From: a virus
Reading direction: 5' to 3' (one strand)
IMG/VR virus record: IMGVR_UViG_3300050821_001343
Location: 1 to 64,000 of that record
DNA length: 64,000 bases
Under the pieces are notes generated by a model. It saw only the letters and a program-made list of their open reading frames with translations. It ran no database searches and was not told where the DNA came from. The position numbers and the translations under genes are program-made. Shown here in pieces: positions 1 to 64,000 of this stretch (positions are counted from its first letter, which is position 1; each line of letters starts with the position of its first letter).

Positions 1-263
1 AATTCTGGTAAGCAACATGGGTCGGAACAGCCTTGATGTGCAGCCGTCCTACTGGCATTCGATCCTCCAGAAGCATTCTTCTCTGGCTCTGGGGTTCCTG
101 CAAATCCATCAGCTTGTGACAATGGGTGTTGCGCGTTGGCACCGGGCCATTGACTATTAGCTGCTATCACAAAGCAGTCTGGTAGATGCGATTGTCCGAA
201 ACTGACCCCGAAACTGCCCTCACATGCGGGGCAGCGTTTTAGCTCTTTTGCATTGAAACTCAT
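1..263 (-). CDS. Hypothetical zinc-finger-like protein, 3' end outside window
   Basis: At least 87 codons are open from ATG 263 to the left edge with no stop. GGAGA lies 5 bases before the start. Residues C11, C14, H26 and C30 could hold one zinc ion. The remainder is low-complexity and rich in Ala, Ser, Gly and Cys. A promoter just upstream (284-313) serves this gene. No family is recognised, and the C-terminus is not visible. Confidence 0.7.
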   Translation of the reverse strand, partial: MSFNAKELKRCPACEGSFGVSFGQSHLPDCFVIAANSQWPGANAQHPLSQADGFAGTPEPEKNASGGSNASRTAAHQGCSDPCCLPE

Positions 264-283
264 TTGATTCTCCATTCCAGACC

Positions 284-313
284 ATACTATCACAGGTCTT
301 GCCGAATTGTCAA
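284..313 (-). promoter_or_regulatory. Promoter with extended -10
   Basis: TTGACA (308-313) is followed by an 18-base spacer and TAGTAT (284-289) preceded by TGA. The leader is about 15-20 bases and contains the Shine-Dalgarno of the gene starting at 263. The -35 lies inside the end of the upstream gene. It matches the promoter form found repeatedly in this window, with one extra spacer base. Confidence 0.7.
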
Positions 314-481
314 GCACAATTTGCAGAACAGGCGCAAATAACTCGGCAGCGCCGTGCTCAGATCGGGCAACTCATGCCCACACTCGTGGCAGTTAGTCGG
401 ACTTAGCGTTTCTGAATTTTCGTCCGGTTGACTCCTCTTCCACTTTGAGTGCCGGACTGGGTGCTGGCTGTGGTTCGACAT
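290..481 (-). CDS. Small zinc-ribbon protein
   Basis: This 63-residue protein carries a CxxC pair at 31-34 and another at 53-56, the spacing of a zinc ribbon. An AAGGAG site lies 9 bases before the ATG. Its first 89 bases overlap the end of the preceding gene (393-1433) in another frame, which is unusually long for this genome. The good ribosome site and the Cys pattern argue that it is real. Function unknown; a small regulator or an RNA/DNA-binding protein is possible. Confidence 0.6.
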   Translation of the reverse strand: MSNHSQHPVRHSKWKRSQPDENSETLSPTNCHECGHELPDLSTALPSYLRLFCKLCLTIRQDL

Positions 482-1433
482 TTGTAATTACTCCTTCATT
501 GGCATAATCTTTGTACTGTGCGATATTCGCGTTCGCCACTGGCGGGAAACCTTTCGGCATGGTAGCCTTCAAGTTCTCCACAAACTTTTTGTCATAATGC
601 TGTTTCAACGCAGCAGTTGTACTGGGGAACTCTTTAACAACTGCCTGCGCCATTTCCTGCTTAGTGCCGGTCCACTTCTGACTGCATACTGCGCACATCC
701 ATGCACAGGTGCCAGTCGCCGTTTGATGTGTTACAAATCCATTGGTATGCTGGCACTTCGTAGCTTTATCTGGCACCGGGGAATTCTTAAGCGTCTCCTC
801 TGGATGTTCCCCGAATAACTTAGCGTACAGCTTGGCGAATTTACTCTTTGCTTGCTGCGGAGCAGCATTCTCAACGTCCTGTTCGTTCTTGGCTTGTACA
901 GCCTCTAACGCCTTCTTGATTTCCTTTTGCTTGTCAGTGTCTACAAACAGATTGGTCTTCGACTTGACAGCCGGGAGCGTTGTAATCGGTCCCATGTAGT
1001 TTGTTGTTTTGGCCCGTTGCTGACCCAAGGCACAGTAGCATGGATACTCACTACCATCAAAGTCGGACTGCCGAACCCCATTTATACAATCAGGACATTC
1101 TTCTTGGACAATCACTCCCTCTGCAATCTGTTTGTAGCTCATATTATCGTACTTACCCATCCACTTCTTTGCTTGCTCCTCCATAACTTCAAAAGCTTTT
1201 ATCTTTGTACGAAGACTTTCGATTTGCTCGGTCAACGCATCAACTCGTGCAGGATCGTACAGCTTCTTAATTATGATCCCACGGGCCGCTTCAAGTATAG
1301 CCAATTCTCGATAATCACCTTTCTTATCGAGAATATAATCTAGCTCAGTAGTAGACAAAGGAGATGTTACATCCGGGTAAATGAGGACGTTGACATGGGC
1401 CTGAATTTCACTCCGTTCTTGAGTTGTTGGCAT
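393..1433 (-). CDS. Hypothetical protein with two Cys clusters
   Basis: This 346-residue protein has no recognised family. The middle (about 60-100) is predicted helical and coiled-coil-like. C113, C116, C132 and C134 form a DnaJ-like zinc site (CPDCxNG...CYC). A second cluster is C227, H229, C247 and C250, followed by a KWTG sequence typical of zinc ribbons; a similar C-H...C..C ribbon occurs in the protein at 28517-29137. The last residues (GRKFRNAKSD) resemble the end of its upstream neighbour. The start overlaps that neighbour by 26 bases, so translation is probably coupled; only a weak AGGGG precedes it. Confidence 0.75.
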   Translation of the reverse strand: MPTTQERSEIQAHVNVLIYPDVTSPLSTTELDYILDKKGDYRELAILEAARGIIIKKLYDPARVDALTEQIESLRTKIKAFEVMEEQAKKWMGKYDNMSYKQIAEGVIVQEECPDCINGVRQSDFDGSEYPCYCALGQQRAKTTNYMGPITTLPAVKSKTNLFVDTDKQKEIKKALEAVQAKNEQDVENAAPQQAKSKFAKLYAKLFGEHPEETLKNSPVPDKATKCQHTNGFVTHQTATGTCAWMCAVCSQKWTGTKQEMAQAVVKEFPSTTAALKQHYDKKFVENLKATMPKGFPPVANANIAQYKDYANEGVITNVEPQPAPSPALKVEEESTGRKFRNAKSD

Positions 1434-1887
1434 ATCGAAATCTGCGCCCCTGTGGTTCCGCTTCTTGCTCTTTCAATTCCGCACTGCCGTCATGTCGGTG
1501 CTTGTCACAGAAGATTCCGAATTCGACCCACGCTTCAGATTGAACTGTCGGGTCGGTCATAATGAAATCCGTAAGTTCTTGCACCTGTCCACAACTGTTA
1601 CAACGTGCCCGATACTCAGTAGAAACTCCAAACGGCATCATGAATGCTTGTAACAAAACGTTGAAGTTCGACATTTTTGCAACCCAATGTAAAACTTCTT
1701 GGCTTACGGATACCCCACCGCGCCCTTTCATGATAATTAACTCTCCCATCAGATCAACTACCTGCCCTTCACTGCCGTCATTTTCGATGTAGTTCGTTTC
1801 GATTAACTCTACCAGAGACTTTGCCATCGACTTCGACATTTCATTCCCTATCGCAATTAGCTCTGGAGGAATGATAGGCGTATACAT
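1408..1887 (-). CDS. Hypothetical protein with Cys/His cluster
   Basis: 159 residues, not recognised. The N-terminal half is hydrophobic and helical with conserved-looking acidic positions. The second half has CNSCGQVQEL and FCDKHRHDG, together a possible CxxC...CxxH zinc site. It ends in GRRFRYANNSRTE, matching the C-terminal tail of the next gene. The ATG shares its A with the stop codon of the phosphoesterase gene (TAATG), and GGAG precedes it. Confidence 0.75.
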   Translation of the reverse strand: MYTPIIPPELIAIGNEMSKSMAKSLVELIETNYIENDGSEGQVVDLMGELIIMKGRGGVSVSQEVLHWVAKMSNFNVLLQAFMMPFGVSTEYRARCNSCGQVQELTDFIMTDPTVQSEAWVEFGIFCDKHRHDGSAELKEQEAEPQGRRFRYANNSRTE

Positions 1888-2603
1888 TACTTCTCCAATT
1901 CAATTAGCACCGGCTCGTTTACTGGGTTGTACTGTTCATTGCAAATACTCACGTTGTAGAAGTGAGTTACCTTCGGGGCGTAGTAATCAAGACTCTTGTC
2001 GTGTCCGTAGCTGCCATGGATGTGTCCGAAGATATGAACCTTGGGACTAATTCTGTCAACAATTTTCCGCAACTCTTCGCAGCCGCAATGCTCGGACGGA
2101 TGAACGATCAATTGACTGCTCCAATTGGATGATTGCGCAGTTGGTATGGCCTGATCTAAAACACCATTCGGCGGTCCGTGCGTAATCAATACGTCCGTGC
2201 CTTCCGGTATCCGGTCCCAATGCCTCTTGATCGGCTCTCCTCGGTCAACATTAAACGCCCAATCATAAAAACGTGGCTGGTAAGGACTGCCCCAGAATTT
2301 GAACCCATTGATAGTAACCTCGCTATCTTGAAGATAATAAAATTGGCCTTTTAGACCGAACCCTTCAAATTGAGCAAGACAGGTGCTAAGAGAATGTTCC
2401 ATGAAAATGTCGTGGTTGCCTGCAATGAGAATCTTGTGTGCGTGGGGTAGATTTGAAAACCAATTAGCGAAGTCCACTACTTCAGAAAACTTTCTCCCAC
2501 AGGTCATGAAGTCTCCTCCATACACTAACACGTCCGCATCTGGTACAGTGACTTCCCGATGGTTCCCGTGTGTGTCAGAGAGTGCTGCGATAGTCAGCTT
2601 CAT
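1887..2603 (-). CDS. Calcineurin-like metallophosphoesterase, MPPED type
   Basis: 238 residues carrying all five metal-binding blocks: SDTHGNH (residues 10-16), YGGDF, AGNHD, THGPP and FGHIHGSYG. The motifs LPHAHKILIAGNHD and THGPPNGVLD are those of the MPPED1/MPPED2-like branch of the family, dinuclear-metal phosphodiesterases or phosphatases. The substrate cannot be told from sequence. An upstream in-frame start at 2651 exists, but GGGAAAAAG precedes ATG 2603 and the fold begins right there. The start overlaps the upstream gene by 29 bases. One of three phosphoesterases of this superfamily in the window. Confidence 0.92.
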   Translation of the reverse strand: MKLTIAALSDTHGNHREVTVPDADVLVYGGDFMTCGRKFSEVVDFANWFSNLPHAHKILIAGNHDIFMEHSLSTCLAQFEGFGLKGQFYYLQDSEVTINGFKFWGSPYQPRFYDWAFNVDRGEPIKRHWDRIPEGTDVLITHGPPNGVLDQAIPTAQSSNWSSQLIVHPSEHCGCEELRKIVDRISPKVHIFGHIHGSYGHDKSLDYYAPKVTHFYNVSICNEQYNPVNEPVLIELEK

Positions 2604-2916
2604 CTTTTTCCCTTTCGTCAGGTTCCTGTGCCAATTTAACCATCGCGGCATGACCTACAAGCGCAGCTTCATGGCTCGTATACCTATCTTGCGCCTGATC
2701 GTACCGACCACCAAAGATCATTGTCTCCCAGAGCACCGGAGGACCGCCTGCTTCAAAGCTGTGATCTAGAACTAAAAAGATCGTACTGACTCGTACCCCG
2801 TTCGGCAACTTAGTGTATGCAACTCTACGATTATGAGCAGTTCCCCATTTCCAAGCATCCATAGGATTGTCTTGTAAGATTGGTGTGTTATTCTCATCAA
2901 GTATGTAGCAGTTCAC
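2575..2916 (-). CDS. Conserved phage hypothetical protein
   Basis: 113 residues. The core resembles a small protein seen widely in phages and prophages: VSTIFLVLDHSF (residues 43-54), LWETMIFGG and a C-terminal SHEAALVGHAAMV segment. That family has no established function. Its ATG overlaps the stop of the upstream gene as ATGA. The C-terminal 10 codons overlap the phosphoesterase start. Confidence 0.85.
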   Translation of the reverse strand: MNCYILDENNTPILQDNPMDAWKWGTAHNRRVAYTKLPNGVRVSTIFLVLDHSFEAGGPPVLWETMIFGGRYDQAQDRYTSHEAALVGHAAMVKLAQEPDEREKDEADYRSTL

Positions 2917-3107
2917 AATCCTCCCACCTTCCAGTTTCGGTGTACGTTGTGATACTCGGTTGTGGAGTCTTTATAGACTTCTTGGATATACCATAGACCA
3001 TCCACTCCGTCCATTCGAATCAGCCATCCTTTCTTGGCGAACTCGGCGTCGATGTAGGCAATTGTTTCACGATTGTCAAACACGAGTTTGCATTGTGTGA
3101 TCTTCAT
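2913..3107 (-). CDS. Small hypothetical protein
   Basis: 64 residues from ATG 3107, chosen because AGGAG lies 10 bases upstream; an in-frame start at 3170 has no such site. The sequence is mixed alpha/beta with many aromatics (GWLIRMDGVDGLWYIQEVY). No family recognised. ATGA coupling to the downstream gene; 32-base overlap with the upstream one. Confidence 0.7.
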   Translation of the reverse strand: MKITQCKLVFDNRETIAYIDAEFAKKGWLIRMDGVDGLWYIQEVYKDSTTEYHNVHRNWKVGGL

Positions 3108-3252
3108 TAGCTTTAATCTCCTGATCTTGTGTGTACCATTCACGTCCAAAGCAATCTTTATGTGGCCCAATGTGTCCCGCCATTTTTACACACCCGGCAT
3201 GTTGATCGGACGCTTCTCCGCTACCGAAAAAATCACAATCAGCAAAACTCAT
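3076..3252 (-). CDS. Small His/Cys-rich protein
   Basis: 58 residues from ATG 3252, which overlaps the phosphoesterase stop as ATGA. It contains HAGCVKMAGHIGPHKDCFGREW, here best described as H-x2-C then GHxGPH and a Trp, a pattern common in short phage and actinobacterial proteins and likely to bind a metal. Function unknown. Confidence 0.65.
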   Translation of the reverse strand: MSFADCDFFGSGEASDQHAGCVKMAGHIGPHKDCFGREWYTQDQEIKANEDHTMQTRV

Positions 3253-3887
3253 CTTAGCTCCATCGGTGCAGTACACTTCGCACAAGTTTTTGGGTTACTA
3301 TCATCAGCGTGGAAGTTGTTATCGCACTTCGTACACCGAAAGCGTTTCCCGTCAAATTTCGCAATCTTCTCCTGCATATAGGCATGAATCGCGTCAAGCG
3401 AAATAGGTAAAAAATTTTGGGCGTCTACTCCCACGTCCATAGAAAGCGAACCGTCTTCGGGTAGGTTATTGTGTGTGTGCCCATAAAGATGATAGGCTCC
3501 CCGATGACTGCCGTGCCACACTCTGTGAGCATAGTGGCTCAACCAAATGTGCGGATACCCTTTTATTTTCAAATTCTCAACATCACGCACCCAGATGAAA
3601 GATTCTCGCAACTCTTTGTCACGCATTCTCTCCTCATGATTTCCAAGGATGTAGTAATGCTGGCCGTTAAGCCGGTAGCGAATCGCAAGTGCCTCTTCTA
3701 GCGATGTAGTACGCCAGAACATGTCTCCAAGGTGGATCACTCGATCCCCCGGCCTCACAACCGAGTTGTGGCGCTCAATTAGACCTTCTCTCATTTCCTC
3801 TGTATTGGCAAATGGACGATTACAGAACGTGATGATATTCGCGTGTCCATAATGCTCGTCGCTGGTAGCCCAAACGTTATCCGACAT
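3249..3887 (-). CDS. Metallophosphoesterase with C-terminal zinc ribbon
   Basis: 212 residues. The calcineurin-like fold is shown by TSDEHYGH (residues 8-15), HLGDMF, LGNHE, LSHYAH and YGHTHNN. This is the family of phage and prophage phosphoesterases that begin with an xxDxHxGHxNI motif. A tail of about 35 residues adds CTKC and CAKC, a zinc ribbon not found in the short members. The ribbon is preceded by GKRFR, similar to tails of other proteins in this operon. ATG 3887 directly abuts the next upstream gene. Confidence 0.9.
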   Translation of the reverse strand: MSDNVWATSDEHYGHANIITFCNRPFANTEEMREGLIERHNSVVRPGDRVIHLGDMFWRTTSLEEALAIRYRLNGQHYYILGNHEERMRDKELRESFIWVRDVENLKIKGYPHIWLSHYAHRVWHGSHRGAYHLYGHTHNNLPEDGSLSMDVGVDAQNFLPISLDAIHAYMQEKIAKFDGKRFRCTKCDNNFHADDSNPKTCAKCTAPMELR

Positions 3888-4097
3888 TCAATACTCTTTC
3901 ACAATTTCAGCTTCCAGTGGGTCTTCAATCCAATTATAGGTTAAAGGACTGGTGTTGGATACATAGGCGTACTTGTCCACGACTTTTACATGGCGTGGGA
4001 AGTCCGGTAGTCCTCCGTCTAGTAGAAATGGCACCTTGATTAGAGCTATTTTCGATCCGGCTCCATCGACTAGATACGCGGTTAGAAACTTGTCCAT
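3888..4097 (-). CDS. Small hypothetical protein
   Basis: 69 residues from ATG 4097 with AAGGA 9 bases upstream; the longer frame to 4217 runs over the preceding gene and is rejected. Beta-rich, ends acidic (DPLEAEIVKEY). No recognised family. Confidence 0.65.
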   Translation of the reverse strand: MDKFLTAYLVDGAGSKIALIKVPFLLDGGLPDFPRHVKVVDKYAYVSNTSPLTYNWIEDPLEAEIVKEY

Positions 4098-4098
4098 A

Positions 4099-4308
4099 TT
4101 ATTTTTCCTTGTACTGTTGTGTCTTGGTCGCACAAAAACCCGCCAACTCGGAAAGGCATAGCGAGTCAAACAAAGTTCCATCGTCGGGGAAAAATGCGTA
4201 TTTCCTCCATTGTGCATACCACTTTACCAACCCAAGATATACACCATGAGAATGTACCGACCATGTTTCCGTTTTCTTCTCCGTTTCTACTATAGAAAGT
4301 GTTAACAT
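4099..4308 (-). CDS. Small protein of a common phage WR-Y-FF family
   Basis: 69 residues from ATG 4308 with AAAGGAG 6 bases upstream. The core LGLVKWYAQWRKYAFFPDD (about 27-45) followed by LSELAGFC is a pattern found in many short phage proteins of unknown function. A longer paralogue with the same core is at 7835-8335. The frame is open through the tRNA-Ser upstream, but that part is tRNA, not protein. Confidence 0.75.
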   Translation of the reverse strand: MLTLSIVETEKKTETWSVHSHGVYLGLVKWYAQWRKYAFFPDDGTLFDSLCLSELAGFCATKTQQYKEK

Positions 4309-4321
4309 GCTGCTCCTTTCA

Positions 4322-4416
4322 TGGCGGGTGCGGTAGGATTCGAACCCACGGAACCGGGTTCTAGCCGGTTCTCTGGTTTTCAAGACCAGCGCCTTCAACC
4401 TCTCAGCCACACACCC
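4322..4416 (-). tRNA. tRNA-Ser (anticodon UGA)
   Basis: Complete type II cloverleaf of 95 bases: acceptor GGGTGTG/CGCACCC, discriminator G, encoded CCA, anticodon loop with TGA, long variable arm built on CCGGCTAG-like pairing. First gene after the promoter at 4436-4464. Confidence 0.95.
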
Positions 4417-4423
4417 GTAATAA

Positions 4424-4464
4424 AACCCTACTGCTATACTACCACAGTAGGGTTGATTTGTCAA
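4424..4464 (-). promoter_or_regulatory. tRNA promoter with perfect inverted repeat over the -10
   Basis: TTGACA (4459-4464), 17-base spacer, TGG then TAGTAT (4436-4441). A perfect 10-base inverted repeat, AACCCTACTG at 4424-4433 and its complement at 4445-4454, brackets the -10. This is placed as an operator would be. The transcript would start just inside the repeat and run into tRNA-Ser. Confidence 0.8.
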
Positions 4465-4478
4465 GTAAATTTTGGGGC

Positions 4479-4949
4479 TTATCTACGATTCCGTCCTGCA
4501 AATGTAGAACTCTGTGAGTGGCAATTTGGACAAAGTAACTTGAGATTTTCTTTTCTATTATCCCAAAACTTTCCGTTCTCGTGATCTGGACTCAAGACAA
4601 GAGGCTTTCCATTCCAAATTGGAAGTTGTCCGCATTGAGCACACAGTTCCGGTACACCAGATTCCAATAATGCTCTTTTTAAGAGGCGACCATGTACACG
4701 GCAGTCAGTTTCTTTCCCTAACACGAACCACTCCGATGGGGTTTTCTTTTTATTACCTCCCCTATGGCCTGTTCCGCGATTAGAACCTTTGCCTAAAAAA
4801 TGTGATGTGTCGATTCCAAATTGTTTTATTTTTCTAGTAATATGAGCATGTGACCCGCCTGCATGTTTTGCTCCAAGTAGACGTAGAACCCCGGCCACTG
4901 AAAGGCTGTCAGTAACTGCTGTTTGTAAAAATTCTTTTGTGTACTTCAC
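4479..4949 (-). CDS. HNH homing-type endonuclease
   Basis: 156 residues from GTG 4949. The N-terminal half (KYTKEFLQTAV...SVAGVLRLLG) is the helical DNA-binding segment common in phage HNH proteins. The C-terminal half has CAQCG, LSPDHENGKFWDNRKEN and LLCPNCH, a zinc-bound HNH fold with the catalytic His in DHENG. It sits between tRNA-Leu and tRNA-Ser; its Shine-Dalgarno (AAGG) begins at the last base of the encoded CCA of tRNA-Leu. The reading frame is open further back through the tRNA, which is not taken as protein. Probably a free-standing mobile gene. Confidence 0.88.
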   Translation of the reverse strand: MKYTKEFLQTAVTDSLSVAGVLRLLGAKHAGGSHAHITRKIKQFGIDTSHFLGKGSNRGTGHRGGNKKKTPSEWFVLGKETDCRVHGRLLKRALLESGVPELCAQCGQLPIWNGKPLVLSPDHENGKFWDNRKENLKLLCPNCHSQSSTFAGRNRR

Positions 4950-4957
4950 TTTTGCCT

Positions 4958-5043
4958 TGGTCCCCAGAAGAGGATTCGAACCTCCACGCCACAAGGACAT
5001 AAGTTTCTAAAACTTACGCGGCTACCAATTACGCCATCCGGGG
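4958..5043 (-). tRNA. tRNA-Leu (anticodon UAG)
   Basis: 86 bases, acceptor CCCCGGA/TCTGGGG, discriminator A, encoded CCA, anticodon TAG in loop TTTAGAA, extended variable arm as expected for Leu. Confidence 0.93.
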
Positions 5044-5053
5044 ACAATATTTA

Positions 5054-5141
5054 TGGTGCGTGCAGATGGATTCGAACCACCGGAGCCCTAAAAGGCGGCA
5101 GATTTACAGTCTGCTGGTTTTAACCTCTCACCCATACACGC
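5054..5141 (-). tRNA. tRNA-Tyr (anticodon GUA)
   Basis: 88 bases, acceptor GCGTGTA/TGCACGC, discriminator A, encoded CCA, anticodon stem GCAGA/TCTGC with GTA, long variable arm typical of bacterial Tyr. Confidence 0.95.
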
Positions 5142-5145
5142 AAAA

Positions 5146-5289
5146 CTAATCTTCGTTCAAAATGTCGATTGCATAGTCCCAACCTTCCCAGTTGTCTACG
5201 CCTGCGGCTCTTAATGCTTCTAAGAATTTCGCTTCTTTTTGAAGTGACTCGTATTCTGTCTTTGGAATTGTTACTGTTTCTTCTGACAT
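5146..5289 (-). CDS. 47-residue conserved phage protein
   Basis: Starts at ATG 5289 with AGGAGA just upstream. An acidic, helical N-terminus leads to FLEALRAAGVDNWEGWDYA (about 22-40), a motif shared by many short phage proteins of unknown role. It lies between tRNA-Tyr (5 bases away) and the CAU tRNA. Confidence 0.75.
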   Translation of the reverse strand: MSEETVTIPKTEYESLQKEAKFLEALRAAGVDNWEGWDYAIDILNED

Positions 5290-5303
5290 ATGTCTCCTAG
5301 AAT

Positions 5304-5381
5304 TGGTGCCAAGGGCAGGATTTGAACCTGCGATTTCTGACTTATGAGGACAGCGAACTAGACCACTGTTCCACGCTTGGC
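5304..5381 (-). tRNA. tRNA with CAU anticodon (Met or Ile2)
   Basis: 78 bases with encoded CCA, T-arm GCAGG/CCTGC and loop CTCATAA giving anticodon CAT. The fold is imperfect: the last acceptor pair is C-C, the anticodon stem has one T-T mismatch, and three bases rather than two separate acceptor and D stem (GAAC/GTTC). Whether it is charged with Met or, after lysidine modification, Ile cannot be told. The stop codon of the neighbouring gene lies in its D-loop. Confidence 0.75.
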
Positions 5382-5561
5382 AATCTCTTTGTTACAAAAA
5401 TCAATGATAGACTGGTATACTGCTGTAGCAACTGAATCACGACGCCATCCATCATATTGAATACTCACTAGGGTATATGCTTTTTCGTTATCCTGTTCCG
5501 CGACCCGATTCTCAAACTCGAAAGTGAGTTTCGGGTCGCTGTTGATGATAGATGTTTTCAC
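5358..5561 (-). CDS. Small hypothetical protein ending inside a tRNA
   Basis: 67 residues from GTG 5561, with AAGGAG 6 bases upstream. The last eight codons and the TAG stop overlap the 5' end of the CAU tRNA by 24 bases. The sequence looks like a beta-sheet followed by a helix (SVATAVYQSIIDFCNKEIA). Not recognised. Confidence 0.65.
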   Translation of the reverse strand: MKTSIINSDPKLTFEFENRVAEQDNEKAYTLVSIQYDGWRRDSVATAVYQSIIDFCNKEIAKRGTVV

Positions 5562-5569
5562 GTTGCTCC

Positions 5570-5818
5570 TTATTCCTCGCTGCCGATCTTTTTGAACCAA
5601 ACACGTGGTTTTATAAGTTTGCGGCGATAATCCGTCCATTCACAAAACCATATCAGACCGGCTGCAACTGGAGATGCCACTGGTATTAATGATAGTATGA
5701 AAAACAACACAATGTCGGTCGTATTTACATCATCATAGAAACGTGATGCCTGTATAAATATGCCCCAACTTAGTACAAGTTGTACAACATATACTACTAT
5801 CAGCAAAGCAGTAATCAT
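5570..5818 (-). CDS. Small membrane protein, two transmembrane segments
   Basis: 82 residues from ATG 5818 with AAAGGG upstream. Hydrophobic helices at about 2-22 and 35-58 are separated by a short polar loop; the tail is basic. No family recognised. Confidence 0.7.
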   Translation of the reverse strand: MITALLIVVYVVQLVLSWGIFIQASRFYDDVNTTDIVLFFILSLIPVASPVAAGLIWFCEWTDYRRKLIKPRVWFKKIGSEE

Positions 5819-5828
5819 TTCGTCCCTT

Positions 5829-6011
5829 TCAGAAGTTTCTTGCACAGCCCCATTGGAATTTTGCCGGGGCTGCTAGTTGGCGTTCCATCTGTACTGCTGC
5901 GGTGTCGCCTTCTTCTTGACAATCACAGTACACAGGACTAGTATCCCACGATTTGCGAATTTTGTCAACTTCGGTCCCACATCTCGGACATTGATAAGTA
6001 TACAGTGACAT
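5829..6011 (-). CDS. FmdB-like zinc-ribbon protein
   Basis: 60 residues. MSLYTYQCPRCGTEVDK at the start and a second Cys pair (C29, C31) match the short FmdB-type zinc ribbon: aromatic start, CxxCG, then a C.C pair and a basic Met-Arg region (MERQL). Such proteins are small putative regulators. GAGG lies upstream of ATG 6011. A promoter-like TTGACA/GATACT pair with extended -10 occurs inside it (5940-5968). Confidence 0.75.
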   Translation of the reverse strand: MSLYTYQCPRCGTEVDKIRKSWDTSPVYCDCQEEGDTAAVQMERQLAAPAKFQWGCARNF

Positions 6012-6025
6012 TCATTACCTCAAAA

Positions 6026-6113
6026 TGGTCGGGGCAGGAGGATTCGAACCTCCAGTGCTCTTAAGCTCCCGCTTCCAAAGCAGGACGGCTCCCAACTACC
6101 GTTTTACGCCCCG
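6026..6113 (-). tRNA. tRNA-Pro (anticodon UGG), long variable region
   Basis: 88 bases. Acceptor CGGGGCG/TGCCCCG with C1-G72 and discriminator A is proline-like; CCA is encoded. D stem ACGG/CCGT, anticodon stem CCTGC/GCGGG with TGG. The variable region is 14 bases and can form a GCT/AGC stem, whereas tRNA-Pro normally has 4-5 bases there. Confidence 0.85.
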
Positions 6114-6125
6114 TAGTGAGGATTC

Positions 6126-6188
6126 GAGGCTACTACCACGGCGCTGCTATCCTCTGAGCAGATTCTTTGCCGTAAGTTGTTTAGCCTC
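6126..6188 (-). ncRNA. Nested hairpin RNA between two tRNAs
   Basis: Three coaxial helices are exact: GAGGCTA/TAGCCTC (ends), ACGGC/GCCGT and CTGCT/AGCAG, closing on the loop CAGAGGAT. It lies between tRNA-His and tRNA-Pro in the same transcript. It does not fold as a cloverleaf, has no CCA and no U-run, so neither tRNA nor terminator fits. It may be a processing spacer, a degraded tRNA or a small RNA. Confidence 0.5.
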
Positions 6189-6194
6189 CAAGCT

Positions 6195-6270
6195 TGGGGT
6201 AGCGTTGGGAATCGAACCCTCCGACCGGAGTCACAGTCCAGTCCAACGAGCCAATAGTTGCTACGCTACC
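6195..6270 (-). tRNA. tRNA-His (anticodon GUG)
   Basis: Acceptor GTAGCGT/ACGCTAC with the extra G at -1 opposite C73, the His identity element, and encoded CCA. Anticodon GTG in loop TGTGACT. Confidence 0.94.
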
Positions 6271-6273
6271 ACG

Positions 6274-6798
6274 TTAATCGTGATTGTACTCTTCTACTTC
6301 GATCTTCGGGCTGTCTTGTCCACGTGTGACAATCACTTGTACGTGATCGCCGAACATCGCCAAAAAATCATCGTCACTCAAAAGATTCAAAAACTCAGAC
6401 ACAGCTTTGTTGGCTTTATTTTTGGCAATGGCCTCTGGTGTGTGGGACTTGGGTACACATTTGGTCTTCCGAACCTGACGTTCGACTCCTCGCCAGTCTT
6501 TTTGAGTTTCATATCCATCGGCAACGTAGTCAAACTCGTTGAAATAGAACTCTTCAAGTTCCTCGTCATTTCCATACTGAATCTCTGGGTAATCAGTACG
6601 GGCTTCGAATTCACACGTATCCCCGTCATTGAAGTATGGAGTATACTGCTTCCATGAAAATGCTTTTAGGTCTGGAAACTCGGTGAACAGGTTGGCTACG
6701 GCCTCGATGAATAATGCCTTCCCAGTGGCTTGGATTTCTTTTGCCAATTCGTTCCGTCTTTCCTTGAACGATTTCAACTTCTCGATGGCTGTGCTCAT
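6274..6798 (-). CDS. Hypothetical protein
   Basis: 174 residues. Helical N-terminus (residues 1-38), then FSWKQYTPYFNDGDTCEF, a motif I recognise from uncharacterised phage proteins, an acidic middle (DEELEEFYFNEFDYV) and a helical C-terminal part. No catalytic motif seen. ATGA coupling to the frameshifted gene upstream. Confidence 0.8.
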   Translation of the reverse strand: MSTAIEKLKSFKERRNELAKEIQATGKALFIEAVANLFTEFPDLKAFSWKQYTPYFNDGDTCEFEARTDYPEIQYGNDEELEEFYFNEFDYVADGYETQKDWRGVERQVRKTKCVPKSHTPEAIAKNKANKAVSEFLNLLSDDDFLAMFGDHVQVIVTRGQDSPKIEVEEYNHD

Positions 6799-7194
6799 AA
6801 CTCTACGGTTCTCCTCTCAGTTTTCTTGACCAGTTTTCCGAATGATGGCGGTGCGCCTCTACCCATGACCATCCACTCTTTCAGTTCTATTTCCTGAAGA
6901 TAGTCTTGCGCCGATGGAATGAATCTTCCACCAAAGTCTTCTAGGATGTGTTGCTCTCCAATATCTCTTACGGACACCAAACGGCCATTAGAGTTGGTAA
7001 TGTTGTGTCCAAAAATCTTCTCAAGGATCACTGACAGGAACCATGAGTTATGTGTCAGCGCCCGGTGCCCGGTGCCTGCTGTCAGCAATTGTTCCCTTAG
7101 ATGCATCCATCAAATCGTGAATGGGCAAATAGTCCTCCGGGACTCCTCCCCATTTCTTAGCCGATGAAATCGCGTGAATGTACGGCTTTGACAT
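6795..7194 (-). pseudogene. Frameshifted conserved gene (DUF6915-like)
   Basis: Two frames together encode one protein resembling the DUF6915-type family. The first part, from ATG 7194 with AAAGGG upstream, holds the HDLMDASKG and ADSRHR motifs. The second holds ALTHNSWFLSVILEKIFG, EQHILEDFGGRFIPS and a Trp-Met end. They are split by a tandem duplication of CCCGGTG (plus strand 7061-7067 and 7068-7074). Removing one copy restores SRHRALTHNSW exactly. As read, the first frame stops at 7048. It could be a true mutation, a switchable tract or an assembly error; the family has no known activity. Confidence 0.85.
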
Positions 7195-7203
7195 TTGACC
7201 CTT

Positions 7204-7265
7204 TCGATCAATGGGGACACCGAAGTGCCCCCTTCTGTTTCCAAGCCTATGAATTAGGCTCAGGC
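7204..7265 (-). other. Leader hairpins before the frameshifted gene
   Basis: On the minus strand, an AGCCTA/TAGGCT hairpin is followed by an 8-base-pair UUCG-capped hairpin (GGGGGCAC/GTGTCCCC). No U-run follows, so this is a structured leader rather than a terminator. The ribosome site of the gene at 7194 follows immediately. Confidence 0.5.
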
Positions 7266-7267
7266 GA

Positions 7268-7405
7268 TTAAGCCAGTACAAGGTCATTGCTACGAACCAC
7301 GCCGTCTTTCGACACCGGGATTGCAGCAATCATCTTGTCATAAATGCTTGTGGCATTTACTTATTTGACTCTCGTTACGGTGAGCATCATTTCCGGCATG
7401 TCCAT
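7268..7405 (-). other. Possible tiny gene interrupted by TAA
   Basis: ATGs at 7405 and 7399 lie right after the -10 of the promoter at 7409-7437, as in the leaderless genes here. The frame gives a 12-residue peptide from 7399 (MPEMMLTVTRVK), then TAA at 7361-7363, then stays open in the same frame for 30 more codons (including IYDKMIAAIPVSKDGVVRSN) to a stop at 7268. It may be a dead or read-through gene, or chance. Confidence 0.3.
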
Positions 7406-7408
7406 AAC

Positions 7409-7437
7409 ACTTTACCAATACTGTCGAATCTTGTCAG
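7409..7437 (-). promoter_or_regulatory. Promoter with extended -10
   Basis: CTGACA (7432-7437), 17-base spacer, TGG then TAAAGT (7409-7414). Same architecture as the other early promoters, with one change from TTGACA. It drives the frameshifted gene and the tRNA-containing operon beyond. Confidence 0.65.
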
Positions 7438-7455
7438 GCCCAAATTGATAGCCGG

Positions 7456-7592
7456 TAGGCTTTCTAGGTACAGTCTTACTCGCCTTCTCTCAGATCGGGC
7501 GCAATCACTGTACCGTGAGGCACTCCCGATAATTCCGGCTAACTTCGTACTACAAAACTTGGTGGACCTGCCGGTATATGCTAACCGGGTCC
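7456..7592. ncRNA. Structured non-coding stretch
   Basis: The 200 bases between the promoter and the gene at 7640 lack a credible gene. They hold an exact 8-base inverted repeat (7467-7474 with 7507-7514) enclosing a CGCC/GGCG stem, and a compact hairpin at 7564-7592 (GGACC/GGTCC plus CGGT/ACCG). Read on the minus strand, the latter is followed at once by ACCA, so it looks like a tRNA acceptor minihelix. Strand and function are uncertain. Confidence 0.4.
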
Positions 7593-7639
7593 AATATCAA
7601 TGCGATGTACTTCATACATGCTTAACTTAAACGTATTGT

Positions 7640-7825
7640 TTACAGCTTGCCTTTAAGGTCTGCTTCAACGGCTGCTACAACTGACTTTACCTTTGAAACA
7701 AAACCGGGAACCTTTGCTTCTAGAGCCGTGGCATCATCCTGAACCTTTGCGCGAAACAATGCATTGGTAACATACTCATACACGGTTGCTGCGAAGAGTC
7801 CTACAACTGCGATTTCAAGAATCAT
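7640..7825 (-). CDS. Small membrane-anchored protein
   Basis: 61 residues, ATG 7825 with AAAGGAG upstream. One N-terminal hydrophobic helix (about 1-17), then a soluble helix rich in Ala, Lys and Val up to the C-terminus. No family recognised; an inner-membrane accessory protein is likely. Confidence 0.7.
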   Translation of the reverse strand: MILEIAVVGLFAATVYEYVTNALFRAKVQDDATALEAKVPGFVSKVKSVVAAVEADLKGKL

Positions 7826-7834
7826 GTGTCTCCT

Positions 7835-8335
7835 TTAACTAAAATCGTACATGCTTTCGTTTACTACAGGGGCGTCCGTGTTTGGGTCGCCTAGCGTCCC
7901 TACGGCGGCATTGCCCTCCACCATCGGCTTTTCTGATTCCGACACAGGTTCTATCTGTCGTTCACTTTCCTTTATACTACCACTCTTCTGCTGTTTTGTC
8001 AAGGCCAATTTTGCAATTCTTCGCTCACGTCTTGCTTTTTTCATATCGACGTGCCGTTTAACGTTCGGCAATTTAGACATGTGAGCGGCAGTAGCCTCTT
8101 CACAAAATTGGGCTACTTGCCGCATCATAGTATAGCTAATGACTGAAGTGAGTTGGAAGAAACCGTACTGTCGGTAGCCAGTCCACCATTTAACGTAGCC
8201 GAGGAGCGAACGATGCGCTTTATCGAATACGCTAAACTGCCTTGTCTTCGACCCAATGTGTGCAGGGCCATCATCTCGAAAGACCAAATGGCTAGACTTC
8301 CATAGGTCTAGGTCGATGCGCTCAATCTCAATCAT
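7835..8335 (-). CDS. WR-Y-FF family protein, leaderless
   Basis: 166 residues from ATG 8335, which lies exactly 7 bases after a perfect -10 (TATACT). The mRNA should therefore start at or next to the AUG. The core LLGYVKWWTGYRQYGFF and QVAQFCEEA match the shorter protein at 4099-4308. The C-terminal half is basic, then acidic and disordered. A second promoter sequence lies inside it (7974-8002). Function unknown. Confidence 0.8.
   Translation of the reverse strand: MIEIERIDLDLWKSSHLVFRDDGPAHIGSKTRQFSVFDKAHRSLLGYVKWWTGYRQYGFFQLTSVISYTMMRQVAQFCEEATAAHMSKLPNVKRHVDMKKARRERRIAKLALTKQQKSGSIKESERQIEPVSESEKPMVEGNAAVGTLGDPNTDAPVVNESMYDFS
7974..8002 (-). promoter_or_regulatory. Intragenic promoter
   Basis: TTGACA (7997-8002), 17-base spacer, TGG then TAGTAT (7974-7979), inside the gene 7835-8335. 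All elements match the local consensus. It could give extra transcription of the membrane protein gene at 7640-7825. Confidence 0.55.
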
Positions 8336-8342
8336 CGAATAC

Positions 8343-8371
8343 AGTATATCATACTTTCCTGCGTTTGTCAA
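8343..8371 (-). promoter_or_regulatory. Leaderless promoter
   Basis: TTGACA (8366-8371), 17-base spacer ending TGA, TATACT (8343-8348), then 7 bases to ATG 8335. It lies across the end of the upstream HExxH gene. Confidence 0.9.
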
Positions 8372-8729
8372 GTGATTTTTGAGCCTTTTCTTTATCATTG
8401 GCAATGAACTGGACTACATAGCCGATGGAATAGGCAAAAACCTCTTCATCAGGATTAGCTCCTATATAGTTGAACATATTCGTCACGGCATGATATGCTT
8501 CATGCACCATGTGGTTGATAGTTGCTGTCCGTTTCAGAACTACAAACGTGTAGCTCTGGTTAGGCATCTTAACTGTGAAGCCATCAGTGGTATCGTCTAC
8601 CCAGTGGGCACTTTTAAGAAATCCCTTCTTGACGAGATTCTTAGCGCTATCAACCAAGTTGTCCGTGAATATAACATAAATCCGGTAGTTATATACAGGG
8701 AACGGGATTATTGTCTTAGATTCGCTCAT
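8349..8729 (-). CDS. Putative HExxH metalloprotease-like protein
   Basis: 126 residues. HEAYH (about 77-81) in a helix followed by a DEEVFAYSIGYVVQF helix fits a zincin active site, with the Glu of the second helix as third ligand. Similar short proteins are common in phages but are not characterised. GAGGAG precedes ATG 8729. It lies directly downstream of the polymerase gene. Confidence 0.75.
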   Translation of the reverse strand: MSESKTIIPFPVYNYRIYVIFTDNLVDSAKNLVKKGFLKSAHWVDDTTDGFTVKMPNQSYTFVVLKRTATINHMVHEAYHAVTNMFNYIGANPDEEVFAYSIGYVVQFIANDKEKAQKSLDKRRKV

Positions 8730-8735
8730 TGCTCC

Positions 8736-11459
8736 TCACTTCTTCCAATAGGCTGCGATGTTGTAGTCGAACTCCATGACTACACGTTTCATCTTCATTG
8801 CGGCTGCTCTCTTAAAGGCATCCCCGATCAGGTCTGCAACTTTCTGTGCGTATCTCTTCGGGCATTGTACGACCAATTCATCGTGTACGAACTTAATCAA
8901 CGTGGCACGGTACTGAGGAAGAGTGTGCCACAAGAACGGAATCCCATTCTGATCATAACCCGACCCCATTGCTTTTTTCGCAATCGTTGCATTAGTCGCC
9001 TGAATGCGGTGATTCTTTCCTTGGCGAGTAATACGGCTCGTCATCTGAAACCAACTGCGGCTAATTTCGTTTGCAGTCGGCTGTCGATGAGACAGATCAA
9101 ACATCTCAAGTTGTGTCGGCTTGCGACCCTTTATTGTGATAAACGTGTTTACGTTTTTCTCAGTGTCCTCATCTTTCAGGCGAAGGTCTTTTTCGTTCCA
9201 CTCCTTGCAGTTCTCAATCGCACGTGCTTGTGTTGGCTCAGGAAGCAAGCGGCGGCGTCCGAACAGATCAAATGCTTTGAACTTCCTTGCAGCCTCATCG
9301 CCGCTGTTTTTCAAATATGCCCAAATGCGAGGATTCTTGGCTTCGTGCAAAGCCATCAATTCTTTTGCGTGCTTGACGGTTTGTTTGATTTCCTTTGCTA
9401 GTTTGTTCGGCCCTCCACCATAGGCAAGCAGGAAGTTGGTAGACTTGTTGTTATCACGTAACTCTTTATGCTTCTCGCATTTGCATTTCTGCCGTTGTGG
9501 ATCACCAACAGTACATAGAGTATTTTTAGCAACCGATTCAGCGGTGTGAGTCTTAAAATATGCGCAATCTTCCAGAGCGTATTTCGGCCATTCAATTTCG
9601 TACAGAAGTTCAGTTCCTACTGAGTGAACGTCTTCTTTACGCCTGAATGCGTTGATCCATACGGGGTCATTAGCATCGTCCGCAATAATGCGTAACTCTG
9701 CGCCGGACATGTCAGCAGTGACTAGTACGTTTTCTTCAGCGTGCGTTGTACATTCGTTTCCACATTTCTGGCAGTAGAAGTTGAACTCACCGAATGCATT
9801 TGGCTCGTAGCTTGTATTGTCTTCACAACAGTCGCTAACTCTAACGTCTTCATTCGGAGGGTCGGCAACAAAGCAACTACGCACTTCCTTATCTTGTGGA
9901 AGATTCTGACCGTTCGGCTTCGATGAACTACTGCGACCTGTCCCGGCGTCATATTGGTTGAACTCGCAGTGAAGCCGTCCATCTCCGGGGTGCAACCATC
10001 CTTCTTCTTTGCACGGATGTGTTGTCCACGTCTGTGCCCACGCGTCTCCATAGGTGCCGATTTGTTTTGACAATCCATGATACTCTCGTATCAACTTCAT
10101 AACAGGAATTTTTTCAAACTTCTCTAGCGTCTCATCATCAAGGTTCTCAAGTTTCTCAAGCTTGGGGAAGTTCTCTTTGAGCACTTTCAACAACTGCGCG
10201 TCAGAGCCGTAGTTAATCAGAGCCTCTCCTTCGCAATCAGCGGCAAGGTTCTTGATCTTAGTACGTTTCTTTTTCAGATCACCACACTGTGCCTTGAGAA
10301 TGTCCTTCTGTGCTTTACGTGCTTGTTCCCATTGGCTAAGTTTGATTTCCAATTCGGCAATGTCAATATCGCTTATTTCGTTAAGATTTTTCTTTCTGTC
10401 GCGCTTCATCTGTGACAGTTGTGCTTTCATCTTAACTTCTTCGTCAGTCGGTGTAGACCCCAGTGCCTTCCATTCAGCTTCAAGCTTGGTGATGATATTC
10501 TCGTCAATTGCTTCCAACTTCGATCCCACAATTGGTAGGAAAATCACATCTAGGTATTGAAGATTGAGTTTGTACTTGTCTTTCGACTTTTGCACACGTT
10601 CTAGCCACTTCTCTGTAGCAATACGCTCTCCGTGAAGATGCATGTCCACAAAACTACCAATGGCTTCGTTCTCGATTTCGATAATTTCGTGGAGGTTGTC
10701 TCCAAGAATTATGCTGTCTAGGTAGTAAAGGTAGTCTGCAAGTTTTGGCTTTCCATGGGCTTTCAACGATGCTGGAGTCTCACCGCTAGCAATCACAGAC
10801 TGGAGAAGCTTGATCCCAATTGGTGTCCTCGTATCTAGTGCGGCGTATTCATACTGCGCATCGGAAATTTCATCATCAAGGTTGAACGACATTTGCAGCG
10901 TTTTGTCAATAGTTTTTCCGAAGTAACGCTCCATGAGTGATTCCATGGAGTAAAAGTCGTAGTTCTTCAACGAGGCGTGTCCACCGAGTCCAGCGTAGAT
11001 ACACTTCTCGGCCATCATGCAGTCGTACCATCCGTACGCACGAATACCCAACAGCCAATATAGGCACTCATACTCGAAGGCTAGGTTTACACCAACTTTT
11101 ATCCATTTGTCAGAAACTAAATACTTAGCTAACTTATTCAGTAGGTTTTGCAATCCCGGTGCCAGATGCAAGTTCGCACCGTAGTTCCCTTGACAGTTAT
11201 ACAATGTTTCGCCGCTACGGTCACACAATGCTCTTAAATCAATTACATACTGCTCGGTGTTGTTACCGAACTGCATGGTTCTTACCCTACGCCAAAAGTA
11301 ATCTTTGGTGGGTGTTGTTTCGCTGTCGAATCCAAATTCAGGTGTACGCTCAAGGAAGTCAATCAGCTTCTCAAACGAGTCGTTATCCACAACTCTTGTG
11401 ATATTAGGAGGAGGATTGAGAACGAGCGGCGTTAGTTCACGTTCCGCTATAATTGGCAT
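8736..11459 (-). CDS. polA: Family A DNA polymerase with inserted zinc cluster
   Basis: 907 residues, replicative DNA polymerase. The 3'-5' exonuclease domain has FGFDSET (about 42-48) and VGVNLAFEYE. Polymerase motif A is ADMSGAELR, motif B RDNNKSTNFLLAYGGG, motif C FVHDELV. Between CFVADP and motif A lies an insertion of about 40 residues (about 537-577) with Cys-Cys and CQKCGNEC, a likely zinc ribbon. Another Cys group (CTVGDPQRQKCKCEKH) precedes motif B. A long Lys/Glu-rich helical insertion sits in the thumb region (about 335-410). Translation must begin at ATG 11459, because the ATG nine bases earlier overlaps the -10. Confidence 0.95.
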   Translation of the reverse strand: MPIIAERELTPLVLNPPPNITRVVDNDSFEKLIDFLERTPEFGFDSETTPTKDYFWRRVRTMQFGNNTEQYVIDLRALCDRSGETLYNCQGNYGANLHLAPGLQNLLNKLAKYLVSDKWIKVGVNLAFEYECLYWLLGIRAYGWYDCMMAEKCIYAGLGGHASLKNYDFYSMESLMERYFGKTIDKTLQMSFNLDDEISDAQYEYAALDTRTPIGIKLLQSVIASGETPASLKAHGKPKLADYLYYLDSIILGDNLHEIIEIENEAIGSFVDMHLHGERIATEKWLERVQKSKDKYKLNLQYLDVIFLPIVGSKLEAIDENIITKLEAEWKALGSTPTDEEVKMKAQLSQMKRDRKKNLNEISDIDIAELEIKLSQWEQARKAQKDILKAQCGDLKKKRTKIKNLAADCEGEALINYGSDAQLLKVLKENFPKLEKLENLDDETLEKFEKIPVMKLIREYHGLSKQIGTYGDAWAQTWTTHPCKEEGWLHPGDGRLHCEFNQYDAGTGRSSSSKPNGQNLPQDKEVRSCFVADPPNEDVRVSDCCEDNTSYEPNAFGEFNFYCQKCGNECTTHAEENVLVTADMSGAELRIIADDANDPVWINAFRRKEDVHSVGTELLYEIEWPKYALEDCAYFKTHTAESVAKNTLCTVGDPQRQKCKCEKHKELRDNNKSTNFLLAYGGGPNKLAKEIKQTVKHAKELMALHEAKNPRIWAYLKNSGDEAARKFKAFDLFGRRRLLPEPTQARAIENCKEWNEKDLRLKDEDTEKNVNTFITIKGRKPTQLEMFDLSHRQPTANEISRSWFQMTSRITRQGKNHRIQATNATIAKKAMGSGYDQNGIPFLWHTLPQYRATLIKFVHDELVVQCPKRYAQKVADLIGDAFKRAAAMKMKRVVMEFDYNIAAYWKK

Positions 11460-11466
11460 TCTTCTC

Positions 11467-11495
11467 ATATTACCACAAATCGTCTAAATTGTCAA
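11467..11495 (-). promoter_or_regulatory. Leaderless promoter of DNA polymerase
   Basis: TTGACA (11490-11495), 17-base spacer ending TGG, TAATAT (11467-11472), then 7 bases to ATG 11459. Divergent from the promoter at 11519-11547. Confidence 0.9.
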
Positions 11496-11518
11496 GTAAA
11501 GTTTTTTTGCGAAAAGAC

Positions 11519-11547
11519 TTGACAAATCCCCCGAAGTGTGATATACT
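11519..11547 (+). promoter_or_regulatory. Divergent promoter for RNase H and structured RNA
   Basis: TTGACA (11519-11524), 17-base spacer ending TGA, TATACT (11542-11547). Unlike the leaderless promoters, a leader of about 23 bases with GAGGAG follows before ATG 11577. A T-run (11501-11508) lies between it and the divergent promoter. Confidence 0.9.
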
Positions 11548-11576
11548 TGGTTTAATGTCAAAGTGTGAGGAGACAC

Positions 11577-12002
11577 ATGTCTGAGTACGTTCTACATTTC
11601 GATGGAAGCTGTGGTCCGACAAATCCGGGGCCGTTCGCTGGTTACGGGTATGTCATCTCTAAAGATGGCTTCATTAAGGAAAATGAATCAGGTCCATTGG
11701 TCGGGCAGACATTCAGCAACAATTATGCTGAATTCTATGCCCTATTCAAAGGACTCGACTACCTATTGACAATTCTCCAACCCTCTGACAAGTTGTTCAT
11801 TCGCGGCGATTCCGCCTTGGTTATCAACATCATGCGCGGTAAGTGGCGTCCGAAAGACTCCGGTATCTATTTTCCAGCCTATCTACTGGCAAGTAATGCG
11901 CTAACCTGCATTCGGCGGGATCGCGTTCATGTGTCGATAGACTGGGTTCCCCGAGAAATGAATACACAAGCAGATGCATTATCAACATCGTACCGCACGT
12001 AG
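11577..12002 (+). CDS. Ribonuclease H-like protein
   Basis: 141 residues. The RNase HI fold is shown by the four acidic residues in order: FDGSCGPTNPG (D8), NNYAEFYAL, IRGDSALV and NTQADALS. It probably removes RNA primers during phage replication, next to the divergent DNA polymerase. The start is ATG 11577 with GAGGAGACAC before it. The gene is complete, so the following non-coding stretch does not interrupt it. Confidence 0.9.
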   Translation: MSEYVLHFDGSCGPTNPGPFAGYGYVISKDGFIKENESGPLVGQTFSNNYAEFYALFKGLDYLLTILQPSDKLFIRGDSALVINIMRGKWRPKDSGIYFPAYLLASNALTCIRRDRVHVSIDWVPREMNTQADALSTSYRT

Positions 12003-12035
12003 CTTCGTGGCACAGCGAATTAACGGGCCACTTGA

Positions 12036-12524
12036 TATGAAAAACGGAGTGACTATCTCCGGTAAACATGCGTAATCGTGTTTATTTTCATGTACATGGC
12101 ATTACAACTTTCAACTATGAGGACTTGGCGCTCTGAGCAATCAGGCGTTCTCCGAATTGCTTAAAACCAGACAACTATACGGGACTCCCGGCGACGGGTA
12201 AACGGTTGAAAAGACATGCTTTGCAATAAAACCTAACTAAGTAGGTTGGAATTCTGCTATCGGGTAGGGGCCATAAGCACGCCTGAAGGGAAAAGATTAC
12301 AACCCTTCACTATTTTGAATGAAAAGCCAACAGCGATCTTTGGTAACAATGTGAGTTTGATACCTTACATTGATTTAGAGCCAATGTCTTAGCTAAATGT
12401 TCACTTTATCTTTAGCGATGATATGTTCAAAATAAGCAGTATTATCCAAGACTAGTACAATATCCTACCATGACCAATTGGTGAGTTAACTAGTCGTTCT
12501 TAGCGTTAGTCGTTAATTTTCATA
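12036..12524 (+). ncRNA. Candidate large structured RNA, about 490 bases
   Basis: No convincing gene occupies 12003-12564. The ends pair: TATGAAAA (12036-12043) with TTTTCATA (12517-12524); an alternative pairing is 12017-12025 with 12511-12519. Between them lie exact hairpins: 12045-12061 (5 bp), GTAAACA/TGTTTAT, AGCAAT/ATTGCT (12136-12161), CCCG-GCGA-CGGG with a GNRA loop (12187-12198), AACCTA/TAGGTT (12230-12247), GAAGGG/CCCTTC (12285-12308) and CAATGT/ACATTG (12347-12372). A further CCGGG/CCCGG hairpin sits near 12533-12548. Size, phage context and an adjacent HNH gene recall the ornate large RNAs (GOLLD, ROOL); membership is not shown. Transcription would come from the promoter at 11519. 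Confidence 0.55.
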
Positions 12525-12564
12525 ATAACTTGCCGGGATATTACCCGGTAGGAAGGGGAGAATT

Positions 12565-13002
12565 GTGCCTAGAAACTGGAAAAGACGGAATAAAGTATCT
12601 GAAAAAGGTTTTGTAGTAGCTAAAAAGTTCCAAAACGTCCATAAGGAGCATAGATTGACCTTTTTGGTGTCATGTCTTAGACTGGATAGCCCCGATTTGC
12701 AGTTGAAGGGCCACTTGCGGAGGCGAGGGTTCAACGGTAGTAAAGGATGGTCGCTTCCTCTAACTGATAAGAGTGAGTGTTATCTGTGTAAAGGTAAAGC
12801 AACCCTGAGACACCATGTGATTCCGCTCGTTAAGGGAGGTCGAAACAAACTCAATAACATCGTTCCCCTCTGCCAACCATGCCATTGTCGGGTACATCCA
12901 CACATGCAGAAAGGATATAAACGTCCTGAACGATCCGTTCATCGACAGGTCTTAGGTAAACCATTGCAAACAATAGTTGTAATTCCTCCAAAATCGGTTT
13001 AG
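12565..13002 (+). CDS. HNH endonuclease
   Basis: 145 residues from GTG 12565, with GGAAGGGGAG upstream. The basic N-terminal part is DNA-binding-like. The C-terminal HNH fold is CYLCKGKATLRHHVIPL, KGGRNKLNNIVPLC and QPCHCRVH: paired CxxC zinc ligands and the HH-I-P catalytic strand. It is far too short for an IscB/HEARO protein. Its position right after the structured RNA resembles an intron-encoded or associated homing gene, but no split exon is seen. Confidence 0.85.
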   Translation: MPRNWKRRNKVSEKGFVVAKKFQNVHKEHRLTFLVSCLRLDSPDLQLKGHLRRRGFNGSKGWSLPLTDKSECYLCKGKATLRHHVIPLVKGGRNKLNNIVPLCQPCHCRVHPHMQKGYKRPERSVHRQVLGKPLQTIVVIPPKSV

Positions 13003-13085
13003 TGAAAAACTATTTTTCATAAAAATATCTCCTTTCTACTCAACAACTTAATATACAGGAACCTATGAAAAGGGCTATAAACCCC

Positions 13086-13115
13086 TTGACAGGTGTGATA
13101 TAATAGGATTATACA
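13086..13115 (+). promoter_or_regulatory. Probable late promoter, atypical spacing
   Basis: TTGACA (13086-13091) is followed 17-18 bases later by TTATAC/TATACA (13109-13115). A perfect extended -10, TGATATAAT (13096-13104), lies only 7 bases after TTGACA. Either could be used. It is the only promoter candidate before the virion module. Confidence 0.5.
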
Positions 13116-13137
13116 ATAGAAAGAAAGACGAAACACT

Positions 13138-13300
13138 ATCCAGATCACTCTGGATCATGCTCTGGACCCAGAGTAATGGGCACAAGAACAGGGCGGGGGC
13201 CTCCTCCAGCCGCACTTCGGTGCGGTTCCTCCGTCCTCGATTTTAACCTCAATGGAGAGACGGGGCTAGTTTTCCTCTATGGACTAGCCCTTTCGTTTTT
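13138..13300 (+). terminator. Structured leader ending in a terminator-like hairpin
   Basis: The 307 bases from 13003 to 13309 hold no gene. In order come exact hairpins 13138-13155 (7 bp), 13160-13173 (5 bp) and 13210-13225 (6 bp, UUCG loop). Last is GGGCTAG/CTAGCCC at 13263-13290, followed by TTTCGTTTTT. The last has the form of an intrinsic terminator but stands just 10 bases before ATG 13310, with the GGAG site after it. An attenuator controlling entry into the structural genes is plausible. An AT-rich hairpin at about 13003-13019 may end the HNH transcript. Confidence 0.55.
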
Positions 13301-13309
13301 GGAGTCAAC

Positions 13310-13585
13310 ATGCCCGCAGTCGGAAATTCAGTTGCCTTTCAAGTTGCCATTGCATCAACAGGTGTTCCACAGCAACTTCCAGCAAATGCTTTACAGAACG
13401 GTGGAACTCTGGCTGCTAAGACCGGCAACACGGCAGCAGTTTCGATTAGCCCGAATCCAGCCGTTACTGCTACTACTGGCTTTTTGCTAGGAGCAGGACA
13501 ACAGGCTCCGTTCACTGGTAGTAATACGAACCAACTTTGGGTCGTTGGCACCGCAGCAGATGTAATTTCGTTTTTGGGTAATTAA
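13310..13585 (+). CDS. Small virion-type protein
   Basis: 91 residues, Ala/Thr/Gly-rich and beta-strand-like throughout. It starts MPAVGNSVAFQVAIAS and ends in NQLWVVGTAADVISFLGN. Similar short proteins occur among phage structural genes; a capsid-decoration or fibre-associated role is inferred. No charged catalytic motif. First gene of the virion module. Confidence 0.7.
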   Translation: MPAVGNSVAFQVAIASTGVPQQLPANALQNGGTLAAKTGNTAAVSISPNPAVTATTGFLLGAGQQAPFTGSNTNQLWVVGTAADVISFLGN

Positions 13586-13613
13586 AGCGTACTTGATACG
13601 CAAGGATTGATAA

Positions 13614-14735
13614 ATGGCATTTGATAGCGTGTTTCAAGGACCGCCCGAAGATGTAGCTGCACCGGGTACGGCTCAGTCCCCTTCATTGGGTGTCGATGTT
13701 GTAAACAAAGAATTGTATGTTTCTGCTGGTGAAGGATGGCAGGAGTTGTCTTCCAGCGGCGGTGAAACACCGGGCGGAAGCAATGGTGAACTTCAATATA
13801 ACAATTCCGGTGCATTCGCTGGTACTTCTGGTGGAAGCACCAACGGCAATCATTTTGCATTTGGAGACGGATCAGTAATAGATACGGCTGCGACTACTGC
13901 CCCAGATGGAGAGTTTGCTACACCAGCAAAAGCGATAGCGTGTTTTCAGGAAGAAACCTACACTGATCCCGGTTTGGAGAACGGTGTTTATGTTGAAATT
14001 GATTTGGCTCCATCTTCTCCAGTTGCGGCAGGACTTGCGGCAGTTGGCGAATATGTAAATGTTATAGCTGATGACAGCCCTAATTGGAACGCTGATGACA
14101 ACTTTATAATCGGTTCGTGGCAATCTGCGAATGGTGCGGTCAATAGTCCTAATGTGTCTCCTAGTTTGATTGGCGGAGCGTTCGGCTCCTATGTTTATGG
14201 CAGCGCAGATATTATAGCCGCACATGGTACTTATTTCGATGCCTTTCATTTAGGTACTGGAACCGTAGACGATCTTGTAGGTGCAGAAGTTGCGTTGCAA
14301 AACGCCTCAACTGGAGAACTCACCCAAACAGACGGCGTTCGAGTCATGTTTTATGGCGGCGGTGCCGGTGGTACAACTGAGAATTATAAAGCACTTCATG
14401 TAGGCTCTCCTCTTAATAACGGAGACACGATTACTCTTGTAACTGGACTTCAAATTGATGCGTTAGAGACTGCGGGGGTAGGTACAGCAATTCCTATCAA
14501 CTCATTAAGTACAAGTCCGTCACAGTTTGTAGGGCCAATTGAACTACCGTATACCAAGGCTAAGGTTGTCTATAGTGCAGCCGGAACACCGATTATACCA
14601 GCGGCTACGGCAGGAGTCGGAGCAAGAGCATTTGTAAGCGATGCAACGGCTAACGTATATGGGAGCGCATATACTAGTGGAGGGTCAGTGAAGGCCCCAG
14701 TTTACTCGGATGGAACAAATTGGTTGATGGGGTAA
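13614..14735 (+). CDS. Fibre- or appendage-like virion protein
   Basis: 373 residues, low in Lys/Arg and rich in Gly/Ser/Thr. The N-terminal 50 residues (VFQGPPEDVAAPG..., SLGVDVV, YVSAGEGWQELS) match the N-terminus of the protein at 25426-25938, suggesting a shared virion-anchoring module. The centre is beta-rich. The C-terminal stretch (GVGARAFVSDATAN... and APVYSDGTNWLMG) is typical of the ends of phage fibre proteins. Receptor binding or decoration is inferred. Confidence 0.75.
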   Translation: MAFDSVFQGPPEDVAAPGTAQSPSLGVDVVNKELYVSAGEGWQELSSSGGETPGGSNGELQYNNSGAFAGTSGGSTNGNHFAFGDGSVIDTAATTAPDGEFATPAKAIACFQEETYTDPGLENGVYVEIDLAPSSPVAAGLAAVGEYVNVIADDSPNWNADDNFIIGSWQSANGAVNSPNVSPSLIGGAFGSYVYGSADIIAAHGTYFDAFHLGTGTVDDLVGAEVALQNASTGELTQTDGVRVMFYGGGAGGTTENYKALHVGSPLNNGDTITLVTGLQIDALETAGVGTAIPINSLSTSPSQFVGPIELPYTKAKVVYSAAGTPIIPAATAGVGARAFVSDATANVYGSAYTSGGSVKAPVYSDGTNWLMG

Positions 14736-14796
14736 CTGTGTAAATAAGTTTCAAAGAGGTCGCCAGAATCACAGATTCCTAACATGAGCGACTATG

Positions 14797-14841
14797 GGGC
14801 CATGCCCCAATATCGGAGCGGGGACCGAATTAGTCCCCGCT
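14797..14841 (+). promoter_or_regulatory. Twin GC-rich hairpins in the JAMM gene leader
   Basis: GGGGC-CAT-GCCCC at 14797-14809, then a 9-base-pair hairpin AGCGGGGAC/GTCCCCGCT at 14817-14841 with a 7-base loop. The ribosome site AAAGGAG follows directly. No U-run, so this is an mRNA-stability or translation-control element rather than a terminator. Confidence 0.6.
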
Positions 14842-14855
14842 ACAAAGGAGACTTA

Positions 14856-15272
14856 ATGTTCTCGAAAGTCAAAGTGAAAAAGGGAGCACTTGACTATTTT
14901 CGAAAACTTGCGAGAAACAGTCCCCTAGAAGTTCACGCATATCTACTCGGTAATGTGATTTCACCAGAGCTAGTAGAAGCGACTGATTTTGTATACCCTA
15001 AAGAATATGACCAGCAGACTGCTACACATGTGCAATGGACTGCTGATGAGTATGAGAAACTGAAGAAACGCGCCGAACAAGAAGGGAAACGTGTCGTTGG
15101 AGACATACACTCGCACCCGTCTTGGGACGCCGTTATGAGTCCTTCCGACTACAAAGCTTGCTTACTTGATGGGTTAACTATTTGCGCCATTGTTTCTGTG
15201 TATGAAAAGAAAACTAGAGTGCGGTTTTGGACACCGACAAGTGCCCTGCCGTGCGAGATGATCTACACGTAA
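14856..15272 (+). CDS. JAMM/MPN-domain metalloprotease-like protein
   Basis: 138 residues from ATG 14856 (AAAGGAG upstream; an upstream in-frame ATG lies before the leader hairpins). The JAMM signature is complete: an early Glu (LEVHAYLLG), then HSHP (about 87-90), seven residues, and SPSD. Such zinc proteases remove ubiquitin-like tags or cleave peptides; in lambda-like phages a related domain is in tail protein K. Here it stands alone before the packaging genes. The substrate is unknown. Confidence 0.88.
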   Translation: MFSKVKVKKGALDYFRKLARNSPLEVHAYLLGNVISPELVEATDFVYPKEYDQQTATHVQWTADEYEKLKKRAEQEGKRVVGDIHSHPSWDAVMSPSDYKACLLDGLTICAIVSVYEKKTRVRFWTPTSALPCEMIYT

Positions 15273-15288
15273 CTCTTGAGGAGGAGTT

Positions 15289-15603
15289 ATGCCGTTTGAG
15301 AAATCAGAGAATACACCCAAGTTTTACACTGGGCAAAATCTTCTCAAGAATTACTGGAAAACGGTAATCGAAAACATCAACTCTTCACCGGCTCAAGTTA
15401 CGCTTGGGGTGACGTGGATGATGTTTTTATGCGCTGAGACAGAAGAGACTAGAAACATTGGTAAACTTGCTCTCATTGCGCACTACGGCAAACAACTCTT
15501 CTCGAAAGGTGTCACAGACCTTGATGGACTTGTGGAAGACGCAAAGGAAAACACAGCGTCAACGGGTTCGGCAATTCTGGATCAATTCAAGGAGAGACTA
15601 TGA
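15289..15603 (+). CDS. Hypothetical helical protein
   Basis: 104 residues, mostly alpha-helical, with no recognised family. GAGGAG precedes ATG 15289. It overlaps the next gene by ATGA, so the two are probably made together. Confidence 0.7.
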   Translation: MPFEKSENTPKFYTGQNLLKNYWKTVIENINSSPAQVTLGVTWMMFLCAETEETRNIGKLALIAHYGKQLFSKGVTDLDGLVEDAKENTASTGSAILDQFKERL

Positions 15604-15824
15604 GTGTCTACAAAGTAGAGCGCATCGAAGCCGAGAAGTTTTCGAAAGTCTGGAACAAGAAAGGCATCGCAATCATTCTGACACCAGAGGCAATTGACTT
15701 TGCCACAGATTTTTCTAACGTAGTGCTCAACAACTTCATCGGCATGTGTCAAGCACAGGCAAAAGAAGCCGCCGCGAAAGCAGCACAAGAGGCCAAGCCG
15801 AAGATCATTATTGAAGGTATTTAG
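15600..15824 (+). CDS. Small hypothetical protein
   Basis: 74 residues. The C-terminal third is an Ala/Lys-rich helix (AKEAAAKAAQEAKP). Coupled to the gene before it by ATGA and followed within 7 bases by tRNA-Asn. Not recognised. Confidence 0.65.
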   Translation: MSVYKVERIEAEKFSKVWNKKGIAIILTPEAIDFATDFSNVVLNNFIGMCQAQAKEAAAKAAQEAKPKIIIEGI

Positions 15825-15830
15825 TTTTAC

Positions 15831-15905
15831 TGGCAGATCGTATAACGGTAGTATGGGACACTGTTAATGTCTAAGGCGCTGGTTCGAATCCAGCTTTGCC
15901 AGCCA
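15831..15905 (+). tRNA. tRNA-Asn (anticodon GUU)
   Basis: 75 bases: acceptor TGGCAGA/TTTGCCA, discriminator G, encoded CCA, anticodon stem GGACA/TGTCT with GTT. It is the only tRNA inside the virion module and is followed by an HNH gene. Confidence 0.94.
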
Positions 15906-15917
15906 TTTATTTTTCAG

Positions 15918-16017
15918 GGTTAGAGCCTGTCAAATACTCTCACAATTCAAACTTGCACCGAGAGAAATCTCGGTGACAACACGGAGGGGCTAGCTCTAAC
16001 CTAGCTCCTCTGATTTT
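15918..16017 (+). promoter_or_regulatory. Attenuator-like leader with alternative pairings
   Basis: GGTTAGAGC (15918-15926) pairs exactly with GCTCTAACC (15993-16001) and encloses an 8-base-pair GAAA-capped hairpin (15956-15975). Alternatively, GAGGGGCTAG (15984-15993) pairs with CTAGCTCCTC (16001-16010), followed by TGATTTTT, a terminator form whose loop contains the CTCTAAC of the first pairing. The two folds compete at their ends or form a pseudoknot. No known riboswitch class is recognised. Confidence 0.6.
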
Positions 16018-16032
16018 TGAATTGGAGATGAC

Positions 16033-16581
16033 ATGTTTAGGAAAGTAAAATTTAATCTAACAGGACAAACATTTGGATGCCTAACTGCCATAGAAAGGGC
16101 AGTAAGTCCGAAATATGATAAAAAACAAGCTTATTGGAGATGTCGTTGCTCTTGTGGTAACTATCTAAATGTAGGCTCTTTTGAGATTAGAAATCGCAGA
16201 AACATCGGATGTGGGGTTTGTCGAAGCGCGGTATCACGGCTCATTGGCAGTGCGGCTTCGGTATTGTTTAAACGATACAAACGTGAAGCAGAAGAAAGAA
16301 ACCTAGAGTTTTGCTTAACTCCAATGCAATTTAAGGAAATAACACAGAAAAATTGCAAATACTGCGGAATAGTTCCGAATCAGATAATAAAACAAAAAAT
16401 TGCTAACAAGAAAACCGAAGAATATACATATAATGGAGTTGATAGAGTGGATAGTGCAGTTGGTTATACATTGACCAATTGCGTTCCATGTTGCAAAATG
16501 TGCAATGGTGCTAAGAGAGACTATTGCGAGGAAGACTTTTTAAGATGGGTTCGGCGTTTATATGAGCACTCACTCACATGA
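16033..16581 (+). CDS. HNH endonuclease with N-terminal DNA-binding domain
   Basis: 182 residues. The N-terminal segment (LTGQTFGCLTAIERA, CRCSCGNYLNV, IGCGVC) is the DNA-binding element seen in many free-standing phage HNH nucleases. The C-terminal HNH fold is CKYCG, YNGVDRVDSAVGYTLTNCV and CKMCNGAK. Likely a mobile homing-type gene inserted after tRNA-Asn. The last 20 bases overlap the phosphatase gene. GGAG precedes ATG 16033. Confidence 0.9.
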   Translation: MFRKVKFNLTGQTFGCLTAIERAVSPKYDKKQAYWRCRCSCGNYLNVGSFEIRNRRNIGCGVCRSAVSRLIGSAASVLFKRYKREAEERNLEFCLTPMQFKEITQKNCKYCGIVPNQIIKQKIANKKTEEYTYNGVDRVDSAVGYTLTNCVPCCKMCNGAKRDYCEEDFLRWVRRLYEHSLT

Positions 16582-17092
16582 GATTTATAACAACGTTTTC
16601 GTAGGCGGTGACGAGTTTTATGAATCGGTTAAAAATAAACCCGGATGGTCCTTCCTTAGATGTGCAAAATATGGACCTGACTGTCATCAACAACTATTAG
16701 GATACCATACACGACAAGCGCCCAAGGGTCCTAATTACTTGTTTTTTAGGAAAAATGAACATCTGGCTGCGCTTAATCTTGTGGACATAGACGATCCTAA
16801 TTACTTTCACTGGGATTGTATAAAACCGGGATTAGATTTTATAAAAGAACGGCTGGATGCAGGCGACAAAATCGCGGTTTGTTGCAATTCAGGCCACTCT
16901 CGCGGTCCTAGTATGGGTTTGATGTTCTTACGCAGCATGGGAGATTTGCCATACAATTTCCACAAATCTGAGCACGTGTATAAGACATTATATAGTTTGT
17001 ACGATCCCGGAATGGGAGTTCGTCAGTTTGCCAGATCACACTGGTCAGAATTAGAAGGAATGGAGTTAGCAAATGGCACAGAACCCCGGTGA
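16562..17092 (+). CDS. Dual-specificity/tyrosine phosphatase-like protein
   Basis: 176 residues with the Cys-based phosphatase loop CNSGHSRG (about 108-115; C-x5-R) on a typical VCC strand, then GPSMGLMFL. The general-acid Asp is probably in VDIDDPNYF. It could act on phosphoproteins or on another phosphate ester. It lies between an HNH gene and packaging genes, an unusual place for a phosphatase. Confidence 0.85.
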   Translation: MSTHSHEIYNNVFVGGDEFYESVKNKPGWSFLRCAKYGPDCHQQLLGYHTRQAPKGPNYLFFRKNEHLAALNLVDIDDPNYFHWDCIKPGLDFIKERLDAGDKIAVCCNSGHSRGPSMGLMFLRSMGDLPYNFHKSEHVYKTLYSLYDPGMGVRQFARSHWSELEGMELANGTEPR

Positions 17093-17759
17093 CAATCTAG
17101 TAGACACACTCAAAAACACATTCGTGAAGCCTGTTCAAAACGTATTAGATACGGTTGGAAAGGTTGTACCGAGTTCGTTGATGCCGAAATCAAAACCAGC
17201 ACCTAGCGACCCGCAGCACGATCAAGATGTGATTAATGCTACTCATTCGTTTGGCGTGAAAGCGGGAGCAGGGGACAAGCAACCACCAGTAAAGGCCCAA
17301 ACCATGCCGTCCCACAAGAACGGCACTGATTACGTGAAGAAAACAGGGCCAGCGAAACTGCACAAAGGCGAAGCAGTTCTGAAGAAAACAGATGCCGACA
17401 AGTTAAGAGCGGCAAAGGGAAAAGGAATGGCAAAGAATAGTGCAATGGACGCCGTTGCTGGCGAGTTGGGTGGTAAGAAAGAAGCTACCCCGAAGAAAGA
17501 GATTGACCACATCAAAACCAAGAAAGCAAAGAGCGGCGGGTACATACACACGCATGTACATACCCATCCTGAGACTCATCCCAATGAGGAGCACGTTTCT
17601 TCAAACCAAGATCAGATGATCCAGCATATGATGCAAAACATGGGTACACCTAATCCCGGAGAAGCTGAAGCAGATGCAGGCCAGAGTGGGGTTCCCGGCG
17701 CAGCGGCGACACCCGGAGCGTCAGCGGGAGCACCACCAGCCGGACCCGTAGCGGCATAA
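17073..17759 (+). CDS. Hypothetical disordered protein near terminase
   Basis: 228 residues, Lys/Pro/Ala-rich and largely disordered, with a His-rich run (HTHVHTHPETHP) and an Ala/Pro/Gly C-terminus. The GTDYVKKTGPAKLHKGEAVL segment is a short motif met in other phage structural-region proteins. Overlaps the phosphatase gene by 20 bases. A role in packaging or head assembly is only suggested by position. Confidence 0.7.
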   Translation: MAQNPGDNLVDTLKNTFVKPVQNVLDTVGKVVPSSLMPKSKPAPSDPQHDQDVINATHSFGVKAGAGDKQPPVKAQTMPSHKNGTDYVKKTGPAKLHKGEAVLKKTDADKLRAAKGKGMAKNSAMDAVAGELGGKKEATPKKEIDHIKTKKAKSGGYIHTHVHTHPETHPNEEHVSSNQDQMIQHMMQNMGTPNPGEAEADAGQSGVPGAAATPGASAGAPPAGPVAA

Positions 17760-17767
17760 GGATCACC

Positions 17768-17968
17768 ATGGCAACTGAGAAGAAACACGAGGTATCGCTC
17801 TACCGAGCCATGCATCACTTGAACAAAGGCGGATTGCACCGCGCACTAGGAGTCCCGGAAGGACAGCCAATTCCTGCATCAAAACTTGCAGCGGCTAAGA
17901 ACTCAAAGAACTCCCACGTAGCGCACATGGCGCATTTCGCCGCAACAATGGAACATTTCAAACACTAA
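17768..17968 (+). CDS. Small conserved protein next to terminase
   Basis: 66 residues, His/Lys-rich: LNKGGLHRALGVPEGQPIP then KLAAAKNSKNSHVAHMA. This short sequence type is common beside phage packaging genes, function unknown. It is too short and lacks the helix-turn-helix expected for a small terminase, and no other small terminase is evident here. Confidence 0.75.
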   Translation: MATEKKHEVSLYRAMHHLNKGGLHRALGVPEGQPIPASKLAAAKNSKNSHVAHMAHFAATMEHFKH

Positions 17969-17986
17969 CGTGTTACTTGGAGAGGT

Positions 17987-20038
17987 ATGCGTCTAGAAAA
18001 ACTTGCAGAATTGTACGAGACGTGTAGATACCAGCCTCACTATCATTACAAGGACTTGACGGATGTAGAGTTTCAAACAAAGGCAGAACTGAGTTTTAAG
18101 AAACTACCAGACGTTCAAAAGAAAAAGGTCGCCAAGAGTTGGGGCGAGAAACTTGACAAAGAGCAGATCGTTCTTTCTCCCGAGAAAGGACTTGAGACTT
18201 TGCTTAAATATCGCTTTCTTGCTCAAACGAACCTTTTCTTCATGTGCCATTTGCTTGAGAGCTACAACGCGACGACTTTGAACACGCACGAAGAGATTTG
18301 CAATGACTTCTTCGTACAGAAAGACCCGACATATATTACATTCGATCATTTTGCCGACCAATATACGGACCTTAAGCAGCGCATGTTGCTTGTTCCACGT
18401 GGAGGCTTTAAGTCGAGTTTGAATATGGCAGATTGCATTCAGTGGATCACGTGCTATCCTGCTATCACCATTGCTATTCTAACGGGCGTTTTACAACTTG
18501 CGAAAGACTTTGTGGGCGAAGTCAAACAACACTTCACCTACACCGAAACCGGACAATCTGACAACAAAGGAAAAATGTTGTACGGTGTCAGACAAATCAT
18601 GGACAAACAAACCGGAGATTGGTCAGACAGCCTATTCCAAGTTCTATTCCCAGAGCATTGCCTGTCCCCGTTAGAAGGCAATCAGCTTGAGTTTCAAACA
18701 CCAGCAGCCGAAGAGAAGAAAGAGCCTAGTGTAAGAGCAGCCTCTATTGACCAAGCTTTGTCTGGTAGTCACTATAACGTTTTGAAACTCGATGACGTTG
18801 TGACAAACGAGAATACCAAAACCGAGACTCGTATCAAGGACTGCAACAAGCAGATCAGCATTGACAACGGTCTATTGAACCCGAACGGGTTCTATGATGT
18901 CATCGGGACATGGTATGACGAACGCGATTACTACGGCGTCACAATTAAGAAAGAAGAGAAATTCGCAAAAGACCAAGGACTTCAAGGACTCTTAAAAGGC
19001 TCAGTAGATAGCGGACGATTTAACACTGCTGTGAGTTTCAAGATTTACCTAAGAGCCGCATGGTGGCCTACAGAGGCCGCAGCCAAGGCTGGTAAAATCG
19101 AAGAAGAGATGGTTAAGTCAGATTGGACTCTATGGTTTCCAGAACGACTGAGCTATGAGTTCCTGAAAGGTAAACAGCAGAACGATTCCGACGTTGACGA
19201 CGAGGACGGGGACACTGGGTATTTTGCTATCAAGTATCTCAACAACCCACGCAAGGCAAACCGAGTAAAGTTCCCACGAGAACTTTTGATTCGGCGCACC
19301 GTTCCTCACCGTGAACTTCCGCCACAAGGCATAATTGTTACCACAGTCGATACTGCCTACAGTACGAAATCATGGGCAGATTACACGGTCATAATGACCG
19401 CCCTAATCTTTGGAGGTAGGTTCTACATTATCAACATGGTGAGAGGCCGTTTCAATGAATATGACTTGCCAAAAATTATTGCCCAAACCGCTAACAGATG
19501 GAAGCCAAAACGAATTGCAATTGAAGACTCTGTTGGGGTTAAATGGATGGGTCGAGAACTTAGACGGGAGATGGATGCCCTTAGAATTTCCATACCAGTC
19601 GAATTCTGCTCCTTGGGACTTGGGTCTAAACTTCGAAGCAAACAGCTTAAAGCCAAGCCTGTACTCCGTCTACTAGGCGACGAGCGTATGTACTTCTCAA
19701 ACTCCTGCGAAGGACTAGAAGAGATTTACAACGAGATGGAGAAGTTCACCGGAACGAGTGATGACAAGCACGATGATATTGTGTCTGCAATTTCACTTTT
19801 GGTAGAGCAGTTCGGCGGGTATGCCGATATTGATAACCGTCTCAACTCTATCAACCAAGAGTATGCGGCAGATCAAAAATCGAAAGAAGCACACGACATG
19901 ATGTATTGTCTAGGTAGGTATGCAAAATATGCAACGCCAGATGATAGCCCAACTACAAATTTTCAAGTTGGACAGGCCGCACAAGCCTCACCTGTATCGG
20001 AACCATATGTTGACCCGCTTGCTGATTTGATGGGATAG
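17987..20038 (+). CDS. terL: Terminase large subunit
   Basis: 683 residues, the DNA-packaging motor. ATPase half: variant Walker A RGGFKSS (about 138-144) and Walker B-like LKLDDVV. Nuclease half: VDTAYSTKSWADYTV, IAIEDSVG and DDKHDDIVSAIS supply the RNase H-type acidic residues. Long N-terminal extension, similar to terminases of large podovirus-like phages. GGAG before ATG 17987; 7 bases from the portal gene. Confidence 0.93.
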   Translation: MRLEKLAELYETCRYQPHYHYKDLTDVEFQTKAELSFKKLPDVQKKKVAKSWGEKLDKEQIVLSPEKGLETLLKYRFLAQTNLFFMCHLLESYNATTLNTHEEICNDFFVQKDPTYITFDHFADQYTDLKQRMLLVPRGGFKSSLNMADCIQWITCYPAITIAILTGVLQLAKDFVGEVKQHFTYTETGQSDNKGKMLYGVRQIMDKQTGDWSDSLFQVLFPEHCLSPLEGNQLEFQTPAAEEKKEPSVRAASIDQALSGSHYNVLKLDDVVTNENTKTETRIKDCNKQISIDNGLLNPNGFYDVIGTWYDERDYYGVTIKKEEKFAKDQGLQGLLKGSVDSGRFNTAVSFKIYLRAAWWPTEAAAKAGKIEEEMVKSDWTLWFPERLSYEFLKGKQQNDSDVDDEDGDTGYFAIKYLNNPRKANRVKFPRELLIRRTVPHRELPPQGIIVTTVDTAYSTKSWADYTVIMTALIFGGRFYIINMVRGRFNEYDLPKIIAQTANRWKPKRIAIEDSVGVKWMGRELRREMDALRISIPVEFCSLGLGSKLRSKQLKAKPVLRLLGDERMYFSNSCEGLEEIYNEMEKFTGTSDDKHDDIVSAISLLVEQFGGYADIDNRLNSINQEYAADQKSKEAHDMMYCLGRYAKYATPDDSPTTNFQVGQAAQASPVSEPYVDPLADLMG

Positions 20039-20045
20039 GAGCAAA

Positions 20046-22163
20046 ATGTCTTTACTAGAAGATCAGGCAGGTAATAAGGTTTCTCTCACACCACAAGACT
20101 ACAAAACAAACGGCGATTTGAACAATGTTGCCGCTGAAGTAGCATTGGTCATAGGAGCAGCCTCGAAAGCCGAAGCATTCATCCAGAACAAGCAGTACGC
20201 TCTGCTATGGAGAGATGCGGACTTGCTTTTTCAATCTCCTCGCCCAATGTCGGTGTACGAGAATACATACATCCTTGAGCCTAACGTTCAACGTTTTACA
20301 GTAGCTAAGGTTGTAAACTCAATTGTACCGCAACTCTATAAGGGACTTTTTTACCAAGACCCTCCAATGGTACTGCGTCCGCGTCCCGGCACATCGCAGA
20401 ATGTAATAGACGCCAAGACTTCAATGTTTTCGTACCTATTGGATGATTGCGATTTCAAGATGGAAACGAAGATGGGCCTTGAACAAATGGCGCATCTAGG
20501 AACCGGAATCTGGAAATGGGGAATTAAGTACAAAAAGATCATCACCAAGAAAAGAACAGCAACATCACATAAGGTTACGGCTGGTCCTGTAGGTGGTCAA
20601 TCAAATATAATTGTTCCTCGTGACGAACCACCCAATATCACAATAGAGGAGCGTTACGCCCCTAGACCGTACATTGAAAGTCGCCCCCTTGATAGAGTGC
20701 TTGTTGACCCACACACAGCGGTAGGCGACATCCGTAGATCAGATTTTGTAATTGACATGCGGTTCATGGATTTCTACCAGCTTCAGGACTTGATCAAAGG
20801 CATCGCAGAATTGCCAGAAGGTCATCCTGACAAAGAAGGGTGGACGCTGCCAACTGAATCAGAATTGAAAAGTTGGTTTATGCCGCCAACGGATGCAGGT
20901 CAGCTAGGAGAGTCCAACACTCAACAGGCCGCATATGTCACTGGCGTAGTACATCACTCAGAAGATATTAACCTAGAAGTTACTCCCGATCTTCTGATGA
21001 AGAAATTGGAAGTGCTCGAATATTGGGACAAACGAAGAAAGATCATTGTTGTCCAGCGCAAGAGAAAGCTTTACGCCGGGAAGAATACATTTGGAGTCAT
21101 CCCGTTCCTTTCAGCTAATTGGTGGAACAGACCAAGAGCATTTTACGGAATGGGACTGGGCCTGATTGTAGGACAAAACCAGCGCGTTGACCAAGGCACA
21201 ATTAACGCAATTCTGAAGATACTGTCATATGGTGTCAACCCTGTTTATTTGCGCAGACGTGATGCAAATGCACCGACGCAAATGATTCGCACGGGGTTAG
21301 GCAAAATCCTGACAGTTGACGGAGATATAAAAGATGCGTACGGGTTGTTGGAATCCCCCAAGGTTCCACCCGATGTGTGGTCAGCCCTGTCCGAGTCCGA
21401 GAAGGCTACGGAAAGTAGCTCAGGAGCCGATTCACAGCTTGTACAAGGCTCATCAGCAGGCCCAAGATCATCAATGGGGCGCACGGCAACTGGTGCTACT
21501 AACTTGGCTGGTGCTTCAGCGACACGACTTGACGGACCACTTGATAACTTTATCGAGCAAGTCTTCAAACCGTGGCTGTATATTCTGGACATGCTGGTAT
21601 TCGAATTTTTCTCTGATACAGAGATTTATCGAATTCTAGGGGAAGAGAAAGGAAAAGACTTCGAAATTGATCTACAAGAGTTCCACGATGGCGTGGTTGA
21701 ATTTGAGGTTCTAGCCGGTGCATCATTGGCCGCGAAGAGAACGATGAGTCAGTCAATGACACTGATTACGCAAATCTTCGAGAATCCTACAATTCAGGAA
21801 AACCTTGCAGACATTAACGAAGAGTACATTGACTTCAGACAAATTCTGAAGATGTGGATGGAAGCTAGCGAGTGGAAAGACTTCAACGATATTGTCAAGA
21901 AGATGACACCAGCGATGAAGGCTAAGAGACAGCAGCAATCAGCCGCAGCACAGCAACAATCGAAACTTGCAACTCAACAGGCTATTAGCAAGCAGAACGC
22001 AAGTCAGAAATCGCAAATCCAACAAGAGGCAATCCAAGGACGTATTCAAGAGAGATTGATAGTTGGAGCGGTTCTGAATAGTGCGAAAGGCGAGGCTAAC
22101 GAAGGCGCACCGGACGTAGGAGGTTTGGGCGGCGGTCCTGATGAGGAAGCAACAGTCGAGTAA
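20046..22163 (+). CDS. Portal protein
   Basis: 705 residues directly after the terminase. The sequence has the long alpha/beta wing and stem expected of a podovirus-type portal (LLFQSPRPMSVYENT, FRVAK-like VQRFTVAKVVNSIVPQ, a central NWWNRPRAFYGMG segment). The C-terminus is Gln/Ala-rich and coiled (QQQSAAAQQQSKLATQQA). It forms the ring through which DNA enters the head. Identified by size, position and general features. Confidence 0.88.
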   Translation: MSLLEDQAGNKVSLTPQDYKTNGDLNNVAAEVALVIGAASKAEAFIQNKQYALLWRDADLLFQSPRPMSVYENTYILEPNVQRFTVAKVVNSIVPQLYKGLFYQDPPMVLRPRPGTSQNVIDAKTSMFSYLLDDCDFKMETKMGLEQMAHLGTGIWKWGIKYKKIITKKRTATSHKVTAGPVGGQSNIIVPRDEPPNITIEERYAPRPYIESRPLDRVLVDPHTAVGDIRRSDFVIDMRFMDFYQLQDLIKGIAELPEGHPDKEGWTLPTESELKSWFMPPTDAGQLGESNTQQAAYVTGVVHHSEDINLEVTPDLLMKKLEVLEYWDKRRKIIVVQRKRKLYAGKNTFGVIPFLSANWWNRPRAFYGMGLGLIVGQNQRVDQGTINAILKILSYGVNPVYLRRRDANAPTQMIRTGLGKILTVDGDIKDAYGLLESPKVPPDVWSALSESEKATESSSGADSQLVQGSSAGPRSSMGRTATGATNLAGASATRLDGPLDNFIEQVFKPWLYILDMLVFEFFSDTEIYRILGEEKGKDFEIDLQEFHDGVVEFEVLAGASLAAKRTMSQSMTLITQIFENPTIQENLADINEEYIDFRQILKMWMEASEWKDFNDIVKKMTPAMKAKRQQQSAAAQQQSKLATQQAISKQNASQKSQIQQEAIQGRIQERLIVGAVLNSAKGEANEGAPDVGGLGGGPDEEATVE

Positions 22164-22169
22164 GAACGT

Positions 22170-22345
22170 GGGTCTATGGAAAACTCCTTGCGTGGATACG
22201 GCGTATCTATTACGTGAGGACCACCGCACGACTGCGGATTATAAATCGTCCCATAGACTCGGTATGCAACTGTTCATCGAGAGATGTGGCACCTAAGCGG
22301 CACGTCTTAATGGAGAGGCTTATAGTCGTCTCATGAACGAATTCC
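22170..22345 (+). other. Structured spacer after the portal gene
   Basis: The gap to the next gene (22358) has a long-range stem GGGTCTATGG (22170-22179) with CCATAGACTC (22251-22260), enclosing GATAC/GTATC and CCGCA/TGCGG hairpins, a multibranched fold. A second part (about 22276-22330) has GAGAG/CTCTC-type complementarity. There is no terminator U-run and no credible gene. The ribosome site AAAGGAG follows. Confidence 0.5.
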
Positions 22346-22357
22346 ACAAAGGAGAGT

Positions 22358-22729
22358 ATGGAACAAGATTTTTTCAAGGATTTCAACCCAGAGGTAGGGT
22401 TGAATCAGGATGAAGCGTCCCAGTTGGCAGCATTAACTGCCCATCCGGGATTCAAAACCATCCAGAAGATTTTTCGTTGCGGCGTAGACAGTTTCGCTGT
22501 AGCGATGCTCAACACCGATCAAGCGACACCAGAATTGGTTTTAGCACGACACAACGCAGCCAGAACCGCTGCACAGTTTTACACTTGGGTTATTTCGAGG
22601 ATCAACCACGTCAAGGAAGATTACATCAACTCGATACCCAGTAACAAGCCGATTGAATCGGTTGAAAATTTGGACCTTGGTGATGAAACCACGGTTGAGG
22701 AAATTGGCACTGAGGAGAGCCTATTCTAA
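22358..22729 (+). CDS. Hypothetical protein between portal and scaffold
   Basis: 123 residues, helical with an acidic C-terminus. It is placed as in many podovirus-like phages, where a short helical protein follows the portal gene; no function is assigned. AAAGGAG precedes ATG 22358 and the last base overlaps the next start. Confidence 0.75.
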   Translation: MEQDFFKDFNPEVGLNQDEASQLAALTAHPGFKTIQKIFRCGVDSFAVAMLNTDQATPELVLARHNAARTAAQFYTWVISRINHVKEDYINSIPSNKPIESVENLDLGDETTVEEIGTEESLF

Positions 22730-23685
22730 TGGCAAACGAGATACAGGTAGAAACTCCAGTTGAGAAGGTACACAACTACCAGCCGACTGATGATGAAGGA
22801 AGGCCAATTGGCGGAAAACAGGTAATTAAGTACACGACTCAAGATGAGTTGGTTCAGAAGCTAGAACAACAGACCGTTCTTCTTATTCGTAAACTGCGTC
22901 AAGAGACAAAGAAAAACAGACTAGGGATTGTTGAAGATGAGGTCATTTCTGACGACGCGCAGAGGTTTGATGGGCCAATTGAATTCAACCCCGTCGAACT
23001 AAGCGAAGATCAGCGTTATGACATTTCCCGTAGACTGCTTGATCCAACCACTGCCTCCGATGCTACTTCAGAACTCGTTGAAGCCCGTCTTGGAGCACCG
23101 CTGGATTTAATTGGCAAGACTCTCCGGGACATGCAGCAAAAGACCATTAACCTACAAGCGAAGATTGAAGCCGGTGCGTTCATTGCCGACAACCCGGACT
23201 ATTACCGTTGTAATGAGAATTTCGAAGCAATTGCTGCTTGGATTTCTCGTTACGGTCTAGCCCCTGTCAAGGCAAATTTCCAAAAAGCCTATGACACTTT
23301 GAAGGCGCAGGGAATTCTCATTAACGGTGCGGCACCAGACCCCGTGATTATTCCGGTTGTAGAACCAATCGTTGATGATCAGCCTCTTCGTGAAGAGATT
23401 CCGGTAGAGAATCAAGTCCCTGTGGAAGTTGCCCCTGCACCACCTGTACATCGTATTCCAAGTGGACTGACAAGAGAAAATGCCTCAGATACCGGACAGA
23501 CTGTGAAGCCCGCCAGCGACATTGTATTTGAATTCACTCAGAACGGACAGAAAACTGTCCTCACTGGACTTGCGGCTGTATCTGCAATGCCAAGTGAGGA
23601 ATATAAACGCCGCCTTCTAACTGACAGGACATTCGCTAAGAAGGTTGAACAACTTGAAGCTGATGCAAAAAAGCCGAGACGATAA
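22729..23685 (+). CDS. Probable scaffolding/head-assembly protein
   Basis: 318 residues. Charged coiled-coil region near 36-60 (DELVQKLEQQTVLLIRKLRQ), Pro/Val-rich linker in the third quarter and a basic C-terminus (KKPRR). Composition, length and position between portal and capsid genes fit a scaffold. A YYRCNENFEAIAAWI segment (about 155-170) is similar to those in other head-region phage proteins. No protease motif. Confidence 0.65.
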   Translation: MANEIQVETPVEKVHNYQPTDDEGRPIGGKQVIKYTTQDELVQKLEQQTVLLIRKLRQETKKNRLGIVEDEVISDDAQRFDGPIEFNPVELSEDQRYDISRRLLDPTTASDATSELVEARLGAPLDLIGKTLRDMQQKTINLQAKIEAGAFIADNPDYYRCNENFEAIAAWISRYGLAPVKANFQKAYDTLKAQGILINGAAPDPVIIPVVEPIVDDQPLREEIPVENQVPVEVAPAPPVHRIPSGLTRENASDTGQTVKPASDIVFEFTQNGQKTVLTGLAAVSAMPSEEYKRRLLTDRTFAKKVEQLEADAKKPRR

Positions 23686-24096
23686 ATGATTCGCCGTGCA
23701 ACCTCGCAGGATTATCCTGCTATCTACGCCATTGAGAAAGCATGTTTTGAGGACCCAATCCCCAATTATGAAATGCTCCCGGTGCTGCAAGAGGGGAACA
23801 CATGGGTCGTTGAAGAGGACGGTAAGATAGTAGGTTGCTTGATGGCAGCTTATACTTATGCGGTGCAAATTTACTCAATCGCAATTCTCCCTGAGTTTCA
23901 GAAAAAGGGATTCGGTTGGGACTTGCTCTCTGCTTTCCAAGATTTTTACAAAGGGTATGGATTGACTTATCTGCATGTTGATAAGACAAACCCCGCCCAA
24001 AACCTGTATCAGAAATTTGGGTACAAAGTTGTAGATGAAGCAATTGATTACTATGGACCGGGCAAAGATGCATGGTACATGGTAAAATACCTTTAG
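23686..24096 (+). CDS. GNAT-family N-acetyltransferase
   Basis: 136 residues. RimI-like pattern: MIRRATSQDYPAIYAIEKACF, then VEEDGKIVGCLMA, the acetyl-CoA loop FQKKGFG (about 86-92) and LYQKFGYKVV. It abuts the scaffold stop with no gap and lies directly before the capsid leader, so it is expressed with head genes. It could acetylate a virion protein, or a host protein or small molecule. Confidence 0.9.
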   Translation: MIRRATSQDYPAIYAIEKACFEDPIPNYEMLPVLQEGNTWVVEEDGKIVGCLMAAYTYAVQIYSIAILPEFQKKGFGWDLLSAFQDFYKGYGLTYLHVDKTNPAQNLYQKFGYKVVDEAIDYYGPGKDAWYMVKYL

Positions 24097-24111
24097 GAGA
24101 TTGCAAATCCG

Positions 24112-24326
24112 GCATAGGGCCGGTCCCAGTCGCCTAACTAGCATTCGCAGTCGGATTACTGTAGAGCTACCAACGAGCGTGAGGCAACCCTGATTGAAGT
24201 CTTAGTCGGGGTCATTGAAAATCCCAGTCGGATTACTGGAGAGAAGTAAGTGACGCAAAAGGACATGGAGTTCTATTCTCTGGGAGGAGAATACGAATAG
24301 ATTTTCCACTATAAGGAAAATACTAA
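24112..24326 (+). promoter_or_regulatory. Structured capsid leader with twin hairpins
   Basis: Before the capsid gene: CCGGC/GCCGG hairpin near 24112, two copies of CAGTCGGATTACTG (24148-24161 and 24225-24238), each a CAGT/ACTG hairpin with loop CGGATT and each followed by one base and AGAG. Between them is a CCCTGATT/AGTCGGGG stem. A last hairpin TATTCTC/GAGAATA (24274-24293) hides a GGGAGGAG sequence. The actual ribosome site is AAGGA near 24315. This looks like a protein- or ligand-bound 5' leader. Confidence 0.6.
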
Positions 24327-24327
24327 C

Positions 24328-25359
24328 ATGGCTTTTAGTCCATCTAGTAATAGTCAGTCAAATCTGCCTCAGTCAACGGTGCGTTACTACGACAAGAAAT
24401 TCCGTGAGAACTTGAAGGCACAAACTCCGTTCGTAGCATGTTCTGAGCGTCTTGATCTACCCATGAAGTCGGGTAACCAGTACGAGCTATTCATGTACGT
24501 GCCTCTAGCAGCCAACACAACTCAGACAACTGAGGGTACTGTTGGTAGCGGTATCTCGGTCAATGTTCTTACCACAACCTCAACAATTGGTGAGTACGCT
24601 GATTACGCTAACTTCTCAAGTCTGTCACTTGCTACCGCAATCGACAACACAGTTGAGAACGTAGCGCGTGAACTTGCATACCGCCTTGGCGAGTCTCTAA
24701 GCGGTCTTGTCCGTGCAACTGCTGACGGTGCAAACGCGGTTGACTCTTCAGTGCTTGTAGAACTTGGAGCAACATCACTAACTGCATTTACGACTCTCAG
24801 CCTCAACCAGATTCGTAACTCTGTGCAGAGCCTTGCAGGTCGTTCGGTTCGTCCGTTCGATGAGGGTTCAAAGACATTCGCTGGTGTAATTCACCCGTTT
24901 GCTCTTGGCGACGTTCTTGCTGACAACAGCAACGACTCACCGATTGACATCCTGAAGCACACCCCAGTGGGTCTAGCACGCATGGAAGACCTGATTTCTG
25001 TTGACTTGACAGAAATGATCGAATTGCCTTCAACCGGCGTTCGTTTCTTCCAGACCAACCAAGTCACCAGCACTGCGAACTATAAGGCGGTAACAGGGCT
25101 AACCGCTCTGCGTACTTATATCTTCGGACGTGACGGCATCTTCTCTATCAAGCTTGGCGCACAGGGAGATACTGGTTTCGGTGACGGTGAGTGGCAGAAC
25201 ATCAAGTGCAACATCGTGCAGAATGCAGCACCAACGGTTGCTGATCCAGAAGGTCTAATCCCCGGATGGACAAGCTATCGTGTACACTTCACGACTAGCC
25301 TTGGACCTGATACGACAATCCGTATCCGCGAAATCGACGCGGCTTCAGCAATCAGCTAA
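24328..25359 (+). CDS. Major capsid protein, N4-gp56-like
   Basis: 343 residues. The N-terminal YYDKKFRENLKAQTPF and the LPMKSGNQYELFMYVPL strand are characteristic of the N4-gp56-like capsid family (HK97 fold). A-domain-like centre with FDEGSKTFAGVIHP. It forms the head shell. The codon choice is clearly optimised relative to neighbours (CGT, GGT, CTT repeatedly), as expected for the most abundant protein. Confidence 0.88.
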   Translation: MAFSPSSNSQSNLPQSTVRYYDKKFRENLKAQTPFVACSERLDLPMKSGNQYELFMYVPLAANTTQTTEGTVGSGISVNVLTTTSTIGEYADYANFSSLSLATAIDNTVENVARELAYRLGESLSGLVRATADGANAVDSSVLVELGATSLTAFTTLSLNQIRNSVQSLAGRSVRPFDEGSKTFAGVIHPFALGDVLADNSNDSPIDILKHTPVGLARMEDLISVDLTEMIELPSTGVRFFQTNQVTSTANYKAVTGLTALRTYIFGRDGIFSIKLGAQGDTGFGDGEWQNIKCNIVQNAAPTVADPEGLIPGWTSYRVHFTTSLGPDTTIRIREIDAASAIS

Positions 25360-25425
25360 TAACTGAGCTAGGCATTTTCGGTTCACTTAAGGGGCGGGTG
25401 CTCTCGCCCCTACAAAGGAGAAAAA

Positions 25426-25938
25426 ATGGGTTTACTAAATCAAGTATTTCAGGGCAATCCTAACATCCTTGGCGATGTTGCAGCGGGCGGTAGTTCAATC
25501 GCCCCCAACGTTGGCATCGACACTGTGGATGGGACATTGTTTCTGAGCGCAGGTAACGGATGGGTGCCCCTATCGGGTGTGGCTCAGAAGGCAGTCGCTT
25601 CAGCACAGGTAGCAAACAATGCTAACGTGCTGACTTTTACTGCTCCTGTAAACGGTCTGTATGAGGTTAATCTTTATGAAGTATCGACTAACGCTCCAAC
25701 GGCTGCTACACTTCCTGCCATTACAGTAACATATACTGATCTGGATTCTAATGCATCAGTAACGGACACCCTAGCAGATGTCGCTTCAGTTGGCGCGGCT
25801 GGTGTGGTTAACCAAGGATCGTTCCTCGTAAACGTCAAGGCAGGCGGAACAATAGTTGTCGCAACGACAAGCTATGCTGCCGGAAGTGGTACGGCACTCG
25901 CTTACACAGTTAAAGCCCGTGTAAGTTATCGCGGCTAA
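25426..25938 (+). CDS. Virion decoration-like protein
   Basis: 170 residues, beta-rich. The N-terminal module (VFQGNPNILGDVAAGG, NVGIDTVDGTLFLSAGNGW) is shared with the protein at 13614-14735. The C-terminal 120 residues look like a jelly-roll or C1q/TNF-like sandwich (NGLYEVNLYEVS, GTIVVATTSY). Location after the capsid gene suggests head decoration. AAAGGAG before ATG. Confidence 0.7.
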   Translation: MGLLNQVFQGNPNILGDVAAGGSSIAPNVGIDTVDGTLFLSAGNGWVPLSGVAQKAVASAQVANNANVLTFTAPVNGLYEVNLYEVSTNAPTAATLPAITVTYTDLDSNASVTDTLADVASVGAAGVVNQGSFLVNVKAGGTIVVATTSYAAGSGTALAYTVKARVSYRG

Positions 25939-25955
25939 TAGGAGAAAAATAAAAA

Positions 25956-26930
25956 ATGGCTAACGTTCAAGAATCATATCCTACCCAAACGACAGGTTTG
26001 GGAGTGGCCGCAAAGATTTCCGTTCTGGGTAATCTAGCCGGGGGAACAGCGGTTCCCGGTTACAACGATATTTGGCTTTCGGTTTCAGGGGCCACATACA
26101 ACGGTGTAACTTATCCATCAACTTTCCAGCTTAATCCGCAACTTCAGGATGTTGCTGGAAACGAAATCACCTTTGGTACAAGTTTCGTACTGTCCTCAGT
26201 GGCAAGTTCCAGCGGCAACACAGCCGTCTACACAGGTACTATCGGCGTAAAAGCTAATAGTCTTGTTGGTCAGACCTTTGTGGTCGCAGGGTTCGTAACC
26301 CACGCAAGTAACAACGGGACATTCATTTGTACCGCCAATAACGGAAGCACAACCATTACCCTTGAGAACGCCGCTGCGGTGTCAGAAAGCGCATCAGCAA
26401 CAGCTACCTCTCAGGAGTCAAATGAGAATGTATTTGTGCTATCGGCTGCTGCTAACGCAAGCGCAGGGACAACTGTCTACACCGGCACCATCGGTGTTGC
26501 AGCAAATAGTCTTGTGGGCAAGACGGTTCTTATTGCAGGATTTGTAACACATACTGTCAACAACGGTACATTTGTGGTCACCGCCAATAACGGAAGCACA
26601 ACTATCACTGTTGCGAACACAGCAGGTGTTGCTGAGTCTGCTGCATCGACAGCTACCACAGAGCCACAGGATTCCGAGCTAACTTATGTCGTATATCCTG
26701 CAAAGACACTGACAGGCAACACCTATCAGCCTTTGGGCACAAGCACTGCTATTGCCACTGTGTCATCGAGCGGCCTGCTTACAGCAGTTGCTCCGGGTGG
26801 AGTTGAAGTTGAAGTTTCGTACCCAACCTTCGACAACACCATCGGAGACATTGTTTCTAGCGGCAATCCGATGAATGGTCTGCCAGTCAACAAGATTTTC
26901 GCGGCCATCAATCTGACAGTGTTCCCCTAA
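25956..26930 (+). CDS. Ig-like virion protein with internal duplication
   Basis: 324 residues. Two tandem repeats of about 75 residues (about 77-152 and 159-236) share VYTGTIGV.ANSLVG, VAGFVTH...NNGTF and TANNGSTTIT. The C-terminal part (ATVSSSGLLTAVAPGGVEVEVSY) is a bacterial Ig-like (Big_2-type) domain. It likely decorates the capsid or tail. A terminator follows. Confidence 0.75.
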   Translation: MANVQESYPTQTTGLGVAAKISVLGNLAGGTAVPGYNDIWLSVSGATYNGVTYPSTFQLNPQLQDVAGNEITFGTSFVLSSVASSSGNTAVYTGTIGVKANSLVGQTFVVAGFVTHASNNGTFICTANNGSTTITLENAAAVSESASATATSQESNENVFVLSAAANASAGTTVYTGTIGVAANSLVGKTVLIAGFVTHTVNNGTFVVTANNGSTTITVANTAGVAESAASTATTEPQDSELTYVVYPAKTLTGNTYQPLGTSTAIATVSSSGLLTAVAPGGVEVEVSYPTFDNTIGDIVSSGNPMNGLPVNKIFAAINLTVFP

Positions 26931-26946
26931 GAAATAAATAATGAAC

Positions 26947-26977
26947 AAAGAGGCTCGCTACGGTTGGGAGCCTCTTT
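26947..26977 (+). terminator. Intrinsic-terminator-like hairpin
   Basis: AAAGAGGCTC and GAGCCTCTTT pair exactly (10 bp, 11-base loop) right after the Ig-like gene. The U-run is only three bases, so it may be partial, letting some transcription pass to later genes. Confidence 0.75.
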
Positions 26978-27009
26978 GAGCATTAGTATTCTTAATACTG
27001 GAGGGTATT

Positions 27010-27297
27010 ATGGATCACGAGAACGAGCAGTTAGAAGTGGTACAAAAACAGAACCGGATTCTGCGCGGGGCACTTTCAGCTACGCGCAAAATCAACCAAA
27101 TCACAAAACAATATAACGATGCAATCTTTGAGGAACTGTGCAACACCGAGGCAGACCATGGAGCAACGTTAGCTATGGAACAACTTTGGGCGCTTGGGGA
27201 TTTAGGAAAGCATGTCTGCGGTCCAAAGGACTATGATCGTATAGTCGAAATCTATCTGGCAGCGCTACGAGTAGCGTTAAAGACTGAGCAGAAGTAG
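27010..27297 (+). CDS. Hypothetical helical protein
   Basis: 95 residues, coiled-coil-like N-terminus (ENEQLEVVQKQNRILRGAL) followed by further helices. GGAG precedes ATG 27010. Not recognised; between two terminators. Confidence 0.7.
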   Translation: MDHENEQLEVVQKQNRILRGALSATRKINQITKQYNDAIFEELCNTEADHGATLAMEQLWALGDLGKHVCGPKDYDRIVEIYLAALRVALKTEQK

Positions 27298-27299
27298 AT

Positions 27300-27478
27300 A
27301 AGACCCCGGATACCATAGCAGCAAAGTTGGGCAAGAAGAACTTGGTTCGTCACCAAGCGGACCCGCGAAGTCATGCGCGGCATGGGCTGTATACCATGCT
27401 TCCTACGCCTCGATACAGCAAGTGCAGATGGCATTGCTCAACGATGACGAATTGCAGCCTACGGGCTGCACTTTTTTT
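27300..27478 (+). terminator. Non-coding stretch with hairpins and strong terminator
   Basis: The gap 27298-27645 holds no convincing gene. It has hairpins CTTGGT/ACCAAG (about 27340-27357) and GCATGG/CCATGC, then a clear intrinsic terminator TGCAGCC-TACG-GGCTGCA followed by seven Ts (27453-27478). Beyond it a GTGGGT/ACCCAC hairpin lies near 27498, then only leader sequence. Confidence 0.85.
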
Positions 27479-27645
27479 GCTAATAGGGATTCCTAAGTGG
27501 GTGGATTACCCACGACCGATGATCTATCAGCTACATCTTTTCCCGTCAGGTGTGTACAGCCGGGTGAAAAGACCTTCCCTTACGGAGAGTTATAGACTTC
27601 CCCTAGACGAAGGACATGTTATTAGATGCTTTGAGGAGGGCATTT

Positions 27646-27846
27646 ATGGAAATATTAGGATATAAGATTTCCCCTTACAAACAGTTACATCCTAATATAT
27701 GGGGTATCGGATTTTATGTGTTAGAACTTTCGACAGTTACGAGCGTTGCAACAGGACTTACATACCAAGGATGCAGGTATATTACTTTTAGAATTGGCAA
27801 TAAAGGTTGGTCAATCGAAAAATTGATTACAAAAGAGGCAATCTAA
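27646..27846 (+). CDS. Small hypothetical protein
   Basis: 66 residues from ATG 27646, with GAGGAGGG 6 bases before; longer frames start upstream without a site. Mixed alpha/beta, aromatic-rich. Its stop overlaps the next start (TAATG). Confidence 0.6.
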   Translation: MEILGYKISPYKQLHPNIWGIGFYVLELSTVTSVATGLTYQGCRYITFRIGNKGWSIEKLITKEAI

Positions 27847-28505
27847 TGACACAACCAACCGTGCAGGAGATACAAGCAACTCAAGGAACGCGCCTGAGTG
27901 AGACAGCGCCATGGGAAAGCTACGATTCAGAACTATCGGGACCTAAAATGTCCTCGGAGCTAGCGAGTCAGGTAGCGGCCTATTCGGAACAGCGTTATAA
28001 AGATGCTCCACAATCTTCTGAGTCTCAGGAAGTTCTCGCAGAGAACCGCGAGATTAACGAAGAGATTGCAAAACAGTATCAGTGGCTTGATCCGAAGGAT
28101 TACGCGGATGTGGAAGCACGAGTCGGACGAGTGATGTCCCATGCGGACTTTATCACTAAGCTGAGACAACTTGGTGTGACTTGTTTCTATAAGCAACACC
28201 CACACCAAGACAAACTAACATTGCTATATTTACCGAAGAATGGAAAAGAGTTAGAAGTCGCATGTTGGGCGCAGTTCGGGCAGATGCCTGAATTATCCAT
28301 CATGAACTTTGATGCTTACGGCGCACCGCTCGCGGAAAGACGCCGTGGGTGGAGAACATGTTTGCTTCAAATCATTCTGAAAGGAATTATTACAGAGGAA
28401 AAAGCAAACGAAGTATTCGGCAAGCCGGGACAGACCAAGGCATTTGACCGATACAACTCACTGCTACAGGCATTCAGAAATGCTGGCAGCAGTCTAGGCG
28501 AATAG
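27846..28505 (+). CDS. Hypothetical protein
   Basis: 219 residues from ATG 27846, coupled to the previous stop. Disordered first 50 residues, then an alpha/beta part with YVEAR-like KDYADVEARVGRVM and a C-terminal ERRRGWRTCLLQIILKG segment typical of phage virion-region proteins of unknown role. No enzymatic motif. Confidence 0.7.
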   Translation: MTQPTVQEIQATQGTRLSETAPWESYDSELSGPKMSSELASQVAAYSEQRYKDAPQSSESQEVLAENREINEEIAKQYQWLDPKDYADVEARVGRVMSHADFITKLRQLGVTCFYKQHPHQDKLTLLYLPKNGKELEVACWAQFGQMPELSIMNFDAYGAPLAERRRGWRTCLLQIILKGIITEEKANEVFGKPGQTKAFDRYNSLLQAFRNAGSSLGE

Positions 28506-28516
28506 GAGAGGAGACT

Positions 28517-29137
28517 ATGAGTAATCTAGGAGATATTGTGCAGGGTAGCGTAACGGCCCCCTCGCTAACAGGTGTTGAGAATCTCGGCGGAGCACCGGCC
28601 AAGAACAGCAAGAAAGAAATTGAAGCACTTGATTTGGAAGCGAAGCAGCTTGAAGTTGCATCCAAGAAGCTTGAGATTCTAGAGAAGCAGGCGAATCTAC
28701 AGGACCTACAGGAGCGCCTTGCAGAGCGTGAGTTGAAGCGCGAGAACAAGCGTCAGAGAAGTCTAACTAACGGTCAGACGTTGAAGCAGCTTGCTACAAA
28801 CGATGCTGCCGCACAGAAGCGTTGTAACCATCGTAAAGGTGGTAACGGTGCTCACGGTGTTGTAGGCGGACAGGGCGATGATTCTCAGTACGCAGTGCTC
28901 AAACACACATTTGCTAATGGAGATATGTGGGTTCGTTGCCTACGTTGTGGAAAGACATGGAAGCCGCCTATTCAGGAGTCGTTCAAGACTGAAGCCGAGT
29001 TTTTGGCCGCAGTTGTCGTTTACGAAACTGCTGTCAACTTCCAGACTCGTAACGTTGCGTCAGGTTCGTGTCAGTTCCGGTTCTCGGACGGCGGAAAGTA
29101 TTACCGCGAAGTCACCGCAAACTCAACCCTTCGCTAA
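28517..29137 (+). CDS. Coiled-coil protein with zinc ribbon
   Basis: 206 residues. Long charged coiled coil (about 30-85; KKEIEALDLEAKQLEVASKK onwards), then CNH...CLRCGKTW (about 102-140), a zinc ribbon spaced widely, like the second cluster of the protein at 393-1433. The C-terminal part is beta-like (GSCQFRFSDGGKYYREV). Probably a structural or assembly protein. Confidence 0.75.
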   Translation: MSNLGDIVQGSVTAPSLTGVENLGGAPAKNSKKEIEALDLEAKQLEVASKKLEILEKQANLQDLQERLAERELKRENKRQRSLTNGQTLKQLATNDAAAQKRCNHRKGGNGAHGVVGGQGDDSQYAVLKHTFANGDMWVRCLRCGKTWKPPIQESFKTEAEFLAAVVVYETAVNFQTRNVASGSCQFRFSDGGKYYREVTANSTLR

Positions 29138-29149
29138 ACAGGAGCTACA

Positions 29150-30508
29150 ATGGCCGCACAAGTTGTTCAAATTCCATTTACAACTCCCAACGCTGGTAAC
29201 TTTACGTTGCCTCAATCGTTGGGAGTGGTTCCCGGATCAGTAATTTTCGAGATGACTAGCGGCGGTGCTGTTTATTTTCAGCCTGCAAGGTTCGATGCAA
29301 ACAATTTGTACCTAGTAGCATCTGCTGCTGGACTTACAGGTTACGCAATTGTATTTGCAGCATCAAGTCCTTCCTTTCTTATCCCCGGACAAGCCAACTC
29401 AACAATTCAATTGCAAGAAGTTGTGGACGATGCTTCGACACTCGGTGATGTAGCCCCTGCACTTTCTACAGGCGGGTCCTCGCGTGACCCTGCCCTTTCC
29501 ATTGCAAACGACGTGATGCAGGCAATGATTAACGGAGGACCCGGAGGACAGCCTTACAACTGGAAATGGAATCGCTACAATCTTCCGGTGTTTTATACCA
29601 ACAGTTTGCAGCAAGACTATTTCATTCCTAATCTTGTGAACATCGGATGGCTTGAAAGCGGGTGGGCTGTAGACATCAATCAAACATCAATACCGAAACA
29701 ATCCTATCCTGTTGAGATAGATAAAGACTTGCTGGTAATGAACAACCAAAGCGGATACATTGGTAAAGCCGCATGGCTACCTAACAGTGTACTCAACACA
29801 GGCACGTGGGGAGCACAACCTCTTGGACCTACAGCGGGTAATCCGTCTGGGCAAACGACTCTGCCGGGACCAAATCTAACCGGACAGCAAAATCCCGGAC
29901 CAAACGTATTGTATACGAATCCACTTGGACAGCTTGTTACACCGTACAACGCAACAACCGCGATCAAAGACCCGAATGGTAACCTGTGGTGTTTGACAAC
30001 TTACGGCGTGTGCGGGGCTACACAACCAACATGGCCTACAAGTCCAGTTTATCCCACACTCCGCAACCCGAACTTGATTGCAACCACGGTAACAGATGGC
30101 ACATGTGTATGGACCGCCATTAACCCTTATGGACAGGGCATCAGGTTGAGTCCTATGCCGCCGCAGAGCGGTATCATTTGGGCGATTCAGTTAGTCGGTC
30201 AGATGGTTGCCCCTCGTTTCTTCAGGCTCTCGCAATACTTGAACCCTCTTCCTGATACAATGGAATGGGCGTTCAAACAAGGCTTCTTCGCGGAATGCTA
30301 TCGGAGAAATGCCGATCCAAAGATCAGAGCACGGTATAAGGAAGAACGGCAGAACTGGCTGGAAGCTTTGGACAAAGCGGTACGGCAATATGACCGCGAG
30401 AAAGATGACTTCGGCTTCTACCCCGGCAGTCCGGGAGTCATGGATACTGGATGGGGCTTCAACATGGTGACACCTTCGATGCCTTATGGACCGTGGGTAG
30501 GCTGGTAA
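29150..30508 (+). CDS. Head-tail adaptor-like virion protein
   Basis: 452 residues. The core LSIANDVMQAM...YNWKWNRYNLP and the C-terminal half (MVAPRFFRLSQYLNPLPDTMEW, YKEERQNWLEALDKAV) resemble the next gene product, so the two look like diverged duplicates. A short module with DPNGNLWCLTTYGVCG...PTW is inserted in the middle. Similar proteins in podovirus-like phages sit where T7 tail tubular protein A does. N-terminal 90 residues form an extra beta domain. Confidence 0.65.
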   Translation: MAAQVVQIPFTTPNAGNFTLPQSLGVVPGSVIFEMTSGGAVYFQPARFDANNLYLVASAAGLTGYAIVFAASSPSFLIPGQANSTIQLQEVVDDASTLGDVAPALSTGGSSRDPALSIANDVMQAMINGGPGGQPYNWKWNRYNLPVFYTNSLQQDYFIPNLVNIGWLESGWAVDINQTSIPKQSYPVEIDKDLLVMNNQSGYIGKAAWLPNSVLNTGTWGAQPLGPTAGNPSGQTTLPGPNLTGQQNPGPNVLYTNPLGQLVTPYNATTAIKDPNGNLWCLTTYGVCGATQPTWPTSPVYPTLRNPNLIATTVTDGTCVWTAINPYGQGIRLSPMPPQSGIIWAIQLVGQMVAPRFFRLSQYLNPLPDTMEWAFKQGFFAECYRRNADPKIRARYKEERQNWLEALDKAVRQYDREKDDFGFYPGSPGVMDTGWGFNMVTPSMPYGPWVGW

Positions 30509-30527
30509 CAATTCAAGTGACACCTAT

Positions 30528-30564
30528 ACGGCAGTGCTGGCACCAAAGCCGCGCTGCCGTTTTT
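30528..30564 (+). terminator. Intrinsic terminator
   Basis: ACGGCAG (30528-30534) pairs with CTGCCGT (30554-30560) and runs straight into TTTTT. It lies between the two adaptor-like genes and ends 17 bases before the next start codon, so it may set expression ratios. Confidence 0.75.
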
Positions 30565-30581
30565 CTTTGCATGGAGACAGA

Positions 30582-31508
30582 ATGCCATCAAGTTCTATTC
30601 AACTTTTACAAACCATTGAGTGGGCAAAGAGGTTTATATTTCAACGCCGCACGAACTTTGGCAACTTCAATGAGCCTGCCATTAGCAGCGCCAATACAAT
30701 TCTCCAGACCATACTGGGACCGCCGTTTGCATGGCCGTGGAACAGGGCTGTCACTGGTTTCATTACTACTCCCGGAATACAGGATTACACGATTTTCAAC
30801 TGGCAAGCCACTACGAATGTTTCTCTTGGATATGTACTGGTAGACTCGAATGGGAACAGTCAGTCAGTGACAACAGCCGGTACAACAGGAGCATCCCTTC
30901 CAACGTGGAATGCAACTACAAGCGGGACGACTGCTGATGGATCAGCCGTGTGGACTAACCTTGGTCCTATAGGTCTATCTAATGGCTCTACTACTTACAA
31001 CTTCTCGTGGATTGAAACGGCTTCACTGAATGCACCACAGGTTAACGGTAATGGGACAGTTTGGAAAGAGATTTCAAACAAGAATATGCTTGCTGTAGAA
31101 TCGAATACAGATCGTCCACACAGCATCTCCCCACAATTCACGGATGTGAACGGAAACATTACTTTCCGCTTGATGCCCTGTCCTGATAAAGCATATCCTG
31201 TATCTATCACGATGCAGCAAAAGGCTCCCTTGTTCACAGAAATTAGCCAAGAATGGGCACCAGTTCCAGACTATTTTAGTCATGTATACAACTGGGGATT
31301 CTTGAGTTTGATGTTCATGTTTGCTGATGACCCCGGTAGAGCGCAGTTCGCTAATCAGAAGTTTGTAGCACATCTTCTAAGTTCCGCTCATGGACTAACA
31401 GACACCGAACGCAACATTTGGCTCAACAACTGGCAGGCGGTATCAGGACAACAAGTAATCCTCGCAACGAACATTCAACAAGGATTCCAAGGCAGAACAG
31501 CGTTATAA
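30582..31508 (+). CDS. Second adaptor-like virion protein
   Basis: 308 residues from ATG 30582 (GGAGACAG before it). SSANTILQTILGPPFAWPWNR matches the corresponding part of the preceding protein, as does a module DSNGNSQSVTTAGTTG...PTW and a helical end (YFSHVYNWGFLSLMFMFADD, RAQFANQKFVAHLLS). Adaptor or tail-completion role inferred from order and length. Confidence 0.65.
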   Translation: MPSSSIQLLQTIEWAKRFIFQRRTNFGNFNEPAISSANTILQTILGPPFAWPWNRAVTGFITTPGIQDYTIFNWQATTNVSLGYVLVDSNGNSQSVTTAGTTGASLPTWNATTSGTTADGSAVWTNLGPIGLSNGSTTYNFSWIETASLNAPQVNGNGTVWKEISNKNMLAVESNTDRPHSISPQFTDVNGNITFRLMPCPDKAYPVSITMQQKAPLFTEISQEWAPVPDYFSHVYNWGFLSLMFMFADDPGRAQFANQKFVAHLLSSAHGLTDTERNIWLNNWQAVSGQQVILATNIQQGFQGRTAL

Positions 31509-31520
31509 GCGGAGCAATAA

Positions 31521-32414
31521 ATGGCAATTTCACATGTTAGCACAGCTTCCGCAGGAACCGGCACATCGACGTTTGCCAATAATCAAACGGGAAATGCCTT
31601 GTTTGCTGCGTTCATAGCCTATGGGGGCAGTTCTCCTTATACGTTTCCATCGACTATGACGGACACGGCTGGTAACTTATACAATTTGCTCTACGACGGC
31701 ACTGATGTCACATTTACACAATTCACTACATGGGCTATATATTGCTGCCCCTCTTGTATTGGTACTACAACTTTAGTTCAAACAACGTATGTGAATCCTG
31801 ACGGAAGTCCTGTTGCAAATGGGACTCTTTTGATCCGCTTGAACCGGGACGGAATCACATCAGATAAACAGATTCAATCTAACTTCATCAGAATCCCATT
31901 GGATTCTCAAGGTCGTGTTACGGGAAGTCCTGTTTTGCCTTTGACCTCAGCAATTACTCCTTCGGGAACCTATTACATAGGGAAGGTATACAACTCGACC
32001 GGACAACTTGTAGGTATACCATTTATAGTTCCTGTTCAAAACGCATCTTCTAACTCGTTTACAACTCCTACTTCGGGAAGTGTAGCTACACGTAGCATGG
32101 GAGCAGAATTTTCTGGTTTTAACGGAGTAGTCACGTTGGATCAGGGAGTAGGTCCATCAGAAGATGTGACCCTTGGTTATATACAAGTCCCTCCGGCATC
32201 GGGAGGACCTCTTATAACTATAGGTGATTTTGCATTAGGCATGGCGTTGAACGTTTCTGGGGTGTGTAATGCCGCAGCAGGGGCTAATGCTCTTTATACC
32301 GGAGGAGACACTATTCTTCAATGGGCTATTGCAAACGCCACGACCTATAGGCAGAATTTTTCCTTTACAGGTGGGGTATCACAAAGCGCCTTGGTAGCAG
32401 CATTTTTCGCATAA
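31521..32414 (+). CDS. Tail protein with one domain nested in another
   Basis: 297 residues. Residues about 92-190 (VNPDGSPVANGTLLIRLNRDG, STGQLVGIPF) match the stand-alone protein at 36158-36508. The flanking halves (SASAGTG-type N-terminus with FTQFTTWAIYCCPSC; C-terminal MGAEFSGFNGVVTLDQGVG...) read as two parts of one beta-sandwich. The small domain seems inserted into a loop of the larger one. Probably a fibre or baseplate-like component. Confidence 0.7.
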   Translation: MAISHVSTASAGTGTSTFANNQTGNALFAAFIAYGGSSPYTFPSTMTDTAGNLYNLLYDGTDVTFTQFTTWAIYCCPSCIGTTTLVQTTYVNPDGSPVANGTLLIRLNRDGITSDKQIQSNFIRIPLDSQGRVTGSPVLPLTSAITPSGTYYIGKVYNSTGQLVGIPFIVPVQNASSNSFTTPTSGSVATRSMGAEFSGFNGVVTLDQGVGPSEDVTLGYIQVPPASGGPLITIGDFALGMALNVSGVCNAAAGANALYTGGDTILQWAIANATTYRQNFSFTGGVSQSALVAAFFA

Positions 32415-32421
32415 GGATGAC

Positions 32422-34335
32422 ATGAATCTCAAGAAAATACTATCATTTATAGCATTGGCATTGGTTTCGGTCATGCCTATTGTAGCGCAGCAACCTCAAT
32501 CTCAAGTTGACCCTCCCTTTCAAGTCAACGCTATCCTAACAAACGGAGTAGCGCCGGGATACGCGCCTCTGCCGGGAACCGGACTGAATGTAAACATTGG
32601 ACCCGGCACAGCCAATAACGCTGGTACAATTGAATTCTATGCTGGTGGCACTCTAGCCCTTACTGCGAGCGTTACAAACTACATCTATCTGGACGGTACG
32701 ACGTACCTTCCTTCAGTAAAAACAAGCGCATTTTCGGCATCAGACATTGCAATCGCAGAAGTTTTAACAAGCGGATCGGGCATATTGTTTACGTGTAACA
32801 CGAACGGTACTACATCACCATCAGGAACATTGCCTTGCATCGTTGATGTCAGAACGATGTTCTTCAAAGCTAGCGCTGGTGCTGGTATCACCTTGACCAC
32901 GAGCGGCACGAGTGGTCCTGCATCATTAAGCGGCACAGTTTTGAACATCCCGAATTACACGTATACTTTACCATCCACTGTAGTACAAACGAATCAAGCG
33001 AATACATACGGCAACTTCTTGCAAGACTTCTCAGGCGCAACGATGAAAGTTCCATCGGGCTTGAGTGGATGTCTAAGCGCATCTACGGGAACATTAAGCG
33101 GAAGTGGTTTTGCTTGTGGTTCGACGGGTGTGGTTTCTTTTAACACTCGTACTGGGGCAGTTGTTCTTAGTGCAGCCGATGTGAACTCAGTCGGAACAAT
33201 TTCTAATCCAACTACCGGCAATTCACAGACAGCTACCGATTTGGCGTCTTATCCAAGTCCGTGTGCTGGTAGTCAGTTTTCGCAAGGGCTATCATCAGGA
33301 AGCAACAATTGCGCGACTCCAGCGGGCAGCGGTACCGTTAGTCCCGGCTCAGGATATGCAATTCCGGCCTACCCAAGCGGATCATCAAGCACCATAGGAC
33401 CATCGAATATCAAAACAGACGCTTCCGGGAATGATTTAAGTGTTCCGGGTAACGTAGCGGTAGGTGCCAGTCCTCCCACTCTCGCAGGGCAGTTTAACCT
33501 TGAGACACAAGGGGTAACTCCAACCCCAACTGCTAGTCAGTTTAGTTGCAGCGATGTTACTAACGTGGTGGAGTGTACGAACAACGGCGCAGCAGTCTTT
33601 AATTCGTTGATAGGAGCAGCGGCAGATGGAGTAACACTCGTACAAACCGGAGCCACTCTTGCATGTGCCAGTGCTACCACATCTAATCATGGGTGCGTAG
33701 AACCGGATGGTAACTCAGCACATTTTTATCGAGGAGACGGAACCTTTGCTACACCAGCGGGGGGCGGTAATTACGTTAACCTCTGCACAGCAGTGACGCT
33801 TGCGAATGCTACTTGTGTTAATGGGCAGATTGTGCCAAGTGCTAGTGTTACAAATTTCACTATCAGCGTTATACCTCAAACTTATCTCAATTTGATTTTC
33901 GATTGTGACTTGCGTAGCACTGATACAACGACGGGCAACTTTTCGGACTCTGCTACGACTTTCAACAGCATCACTGCCTATAGCTATTTGTCCTCTCAGG
34001 CCAACAACGCTAGTGTTTCTATTGCTCCACAGGGATTCAACGTTTCTGCTATGCAACTCTGGGACGTGGCAAACGCGAACGTTACTACTGCTTATTCTGG
34101 CGGCGGTGAGATGACCATCCAGAACTATGCAGGTACAACATTCAACAAACACGGATGGTTTACCAATGGTCTTGTGGAACCGGCTGCTTCGGGAAATCCC
34201 GCAGCAGGCACGACTTTCATATATCGTGGGGATTTCTGGTCGATGTCCACAGCAGCCATTGCGTCCATCAAAGAGGCTCTAAATCACGGTAATTACGCAA
34301 CCGGGTCAACCTGTACTCTTTACGGAACAAACTAG
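32422..34335 (+). CDS. Exported fibre-like protein with signal peptide
   Basis: 637 residues. The N-terminus is a classical Sec signal: MNLKK, hydrophobic core ILSFIALALVSVMPIV, then AQ cleavage region after AxA-like IVA. The rest is Gly/Ser/Thr/Asn-rich beta structure typical of phage fibres, with the common fibre motif SFNTRTGAVVLSAADV (about 238-253). A signal peptide is unexpected on a cytoplasmically assembled virion part. It may be an exported adhesin, or a host gene captured in the tail module. Confidence 0.8.
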   Translation: MNLKKILSFIALALVSVMPIVAQQPQSQVDPPFQVNAILTNGVAPGYAPLPGTGLNVNIGPGTANNAGTIEFYAGGTLALTASVTNYIYLDGTTYLPSVKTSAFSASDIAIAEVLTSGSGILFTCNTNGTTSPSGTLPCIVDVRTMFFKASAGAGITLTTSGTSGPASLSGTVLNIPNYTYTLPSTVVQTNQANTYGNFLQDFSGATMKVPSGLSGCLSASTGTLSGSGFACGSTGVVSFNTRTGAVVLSAADVNSVGTISNPTTGNSQTATDLASYPSPCAGSQFSQGLSSGSNNCATPAGSGTVSPGSGYAIPAYPSGSSSTIGPSNIKTDASGNDLSVPGNVAVGASPPTLAGQFNLETQGVTPTPTASQFSCSDVTNVVECTNNGAAVFNSLIGAAADGVTLVQTGATLACASATTSNHGCVEPDGNSAHFYRGDGTFATPAGGGNYVNLCTAVTLANATCVNGQIVPSASVTNFTISVIPQTYLNLIFDCDLRSTDTTTGNFSDSATTFNSITAYSYLSSQANNASVSIAPQGFNVSAMQLWDVANANVTTAYSGGGEMTIQNYAGTTFNKHGWFTNGLVEPAASGNPAAGTTFIYRGDFWSMSTAAIASIKEALNHGNYATGSTCTLYGTN

Positions 34336-34343
34336 GACACATA

Positions 34344-35849
34344 ATGAAGAATCTGATTAAGCTGTTTGCCAGTTATCTAATGCTTGTACCTATGCTATTA
34401 ATGGCTCAGACCAATATAGGCAATGGGGTAACAATAGGTACTGGCGTATCAGAGGGTAGTAGTATCACGGTTGGTTCGAATTCCATAGGACTGACCGATG
34501 GGAACTTCAACCTATCGTTTAATGATCCCGGAAACGTCTTGGAGGGTATGCGGTTTGTGTACTCCCAATTTACGCAGCAAGCCCCTATCACGAATGGCTC
34601 TGCTGACGGATGCAGTGTTGTATACAATAACAAGATTTACATGGTGGGAGGGTATGGAGCAAGTGCTTCAACCCCTTTGAACTATGTACAAATCTTTGAT
34701 CCTCTCGCAAACAGTTGGTCACAGGGAGCAGTTATTCCCACTGCCGAATGGGGGGCAGCTTGTTCTCTATACAACGGTAATATTTACGTTTTTGGCGGAG
34801 TCAATAGCAGCGCCGAAACTCCCACCAACAATGCATATGTGTACAGTATTGCAGGGAACTCATGGTCTACACTGACCGTAATGCCGTCCAGTATTTCAGA
34901 CGGCATCATGGCTGTAACCGTTGGGAACTTCATTTACATTTTGTATGAATCAACATTCTGGCAATTTGATCCGTCAGGAAGCGGGGGACTAGGTTCGTAC
35001 AGCACACTTACTGCCCCTCCCAGTGCAGCGCGTGTGCAGTGGGCCGCGACTGGATACATCAATGTGAGCGGAGATGACCGTATTTATGTCATTGGGGGCA
35101 GCACTTCTGGCGGATCAGGATACGGAAACGGAAACTACTACTACAGTGTAACTAACTCAACATGGAGTTCTGCTCAAGCTGCGGGACCGTATAGCGCACA
35201 CGGACAACTTCAACAGGCCATCCTTAATGGCACCCTTTACTATGTAGGTGGCTACGATACGTCAGTTTTCTATCCTACCCTGTACGCTTATACTGCTTCA
35301 ACGAACTCATGGTCTAGCCAATTGGCTGAGTTAAGTCAATGGCGAGATGGTGTGGTAGGAGGGTTCATTGGTAGCGAGTTGTATGTGATTGGGGGACGTA
35401 ACGCTAACTCACCAAATGTATTCGGAATGACCGAGAATGAATACTTTGCTGTTGGGTCAACTCCGATTACATCGACATTTACTAAGATTCAACTTCACTA
35501 CACAGGTAGCCCCTCTGGTACGGTTCGTCTGGGAATTTATTCAGACTCCGCTGGATCACCCGGTTCTTTGATCCTTGATGCCGGAACAGTGGCTATGGTC
35601 AACGGATGGGCCGTGATTACCGGACTCAGTGTATCTTCGCTAGTCCTCGGCACACACTATTGGTTAGTCTTCCTGCAAAATGCATCGGCTTCGGTATCAT
35701 ATACGGCTGGTGCTCCGACTGGATCAGCGAGCGGTGCTCATTGTAGCAATAATACTGTGACTTATGGAGCACTGCCATCCACTTTCCCAAGTGGCGGTAT
35801 ATCCTGCCAAGTTGGTAGTATGTACGCGGAGAGGCTCACAGTTAACTAG
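34344..35849 (+). CDS. Exported Kelch beta-propeller protein
   Basis: 501 residues. Sec signal at 1-21 (KNLIKLFASYLMLVPMLLMAQ). From about 95 to 365, repeated blades carry the Kelch pattern: VVYNNKIYMVGGYG, SLYNGNIYVFGG, DRIYVIGG, LNGTLYYVGGY and GSELYVIGGRN, each with a following Trp. The C-terminal 130 residues form a separate beta domain (TFTKIQLHYTGSPSGTVRLG). Kelch propellers bind proteins or sugars; here perhaps the cell surface. It follows another exported protein in the tail cluster. Confidence 0.88.
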   Translation: MKNLIKLFASYLMLVPMLLMAQTNIGNGVTIGTGVSEGSSITVGSNSIGLTDGNFNLSFNDPGNVLEGMRFVYSQFTQQAPITNGSADGCSVVYNNKIYMVGGYGASASTPLNYVQIFDPLANSWSQGAVIPTAEWGAACSLYNGNIYVFGGVNSSAETPTNNAYVYSIAGNSWSTLTVMPSSISDGIMAVTVGNFIYILYESTFWQFDPSGSGGLGSYSTLTAPPSAARVQWAATGYINVSGDDRIYVIGGSTSGGSGYGNGNYYYSVTNSTWSSAQAAGPYSAHGQLQQAILNGTLYYVGGYDTSVFYPTLYAYTASTNSWSSQLAELSQWRDGVVGGFIGSELYVIGGRNANSPNVFGMTENEYFAVGSTPITSTFTKIQLHYTGSPSGTVRLGIYSDSAGSPGSLILDAGTVAMVNGWAVITGLSVSSLVLGTHYWLVFLQNASASVSYTAGAPTGSASGAHCSNNTVTYGALPSTFPSGGISCQVGSMYAERLTVN

Positions 35850-35857
35850 GAGAATAC

Positions 35858-36154
35858 ATGAACTGGCAATGGCTTAAATCAATTTGGAGCGAGCCAAATG
35901 GTAACGGATCGTCTACACGAATCCATATGACTGTCTTGATTGCATTCATAATCGGAGTAGGGATTTCGTTTGGCGTTGCGACCCATCAGAAACGCTTTTC
36001 TATCGAACAGTTCGATAACTTTCTGAACGCAGGAGCAACTTTTATCGTGACCACGTGCGGTCCTCTTTATGCGGCCAATAAGGTAGCGGATTGGGGCAAG
36101 AACCACGACAATCAACCAAACCAACCAAACCAACCAAACCAACCCGGAGCCTAG
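35858..36154 (+). CDS. Membrane protein, holin candidate
   Basis: 98 residues with two hydrophobic helices (about 24-42 and 58-73) and a charged, Asn/Pro/Gln-repeat tail (QPNQPNQPNQPG). Size and topology would fit a holin, but it sits in the tail cluster, far from the endolysin at 53 kb, so this stays tentative. Confidence 0.55.
   Translation: MNWQWLKSIWSEPNGNGSSTRIHMTVLIAFIIGVGISFGVATHQKRFSIEQFDNFLNAGATFIVTTCGPLYAANKVADWGKNHDNQPNQPNQPNQPGA
36112..36145 (+). repeat. 9-base tandem repeat
   Basis: The unit CAACCAAAC recurs more than three times and encodes the repeating QPN tail of the membrane protein. Such a tract can change copy number in frame. Confidence 0.85.
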
Positions 36155-36157
36155 AAT

Positions 36158-36508
36158 ATGTCAACAGTAAATCAGATCGTAAATGGGGCGTTTCAAGACC
36201 CCGAAGGCAACCCTCTTGCGAATGGTTTTTTACTGTTTGAGTTAAGTCAAGACGGTGTTGTAAACACAAGCACTCGGGTATGCGCGGGGCATACCATACG
36301 TGTCCCGCTTAACTCAAGCGGAGATGTTCCATCATCGCCTATTTATAGCCTGTGGCCGAACACGGTGATAACACCTTCGACTACATTCTATACTCTGTCT
36401 GCGTACTCGTCTACGGGACAACTTGTTTGGGGGCCGAATCCAGTTTCAATCACAGCATCCCCAAGTCCTCTTGATTTGGGCACCCTAATACCGGGAGATA
36501 TTAACTAA
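36158..36508 (+). CDS. Small beta-domain tail protein
   Basis: 116 residues. GAFQDPEGNPLANGFLLFELS, IRVPLNSSGDV and YSSTGQLVWGP correspond to the domain nested in the 31521-32414 protein. Likely an exchangeable tail or fibre module. It abuts the nozzle gene start with no gap. Confidence 0.7.
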   Translation: MSTVNQIVNGAFQDPEGNPLANGFLLFELSQDGVVNTSTRVCAGHTIRVPLNSSGDVPSSPIYSLWPNTVITPSTTFYTLSAYSSTGQLVWGPNPVSITASPSPLDLGTLIPGDIN

Positions 36509-39500
36509 ATGCCAAACAGTCTATCCCTTGCTGGCGCACAACCCCAGAAACAACCCCGCTTTGCTCCGATTTTCACATCGAGGTTTTTCTCGGGTATATG
36601 GACAAATCGTAGTCCTCTTAGAGACGCAACTACCTCTCGTATTGTCGAAAAATTCTACGGCCAAGCCGGGGATGCCATCATTGCCGGGACCAACATCGAG
36701 ATTACGAATAAACTGACTTTTGCTCGCAGACCCGGCACTTCTGTGTATGATTCCAACAGCTATACGGACCCAGATCGGTACTACGAGTTTCGTTTGTTCA
36801 ACTCCACTACTGAACAGATTGATGTGATGATAGACCAAGCCAATGCTTTGTATTCTCTACATGGCGGCGTAAAGACATTGGTATTCACAAAGAGCACAGG
36901 CTCGGGACAGACTTACATGCAGTCTGTGGGCAACGAGTTATATTTTGCAGACGGTGTGGACAACAAGAAATGGCTTCAGAGTTTGTTCATTCGTTCCAAC
37001 AGCACCTTGATCAACACAAACGTTAACCCATTCTTCACCACTTTCCTCATAGACCCGAACGGTAACATTCAACAGTTAACGGGATCATACGTTACGGCAA
37101 ATGCTGTGAACTGGGGCGATGGCCTTCTTATCATCACTACTGACCAAACCAACTTGCTTACATCGGGAGTTGTAGCCGTTGGGGATAGCATCACCTTCCC
37201 TAATACTATGACTGCAACACAGTTGGAGGGGTTGACACTTGAAGTCACCGGAATAGCCGCCAACGAACTAGAGTTCTCTTACATCAATTTGACAACTCCT
37301 ACCTACAGTGGCGCAGAAAGTCACGTAGTTTTGGAGAACATTGGATCGGGAACTCCTACTACCGGATCAGGTACTCCAACGTGGAGCACAGTTGTACCTT
37401 CTCCGTCTAATAACTTTGCCGGTGGAGTCACACTTGATGGCTCGGCTCTCTGGACAAACAGAGGATTGCCGGTAGAGAATTGGGGAATTGATATAAGCAA
37501 CGGCAAGCAATTGGCTAAACCATTGCCTGTTTCTCCGTCAGTCTCCGAAACCATTGCTGGTGGCAGTTCAAGTTCATCTCAAACTGGCCCCGGTTCAAAT
37601 ATTACATCTAATACTCTATCAGGTTTTGGATCATCACCTGTATCTGAAAACGTCACTTTGAATATGACGTTCAATGCGACCTCAACCTTCAACTTTACAG
37701 TATTGGCCGGTGGACCTGATCCTGCCAATTACGCACAGATACTTGTGTCTCCTGATGGCGGTGCGTCTTATATTTCTTTGTATACGCAAACGTTTCAAAC
37801 TCCATTTGGAGCAACTTCACCATACACAATCGCAGTGAGCAACATCCCGTTAAGCACGGTTCTATCCGGCGTGAGCAACTTGAATAACATTCAGGTCAAG
37901 ATCATTACGGAATCTTTCGGAGCGAATGCAGGCGATGTGGCGAATTTTACTGTCACGCTTGGAGCTATCACTGTAGCAACGGGAAACAACGCATTACCAT
38001 GGACCGCCAACACTGCATACAGCTTGGGTCAGGTTGTAATTGACAGCAACAACAACCTCCAAACCGTTACGGTAGCTGGTATATCAGGACTAGTACAGCC
38101 AAATTGGAATACCATTCTAGGAGGTACGACGTTCGACAACTCTATAACTTGGGAGAATACATTCATCCAAGCCATCTCTGCATTCAACGGCGGGTTTGAG
38201 TACAGCATTGCTCTCGTCAACAGTTTGGATGCAACCGTATCAAATGCTACTCCTTTGTCAGTGGCTACAGGCAACTTTGTTGGGGCTCAAGGTGTAGCAA
38301 TTCCAGCAGGAGCCGGACTGCCTCCGTTGAGTCAGATTGACCCGCAAGCGGACTATGTGGATATTTTCAGAACAGTTGATGGCGGCTCTGTGCCGTTCTT
38401 AATTAACGGTCCCGGAAACTTTCCGTATACAATACCACTTGCTCAATACATTGCCGAGGGGTATGTAGATAATACTCTCGACACTCAGTTGAACAATCAA
38501 ATATCGGGAGCTATTGCTGGAGAGAACACTCCGCCCGGCATCGGAGCAATCAACCTTACGTATCACCTTAGCCGAATCTGGTACAGCATTGGAAATGTAG
38601 TCTACTGGACTACTGGGCCAGATACACCAGTCGGCAACGGAATCAACGGCACATCACCTTTGAACTTCGCCGCTATGCCATCATTGGTCAAGAGAATTGT
38701 ACCAACGACAAGCGGGGCACTCATCTTCACTGTGTCCGACGTGTATATCATTCAAGGAAACGGAACGACTAACAATCCAATTCAAGGAGCATTACCATTG
38801 CTTCCGGGTATTGGACTGTTGAGCTACAATGCGTTGGATCAGAACGGACCGACTATTGGATTATTTACGACCGACAATCAGTTTATCATACTTGATCCCT
38901 CATCAGGAACAACGTATGCTGGATTTCCCATTGGCGATCAGCTAAGGCAGAATAACGGATCACCGGGCACAAGCTGGAATCCAGCCAATGTATATGTCGC
39001 ATGGCATGTACAAGGCGAAGACCAAGCTTGGTATGTTTGTGACGGTACTAATGGATGGTACAGATTAATGTCCACACCGGCTCCTGAAAGCGGTTACACA
39101 TGGTCGCCATTTGCAACCATCACAGGCGGGGCCGGTGCCGTGCAGAGCGTCGAGGTAACCCCCGGAGTTCATAGACTTCTCATTGGACCCACGGGAACAG
39201 GTGAACTACTGCAACGAGATTTGACTGTGTTTACCGACAATGGAACAACCTATCCTGCTAACGCAACGATTGGCTCTCTAGTGCTGGCACAACCGGGTCA
39301 AGTAGCAGAAGTCGCTCACATTGTTTGCGAATCAGCCAAGGTCGGTGCCCCTGTAGAACTTGGATTCTTGACCGACGAGGCATTTCCTTATTACACAGGA
39401 CCGATTGATATTCTTAAGGAATGGACATCTGATCCTCCGAATTTGTCACCTAGCCAATCACTGTATAGTCAACGTTTCTATTTAGCAAATATAGACGATG

Positions 39501-39616
39501 ACGACGCAGCGGTGATGCGACATTGCCAAATTCAGATCATATTCTCACCTTATGATACTGTGCAAAATGAGATGCTAACCCTCACGGTTTTTGGGGCCTA
39601 TTCGCAGGAGGTATAA
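36509..39616 (+). CDS. Large tail nozzle-like protein
   Basis: 1035 residues, beta-rich. The start (QPRFAPIFTSRFFSGIWTNRSPLRDA) and the scattered blade-like segments (LSRIWYSIGNVVYWT, VDIFRTVDG, GLLSYNALDQNGPTIGLFTTDNQFIIL) are like very large podovirus tail tubular B or nozzle proteins. At least two insertions of the small D-x-N-N-N module (VVIDSNNNLQTVTVAG...PNW and a shorter PTW/DGSALW copy) are seen. It likely forms the end of the short tail. Confidence 0.7.
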   Translation: MPNSLSLAGAQPQKQPRFAPIFTSRFFSGIWTNRSPLRDATTSRIVEKFYGQAGDAIIAGTNIEITNKLTFARRPGTSVYDSNSYTDPDRYYEFRLFNSTTEQIDVMIDQANALYSLHGGVKTLVFTKSTGSGQTYMQSVGNELYFADGVDNKKWLQSLFIRSNSTLINTNVNPFFTTFLIDPNGNIQQLTGSYVTANAVNWGDGLLIITTDQTNLLTSGVVAVGDSITFPNTMTATQLEGLTLEVTGIAANELEFSYINLTTPTYSGAESHVVLENIGSGTPTTGSGTPTWSTVVPSPSNNFAGGVTLDGSALWTNRGLPVENWGIDISNGKQLAKPLPVSPSVSETIAGGSSSSSQTGPGSNITSNTLSGFGSSPVSENVTLNMTFNATSTFNFTVLAGGPDPANYAQILVSPDGGASYISLYTQTFQTPFGATSPYTIAVSNIPLSTVLSGVSNLNNIQVKIITESFGANAGDVANFTVTLGAITVATGNNALPWTANTAYSLGQVVIDSNNNLQTVTVAGISGLVQPNWNTILGGTTFDNSITWENTFIQAISAFNGGFEYSIALVNSLDATVSNATPLSVATGNFVGAQGVAIPAGAGLPPLSQIDPQADYVDIFRTVDGGSVPFLINGPGNFPYTIPLAQYIAEGYVDNTLDTQLNNQISGAIAGENTPPGIGAINLTYHLSRIWYSIGNVVYWTTGPDTPVGNGINGTSPLNFAAMPSLVKRIVPTTSGALIFTVSDVYIIQGNGTTNNPIQGALPLLPGIGLLSYNALDQNGPTIGLFTTDNQFIILDPSSGTTYAGFPIGDQLRQNNGSPGTSWNPANVYVAWHVQGEDQAWYVCDGTNGWYRLMSTPAPESGYTWSPFATITGGAGAVQSVEVTPGVHRLLIGPTGTGELLQRDLTVFTDNGTTYPANATIGSLVLAQPGQVAEVAHIVCESAKVGAPVELGFLTDEAFPYYTGPIDILKEWTSDPPNLSPSQSLYSQRFYLANIDDDDAAVMRHCQIQIIFSPYDTVQNEMLTLTVFGAYSQEV

Positions 39617-39619
39617 TCA

Positions 39620-40333
39620 ATGCCCGATTTAGCAAGTAGAACAGGTGTGGACCTTGATGGATATACTCCGATAGCTCCCGTCTCTGGATCACCAGTTCCG
39701 GCTCAAGGTACATCATCACCCAATACTGTTGAGCCGGGATTGAATCCATTTTTACGATGCCCAATACCTCCTATTTGGCAGTCATCACCAGATTCTTTGA
39801 GGCAGTTCTATCAGAACAATGTCGTTCCACAAACTAGATTGTTTAATCCTCCTCCGAATCAAAACGTATCTGTTGCCGCAGCCGCACCCGCTGCAAGCAA
39901 TGTAACTAATGTTACTAACAACACAGTTGTCTCCGTAGCGGCTGCTCAGAATCCTAATTTGATTTCCAGTGACGGAACTACAGGATCGCGTAGGTTTTTC
40001 CAAACTGCGAATCCAGAAACTACCGGCCCTACATCGAGTTATGTGTTTCAGAATTCCAATACCAGTCCCCTTTTAGTAGTTGTCTCTGCTGACGGCGGCG
40101 GCGGAGGATTTCACGGAGTAGTATATTGTGACATTACCACGACTCCCGTTACGAAAGTAGCACGACTATCTCGTGTCAACGCGGGGTCCAGTAATCCAAA
40201 CTACTATCCCGGAAGCGTGATGTTTCTTGTTCCTGCTGGTTACTATTATGGGATCAGCGTGACAAGCGGCGGTGGCACGCCAGTCGGAGCTAATGCACTT
40301 GATTCATGGACTGAGTACACCCTTGGGAGTTAA
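39620..40333 (+). CDS. Virion protein, hypothetical
   Basis: 237 residues. Pro-rich N-terminal half, an Ala/Val/Asn-rich linker (AAAAPAASNVTNVTNNTVVS) and a C-terminal beta-sandwich with GPTSSYVFQNSNTSPLLVVV. A tail-tip or decoration function is inferred from location only. Confidence 0.65.
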   Translation: MPDLASRTGVDLDGYTPIAPVSGSPVPAQGTSSPNTVEPGLNPFLRCPIPPIWQSSPDSLRQFYQNNVVPQTRLFNPPPNQNVSVAAAAPAASNVTNVTNNTVVSVAAAQNPNLISSDGTTGSRRFFQTANPETTGPTSSYVFQNSNTSPLLVVVSADGGGGGFHGVVYCDITTTPVTKVARLSRVNAGSSNPNYYPGSVMFLVPAGYYYGISVTSGGGTPVGANALDSWTEYTLGS

Positions 40334-40750
40334 ATGATTACCAACCGATTTATCACCGACAATGATTACTCTATTCTTGCTGGATCGTTGCTACTGGATG
40401 AGTATCACAAGGACACACCAGCCGGTTTCTTTTATGCAGACGGAACGGTTTGCTCTGTTTATGAAGACGAAAATGGTCCCATTTGTTTTGTACGAGGAAA
40501 GCCCATTACACAAGACAAAGTGGCGATTATACAACTAGATATTCAATATGTCAACAATCGAGACGCTCGACGTAACATGAGAGCGATGCTTGAAGGATTA
40601 CCAGAATTGGAAAAGAAAGCGCGTGAAAATGGTTTTTCTGGCTTTTTCTTTGTGAGTAATGTTCCTCTGCTTAGACAGTTTTGCATAAAGCGACTTGGAT
40701 TCGAGGCTTATGGGGAAGATTGTCTGGTTAAAGTTTTGCAGGAGAAATAA
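40334..40750 (+). CDS. GNAT-fold acetyltransferase-like protein
   Basis: 138 residues. The end (KKARENGFSGFFFVSNVPLLRQFCIKRLGFEAYGEDCLV) has the last helix and strand of the GNAT fold, while the acetyl-CoA loop is not clear. T7-like phages carry a similar small gene near their internal virion proteins. Its last base overlaps the next start. Activity uncertain. Confidence 0.6.
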   Translation: MITNRFITDNDYSILAGSLLLDEYHKDTPAGFFYADGTVCSVYEDENGPICFVRGKPITQDKVAIIQLDIQYVNNRDARRNMRAMLEGLPELEKKARENGFSGFFFVSNVPLLRQFCIKRLGFEAYGEDCLVKVLQEK

Positions 40751-41568
40751 TGCGTATCTATACGAAGTTGCAATATAGTTGGGACGGTATTAAATACGCT
40801 CTTGACAAAGCCGAGTATTTCGAGTACAATGGAGAAGTAGCCTTATTGTGCGGCCCGTCTGCGCAGCAGACTCAACTTGCCAGCCAACAGGCAAGTTTCA
40901 TGACTCAATTGCAGACTCAAGCTTCACAAGCTTTCGGAACCGCGTCAGCAGTTCTCAACTCATTGGTATCGACATTCACTCCGACGATTCAGGCTGGACC
41001 TAATCAACAGGGTATGTCACCGGCTGAACTTGCCGCCCGTAATGCTGCTGTTATTCAGAACGCCGGTATTGCGGCAAAGAATGCAAAAGCAGCGGTCGGT
41101 AATGAAGAAGCTGCTGTAGGCGGGGGCAACGTCAGCCTGCCAAGCGGTGCCAAGATTGGTGCCGATCTGAGCGTAGCAGAAAACGCTGCTAACCAAACAT
41201 CAACAGGGTTGAATCAAGTTGAGCAAGAGAATTACACACTTGGTCGAGAGAACTATGACAACGCAGTGAAGGGCCTTGAAGGATCAACCTCAGTCCTGAA
41301 TCCGGTTACAAGTGCCGATAATGCTGCGAGCACTTCAGGCACCGTGGCGAGCAATCAAGCTAACGCAAACGAGCAAGCAAGTACAAGCTGGATGGCCCCA
41401 GTCGCTTCCGTTCTTGGAGATGTTGCTAGTGTTGCAACAGGCGGCATCATTAAAGGCATACAGAACCCAACGAGCAATGCTACACAACAGCAACCCATCC
41501 CGAATTACGGTGCTAACCAAGGTAACCAAGGTAACATTGGCGAAGGCACGGTTGAAGAAGCGGCATAA
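40750..41568 (+). CDS. Internal virion protein (T7 gp14-like position)
   Basis: 272 residues, first 35 unlike the rest (MRIYTKLQYSWDGIKYALD...), then an Ala/Gln/Asn-rich helical protein with ATGG-type short repeats. Composition and order (before a transglycosylase protein and another large internal protein) match podovirus core proteins ejected with DNA. Confidence 0.65.
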   Translation: MRIYTKLQYSWDGIKYALDKAEYFEYNGEVALLCGPSAQQTQLASQQASFMTQLQTQASQAFGTASAVLNSLVSTFTPTIQAGPNQQGMSPAELAARNAAVIQNAGIAAKNAKAAVGNEEAAVGGGNVSLPSGAKIGADLSVAENAANQTSTGLNQVEQENYTLGRENYDNAVKGLEGSTSVLNPVTSADNAASTSGTVASNQANANEQASTSWMAPVASVLGDVASVATGGIIKGIQNPTSNATQQQPIPNYGANQGNQGNIGEGTVEEAA

Positions 41569-41578
41569 GGAATAACAC

Positions 41579-44404
41579 ATGGCAGACCCACAGACACCGA
41601 ATACAGGAATATCGAACCCACCTAATGGTGGAGCGGTAACGGATGTAGCACTTCCAGATTCAAATGAATCGACCGTTTCGCAAGCATCTGCGCCCAATCA
41701 ACCTGCACAACAGACACCGCAGGCAGCACCGGCTGCTAGTGCATCGTCTTCGGCTCCCCAAGCTTCACAGCAACCGCAAACTCCCGGTCAGTCGCAACCG
41801 GCAAGCACGCCAGCGGCTTCCGGTCAGACGCCCGATTTGTCGAAACCAACGCCACAGCAAGCGGCTGCGCAAGTGCAACAACAGGTGAAAGATGCCAAGG
41901 TACAGAAGGCCAGCACTTTCCACGACATTGCCGAAACCCTATCTGGTGGTCCTCGTTTTACCTACACCATCGATGCTAACGGTAACACCGTTAAGACCAA
42001 AATTCCTGTAAGTAATGCTCATCTTGCACTAGCAATTGCAATGGAAGCTTTGAGCGGAGCAGCGGCAGGAGTCGGTCAAACTGGACCCGGCGCTGTAGGC
42101 AAAGCTGCGACTGCTGGACTAAAGCAAGGACAAGATCAGACCGCGCAGATTCAAAAAGGCGATCAAGAGGCGCAGCAACAAGCACAGGGAGATTTTGCCC
42201 GTAAAGCACAGATCACTGAAACTAATATGCGTCTGTACGCCAATGCTGTCAACTTAGGGCGCATGAGTGTAGAAGATCAGGACAACTATATTAAATCAGT
42301 TGCTCCCGTCGCTACTAAGTTGCAGCAAGAACTTCCCGGCTTCCTGAAAGAAGTAGTCGGATACAAAGGGCTGTCTCAATACAATGTCACTGAGAATACA
42401 GCACTACCTTACCGCCGTGTCGCCAGAATTGGTGCAGACGGTCAGCAGGCTGTAGACAAGAACGGAGTTCCGCAGTGGGACATGGATTATCTGATCCTTG
42501 ATCCAAAGTTCAAGGTTTCTGGTTTATTCACACCGGAGATTAAGAAGGCGTTCAAAGAACAAGGACTCCCTTGGGCCGATAATCCAAACATCGACAATAC
42601 TCCGATGAACGCGTACACTGCTCTGAATCTCATTTCCCGCGCATCACAGTGGAATGTAGCTAAGGGTTATGTCAGTAACTTCTTTGACACAGTAGACAAA
42701 GCCACGAAGGAAGGTTCCGCGCCGAAGAACGCCGTGGATATGACTACTGCCGGATCACTTACGGCTCCTCCGATCAAGGACAAGCAGATTTCAGGACTAG
42801 TTGACGCCGCTTCGAATAAGTACGCCTCACAGGTATCCGACATTGTATCACCTGATAACTTTAGAGCGATCATTCATGGAATCGTCAATCAGGAACACGG
42901 GCTTCATGGAGAAGTAAGTTCTAAAGGCGCTCAAGGTCCAATGCAGCTAATGCCCGGTACGGCTACGGCGTTAGGTGTACACAATATAAACGATCCCGCT
43001 GAGAATGTGGACGCGGGTACAAAGTATTTCACTCAGCTTTTGAAGAAATACAAGTCGCTCCCCAACGCATTAGCCGCCTATAATGCCGGTCCCGGAAACG
43101 TAGACAAAGCAAACGGCGTGCCGAACATCCCCGAGACAAAAGGGTATGTTGCGAACATTAGCAAGATGCTTGGCATTTCATCTGAGGACAACGCAGCACA
43201 GACTCCTAATCGTCCCGATATGGCGCAGTTTACGCAGTCCAACCCGACCTTTCCATCAGCGGTAGAGAAATTCAATGCATCTCTTGCCCACACAGATGGA
43301 AGCTATGGAGCCGCATTAAAGGACATGGAAGCCAAAGGATTCACAGATGATGTGAAAACAATGTCTGCATTCTTCAACAGTGACGGGAAAGACAATATCA
43401 AGGCTCATGATGATTATGTAAACACACAGGCCGAGATACGCAAGTCTGACATACAAACCCAAGCTATCGAAGACCGTGCGGCTAACAAAACAGCACAGGA
43501 TTCTTTAGCTCAGAAGCAGGTACAAGATCAACTTGACTCTTTTCAAAGAGCTAAGATGCCTGATAATGCCTTGCAACTTTCACCTAACGATTTGATTGCC
43601 AATTTAAAGGGTCAAGGAGTAACAGTTCCGTTTCAAGTTATAAGTGATGCCCAAAAGGTAGCTCGTTATGAGTTACCACTTAGTGTTGCTTCCAACAAGC
43701 TGTGGTTCAAAGACAAGAATGCGAACCAATCAGCTTTGGCAGCTTTGGCTACACAGCTTAATCCTGAATTTAATGCCGGTAACTACGACAAACTCAAAGC
43801 AACGGAGATGCCGAACGGTAAAGCAATTAGAACTGTAGAGTCAGCCGCCGCTGTGTCAAATCACTTAAACGATTTGATGGATTTGTCTAACTCGATTAAG
43901 TCAGGAAGAACGAACTATCCTCTATTGAACAAACTTGAGGGAGAACTTCAAACACACACTGGTGGAAGTGACTATCTAAGACTACAATCTTTGACAGGCG
44001 CTATCAACGGAGAAATGGGACCCGTTCTCGCAGGCGGTTACGCCCCTCATGAAGCAGAAATCAACGGGCTAATTAAGAACATGAATGCTAACAACGCGGA
44101 CGATCAGATTCAGCAATTAGGTAAACTTTACACCGAAATTATGTACGGTAAAGTAGCCCCGTTTGATGAAGAGTATAATGAACTGTCCGGCTCAGGGGAT
44201 AAGCATTTGACGATTCCAGCTTCGTTTACTAGACTGGCACAACGAAATGGATATGATACCCCGTGGGAGAAAAAGCTTCCTCAGCAAAATCAACAGTTAC
44301 CCGGTCAGCGGCCAAATGAGATACCACAGTATTTGAATGGTAAGTTGGTCGGATACACTCTACCCGGCAAAACAGGCATGAGGCCGGTAACACCACAACA
44401 ATAA
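41579..44404 (+). CDS. Internal virion protein with lytic transglycosylase domain
   Basis: 941 residues. Gln/Ala/Pro-rich disordered N-terminus (about 1-110). The SLT domain lies at about 435-530: VNQEHGLHGEVSSKGAQGPM, QLMPGTATALG, AGTKYFTQLLKKY and ALAAYNAGPGNV, with the catalytic Glu in the NQEHG segment. It should cut peptidoglycan at DNA entry, as in T7 gp16. The remainder is helical. Confidence 0.88.
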   Translation: MADPQTPNTGISNPPNGGAVTDVALPDSNESTVSQASAPNQPAQQTPQAAPAASASSSAPQASQQPQTPGQSQPASTPAASGQTPDLSKPTPQQAAAQVQQQVKDAKVQKASTFHDIAETLSGGPRFTYTIDANGNTVKTKIPVSNAHLALAIAMEALSGAAAGVGQTGPGAVGKAATAGLKQGQDQTAQIQKGDQEAQQQAQGDFARKAQITETNMRLYANAVNLGRMSVEDQDNYIKSVAPVATKLQQELPGFLKEVVGYKGLSQYNVTENTALPYRRVARIGADGQQAVDKNGVPQWDMDYLILDPKFKVSGLFTPEIKKAFKEQGLPWADNPNIDNTPMNAYTALNLISRASQWNVAKGYVSNFFDTVDKATKEGSAPKNAVDMTTAGSLTAPPIKDKQISGLVDAASNKYASQVSDIVSPDNFRAIIHGIVNQEHGLHGEVSSKGAQGPMQLMPGTATALGVHNINDPAENVDAGTKYFTQLLKKYKSLPNALAAYNAGPGNVDKANGVPNIPETKGYVANISKMLGISSEDNAAQTPNRPDMAQFTQSNPTFPSAVEKFNASLAHTDGSYGAALKDMEAKGFTDDVKTMSAFFNSDGKDNIKAHDDYVNTQAEIRKSDIQTQAIEDRAANKTAQDSLAQKQVQDQLDSFQRAKMPDNALQLSPNDLIANLKGQGVTVPFQVISDAQKVARYELPLSVASNKLWFKDKNANQSALAALATQLNPEFNAGNYDKLKATEMPNGKAIRTVESAAAVSNHLNDLMDLSNSIKSGRTNYPLLNKLEGELQTHTGGSDYLRLQSLTGAINGEMGPVLAGGYAPHEAEINGLIKNMNANNADDQIQQLGKLYTEIMYGKVAPFDEEYNELSGSGDKHLTIPASFTRLAQRNGYDTPWEKKLPQQNQQLPGQRPNEIPQYLNGKLVGYTLPGKTGMRPVTPQQ

Positions 44405-44411
44405 GGTGAAT

Positions 44412-46616
44412 ATGGATGATACACAGAACACTCCGCAACTGGCAACCGGGACTAATGGAAGCAATCCAGCTAGTCCTGCTGCTCCTGACGAATACTCAAC
44501 TCCTATTCCACAAGGGGCCACAAGTGCGCCTACTCAGCAGGATGAGTATTCTACGCCAATTCCACAAGGAGCTACAGCAACGCCGTCGAACATCACACCA
44601 CCAGAAACCGGACTCAATAAGTTTGTCTCGGGATTGGAAGCAGATAAAGACCCAACTAATCCCGCAGATGACCCCGATGCTTATGAACGAGGCATCAACC
44701 GAATGGCCGCTGGCGGAATCAAAGAAGCTGCCAACGGTGTCGGAAACATCCTCGACATGCTAACCAATCATGGTCAAGGTGGGCCGGGGCCTGTTAGCAC
44801 TAAAGCGGCAGTTGCTTTGTACAAGGAGATTCACAAAGACGCTACGCCACAGCAGATTTCAGATTTTGCTAATAAGCAGATTCGTGCTCCGCAAGCGTTT
44901 CAGAAACCAATACAAGAAGCTATTAGTTGGTTGCACTCAGGGGGACAGCCAGACGGGTTTTGGGAAACGGTCGGTTCACTTGGAGAACAAGCAGCAGAGT
45001 GGCTTGGCGGCGAAGAAGCATTGAAACTTGCATCAGCGCCGATCAAGATTGTTGAAGGAGCACCTGAAGCCATTGACACAGCAAAGCACATCGCTTCTGC
45101 AAAGAATGTCATGACTGTTCTAAAGCTTAATCCAAAGTTAGCAGGTATTGTAGCTATCGGATTGAAAGCAAGTCAAACCGCATTAGGATCAGCCGCGCAG
45201 AATTATGTGCATACTGAAGACCCGAATTCGGCACTAAGAGCCGGTGAGATAGGAGAGGGACTAGGAGCACTTGGGGGAGCAATTGCAAAGCCTATTGAAT
45301 CCATTTCCGATCAACTTGGAAACGTTGGGCCTAAAGTTGCGCAGATCGCAGGCGAGGATGTTCCGGTCGCGGCTACCCATCCACAACTTACAGGAGCACC
45401 AGCAAATGAAACTGCTACTAGTGCATTGAACATCAACAATCCTGAGAATTTAGAAACGACTGTTGAACCGGCAGGTAAAACCGATGCAGCAACCCCGGTA
45501 AAAAATACGCTACAGCATTTTTCCACACCAGCGGGAGCACAGAACTTTGTGGATACACAGGTACAGCCAGCCGCAAGGAAAGCACTTCAGGCAGGTCTGT
45601 CACAACCAGCGATTGATTCTGTAGACGCATTACGCACACTTCGTGGAGAGGCACCGCTAGCAGATGCTCCTCCGAAGTTGAAAACGACCGCCGCAATTGC
45701 GAAGTTCATGCAAGGTGAGGCCAAGAAAACTTACCAAACACTGGATGACGCAGCACAGCAGGACATTGATAAGTGGACCGAGCAATACGGCGAACAGGCA
45801 CAGAGCAATGCTGTGAAAGAGGGTGCTCCTGATTTTGAGACGCAGTTTTCCAAGATGGGACAACCATCGACCGAGACTGCACCTAAACCAAAGATCACGA
45901 TTCCAGAGAAGCCAAAGCTATTTACGGAATTGCAAGATCAAGTTAGAGATGCAAAGGCGACCATTGGAAGCAAGGCTTCATCTCAAGTAGACAAGCAAAC
46001 TGCGATTCAGAATCTTCCAGTCTATGAGAAGGAAATGAAAGCATTCATGGCGAAGCATGGGGGTTTGGTTGATCCTGATGAGTTGTCAACTGCTAACTCT
46101 GTATACTCACAAAGTAAGAGATATGAGTGGTTGTCAAAGCAACTACAACGAGCAACGCAAGGTGCGGAAGGCGGGGGTCTATTTAAAGGTGATACTTTGA
46201 AGTATAGACCACAGGCTCTTGAGAGTCTTGAACGCCAATACAACATCCAGTTTGGAAAGACTGACGGAGAAGATGCCTTCAAGAAACTATTGGGACCAAA
46301 GGCATACAACAACTATAACGATGTGGTTAATGCTTTGAAGCGTCCAAGCACGGGCGGTGGTACATTCGTGGAATGGTTAAACAGTCTCCCATTAAAATCG
46401 GGAAAAGTGTTTGGCACAATCCCCGTGGGAGCATTGGCAGATCATTTACTGTTCGATCCAGATGCCGCGTCGGAAATTGCAGCGAAGTTTGAGGGTGCAT
46501 CTAAACTTGCGAAGGCTGCGGGTGAACGAGTAGGTGCAACCACAGCGGCAACCGTGCGACCAAAGAACTCATCGTTGAACGATTCTTTGCAATCGGCATC
46601 TGGTGCTTTTCAATAA
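44412..46616 (+). CDS. Large internal virion protein
   Basis: 734 residues from ATG 44412 (AAGGTG before it; a GTG two codons earlier is less well placed). Two copies of DEYSTPIPQGAT near the N-terminus form a short linear repeat. The body is helical and Ala/Lys/Glu-rich (AAGGIKEAANGVGNILDML). No enzyme motif. Likely a core or ejection protein by order and composition. Confidence 0.65.
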   Translation: MDDTQNTPQLATGTNGSNPASPAAPDEYSTPIPQGATSAPTQQDEYSTPIPQGATATPSNITPPETGLNKFVSGLEADKDPTNPADDPDAYERGINRMAAGGIKEAANGVGNILDMLTNHGQGGPGPVSTKAAVALYKEIHKDATPQQISDFANKQIRAPQAFQKPIQEAISWLHSGGQPDGFWETVGSLGEQAAEWLGGEEALKLASAPIKIVEGAPEAIDTAKHIASAKNVMTVLKLNPKLAGIVAIGLKASQTALGSAAQNYVHTEDPNSALRAGEIGEGLGALGGAIAKPIESISDQLGNVGPKVAQIAGEDVPVAATHPQLTGAPANETATSALNINNPENLETTVEPAGKTDAATPVKNTLQHFSTPAGAQNFVDTQVQPAARKALQAGLSQPAIDSVDALRTLRGEAPLADAPPKLKTTAAIAKFMQGEAKKTYQTLDDAAQQDIDKWTEQYGEQAQSNAVKEGAPDFETQFSKMGQPSTETAPKPKITIPEKPKLFTELQDQVRDAKATIGSKASSQVDKQTAIQNLPVYEKEMKAFMAKHGGLVDPDELSTANSVYSQSKRYEWLSKQLQRATQGAEGGGLFKGDTLKYRPQALESLERQYNIQFGKTDGEDAFKKLLGPKAYNNYNDVVNALKRPSTGGGTFVEWLNSLPLKSGKVFGTIPVGALADHLLFDPDAASEIAAKFEGASKLAKAAGERVGATTAATVRPKNSSLNDSLQSASGAFQ

Positions 46617-46625
46617 GGAGGATAT

Positions 46626-47033
46626 TTGTTAAGACAAGATGATTTTTGCCGGTCGCAATTAGTCCTTGCAGGATGGAGACACGGACATATCTATGGGGGG
46701 CATCTCGGAAGCTGTTTAATCATGAGTTGCCTCGCTAACCGCCAGAAAGCGGGATGGGGACCATGGCTAGAGATTTTAGACACAATACCAAGGTATGCTG
46801 CCACAATTGAACAGCCTGAAGGGATACCCTCGATTTGGGAACCTAACTTCGTGAGACTCTTGCACGAAGTTGAATCCATCTCGGAAGGCTCCAAGGACTA
46901 TGCAAACGGAGCAATGTATTGGTTTGACTCTTCGAAACCTGTCACCAATGAATGGTTCAAAGAGAAGCTTTTAGATAACAAAGAATCACATCCAGTAATA
47001 GGGAACATGAATTCCCTAATGTTGTTAAGATAG
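46626..47033 (+). CDS. Possible cell-wall hydrolase-like protein
   Basis: 135 residues from TTG 46626 with AAGGAGG 5 bases before it. The ANRQKAGWGPWLEILDTIPR segment resembles the NR...GW core of SleB-like wall hydrolases, but the catalytic residues cannot be confirmed. It follows the internal proteins and precedes a membrane protein. Confidence 0.45.
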   Translation: MLRQDDFCRSQLVLAGWRHGHIYGGHLGSCLIMSCLANRQKAGWGPWLEILDTIPRYAATIEQPEGIPSIWEPNFVRLLHEVESISEGSKDYANGAMYWFDSSKPVTNEWFKEKLLDNKESHPVIGNMNSLMLLR

Positions 47034-47045
47034 ATTGGAGAATAC

Positions 47046-47408
47046 ATGATTGATCCCGTGACGATGGCAACACTTGTTACTCTTGGAAGTGAAATTCTGA
47101 AAATTTGGATACCAGCAGGGGCACTCTTGTTTGGGATATTCCGAGGATGGCTCTGGGTGAAAAATAAGTTTGTGAACATAGATGCGAACGTCATTGAGAT
47201 GAAGAAGTCTCTAGACACTCATTTCGATGCATTACGTTCGGATGTGCAAGACCAGACAAAGACAATTGCCGGGGCACTATCCGAGCAGCGTCAAGATTTT
47301 AGAACATTCTATGCTCCCATGTTCCTGATGCAACAGTCACAAGTACAACAGGCTGCGGCTCCGGTGCGAGCTAAGAAGGCACCCCGAAAACCGGCCCGAA
47401 AGAAATAA
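47046..47408 (+). CDS. Membrane-anchored coiled-coil protein
   Basis: 120 residues: one N-terminal transmembrane helix (about 12-35), a coiled coil (about 42-85) and a basic Lys/Ala/Pro tail (AKKAPRKPARKK). Could be a holin- or spanin-like lysis protein; not assigned. Confidence 0.6.
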   Translation: MIDPVTMATLVTLGSEILKIWIPAGALLFGIFRGWLWVKNKFVNIDANVIEMKKSLDTHFDALRSDVQDQTKTIAGALSEQRQDFRTFYAPMFLMQQSQVQQAAAPVRAKKAPRKPARKK

Positions 47409-47409
47409 C

Positions 47410-47438
47410 TTGACAAATGGGCCAAACTATGGTAATAT
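47410..47438 (+). promoter_or_regulatory. Promoter with extended -10
   Basis: TTGACA (47410-47415), 17-base spacer ending TGG, TAATAT (47433-47438), leading to a GGAGG ribosome site before ATG 47472. Starts the region with tRNAs, endolysin and RNR. Confidence 0.88.
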
Positions 47439-47471
47439 AGGGATGTAGTCAAAGTTCAATCACGGAGGATA

Positions 47472-48803
47472 ATGTCTAATAAACTAGCGGATACCAGAGA
47501 TGGTCTAATTGTTGATCTTAAGATCATGCTTAAGCAGTATGGAAAAGTAAGCCGAGATTTCTATAGACAGAAGGGGGCTTTTTCTGAAAAGGTTTGGAGT
47601 AAATATTTTCCAACCTTCAAAGATTTTCTAGCAGCGGCAGCACCAGAAGAAGCGAACAATACGGAAACTCATACTTCTGATGGAGACAACTGGGACATAA
47701 CCCTTAAGGGGACGACGATTCACACGCTGCCAGAGTTGTTGGAATACTGCAAGGTTGACTTAGGAATCTGGGAAGTCGAACGCTTTGTTGTTAACAAATG
47801 GGAAATGGGTTATGCAACTGGACCCAAGGATGACCGAGAAGCGAAGTCACACCCATTGTTCCAAGTTAAAGCCACGCTTATCAAGCGGAAAGAGGTAGTT
47901 GATGCTCGTGCAGAACTTGACCGTCTCAAAGACGAATTCAAACGTACAGCGCCTAAAGTCAAACGCGCATCAGCCAAATCATTACTCGAATCTGGCAATA
48001 TGTTAGAGGTAAACATTCCTGATGCTCATTTTGGGAAGATGGCTTGGGCAACAGAGACAGGTGGACGTAGTTATGACACTCCGATTGCTTCGGCAACGTT
48101 TCTCCGCGCACTTGATACGCTTATCGGGCTATCTCGCGGATTCGTCTTCGGAAAGATTCTTTTTGTTGTTGGGAACGATCTTCTCAACTCGGATGATGAA
48201 CTTGGACGTACAACCAAGGGAACCTTTGTCAGTACGGATGGCCGGTATCAAAAGACTTTCTCAACAGTCCGCAAGACCGTCACTGAAGCGATTCACAGAC
48301 TTCGTGAAATCGCGCCGGTTGAAGTCGTAATGGTCAGCGGTAATCATGACAATCTTGGAGTATGGCATCTCGGAGATTCCCTTGAGTGCTTGTTTGAAGG
48401 TTATGAGGATGTGACCGTAAGGAATGAACCCACGGCACGTAAGTACGTTCGCCATGGAAATGTTCTATTGATGCTCACGCACGGAGACAAAGGGAAACGT
48501 GAAGACTATCCGTTGCTCATGGCAACCGAAAGGAGCCAAGACTTTGGAGAAACCAAATACCGAGAAATTCACACCGGACACATTCACCAGACCAAACTTC
48601 AAGAATGGCATGGAGTTCGCGTTCGAATCCTACCGAGCCTTTCTCCCCCTGATGCGTGGCACAGTGAGAATGCCTTCGTCGGGCAACAACGCAACGCTGA
48701 GGCATATGTCTGGAATGAGGAACACGGTCTAATAGCAATGTTCTTCCATAACGATGAGACATTTCCAGAAATTACAACAGATCGAATACTGAAAGTTGAG
48801 TAA
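47472..48803 (+). CDS. Metallophosphoesterase with N-terminal extension
   Basis: 443 residues. About 175 N-terminal residues are not a known domain. The C-terminal calcineurin-like domain has IPDAHFGK, VVGNDLLNSDD, VSGNHD, LTHGDKGK and TGHIHQTK, all metal-binding blocks. SbcD-like nuclease or phosphatase activity is possible. The third and largest phosphoesterase of the window, first gene of its own promoter. Confidence 0.88.
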   Translation: MSNKLADTRDGLIVDLKIMLKQYGKVSRDFYRQKGAFSEKVWSKYFPTFKDFLAAAAPEEANNTETHTSDGDNWDITLKGTTIHTLPELLEYCKVDLGIWEVERFVVNKWEMGYATGPKDDREAKSHPLFQVKATLIKRKEVVDARAELDRLKDEFKRTAPKVKRASAKSLLESGNMLEVNIPDAHFGKMAWATETGGRSYDTPIASATFLRALDTLIGLSRGFVFGKILFVVGNDLLNSDDELGRTTKGTFVSTDGRYQKTFSTVRKTVTEAIHRLREIAPVEVVMVSGNHDNLGVWHLGDSLECLFEGYEDVTVRNEPTARKYVRHGNVLLMLTHGDKGKREDYPLLMATERSQDFGETKYREIHTGHIHQTKLQEWHGVRVRILPSLSPPDAWHSENAFVGQQRNAEAYVWNEEHGLIAMFFHNDETFPEITTDRILKVE

Positions 48804-48804
48804 C

Positions 48805-49032
48805 ATGCAACAAGTGTTTTGGAGAAACTATATCGCATATGTCTACACACCAAGTTCTGATCTTTACGATGTAGAGATTGGAGATGTATTTTTGCATCAA
48901 AATGGAAGACGATACAAACTGGTTGAGCGCGACATAATCAAATGTATCATCGTCAAGTGGACATGGTGGGATGACTTCAAAGCAAAATTAAGAGGAGAAA
49001 AAGTCAATGTCATCAGCGCACCTACCAAGTGA
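48805..49032 (+). CDS. Small hypothetical protein
   Basis: 75 residues from ATG 48805, one base after the phosphoesterase stop, so translation is probably coupled. Aromatic-rich, beta-strand-like (VEIGDVFLHQNGRRYKLVE). Overlaps the next gene by 26 bases. Confidence 0.65.
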   Translation: MQQVFWRNYIAYVYTPSSDLYDVEIGDVFLHQNGRRYKLVERDIIKCIIVKWTWWDDFKAKLRGEKVNVISAPTK

Positions 49033-49357
49033 CGCACAGGCGCGGAAAGGAATGCCGATTTTCTCGGGAGTCCTCCGCTATTTCCCAGATGCTATTGCAG
49101 AAATTGCAAGAATCTCAAAAGCAGGGAATGATCAGCACAACCCCGGCCAGCCCCTACATTGGTCAAGAGAAAAATCAGCAGATCACCATGACTGCGCCTC
49201 ACGGCATTTGATTGAATCCGGGACAGTCGATAGTGACGGATACCGCCATAGTGCCAAACTAGCATGGAGAGCATTAGCTATCCTACAGCTAGAACTGGAA
49301 GCTGAATTCGCAGCTAACGCAAAGCAGGATGCAGCACAACCTTGGATTCAGTTGTAG
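49007..49357 (+). CDS. dATP/dGTP diphosphohydrolase-domain protein
   Basis: 116 residues. ARKGMPIFSGVLRYFPDAIAEIA, GNDQHNPGQPLHW, DHHDCASRHLIESG and RHSAKLAWRALAILQ follow the short helical domain annotated in phages as dATP/dGTP diphosphohydrolase N-terminal (DUF5664 type). It may shape the nucleotide pool, together with MazG and RNR elsewhere in the window. No purine-modification (PurZ-like) gene is seen here. Confidence 0.75.
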   Translation: MSSAHLPSDAQARKGMPIFSGVLRYFPDAIAEIARISKAGNDQHNPGQPLHWSREKSADHHDCASRHLIESGTVDSDGYRHSAKLAWRALAILQLELEAEFAANAKQDAAQPWIQL

Positions 49358-49385
49358 AGTCAAACCGGAATTTCAGGAGTAAAAT

Positions 49386-49529
49386 ATGCCGTTGGTCAAG
49401 AGCAAAAGCAAGAAAGCAATGAGCACCAATATACGCCGGGAAGTTGCAGCCGGTAAGCCACAAAAACAAGCCGTGGCGATTGCGTATTCAGTGCAACGTC
49501 GCGCAGGAAAGAAGCGCAAGGGGAAATAA
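49386..49529 (+). CDS. 47-residue basic protein
   Basis: Lys/Arg-rich: MPLVKSKSKKAMSTNIR, then GKPQKQAVAIAYSVQRRAG. This short sequence type (SKKA...N...GxPQKQAVAIA) is common in phages with unknown function; probably nucleic-acid binding. Its stop overlaps the next start (TAATG). Confidence 0.8.
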   Translation: MPLVKSKSKKAMSTNIRREVAAGKPQKQAVAIAYSVQRRAGKKRKGK

Positions 49530-49750
49530 TGTCGAAACTAAGCAAGCCAATCTCAGGTGATCCACTCCCCATGAAGGAAAAGAAAGAAGACGGCGGTTGG
49601 TCGCAGTTCGAAGCGTGGGCGGGACAGGAATGGTTTGGAGGAGACAATCCGTACAAGGAGCGTTATGGCAGCAGCAACACCGTCAACACCACCAACATCA
49701 GTAATACCCCCAGTAAGTTCCCTAAGCCAAGTGGAAAGCGCAGCAACTAG
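49529..49750 (+). CDS. Small hypothetical protein overlapping the next gene
   Basis: 73 residues, AAGGGG before ATG 49529. N-terminal half SKLSKPISGDPLPMKEKKED is followed by Trp-rich GGWSQFEAWAGQEWF. The last 86 bases overlap the following gene in another frame and code a Ser/Asn/Thr-rich tail. Confidence 0.6.
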   Translation: MSKLSKPISGDPLPMKEKKEDGGWSQFEAWAGQEWFGGDNPYKERYGSSNTVNTTNISNTPSKFPKPSGKRSN

Positions 49751-50438
49751 TTGGTTTAAGACACACGAGACATTACTGATCGTGTTCATGTCCTTAATCG
49801 TAGGGACATTTCTGGTTTACAAAGGACTGGATATTGTATCCAGTTACGAGAATCACAAAGCCCAACAAGCCATCGCGGTCGTGCAGGCACAGAGCAATCA
49901 GAATGCTGCTGATTTGACCACAGTGAAACAAACACTTGCTGCCTATCAAACGGCTCTTGCGAACGCTACCACGGCCAATCAGACGTTAGCACAGGCTGTG
50001 ACAGCACGTAACACAGTTGTAGTCAAGCAAGAATCGACCGACGCCACTCTTCCTCAGTCCGCATTAGGGCAGAGATGGGAAACATTGGTAAACGATACGG
50101 GTGTGACTCCAACTCCTACTGGATTTGCGGTCCCGGAGAAAGCAGCCCTCGATACGGTACAATCTCTTGAGCAAGTTCCGGTTTTGACGCAGGATGTGAA
50201 AGACGCTCAGGCTCAGACGGCCAATGATCAAATCGCACTGACGCAGGCTAACAATGTAATAGATCAAGGAAAAACTTTGGTAACCGGCCTACAAAATCAG
50301 TTGACAGATGAGACGAAATCGTGTAGTATTCAATTATCGGCTGCAAAGGCAGCAGCGAATAAGGGCAAATTCAAATGGTTCGGTATCGGATACGTTTCTG
50401 GATTCGTTAGCGGACTAGTGGTAGCGATTGTAAAGTAG
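49665..50438 (+). CDS. Membrane and coiled-coil protein, possible spanin-like
   Basis: 257 residues from ATG 49665 (AAGGAG 4 bases before). Pro/Thr-rich N-terminus, transmembrane helix at about 37-55 (LLIVFMSLIVGTFLVYKGL), a long Gln/Ala/Thr-rich coiled coil (about 65-225) and a second hydrophobic segment at the very end (IGYVSGFVSGLVVAIVK). Two anchors joined by a coiled coil would fit a spanin, but this is inference. Confidence 0.65.
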   Translation: MAAATPSTPPTSVIPPVSSLSQVESAATSWFKTHETLLIVFMSLIVGTFLVYKGLDIVSSYENHKAQQAIAVVQAQSNQNAADLTTVKQTLAAYQTALANATTANQTLAQAVTARNTVVVKQESTDATLPQSALGQRWETLVNDTGVTPTPTGFAVPEKAALDTVQSLEQVPVLTQDVKDAQAQTANDQIALTQANNVIDQGKTLVTGLQNQLTDETKSCSIQLSAAKAAANKGKFKWFGIGYVSGFVSGLVVAIVK

Positions 50439-50439
50439 T

Positions 50440-50515
50440 GGGCCAGTAGCTCAATTGGGAGAGCAATCCCCTTGCACGGGATAGGTTGCAGGTTCGATGC
50501 CTGTCAGGTCCACCA
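50440..50515 (+). tRNA. tRNA-Ala (anticodon UGC)
   Basis: 76 bases, acceptor GGGCCAG/CAGGTCC with one A-A mismatch, encoded CCA, anticodon stem ATCCC/GGGAT with TGC. It begins 1 base after the preceding stop codon. Confidence 0.92.
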
Positions 50516-50523
50516 AAAGTTTT

Positions 50524-50600
50524 GCCCTGTTAGCTCAGTTGGTCAGAGCATAACTTTTACAAAGTTGGGGTCGGAGGTTCGAATCCTTCACGGGGCACCA
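50524..50600 (+). tRNA. tRNA-Val (anticodon UAC)
   Basis: 77 bases, acceptor GCCCTGT/ACGGGGC, encoded CCA, anticodon stem TAACT/AGTTG with TAC. Confidence 0.94.
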
Positions 50601-50609
50601 AGAGGTTGT

Positions 50610-50714
50610 ATGCATCATAAACACCATGTCGAGGATGTAGCTTGGGACATTTTCATAGGACCGTTCTACTTCACTTGGGGAATCCTGAGATGGATTTTTG
50701 AGAACTGGGATTAA
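50610..50714 (+). CDS. 34-residue aromatic peptide
   Basis: ATG 50610 with AGAGG 4 bases before. His-rich start (MHHKHHVEDVAW) and an amphipathic or membrane-interacting stretch (DIFIGPFYFTWGILRWIF). Lies between tRNA-Val and further small genes. Confidence 0.5.
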   Translation: MHHKHHVEDVAWDIFIGPFYFTWGILRWIFENWD

Positions 50715-50727
50715 CTGAAAGGGGCAT

Positions 50728-50904
50728 ATGGACGCAGCACGCGAGGAAGCACGGGCAGCACGAATTGAGCAGCGCCGAATCCTTGGGGACTACTACCGGG
50801 AGCTATCGGTCAACTATTTGGACTATGAGGTTCTAGCAAAAACCATTGGGCCAACTCTGGCATTTCCAGCGCGTCCAAATATTCCAGAATACGAGAACGC
50901 TTAA
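50728..50904 (+). CDS. 58-residue hypothetical protein
   Basis: ATG 50728, AAGGGG before it. The N-terminal half is an Arg/Ala/Glu helix (AAREEARAARIEQRRIL), the rest ends in PARPNIPEYENA. Unknown. Confidence 0.6.
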   Translation: MDAAREEARAARIEQRRILGDYYRELSVNYLDYEVLAKTIGPTLAFPARPNIPEYENA

Positions 50905-50911
50905 GGAAAAT

Positions 50912-51094
50912 ATGCGATCTACAACTTATTGTCGTAAACTAGAAGATGGAAGTGGCTTTGTCATTGTAAGAACCATTTTCAAGAGGTATAAGAATTTTAA
51001 TACTCCTTCCTATATCGACCAGCAATGGGAAGAAGCTTTAGCGACGGGTACGACGAAAGACGAAGCATGGTCAAATTACCGTCTAAAGGTTTGA
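50912..51094 (+). CDS. 60-residue hypothetical protein
   Basis: ATG 50912 with AAGGAAAAT before it. Mixed alpha/beta with SGFVIVRTIFKRYKNF; ends 5 bases before tRNA-Gln. Not recognised. Confidence 0.6.
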   Translation: MRSTTYCRKLEDGSGFVIVRTIFKRYKNFNTPSYIDQQWEEALATGTTKDEAWSNYRLKV

Positions 51095-51099
51095 ATTGT

Positions 51100-51173
51100 A
51101 TCGGGTTCGTTTAGTGGCAGGACGGCAGGCTTTGACCCTGCTCGCTGAGGTTCGATTCCTTGCCCCGGTGCCA
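51100..51173 (+). tRNA. tRNA-Gln (anticodon UUG)
   Basis: 74 bases, encoded CCA, anticodon stem GCAGG/CCTGC with TTG. Acceptor ATCGGGT/CCCCGGT has a T-C mismatch at the inner end. Confidence 0.88.
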
Positions 51174-51186
51174 AGATTGGAGAGAA

Positions 51187-51567
51187 ATGAAGAGACTGGC
51201 AGTATTTCTTATCGTATTGGTAACAATGTGTCTGCCCGATCTTGGCGGTCATCTTAACTGGTACGCTGAAAAACAGAATGCAGGATTCATGCCAGTATGG
51301 TGCTATGATACAGGCATGAAGATGTCGGTCGATGAAGATTCACGCCATGTGGAATTAACCAAATCGAGCAAGGTCCCATATCTGTCCGATATTTTCCCCA
51401 TGTATGTGTATTCATTTGAGGATAGCAAATTCGAATTAGATGGAGTAATGAGCATAGGCGATCTACTTCTATGGAGTGGCTACGTCGGTTTCTTTTTCTC
51501 CCTGTTCTATTTGTTGGTGCTTTTGTTGGATGATTTGGTGACAGTTCTTTGCAGGTTTAGACATTGA
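51187..51567 (+). CDS. Membrane protein with two hydrophobic helices
   Basis: 126 residues from ATG 51187 (GGAGAG before it). N-terminal helix (RLAVFLIVLVTMCLP) could be a signal anchor. A second helix is near the end (YVGFFFSLFYLLVLLLDDLV), and the loop between them would lie outside the cytoplasm. The stop codon directly touches tRNA-Gly. Confidence 0.65.
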   Translation: MKRLAVFLIVLVTMCLPDLGGHLNWYAEKQNAGFMPVWCYDTGMKMSVDEDSRHVELTKSSKVPYLSDIFPMYVYSFEDSKFELDGVMSIGDLLLWSGYVGFFFSLFYLLVLLLDDLVTVLCRFRH

Positions 51568-51644
51568 GCGGGATTGTTTTGTAATGGTAGCATATCGGTC
51601 TTCCAAACCGTAAGGTATAGGTTCAAATCCGGTATCCCGCTCCA
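51568..51644 (+). tRNA. tRNA-Gly (anticodon UCC)
   Basis: 77 bases, acceptor GCGGGAT/ATCCCGC, discriminator T, encoded CCA, anticodon TCC in loop CTTCCAA. Confidence 0.94.
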
Positions 51645-51645
51645 T

Positions 51646-51722
51646 CTACCAGTGGCGAAGGGGTTTAACGCGGTCGGCTGCAACCCGTCTATTCACAGGT
51701 TCGAATCCTGTCTGGTAGTCCA
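51646..51722 (+). tRNA. tRNA-Cys (anticodon GCA)
   Basis: 77 bases, acceptor CTACCAG/CTGGTAG, discriminator T (U73, the Cys identity base), encoded CCA, anticodon GCA. One base separates it from tRNA-Gly. Confidence 0.94.
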
Positions 51723-51735
51723 TTTGGAGGTACAC

Positions 51736-51924
51736 ATGACATACGTGGTGAAAGCACCGTCCAGCGCGGACGCAGGCAAGCAAATCCTCCTTAAGATCAC
51801 AGGCGTTGATTATTTCGAGGTAAACGCAGGAACACTTTTGTTCTACAAACGTTCTAGTAAGAATCCGGTTAAAGCATTCGGTCCGGGTGGATGGTTTTAC
51901 GTTCTTGAGAACGACAAGAAATAG
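51736..51924 (+). CDS. 62-residue hypothetical protein
   Basis: ATG 51736 with GGAGG 5 bases before. Beta-rich (TYVVKAPSSADAGKQILLK, then GVDYFEVNAGTLLFYKRS). Unknown. Confidence 0.6.
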   Translation: MTYVVKAPSSADAGKQILLKITGVDYFEVNAGTLLFYKRSSKNPVKAFGPGGWFYVLENDKK

Positions 51925-51931
51925 GAGATAC

Positions 51932-52360
51932 ATGAAGCACACAATTGAAAAACTACTTCTGACAGCAGCGTTGCTGTTCGGCTCACTCACTGTCCAAGCA
52001 CGGGCACAAGCACCAACGGTCACCCTGCCAAGCGCAACCGCTAGTCAGAGTAATCTGTCATGGACTAACTCCGCAAATTGTACGGCTGCTACCCCCTGTC
52101 TTATCAATCCGTATCGGATTGGTGGGCAATGTCCGGCGAATCTTGCAGGCACAACTGGCTGGACTCAACTACCCGCTACAGCGGCACAGGCAACTTCGGC
52201 AACGGACACAACCGTGGTAGCTGGTCAAACCTATAGCTACGTGGTTGAAGCAACATTTGTATCTGGCGGAAGTCCTAGTGGACCGTCGAATTGTGTAACT
52301 GTTTCAATCCCAAACGTACCGGGCGTCCCAACGGGCCTGAACGCGACCGTCACAAACTAG
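51932..52360 (+). CDS. Exported FnIII-like protein
   Basis: 142 residues from ATG 51932, GGAG before it. Sec signal peptide (KHTIEKLLLTAALLFGSLTV, then QARAQA cleavage site at about 26). The mature part is a fibronectin-III-like sandwich with a Cys pair (C47 and C53 region; NCTAATPCLI) and YSYVVEATFVSGGSPSGPS. The linker-like end PGVPTGLNATVTN resembles the start of another FnIII domain. A third exported protein in this phage. Confidence 0.8.
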   Translation: MKHTIEKLLLTAALLFGSLTVQARAQAPTVTLPSATASQSNLSWTNSANCTAATPCLINPYRIGGQCPANLAGTTGWTQLPATAAQATSATDTTVVAGQTYSYVVEATFVSGGSPSGPSNCVTVSIPNVPGVPTGLNATVTN

Positions 52361-52421
52361 TATGTAGGGAAATTTGGACCTTTGGCGGTTGGGTGAAGGT
52401 CTGCGAAAATAAGTAATCGAC

Positions 52422-52522
52422 ATGTGCCCACGCAAATCCTCTGTGCCGTATCCGGGTCAAGGAGTTAGTACATGAAGCGTGCCCTTCCCTCTAGTCGGGG
52501 AGAAGTTGACCTATCCGATTAG
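52422..52522 (+). other. Two overlapping mini reading frames
   Basis: The gap 52361-52545 holds a 17-codon frame (52422-52475) joined by ATGA to a 16-codon frame (52472-52522, AAGGAG 7 bases before its ATG). The second has a good ribosome site, so a short peptide (MKRALPSSRGEVDLSD) may be made. Otherwise nothing is seen in this gap. Confidence 0.25.
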
Positions 52523-52545
52523 CGGCTGGCGAGATGAAGGGATTT

Positions 52546-52622
52546 GCCACGGTAGCTCAGTTGGTTAGAGCGGCAGTTTTGTAAACTGCGGGTCGGGAGT
52601 TCGAATCTCTCCCGTGGCTCCA
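52546..52622 (+). tRNA. tRNA-Thr (anticodon UGU)
   Basis: 77 bases, acceptor GCCACGG/CCGTGGC, encoded CCA, anticodon stem GCAGT/ACTGC with TGT. A fully regular cloverleaf. Confidence 0.95.
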
Positions 52623-52692
52623 TATTCCTACACCTTAGATGCATTCACTATTAGGTGTTTGTATGACAACGGAATGCTAAATTGGAGGCAGT

Positions 52693-53028
52693 ATGGCGAA
52701 GCAGTTATTGTTTTCTCTTACTGCCAAGGATTTTGATTTTCAATACTTCACTGTGAGTGGTCACGGAGGGTCTGGAAAAGATACATCCAACACAGGTGCA
52801 CGGTGCATTCATCGTGCGTCCGGTGCGACCGGAGAAGGCCGAGAAGAACGTAGTCAACTCAAGAACAGACAAAGCGCATTCGGTAAGTGTGTAAAATCCA
52901 AAAAGTTTCAGGCATGGCACAAATTAGAAACTATGCGTCGTCTAGGGCTACTCAAAGACATTGAGAGTCGAGTTGATGAGCAAATGAAAGACAAGAACTT
53001 AAAGATTGAATACATCACAGGAGATTAA
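52693..53028 (+). CDS. Release-factor-like protein with GGS instead of GGQ
   Basis: 111 residues. SGHGGSGKDTSNTGARCIH then RASGATGEGREERSQLKNRQ aligns with domain 3 of class I release factors and ArfB-type rescue factors (GGQ loop, N-T-d-S/T-v-R-i-x-H, and R-S-Q-x-x-N). The codon-recognition domains are absent. The universally needed Gln of GGQ is Ser here. It may be an inactive or altered hydrolase, a ribosome-binding decoy, or use another residue. Position among tRNA genes supports a translation role. Its last 10 bases overlap tRNA-Trp. Confidence 0.85.
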   Translation: MAKQLLFSLTAKDFDFQYFTVSGHGGSGKDTSNTGARCIHRASGATGEGREERSQLKNRQSAFGKCVKSKKFQAWHKLETMRRLGLLKDIESRVDEQMKDKNLKIEYITGD

Positions 53029-53092
53029 GCTAGAGGGAAACTGACCGGCTCCAACCCGGTACTCAGAGGTTCAAATCCTCTATCTCCTGCCA
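53019..53092 (+). tRNA. tRNA-Trp (anticodon CCA)
   Basis: 74 bases, acceptor AGGAGAT/ATCTCCT, discriminator G, encoded CCA, anticodon stem ACCGG/CCGGT with CCA. The acceptor 5' strand also encodes the last codons and stop of the release-factor-like gene. Confidence 0.93.
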
Positions 53093-53106
53093 ATTTTAGA
53101 GGCACC

Positions 53107-53553
53107 ATGCAACTAAGCGATCAAGGGGCAGCATTTATTGCTAGCTTTGAAGGTATCAAGCTTGTACCGTATAACGATTCAAATGGATGGGCAACAGTCG
53201 GCATTGGACATTTGATCCGTAAAGGTCCGGTACTACCAACTGACCTACCGATCACACTGGCGCAAGCCTATGACTTATTCCGGCAGGATGCAAAAATTGA
53301 AATCTCTATCATTGGCATCTACGTTAAGGTTCCAATCAATCAGAATCAATTTGATGCCCTCTGCTCTCTTTCCTACAACATCGGTGTCGGCAACTTTATG
53401 CGATCACCGATCCCATCCCTCATCAACAGCGGCCAGTTAGATCAAGTCCCCGCTGCGTTTCTCATCCACAACAAGGATGCTAAAGGCAACATCCTACGCG
53501 GCTTGACTCGTAGACGTGAGGCCGAAGTTGCAGTATTCAACAAACTAAGCTAA
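53107..53553 (+). CDS. Endolysin, GH24 lysozyme
   Basis: 148 residues. The E-x8-D-x5-T triad of T4/P21-type lysozymes is present: FEGIKLVPYNDSNGWATVG with E15, D24 and T30. SLSYNIGVGNF and the RRREAE end also fit. No signal peptide or SAR anchor, so it needs a holin. GAGG before ATG; a terminator follows. Confidence 0.93.
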   Translation: MQLSDQGAAFIASFEGIKLVPYNDSNGWATVGIGHLIRKGPVLPTDLPITLAQAYDLFRQDAKIEISIIGIYVKVPINQNQFDALCSLSYNIGVGNFMRSPIPSLINSGQLDQVPAAFLIHNKDAKGNILRGLTRRREAEVAVFNKLS

Positions 53554-53581
53554 CCCACTGCTAGAAGATATAGCGGTCACT

Positions 53582-53609
53582 CCGGGTGCCTAAAAAGCAC
53601 CCGGCTTTT
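53582..53609 (+). terminator. Intrinsic terminator after endolysin
   Basis: CCGGGTGC and GCACCCGG pair over 8 bp with a 7-base loop, followed by CTTTTC. Confidence 0.9.
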
Positions 53610-53653
53610 CGTGTCTTTGTGGCACGTTGTATCAATTACCATCGGAGAAAGAA

Positions 53654-55315
53654 ATGCCAAGGGCCATAGACCCCAAGTTACTTCAGTTCGGATCGTTATC
53701 CGAAACCATCATAAATTCTAAATACGCACAATTTCCAACACAACAAGATAAACAAACATGGCCCGAAATTGCACGCAGAGTTGCTAGCAGCGTTTTAAGT
53801 GCAGTTCCAGCGTCACAGTCTTTGATAGATGAGTTAACATACCGCATATCAATTCGTCAAATCATTCCCGGAGGACGTTACCTGTACGCGGCAGGACGGG
53901 ATTACCACCAAGTCCAGAACTGCCTGCTGATGAGAGCGGAGGATAGTCGAGAGGGTTGGTCCGAAATCATGCATAACGCGTCCATGGCCCTTATGAGCGG
54001 TGCAGGCATCGGAATCGAGTATTCGCCTGTCCGAGAGGCCGGGGCGCTTATAAAGCGAACTGGAGGTCAAGCAACAGGTCCTACAGCCCTCATGCAGATG
54101 GTCAATGAGGCAGGACGGCATATTATGCAGGGAGGCAGTCGCCGGTCGGCTATCTGGGCCGGTCTAGGATGGGATCACCCAGACATCTTCACCTTCATTG
54201 ACATTAAGAACTGGTCACCTGAAGTACGAGCACTCAAAGCCAAGGACTTCAATTTTCCCGCTCCTATGGACGGAACAAACGTCTCGGTAAGACTTGATGG
54301 AGAGTTCTTCAAGGCGTATAATGACCTTGAGCACCATAAACACGACCATGCTCACTCGGTCTACTGGAAAACTATTCACCAGATGCTCAAGACCGGGGAA
54401 CCGGGATTCAGTATTGACACAGGAGAAAACGAGGGAGAAACACTACGTAATGCTTGTACTGAAGTGTCTAGCTCTGATGATTCTGATATATGCAATCTTC
54501 TCAGTATTAACATGGCTAGGATAAATACACTGGAGGATATGCAAGCCTGTGTGGAAGTGTCCACGGCTTTGCTAGTTGCCGGTACGGTTTACTCGCACGT
54601 TCCATACGACAAGGTTGCAGAGATTAGGACCCGTAATCGCCGCTTAGGTCTGGGTTTGATGGGACTCCACGAATGGTTGATTAAGCATGGTAAACAATAC
54701 GGGCCGGACGATGATCTGAAGAAGTATCTGGAGATTTATGAGCAAAGCACCCTACACGCCCATGGATGGGAACGAAAGTGGGGACTCTCTCTTTCTGCAA
54801 AGACTCGTGCAATTGCACCAACAGGAACTATTGGAATTGTGGCAGAGACAACTACAGGATGCGAGCCAATCTTCTGTGTGGCGTTCAAGCGGAGATATTT
54901 GCAGGGGAAGGTCTGGAACTATCAATACGTTATCGAATCCATCGCACAACGACTTATAGAACAGGATGGAATTGCACCAGATCAAGTTGAGGATGCCTAT
55001 TCGATCACGCCAGAACGCCGGGTAGAATTCCAGACGTGGCTTCAGCAATACGTTGACCATGGGATTAGCAGCACGATCAACCTACCGGCATGGGGAAGTC
55101 CGACGAACAATGAAGACACAGTTACAGACTTCGGCAATATGCTTATGAAGAATTTGCCGAAACTTAGAGGGATCACGTGCTACCCAGATGGAGCACGAAG
55201 CGGTCAGCCTCTAACGGCGGTCAGTTACAAGACAGCCATGAAGCACAAGGGACAGATATTTATTGAGTCTCAGGATGTGTGCGATTGGACAAAAGGCGGT
55301 ACGTGCGGAAACTAA
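53654..55315 (+). CDS. nrdJ: Adenosylcobalamin-dependent (class II) ribonucleotide reductase
   Basis: 553 residues from ATG 53654 (GGAG before it). Catalytic barrel motifs: QNCLLMRAE (first cysteine), GAGIGIEYSPVR, GGSRRSA, NACTE (active-site Cys region) and APTGTIGIVAETTTGCEP. The C-terminal tail ends CDWTKGGTCGN with the redox Cys pair. Shorter than host class II enzymes, as phage forms usually are. It makes dNTPs for phage DNA. Requires host-supplied cobalamin. Confidence 0.92.
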   Translation: MPRAIDPKLLQFGSLSETIINSKYAQFPTQQDKQTWPEIARRVASSVLSAVPASQSLIDELTYRISIRQIIPGGRYLYAAGRDYHQVQNCLLMRAEDSREGWSEIMHNASMALMSGAGIGIEYSPVREAGALIKRTGGQATGPTALMQMVNEAGRHIMQGGSRRSAIWAGLGWDHPDIFTFIDIKNWSPEVRALKAKDFNFPAPMDGTNVSVRLDGEFFKAYNDLEHHKHDHAHSVYWKTIHQMLKTGEPGFSIDTGENEGETLRNACTEVSSSDDSDICNLLSINMARINTLEDMQACVEVSTALLVAGTVYSHVPYDKVAEIRTRNRRLGLGLMGLHEWLIKHGKQYGPDDDLKKYLEIYEQSTLHAHGWERKWGLSLSAKTRAIAPTGTIGIVAETTTGCEPIFCVAFKRRYLQGKVWNYQYVIESIAQRLIEQDGIAPDQVEDAYSITPERRVEFQTWLQQYVDHGISSTINLPAWGSPTNNEDTVTDFGNMLMKNLPKLRGITCYPDGARSGQPLTAVSYKTAMKHKGQIFIESQDVCDWTKGGTCGN

Positions 55316-55321
55316 ATAGAA

Positions 55322-55349
55322 AGGCCCCGAATTAACGGGGCCTCTTTTC
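55322..55349. terminator. Bidirectional terminator
   Basis: AGGCCCCG (55322-55329) pairs with CGGGGCCT (55336-55343), loop of 6, with CTTTTC to the right and a shorter A/T tract to the left. It lies between convergent operons and over the stop codon of the minus-strand gene. Confidence 0.9.
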
Positions 55350-55526
55350 GAATGTCACAGCTTTGATTCGTTGTACTGCACGATTGGTCAGTTCACTGAA
55401 TAGTTTGACCATATCTATTGCCTCAAGATTGTATTTCTGTTCAATTTCCTCCACTGACCTGAGAAGATCAACCTTGGCTTGAAGCGCGTTATGCTCATGC
55501 TTGTACTTTTTTAACGACTGGGCCAT
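55332..55526 (-). CDS. Small coiled-coil protein
   Basis: 64 residues, wholly helical and charged (KKYKHEHNALQAKVDLLRSV, then EIEQKYNLEAIDMVKLFSEL). AAGGAG before ATG 55526. Follows the AAA ATPase and could be its partner. Confidence 0.7.
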   Translation of the reverse strand: MAQSLKKYKHEHNALQAKVDLLRSVEEIEQKYNLEAIDMVKLFSELTNRAVQRIKAVTFEKRPR

Positions 55527-55534
55527 GGTTCTCC

Positions 55535-56662
55535 TTAGTCATCGTACGCTAGGCTCTCGTACTTGGTGAAGTTGTTGACTTGCGCATAGACCTTACGGGT
55601 GAGAATCAAGCGATGCTCTGGCGTCCGATACTCGTAGACTCCCTTCAGACCGTTGAACGATACCAAGTTCTTCGGTTCGAAGTAAACTTCGTCGTATTCC
55701 TCGATAGGTTCTGCCGCCTTCTTGCCCTTGCCCACCTTGGGATGCACACGGTGGATGTACTCGATTCCGAACTGCCGGAACGGGTTAACTCGAACTTCAT
55801 TCTTTTCGTGATCCAGACGGACAAGTTCCTTTCCATTGAGAAGTTCAAACTGGGCCGTGTAAGTCTCGCTCCATTGCTGCGACATCTTGACATTAAGCAT
55901 TTCCATCGCCTTGACTGGAGTCTCATCGTAGCGATTGCACTCTTCTACGATGGCTTGTAGAATGTCGAAGCTAATTGGGTTGACCATGGAAGCGATTACG
56001 CCAAGGTTGCTTAAGTTCGCCTTGTTCTTGAGATTCTCCTTGCCATACTCCAAGATGAAGTCTCGGCTCAAACCGATGAACTCAAGCGAGTAGTACAAGC
56101 GTCCCGGACGATTCTGAAGATGATCGTTGATCCCGAGATAGTTGTTAGTGGTCAAGACTAGCAGCTTCGTGGTTGTGAAGAATCCATCGAACAGTGTCAA
56201 AAGACCTTGTTGATCGTCTTTGGTATACACCTTCTCGAACTCATCGAACAGAATAATGCAGGGCTGCGTGATGGACTGGAGAAACGTATTAAATGCGTCT
56301 CCGGTGTAACTGTTGTTGACAATCAGAGTCGGATAGCCGCGAGTGAGCCCTTCGATGGATAGCTTCTTTGCCAGTAAGGTCTTTCCGCTTCCCTTCTCGC
56401 CGCTCAGAAGCACGCCCGTGCTCTTGTGCTTACGATCCTCGAACGTGTTCAAGATGCGATCAGCCTTGTCGATCACGTCGCCGTAAAGACGGCTCGGCAA
56501 TTCGAAGTCGGGAGCGATTCTCAAGAAGAACCCAATTCCCGGTGCCGCATCGACGAGATATGTGCCAACGGGAAGCTTGGAAAAACGCTGTCCCGGATTG
56601 TCTGCGCCAAGCATGAAAATGTCCTCACGCCTGAAAAATGTTGGTGCCTGTGGTTGACTCAT
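55535..56662 (-). CDS. AAA-family ATPase
   Basis: 375 residues. Walker A GEKGSGKT (about 88-95), Walker B CIILFDEFEK, sensor LTTNN and arginine-finger region NRPGRL. The N-terminal part and the C-terminal 120 residues (VSFNGLKGVYEYRTPEHRL) are not in a known family. The C-terminal half suggests a substrate adaptor. A phage AAA of this type could remodel DNA-protein or virion complexes. GC-richer in codon use than its neighbours. Confidence 0.9.
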   Translation of the reverse strand: MSQPQAPTFFRREDIFMLGADNPGQRFSKLPVGTYLVDAAPGIGFFLRIAPDFELPSRLYGDVIDKADRILNTFEDRKHKSTGVLLSGEKGSGKTLLAKKLSIEGLTRGYPTLIVNNSYTGDAFNTFLQSITQPCIILFDEFEKVYTKDDQQGLLTLFDGFFTTTKLLVLTTNNYLGINDHLQNRPGRLYYSLEFIGLSRDFILEYGKENLKNKANLSNLGVIASMVNPISFDILQAIVEECNRYDETPVKAMEMLNVKMSQQWSETYTAQFELLNGKELVRLDHEKNEVRVNPFRQFGIEYIHRVHPKVGKGKKAAEPIEEYDEVYFEPKNLVSFNGLKGVYEYRTPEHRLILTRKVYAQVNNFTKYESLAYDD

Positions 56663-56684
56663 TTCAATTCCTTTCGTTGATCGG

Positions 56685-56915
56685 TTAGATGTGCTTTACT
56701 GTTAATCCAAGCGCGCGTAGTGCGGCCTCTTGTATGGTCAGTTCCCCTTTAGGATTAATCCAACAAATGGATCGGTCCTTCTGTGATGCCAATGGTGATC
56801 CTACAATTGATCCGGTAAGAATCCCGTTGCAATCGCATTGTCCGACCCTCAGCTTCAAGGACAACTCTGGTTCATGCTCCTTTGGAGTTGGTGCTCCTAC
56901 TGTGATCTTCATCAT
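56685..56915 (-). CDS. Small hypothetical protein
   Basis: 76 residues, GGAGGG before two adjacent ATGs (56915 and 56912), with ATGA overlap to the NAMPT-like gene. The C-terminal half resembles a small beta-helix. Unknown. Confidence 0.65.
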   Translation of the reverse strand: MMKITVGAPTPKEHEPELSLKLRVGQCDCNGILTGSIVGSPLASQKDRSICWINPKGELTIQEAALRALGLTVKHI

Positions 56916-58411
56916 CCCTCCAGCAATCTCTTACGAATTTCCGTTACGTTTTCGTAGCGGTGCATTTCCCCGTTCTTGAATACAGGCTTGTACAGACCTT
57001 CTTTTTCTTGCTCCTCGGTCTGATTTTCATATAGTACAAAGTTACCGTGCTCCTTCTCAACTCGCAGTAACCCACGGGCCGAATTCTTCATTCCGGTATC
57101 GGTCTTAGGCTGCTTGAATAGGGGCAACTTCTTTCCGTTTACCTGTCCCCATGTTGCCTTGATTGCTGTCCCAAGGCTGTCACGGGTCACGTAGTTGTAT
57201 GTGTAGCTCCCTATTCCGAACACGATGTTAGATGACGCGAATCCTTTAGCCTTCAGGCCCTCTAGGATTGCTTCTGCACGTGCCAGCGAGATACTATCGC
57301 CGTAGATCAGACCTACGTGGGGGTCAAGTTCTTTATAGCCCTTCTCGTTGATTGTCCCGCCAAACTCGTCCCAGAGACATTCGACTGCGCCTTTGAATTC
57401 TGGTAATTGCCAGTCATATCCATACTGGTCATCACCCACGATGATCTTTACAGGATCACCACTGTCCGGCCTGAAGACAACCTTACCATCCCGGCTCACA
57501 ATTTCATTGTGCAACTCGTGCGTGAATTCAGTCAGCACCTTCCAAAAGTCCCACGTATCAGATACGATGCTAACGATTCCTTCTGGATAGACTTTGTTAA
57601 TCAACCTACGGAAAGTATTAATCTCCGTTTCTTCCCCACCCATGCACATCACTGAGTGTTCTGTTGCCGGTACACTGCCGCCAAGGAACGTGTCTGCTCC
57701 AAAGTAGTAGTCTTCCAGCAAATCCAGTGCGACAATCGTGTCGGTTCCTGTGAAACTCAACAGGTGCGCAGCCCCGGACGTTGCCGCGTCTTCAATCCCG
57801 CTCATACCACGGAAGGAGAAATCATGTCCCTGCCATGGTACGAATGCTTTGGGAGCACCAGTCTTATCCGCATAGTAGTCGAACATGCGCCGGTACTCAT
57901 ACGCCGTGGTTGCGGACGTAATCATTTTCCAGATTTCAGCAGACAACTGCGTTTCAATATAGTTTGTCAGCCAGCCGAAATCCTGATGTGTGTTTTGGAT
58001 CGTAAAGACCGGAACACGAATGTCTACTCTGGACCCTTCAGGTAGAGCCTTGATAAGCAATGGAAGGTAACCAAGGTCGTGCAGCTTTTCAATATGCTCC
58101 GTTGAAACCTTGTCACGACCAAGAGCAAGGTCCATACGCCGCTTGTACCGGGCAACAACCTTCTCCTTTGGTTCGTTGAAGAAGTTTGCTTCCCACGTGT
58201 CAATCAGCATGTTCTGGCAGAAGTATTGCAGGCCAAAGAACACCACTTTGTTGTCGAACCCACGGACCTCACCATCAATGCCGTTCCAATGCTGGAATAG
58301 CTTACCTGACCGGCAGGTAAAGTTCGAATATACCTTTTCGGTCTTGACCGGGTACTGTGCGTAGTGCCCGGTCTTGTAGAAGTCAGTTGCGTGTAGTGGG
58401 AAAATCTTCAT
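56912..58411 (-). CDS. nadV: Nicotinamide phosphoribosyltransferase-like enzyme (NadV/NAMPT or Namat)
   Basis: 499 residues of the NAMPT family: DFYKTGHYAQYP and YSNFTCRSG at the start, SGIEDAATSGAAHLLSFTGTDT, VVFRPDSGDPVKI, GLIYGDSIS and SSNIVFGIGSYTYNYVTRDS near the end. NAMPT joins nicotinamide and PRPP to form NMN. The phage enzyme Namat of NARP1 belongs to the same family but uses ADP-ribose pyrophosphate and forms NAD directly. The gene overlaps the Prs-like gene by ATGA, so both act together. Which substrate is used cannot be read from sequence. Confidence 0.92.
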   Translation of the reverse strand: MKIFPLHATDFYKTGHYAQYPVKTEKVYSNFTCRSGKLFQHWNGIDGEVRGFDNKVVFFGLQYFCQNMLIDTWEANFFNEPKEKVVARYKRRMDLALGRDKVSTEHIEKLHDLGYLPLLIKALPEGSRVDIRVPVFTIQNTHQDFGWLTNYIETQLSAEIWKMITSATTAYEYRRMFDYYADKTGAPKAFVPWQGHDFSFRGMSGIEDAATSGAAHLLSFTGTDTIVALDLLEDYYFGADTFLGGSVPATEHSVMCMGGEETEINTFRRLINKVYPEGIVSIVSDTWDFWKVLTEFTHELHNEIVSRDGKVVFRPDSGDPVKIIVGDDQYGYDWQLPEFKGAVECLWDEFGGTINEKGYKELDPHVGLIYGDSISLARAEAILEGLKAKGFASSNIVFGIGSYTYNYVTRDSLGTAIKATWGQVNGKKLPLFKQPKTDTGMKNSARGLLRVEKEHGNFVLYENQTEEQEKEGLYKPVFKNGEMHRYENVTEIRKRLLEG

Positions 58412-59223
58412 ATAATCTCCAATAGAGGGTTAGTTTCGTCCACATTGGGGAACGGAAAGGCTGTGAATACCTTGTTGAAGCAGCCTAGCGGTTCCAGTCC
58501 TTTCGAAAAGATACCATGTGTCACATAAAGATACACATAGGCATCCGTGAGGGGCCGAAGCTTCTTTTCTAGTTCTATGAACGTTCGGCCCCCATCGCAA
58601 ATGTCATCCACTATTAGGAAAGATTTATTCCCAATGTGGTCAGAGTAAACAACCGTATCGGTAATAGCCCCGGTGCTCACGTCTCGAATTTTGTCGGCAC
58701 GGACCATTGGAAGTCCGGTCTTCTGTGATACTTTTAGAACCTTTTTGATTGCTCCTGCATCCGGGGCAACTAACACAACATCTCCGCTAACTCCGACAAG
58801 ACGTTCATTTAAAATATCCTGTACCTCAACATTCTTCACTCGATCAATCAGAGCGAGAGCTACATCACTATGAACATCACAGATTCGGACTACATCGAAT
58901 TTTAGCGAATTGATGAATTGTGCGATGACTGCAAGAGAAAGAGATTCTCCCGGCGCACACACTCTATCCTGTCGTGCGTAGGGTAGATATGGAATGTACA
59001 ATTCGATTTTAATTGACGCACCATATTGACGCCGTAGGGCATCTGTTATCATTGCAAGTTCCATGATCTTGTCCGATGACGTAAGAGCACTAGTAATCGT
59101 AAATGGACGAGTTAAGTCTCCATTGAAGTAAAGAGATGACTCAAGCTTCACGCTTACTTCTCCCCCGGAGAATGTGAAACTCTTGAATGGAATTAATTGT
59201 CCTGAATGCAGAATCGTTGTCAT
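58408..59223 (-). CDS. PRPP synthetase-like enzyme (Prs or Adps), leaderless
   Basis: 271 residues from ATG 59223, exactly 7 bases after the -10 of its promoter. PYLPYARQDR (about 87-96) is the ATP-binding/catalytic stretch of PRPP synthetases, CDVHSDVALALI replaces the usual DLH block, and FLIVDDICDGGRTF is the PRPP-type ribose-phosphate loop. In phages, genes of this look beside a N AMPT-like gene may make PRPP, or (Adps) ADP-ribose pyrophosphate for NAD repair. First gene of the pair. Confidence 0.9.
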   Translation of the reverse strand: MTTILHSGQLIPFKSFTFSGGEVSVKLESSLYFNGDLTRPFTITSALTSSDKIMELAMITDALRRQYGASIKIELYIPYLPYARQDRVCAPGESLSLAVIAQFINSLKFDVVRICDVHSDVALALIDRVKNVEVQDILNERLVGVSGDVVLVAPDAGAIKKVLKVSQKTGLPMVRADKIRDVSTGAITDTVVYSDHIGNKSFLIVDDICDGGRTFIELEKKLRPLTDAYVYLYVTHGIFSKGLEPLGCFNKVFTAFPFPNVDETNPLLEII

Positions 59224-59230
59224 ATTTACC

Positions 59231-59259
59231 ACTCTACCACGGTTGTGTCCTTTTGTCAA
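59231..59259 (-). promoter_or_regulatory. Leaderless promoter of the NAD gene pair
   Basis: TTGACA (59254-59259), 17-base spacer ending TGG, TAGAGT (59231-59236), then 7 bases to ATG 59223. Confidence 0.85.
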
Positions 59260-59267
59260 GGACTATT

Positions 59268-59615
59268 TTACCGATTGTCTCCCTCAGATTTGACTACCCC
59301 ACGTTCCCGGCGATCCGAAAGCTTGGCGATGTTGGCCGTAGCAATTTCCTCTAGAGGAATATTAAGTTCGTTCGCAATGGCCGCGATATACCAAAGAACA
59401 TCTCCGACTTCTTTGATTAGTTCCGTCTTTTGTTCCGGCGTCAAGGTGTTCAAACTTGGAAAGATTCCGCTGTTTCTCCACCATTTCTTTACTTTGTCAG
59501 CGGCCTCTCCGCTTTCCCCCGCCAACCCTAGTGCCGGATAGACAAGATTCTCTCCGATTAACGGGTAACCGGCTGTAGAGACTGCTGCTTTTTCGTATTC
59601 GTCAAATGTCTTCAT
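59268..59615 (-). CDS. MazG-like nucleotide pyrophosphohydrolase
   Basis: 115 residues. The four-helix MazG pattern is complete: GLAGESGEAADKVKK (E-x2-E region) and ELIKEVGDVLWYIAAIANEL (E-x2-D). It hydrolyses NTPs or dNTPs, or alarmones, to monophosphates. ATGA overlap with the DHH gene; the promoter for the next operon sits in its downstream gap. Confidence 0.92.
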   Translation of the reverse strand: MKTFDEYEKAAVSTAGYPLIGENLVYPALGLAGESGEAADKVKKWWRNSGIFPSLNTLTPEQKTELIKEVGDVLWYIAAIANELNIPLEEIATANIAKLSDRRERGVVKSEGDNR

Positions 59616-60457
59616 TTCTCTCCTTGTAAATTACAGAGGCAGGTTCCGTACAGCGGGGTCCTTACTTTGAATCCAGCGGCATGTTTATGACCGCCCCCGC
59701 CAAGCTTCTTGGCAATTTCCGACACATCAAGTCCATTTTCATCTGATCGAAGACTGTACACAAAGCCTTCTCCATCATAATAGAACGTCGAAGCAAAGGG
59801 TTCTCCTTTGGCTAGCAAGTTTCCCATATCACTTGAGAACGTATACGGTACGTTTACTGTCCACACATTATGCCCGTATATATCAATGCGGAACTTGTTG
59901 GCTGATAATTCGAGTGTATCTTTGGCCTTTGCTGCAAGAATCGCGGCCCCTGCGTCAGCTACTTTTGTGAATTGGAATGACACGTCTTCACTGAAACGAT
60001 TCCAATTTTCAAAAGTGTAGTCAAGGCTAAATCCATAAGCAGAAACAACTCCGGTAGCTTTCAACTTAAAACGCCATAAATCCCTATCCTCCACAAATTC
60101 TACAAGATGTGGAACTTTGTCGCTAGGGTGAAAGTATTCCCAAGTAATCCGTGCGCCGGATTTCTCCATGTTAAAATGTACGGACACATTTGGTGCAAGT
60201 TCGCCAGCAAGGTCCGATTCAGCCGTTTTATGGTGATCCAGAATAACAATGTGCTCGGCTGTCAATGCCATGCCTAGAATAACAGATCGCTTATAGCTGA
60301 AATCAACCATATATACTCGACGGCCCGTAACATCCGGGGGAGGGTCACCGTGTTTTGCGGGGTAAAACTCCCAGTCAGGATGTGATTTCCATACAGCCCA
60401 TGCTGCTGTAAATCCGTCTTGACAGTTGCCGTGATAAATTACCAAAGGTTTAGTCAT
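59612..60457 (-). CDS. DHH-family phosphoesterase
   Basis: 281 residues from ATG 60457 (AAAGGAGAG before it). HGNCQDGFTAAW (motif I), MVDFSY, ILDHHKT (DHH) and the DHHA1 motif GGGGHKHAAGF. Related to oligoribonucleases and cyclic-dinucleotide or pAp phosphatases. The phage member could degrade nanoRNA or a signalling nucleotide. Confidence 0.9.
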   Translation of the reverse strand: MTKPLVIYHGNCQDGFTAAWAVWKSHPDWEFYPAKHGDPPPDVTGRRVYMVDFSYKRSVILGMALTAEHIVILDHHKTAESDLAGELAPNVSVHFNMEKSGARITWEYFHPSDKVPHLVEFVEDRDLWRFKLKATGVVSAYGFSLDYTFENWNRFSEDVSFQFTKVADAGAAILAAKAKDTLELSANKFRIDIYGHNVWTVNVPYTFSSDMGNLLAKGEPFASTFYYDGEGFVYSLRSDENGLDVSEIAKKLGGGGHKHAAGFKVRTPLYGTCLCNLQGEK

Positions 60458-60659
60458 TTCTCTCCTTTGTTGACAGGTAAACGGCCAGCCACCAAATCGC
60501 TGTGACAAATACGTTTACAAATGGTATGCTACTTATAAGCAGGTTGAACACCATCTCTCCGGTACTTGCGCAGCCGTCCTTCCTGTCGGCAGCTTGTAAA
60601 AACAGGAAGCTACCAAAAAAACTTCCAACCCACGCTAGCCCAAATAAAAATATGCTCAT
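60450..60659 (-). CDS. Small membrane protein
   Basis: 69 residues, two hydrophobic helices (about 2-20 and 38-62) joined by a charged loop with DRKDGCASTGE. GAGGGG before ATG 60659. Overlaps the DHH start by 8 bases. Confidence 0.7.
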   Translation of the reverse strand: MSIFLFGLAWVGSFFGSFLFLQAADRKDGCASTGEMVFNLLISSIPFVNVFVTAIWWLAVYLSTKERND

Positions 60660-60814
60660 AGTCCCCTCACCTGTTCTAGCAAGTCCGCGACCGCTTCCTC
60701 AAAAGTATCGCCCAAACCCTCGATTGGATCATACATGGCTCCCATACCGTCAATAGTCAGATGGTATTCGTCGTCGTTCACATAGATTCGTATGTTACCT
60801 TCAAGTGTTAGCAA
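60656..60814 (-). CDS. Small acidic protein
   Basis: 52 residues from TTG 60814, with GGAAGGGGGA upstream; a longer version from TTG 60838 is possible. IRIYVNDDEYHLTIDG, then a helix DTFEEAVADLLEQV. HicB-like in shape but not clearly a member. ATGA overlap with the membrane protein gene. Confidence 0.55.
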   Translation of the reverse strand: MLTLEGNIRIYVNDDEYHLTIDGMGAMYDPIEGLGDTFEEAVADLLEQVRGL

Positions 60815-61133
60815 GTGGTGTCCCCCTTCCGCCTTCAATAGATGCCGGGTCCTTGGGAACTGAATTGACTACTCGATATACGGAGTATTCCAAGTCTCGA
60901 TCTGTCAACCCGTACATCGAATCCAGTGTTGCTTTCAGAACCTCGGCGGCTGTGTAAAATTTAATTAGCCGTTCCTTATCATCTTTTGAGTAGACCCCAC
61001 GCTTTCTCATGATCTGGAAACACGCATCGAGGGATTCCAGATAGTCACGGAGATGTTCTTCGCGGGTGCCTATGTCTTCAAGCTTGGGTTCCGGCTTCGG
61101 TTCCCGTATCGGTTGCTCCGGTACTTGCTCCAT
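60801..61133 (-). CDS. Hypothetical protein
   Basis: 110 residues, GGGAGGA before ATG 61133. Pro/Glu-rich N-terminal 25 residues, then helices (RDYLESLDACFQIMRKRG). Overlaps the genes on both sides. Not recognised. Confidence 0.65.
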   Translation of the reverse strand: MEQVPEQPIREPKPEPKLEDIGTREEHLRDYLESLDACFQIMRKRGVYSKDDKERLIKFYTAAEVLKATLDSMYGLTDRDLEYSVYRVVNSVPKDPASIEGGRGTPLANT

Positions 61134-61386
61134 TTGGTTCCTCCCTCTTGAATTTGGAACGCGTTACTTTGCACGGTTGCTCACACTGACCGCACCGCCA
61201 GCTACCAAGCGGAGACTCACTAAACTTGTTCTCAGCTTTGTCCTCTGATTTCCGCGTGCAGGCGGGTTTCTTGGCCTGTACCTTGCAACACACACTTGTG
61301 TACAAGAATACTGGGTCCTGTGGCTTTGACGCTGGCACATGCTTCTTGTGCCGTGCGTTCCGGTTTTTCTTATTCTGGTTTCCCAC
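61078..61386 (-). CDS. Cys-rich zinc-binding-type protein
   Basis: 102 residues from GTG 61386, with AAAGGG 6 bases before. A basic start (NQNKKNRNARHKKHVP), then SVCC, a Cys, and WRCGQCEQPCKV form two zinc sites. The pattern PVFLYTSVCC...WRC..C is found in other phage proteins of unknown role. Ends in a low-complexity tail. The GTG start removes overlap with the upstream gene. Confidence 0.65.
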   Translation of the reverse strand: MGNQNKKNRNARHKKHVPASKPQDPVFLYTSVCCKVQAKKPACTRKSEDKAENKFSESPLGSWRCGQCEQPCKVTRSKFKREEPNGASTGATDTGTEAGTQA

Positions 61387-61397
61387 GTCTATCCCTT

Positions 61398-61757
61398 TCA
61401 GTTGCAGTCTGTGAATCCCCACTCCCGTTGCTTAGGCCCGGTCATAACTAATGACCATGATTTTCCATACGGGGTGATAATATTGTGCTTGAACGCTGCT
61501 GGTCTATAAAGCAAGCTACCAGCCCTTCTCCTGTCAAAATGCTTATCACTCTCTTCCAAGTAACCATTCCACAGAATCAAAGTCCAAAACCACCACGGAT
61601 GATCGTGACAGTGTGGATGCCACTCTGGTGCAGTCAGTTCATGCAGATAGAGGTTGAACCATCTGGACTTGATGAGAGTGTATCTGTAAAACACTTCACC
61701 CAGTTCAGTCCAGCCAATCTCTTTCCACGGAAGAAACTTACGCAGTAATTTGACCAT
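61398..61757 (-). CDS. Cupin-like protein
   Basis: 119 residues. EWHPHCHDHPWWFWTLIL (about 45-62) is the metal-binding HxHDHPW block of a small phage cupin-like group; GSLLYRPAAFKHNI supplies the second motif. Metal binding likely, reaction unknown. Confidence 0.75.
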   Translation of the reverse strand: MVKLLRKFLPWKEIGWTELGEVFYRYTLIKSRWFNLYLHELTAPEWHPHCHDHPWWFWTLILWNGYLEESDKHFDRRRAGSLLYRPAAFKHNIITPYGKSWSLVMTGPKQREWGFTDCN

Positions 61758-61758
61758 T

Positions 61759-62007
61759 TTACACCGTCAACAGTAACTTGGTTCCCTTGGGTAATGGAGT
61801 GCATCTCCAGCCCATCTTGCTGGCAGTCGAATGACTTAAGTGCTCACTCTGTCCAAGACTGGGCCAGATTTTCAGATACCCTCCAATGGTGTTCTTCCAA
61901 ACCAGTAGACTCGAATCTCCATCTATCATTGCCAAAGTATCGGAATCGAGTTCCTCCAGAGAATAGGTTGCTTTAACAGAAGGGTCCTTTTGTAATTCTA
62001 TTTTCAT
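61759..62007 (-). CDS. Hypothetical protein
   Basis: 82 residues, ATGA overlap with recA. Beta-rich; ends PLPKGTKLLLTV. A promoter-like sequence inside the end of recA could also drive it. Confidence 0.65.
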   Translation of the reverse strand: MKIELQKDPSVKATYSLEELDSDTLAMIDGDSSLLVWKNTIGGYLKIWPSLGQSEHLSHSTASKMGWRCTPLPKGTKLLLTV

Positions 62008-63101
62008 TTGTCCGCCTTTCGGATTTCGGTCACCTTGTCGGTGACGGCCTTCCTCAACTCTGAATCCAGCCTAACACACTCTATGACATTTGTCAAGCCC
62101 TGTGCAAGCTTTTTTTCACCAAAACTATAGTAACCGTTGTTGGTCTTGTCCAAGGCTCCTACCTTCACTGCATATTCGATGAAGTCAGTTTCCTTTTCGA
62201 TTCCTAATCCGTACATCAATCGCACAGTGGTTGACCGCATTGGAGAGCCTACCTTGTTCTTTACAGCTTTAATCTCCAACTCGTGGCCCAATGGTGCATC
62301 CTTCTCACCGATAATAGCTCTACGGCGCACATCAAGACGAACACTGGCGAAGAACTTTAGAGCACGTCCCCCAGTGGTCACTTCCGGCGATCCGAACATG
62401 ACGCCGATCTTCTCACGAATCTGGTTAATGAAGACAATTGTGATACCATTCGCTGACGCCTTGCCACGAAGCTTGCGCATAGCTTGAGACATAAGACGGG
62501 CATGTAGGCCCATATTGGAGTCTCCCATTTCTCCCTCTAGCTCCGCACGGGGCACCAGAGCGGCCACAGAGTCAACGATGATGAGACTGACAGCCTTGGA
62601 GTCAATCAGAGCCTCCACAGTCTCTAGAGCCTGTTCTCCGCTGTCCGGCTGTGCAATCAGCAGTTCGTTCACATTTACACCAAGCTTGGCCGCGTAATTA
62701 ATATCGAGCGCGTGCTCGGCGTCCACGTATGCACAAATACTATCCGTAGCCTGTTGCTCACAGGCAACTAGATGCAGACAGAACGTTGTCTTACCAGATG
62801 ACTCAGGACCATAAACTTCAATGATCCGGCCTCTAGGGATTCCACCACACTCAAGAACTCCATAATCAAGTGATGGAAGTTGTGTACTAATGACAGGAAT
62901 ATCCAGACCTAGACGTTTGCCTAGAATCTGGATTGATCCTGTCGTGTCGAATTGTTTGTTGAGAGACTTCTCTAACAGCCTAAGCTGCTCAAATCGGTCT
63001 GCCTTGGTTGCTGCTTTTGGTGCCTCGGTTTTACCTGCTTTGGCTTTTGGGGCCGCGTCTGCCCCGGCATGTGCCGCAGCTAGGTCTGATAGTACACTCA
63101 T
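62004..63101 (-). CDS. recA: RecA recombinase, bacterial type
   Basis: 365 residues. Walker A GPESSGKTT (about 97-105), Walker B LIIVDSVAAL, L1/L2 loops (EGEMGDSNMGLHARLMSQAM, then FINQIREKIGVMFGSPEVTT) all as in bacterial RecA rather than T4 UvsX. Ala/Lys-rich N-terminal linker; the usual acidic C-terminal tail is replaced by a basic one. Probably acts in phage recombination and replication. GAGGGA before ATG. Confidence 0.95.
   Translation of the reverse strand: MSVLSDLAAAHAGADAAPKAKAGKTEAPKAATKADRFEQLRLLEKSLNKQFDTTGSIQILGKRLGLDIPVISTQLPSLDYGVLECGGIPRGRIIEVYGPESSGKTTFCLHLVACEQQATDSICAYVDAEHALDINYAAKLGVNVNELLIAQPDSGEQALETVEALIDSKAVSLIIVDSVAALVPRAELEGEMGDSNMGLHARLMSQAMRKLRGKASANGITIVFINQIREKIGVMFGSPEVTTGGRALKFFASVRLDVRRRAIIGEKDAPLGHELEIKAVKNKVGSPMRSTTVRLMYGLGIEKETDFIEYAVKVGALDKTNNGYYSFGEKKLAQGLTNVIECVRLDSELRKAVTDKVTEIRKADK
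62068..62096 (-). promoter_or_regulatory. Possible promoter within recA
   Basis: TTGACA (62091-62096), 17-base spacer ending TGT, TAGGCT (62068-62073). Same spacing and TG dinucleotide as the other promoters, but the -10 is weaker and the hit lies in coding sequence. Confidence 0.35.
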
Positions 63102-63325
63102 CTGTCCCTCAATAGTTGTGTTTGAAAAATTTCCACGTATCTCGGCTGCGTCGGTCTAGTTTTAGCCAATCGAGAATGAAAGAAAAATCGTACAGCTTCT
63201 TCATGGTCTTCGAAAAAATCTGTAGTCATACTGTCTTCCCAATGCGAGGAAACAGCCCATCCGTTTACAACCTTAATCGGTGGTAGTCTGTACTTCTGGG
63301 TTTTGATCTGTTGATCCCAACTCAT
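63098..63325 (-). CDS. Small hypothetical protein
   Basis: 75 residues, ATGA overlap with recA. VNGWAVSSHWEDSMTTDFF, then a basic helix. Overlaps the upstream gene by 53 bases. Confidence 0.6.
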   Translation of the reverse strand: MSWDQQIKTQKYRLPPIKVVNGWAVSSHWEDSMTTDFFEDHEEAVRFFFHSRLAKTRPTQPRYVEIFQTQLLRDR

Positions 63326-63728
63326 TTTGCTCCTGTTCTTTTTGCTGCTCTGCTTGTTGCTTCCACTGTGCGACGGTGGACATGAATTGTAACCAGCGGC
63401 GGAAGAACTTCTCTCCCTGAAGTGCTACTATGATGTTGTCTTCATTCTTTACGTGCATCTCATCAAGCTGCTGGACTATCTTTCCGTTGTTGTTGAACCA
63501 TGCAAACCAGCAGGTTTGGCAATTGCGCTGTCTGGGTTGCTTGTGCAGGTTCAATCGGTGACCGCATCCCGCTACACGTGGATGGCGAACGGTCACGTAT
63601 AGTTTACGCAGCTTTCGCGCTTCAGCGGGTGTAGGTGGTTTTTGATCAGTTGTGTCAATTAGCTCGTAGTGTTCTGCTGTCGGCTCCTCTGGCTTTACCT
63701 GCTCAATGGATTCGGTTGGCTCGTTCAT
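63273..63728 (-). CDS. Hypothetical protein with Cys/His site
   Basis: 151 residues. Acidic start, then VAGCGHRLNLHKQPRQRNCQ and CWFAWF, a likely zinc knuckle, a helix rich in Gln/Glu/Lys near the end and a disordered tail. Not recognised. Confidence 0.65.
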   Translation of the reverse strand: MNEPTESIEQVKPEEPTAEHYELIDTTDQKPPTPAEARKLRKLYVTVRHPRVAGCGHRLNLHKQPRQRNCQTCWFAWFNNNGKIVQQLDEMHVKNEDNIIVALQGEKFFRRWLQFMSTVAQWKQQAEQQKEQEQNELGSTDQNPEVQTTTD

Positions 63729-63970
63729 GCTCCCTCCTCAGCAACATTATTCCAATTATCCAGAACCAGCTTTACTATAACCTTTGGGTCCAACGGCTCT
63801 CTGCTGATAAATGGAACTATTCCTTCGGCTTCATATTCAATTAAACGTTGCTCTAACGGTGTCAGCTTCGGCTCAATAAAACCGTATTTCTGAAGTAGCT
63901 GCTCTTTTTCTACTGCGTTAGCTGCTTCCTTAATCTCGGTAACAGCAAGGTCCAACTTTGTGTCTTTCAT
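63725..63970 (-). CDS. Hypothetical protein
   Basis: 81 residues, AAAGGA before ATG 63970; ATGA overlap with the next gene. Helical (TEIKEAANAVEKEQLLQKYG, LTPLEQRLIEYEAEGI). First gene of this operon visible in the window; its promoter must lie beyond the right edge. Confidence 0.65.
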   Translation of the reverse strand: MKDTKLDLAVTEIKEAANAVEKEQLLQKYGFIEPKLTPLEQRLIEYEAEGIVPFISREPLDPKVIVKLVLDNWNNVAEEGA

Positions 63971-64000
63971 GGTAATCCTTTCATTGTTTGGTTACGGTGA

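Follow-up and report, generated by a model that had tools for sequence, protein, structure and literature searches.

A large structured non-coding RNA, probably of a class absent from Rfam, at a fixed site in podoviruses of Acidobacteriota

Positions 12003–12558 (+ strand) of the window, i.e. the whole analysed stretch of 64,000 nucleotides, probably encode a structured non-coding RNA that is large (∼555 bases) and has several domains, with its extent taken from homologue boundaries. It would represent a class that is absent from Rfam and, within the part of the literature covered, new; the class is akin to ROOL and GOLLD in kind without being related to them. The RNA has homologues at a conserved genomic position, its helices covary and it occurs independently of the adjoining HNH gene. 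Judging from the sequences, the class is modular: E1 or an alternative forms the 5′ module, the core is of class A in the window and of class B or C in other members, and a 3′ element completes the RNA.

The virus record comprises 99,181 bases and probably represents a complete genome, since its first 30 bases recur (at 99085) ∼97 bases before the record end, the ends apparently overlapping by ∼97 bases (window 1–97 and 99085–99181). The structured stretch (12003–12564) is located between an RNase H gene (11565–12002, + strand; Pfam RNase_H/RVT_3), which is the neighbor in most relatives as well, and an HNH endonuclease gene (12565–13002, + strand; 145 aa; Pfam HNH_5/HNH). Here the two arms of the genome diverge: the replication arm, headed by the Pol A gene, runs leftward and the structural arm rightward. 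The terminase of the window phage gives a full-length match (54%) to that of Tunturiibacter phage Tunturi_3, an Acidobacteriota podovirus isolated on Tunturiibacter psychrotolerans (PMC11924767). Acidobacteriota podoviruses of ∼97 kb that resemble Tunturi_3 carry relatives of the RNA at the equivalent site, adjoining RNase H where the rightward arm starts. A sigma70-like promoter (11519–11547, + strand; TTGACA-17-TATACT with TG preceding the second hexamer; 11/12 matches) probably drives RNase H and, in the window genome, rightward transcription of the RNA, as predicted from its sequence. About a dozen members have a sigma70-like promoter of their own just 5′ of the RNA.

Two other hairpins were observed in this part of the genome. 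The first, which is conserved and encloses CCTCCTCC or CTCCTCC, a sequence resembling the anti-Shine–Dalgarno end of 16S rRNA, is found just 5′ of the rightward structural genes in the window (13191–13239) and L025 (13712–13760), as well as in L001, L007, L010, L012, L018, L019, L034, L045 and L139, and is present also in phages that do not have the large RNA. The other (13262–13291) is terminator-like and directly precedes the gene that opens the rightward arm; counterparts were recognised by eye in several relatives, Tunturi_3 not being among them.

The absence of a credible gene from the structured stretch, asserted in the preliminary description, is borne out by a longest stop-free run of 51 codons (+ strand) and by a search across the RNA region for a reading frame common to the homologues, which found none. 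Compared with dinucleotide shuffles, the fold has a z-score of −2.98 on the + strand (0 of 100 shuffles as low) and −0.73 on the − strand; z-scores are weak in several homologues (L010, −0.36; T3, −0.43; L018, −0.13). As for the series of exact hairpins described initially, the excess is real for those of at least six pairs (six versus 1.93 in shuffles, 0 of 200 as high) and not significant for those of at least five pairs (nine versus 6.4). One of them had been described as GNRA-capped, and indeed CCCG-GCGA-CGGG is present at 12187–12198. The boundaries had also been placed well: the 5′ edge falls on the stop codon of RNase H, TAG (12000), with which the conserved 5′ motif of the RNA begins, and the 3′ edge lies at ∼12552–12558, where the ribosome-binding site of the HNH gene starts. 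By contrast, the proposal that complementary ends close a single domain of ∼490 bases found no confirmation. The only candidate detected, TTAACG (∼12020)/CGTTAA (∼12511), has no counterpart there in homologues, and the comparative data point to local domains rather than to one such closure.

A search with the HNH protein led to L001, whose HNH is 57% identical and whose RNase H–HNH spacer is clearly homologous DNA, and further relatives were reached through DNA polymerase alignments. A DNA pattern based on the 5′ motif (TAGCTTC..GGCAC.GCG...AACGGGCC) identified L010, L012, L018, L019, L014 and L021. Overall, homologues of the window RNA occupy the equivalent position in L001, L010, L009, L019, L012 and L018. 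Pattern matches in L003, L005, L015, L020 and L022 (viral) and in L023 and L024 (bacterial) were read as chance and are mostly inside coding sequence; the scan of bacterial genomes with the pattern gave only two matches, both of them chance and within genes. Searches by blastn with the RNA and its relatives against annotated phages produced no match. Contig G002, belonging to an unrelated phage, carries two E1-bearing RNAs (31369–31659 and 46801–46831, both on the − strand), each located 5′ of a different gene.

The 5′ module E1 (12000–12035, + strand) has a short stem, GTGGC/GCCAC (12007–12011/12027–12031), and displays the strongly conserved motifs TAGCTTC, GGCAC.GCG and AACGGGCC, with 27 positions invariant across 8 members, two of which come from unrelated phage contigs. 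A T-box identity of E1 was considered and dropped, as most members have CGG in place of UGG and Rfam is unmatched. E1 is followed by a three-way junction (12037–12091, + strand) formed by a stem (12037–12043/12085–12091) and hairpins 12045–12061 and 12063–12084 (loop CGTAAT); every helix of this junction covaries. The core domain (12109–12211, + strand) is closed by 7 pairs (12109–12115/12205–12211), all 7 of which are altered on both sides, and contains CGAAKTGC, a (GGA)ACCTATACGG motif and the GNRA-capped hairpin. The loop of the latter reads GCGA, GUGA, GAGA and GUAA in four members; the stem varies while GNRA stays. Downstream of the core, a hairpin followed by AAnTCTGC (12230–12247, + strand) has 6 of 6 pairs altered on both sides among relatives, with 93% of cells paired. 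The 3′ half includes hairpins at 12284–12309, 12347–12372 and 12392–12416 (+ strand); compensatory changes between the window and L001 are seen in the second and third, and the first is unsupported by this comparison. The 3′ terminal hairpin CTTGCCGGG/CCCGGTAGG (12529–12552, + strand) likewise shows pair changes relative to L001, and the purine-rich GGTAGGAAGGGGAG directly 3′ of it is the putative ribosome-binding site of the HNH gene. The CCGGTAGGG(A) motif near the 3′ end of the RNA is also found in L001 and L009.

Because MAFFT misaligned the window when applied to class A cores, we used two-sequence models, R2 for the core and R3 for the 5′ module with the three-way junction. Only the window and L001 went into either model, and the E-values come from short calibrations. 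R2, run against 589 kb, detects L019 (E 1.6e-9) and L009 (E 0.0022), both where they were expected, with the next match at E 2.9. R3 finds L012 (8e-7), L010 (1.2e-6), L018 (1e-4), L014 (3e-4), and L021 and L019 (2e-3 each), thereby recovering the junction in L010 and L019. In the class A set of five sequences, the core contains 28 doubly changed cells versus 8.8 in shuffled data (0 of 500 shuffles as high; covariation score 0.677 versus 0.223) and, in the alignment obtained with R3, the 5′ domain contains 38 versus 12.8 (again 0 of 500), with standard pairs in 91.5% and 91.7% of cells, respectively; these pair counts lean towards the proposed structure, because the alignments were fitted to models of that structure. 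Slid controls give far lower covariation than either the class A core or the 5′ domain, and class B, described below, also exceeds its slid controls. One helix of model R2, 15–19/71–75, is poorly supported in the covariation count. A structure-free MAFFT alignment of the window with L001, evaluated for a structure picked by eye from those two sequences, has 18 pairs doubly compensated, 39 unchanged, 4 one-sided and 7 broken.

The same locus is occupied in twelve relatives by a class B RNA, with the core TTCTG..CAG - CCGGG-CAACG - hairpin - ACGTC-CCGG and 44 doubly changed cells versus 13.5 in shuffled data, and Tunturi_3 has an unannotated sister-class RNA at the corresponding place, in the region 93.23–93.61 kb. 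The class B model, R1, recovers class C (L007, 7e-4; L027, 0.04), L021 (0.006) and a further place in contig G002 (6e-6), none of which was in its training set. R1 has no match to the window, and thus classes A and B are tied by position and E1, with no common core model. Class D (L028, L029 and L030) was recognised by eye only, without a model. In L012 and L018, an E1 of the window type is joined to a class B core; this combination and the presence of several core classes at one site suggest that the RNA is modular and fast-changing at a fixed site. Lack of covariation and a conserved reading frame had been named in advance as counter-evidence to a structured RNA. Instead, covariation is seen in the class A core, the 5′ domain and class B, and no frame is conserved across homologues, a combination that characterizes large structured phage RNAs in general.

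With Rfam 15, nothing matches the window RNA at gathering score, and the single match at E ≤ 10 is a meaningless one to a snoRNA (E 9.1; 10.1 bits versus a gathering score of 41). The tested relatives, at gathering and relaxed thresholds, give no credible match except to tRNA, tRNA-Sec-like and tmRNA models. Hence, of the initial suggestions, a large structured RNA of possibly new class is supported by the homologues, the covariation and the absent Rfam match, whereas membership in ROOL or GOLLD is not, their models being unmatched at gathering score or E ≤ 10 in the window RNA and relatives alike. Similarly to ROOL, the RNA is large (about 600 nt), highly structured and phage-carried, and the window phage is also tRNA-rich; however, it has no sequence or model match to ROOL, which assembles into an RNA-only nanocage (PMC12286853), and apparently does not lie in a tRNA island of the kind near which ROOL is encoded. 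The tRNAs of the window are found at 4.3–6.3 kb and 15.8 kb, and none adjoins the RNA. With GOLLD it shares the character of a large phage RNA having a constant and a variable part, but it is shorter, has no model match and carries its most conserved module (E1) at the 5′ end, whereas the conserved part of GOLLD is the 3′ region (PMC12286853).

Other RNAs were seen in these phages during the same searches. Permuted tmRNA (Rfam RF04321) is above gathering score in the window (7321–7621, − strand; 51.8 bits), in L042 (8845–9052; 86.6 bits) and in L045 (6627–6865; 69.7 bits), and such a two-piece tmRNA borne by phages merits separate study. In phage contig L021, positions 4242–4327 score 38.9 bits with the tRNA-Sec model, which is under the gathering score. 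The tRNA-Asn gene of the window adjoins a gene of endonuclease-VII/HNH type (16033–16581), probably another homing endonuclease.

The proximity of a structured RNA to HNH or endonuclease-VII genes is what a group I or II intron, or another ribozyme with a homing endonuclease, would produce. Yet, in agreement with the preliminary description, which considered introns and HEARO a poor fit, no such Rfam model is matched at E ≤ 10. Moreover, RNase H is a complete domain that ends at 12002, where the RNA begins, no split gene or exons are seen, and in many members the RNA is intergenic, with its own promoter and no endonuclease. An intron, or another ribozyme of this kind, is therefore highly improbable. 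The HNH gene itself is a true neighbor in the window, but the association emphasized at the outset turns out to be incidental. HNH lies 3′ of the RNA in the window, L001, L009, L027, L039 and L087; in L019 it is upstream, its frame extending over the initial ∼90 bases of the RNA; endonuclease-VII types take its place in L007, L012 and L084; and L010, L018, L034, L035, L041, L042, L045 and Tunturi_3 carry the RNA without HNH. The HNH gene is thus not an obligatory part of the RNA and is most likely the resident endonuclease of the site, a homing passenger. A short ORF behind the RNA in L090 (after 3018) has a C-terminal motif similar to that of the neighboring HNH family (IVVYVPPKP), without the HNH domain.

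The arrangement, an RNA just 5′ of a gene with an IscB-like HNH domain, also resembles HEARO, the omega RNA of IscB, and the RNA could be a component of an HNH ribonucleoprotein that is related to IscB and its omega RNA but reduced. We kept such a partnership among the readings because the HNH domain is the most IscB-like among NCBIfam families: its best match is guided_IscB (26.9 bits), and it matches IscB chains in PDB. Furthermore, full-length members of this HNH family are located almost only at this junction. Nevertheless, the score is far under the IscB cut-off of 175 and is confined to the HNH domain, the 145 aa include no RuvC parts and the HEARO model is unmatched. In addition, the RNA is commonly found without HNH, the endonuclease-VII types that substitute for it are unrelated, and in one case (G023) a family member resides at the junction without a recognised RNA. 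Accordingly, we regard this partnership as improbable and the homing passenger as the better description of the gene.

Of the functional readings, the most likely appears to be that the RNA acts in trans as a self-folded RNA, in the manner of ROOL, GOLLD and OLE, a plausible role that still falls short of being probable. Three features speak for it: many members form transcription units of their own, the genes that follow them are variable or lacking, and the elaborate structure includes a 5′ loop that is invariant. The E1 loop and the GNRA hairpin might bind the RNA itself or a host factor. Alternatively, the RNA could be a cis-acting leader (an attenuator, a put-like antiterminator or a riboswitch) controlling the genes behind it. 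Its location at the head of the rightward arm, in the order promoter, RNA, gene, fits such control, and shorter relatives (G005; G002 twice) lie directly 5′ of genes whose ribosome-binding site comes just after the 3′ element. Furthermore, no + strand terminator-like site occurs between the RNA and the late genes, the first of which is preceded by the terminator-like hairpin. However, most members have an additional promoter and a further conserved leader between the RNA and the late genes, RNase H comes first in the window, and the genes behind the RNA vary or are missing. Known put-type elements are, moreover, several times shorter than the window RNA. A leader thus seems rather unlikely.

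Proximity to replication genes raises yet another possibility, namely that the RNA is a replication primer or R-loop RNA comparable to ColE1 RNAII, processed by RNase H and extended by the Pol A type polymerase next door. RNAII is close in length to the window RNA and similarly adjoins Pol I-type polymerase and RNase H genes; the likeness comes from length and gene neighborhood, with no known sequence relation. In most members, Pol A and RNase H flank the RNA, and the 3′ end of the RNA is G-rich. Among records longer than 80 kb, 10 have both RNA and RNase H, 1 has the RNA only, 4 have neither and 0 have RNase H only (Fisher p ∼0.004, by hand), although linkage and shared ancestry alone, or joint loss of neighboring genes, could yield the same co-occurrence. 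RNase H was counted by alignment search, since a Pfam RNase_H profile search of whole records missed known members. Against a primer, G027, G002 and G005 carry the RNA without a phage RNase H, and Tunturi_3 annotates its own primase/helicase. The skew minimum near the locus would be expected of an origin, but the RNA-less phages G019 and G023 have minima at this junction as well, indicating that skew tracks divergent transcription; skew was therefore dropped as evidence for an origin. Collectively, these observations make a primer unlikely, and we retain action in trans as the preferred reading.

More broadly, and tentatively, the class may constitute a modular RNA machine that diversifies rapidly in Acidobacteriota phages, its 5′ modules and cores being interchangeable while the site stays fixed. 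Such a machine would operate as an assembly of RNA only or as a switch, likewise of RNA, between the replication arm and the structural arm; it would then be a functional class without a described counterpart. Few classes of very large structured RNAs are known from bacteria and phages, and the functions of ROOL, GOLLD and OLE are poorly understood (PMC12286853). The RNA described here adds a covariation-supported class linked to a single control point in the genome. The presence of a sister-class RNA in an isolated phage, Tunturi_3, makes RNA-seq, probing, deletion and cryo-EM possible, and the swapping of modules at a single site opens the way to studying how large RNAs evolve.
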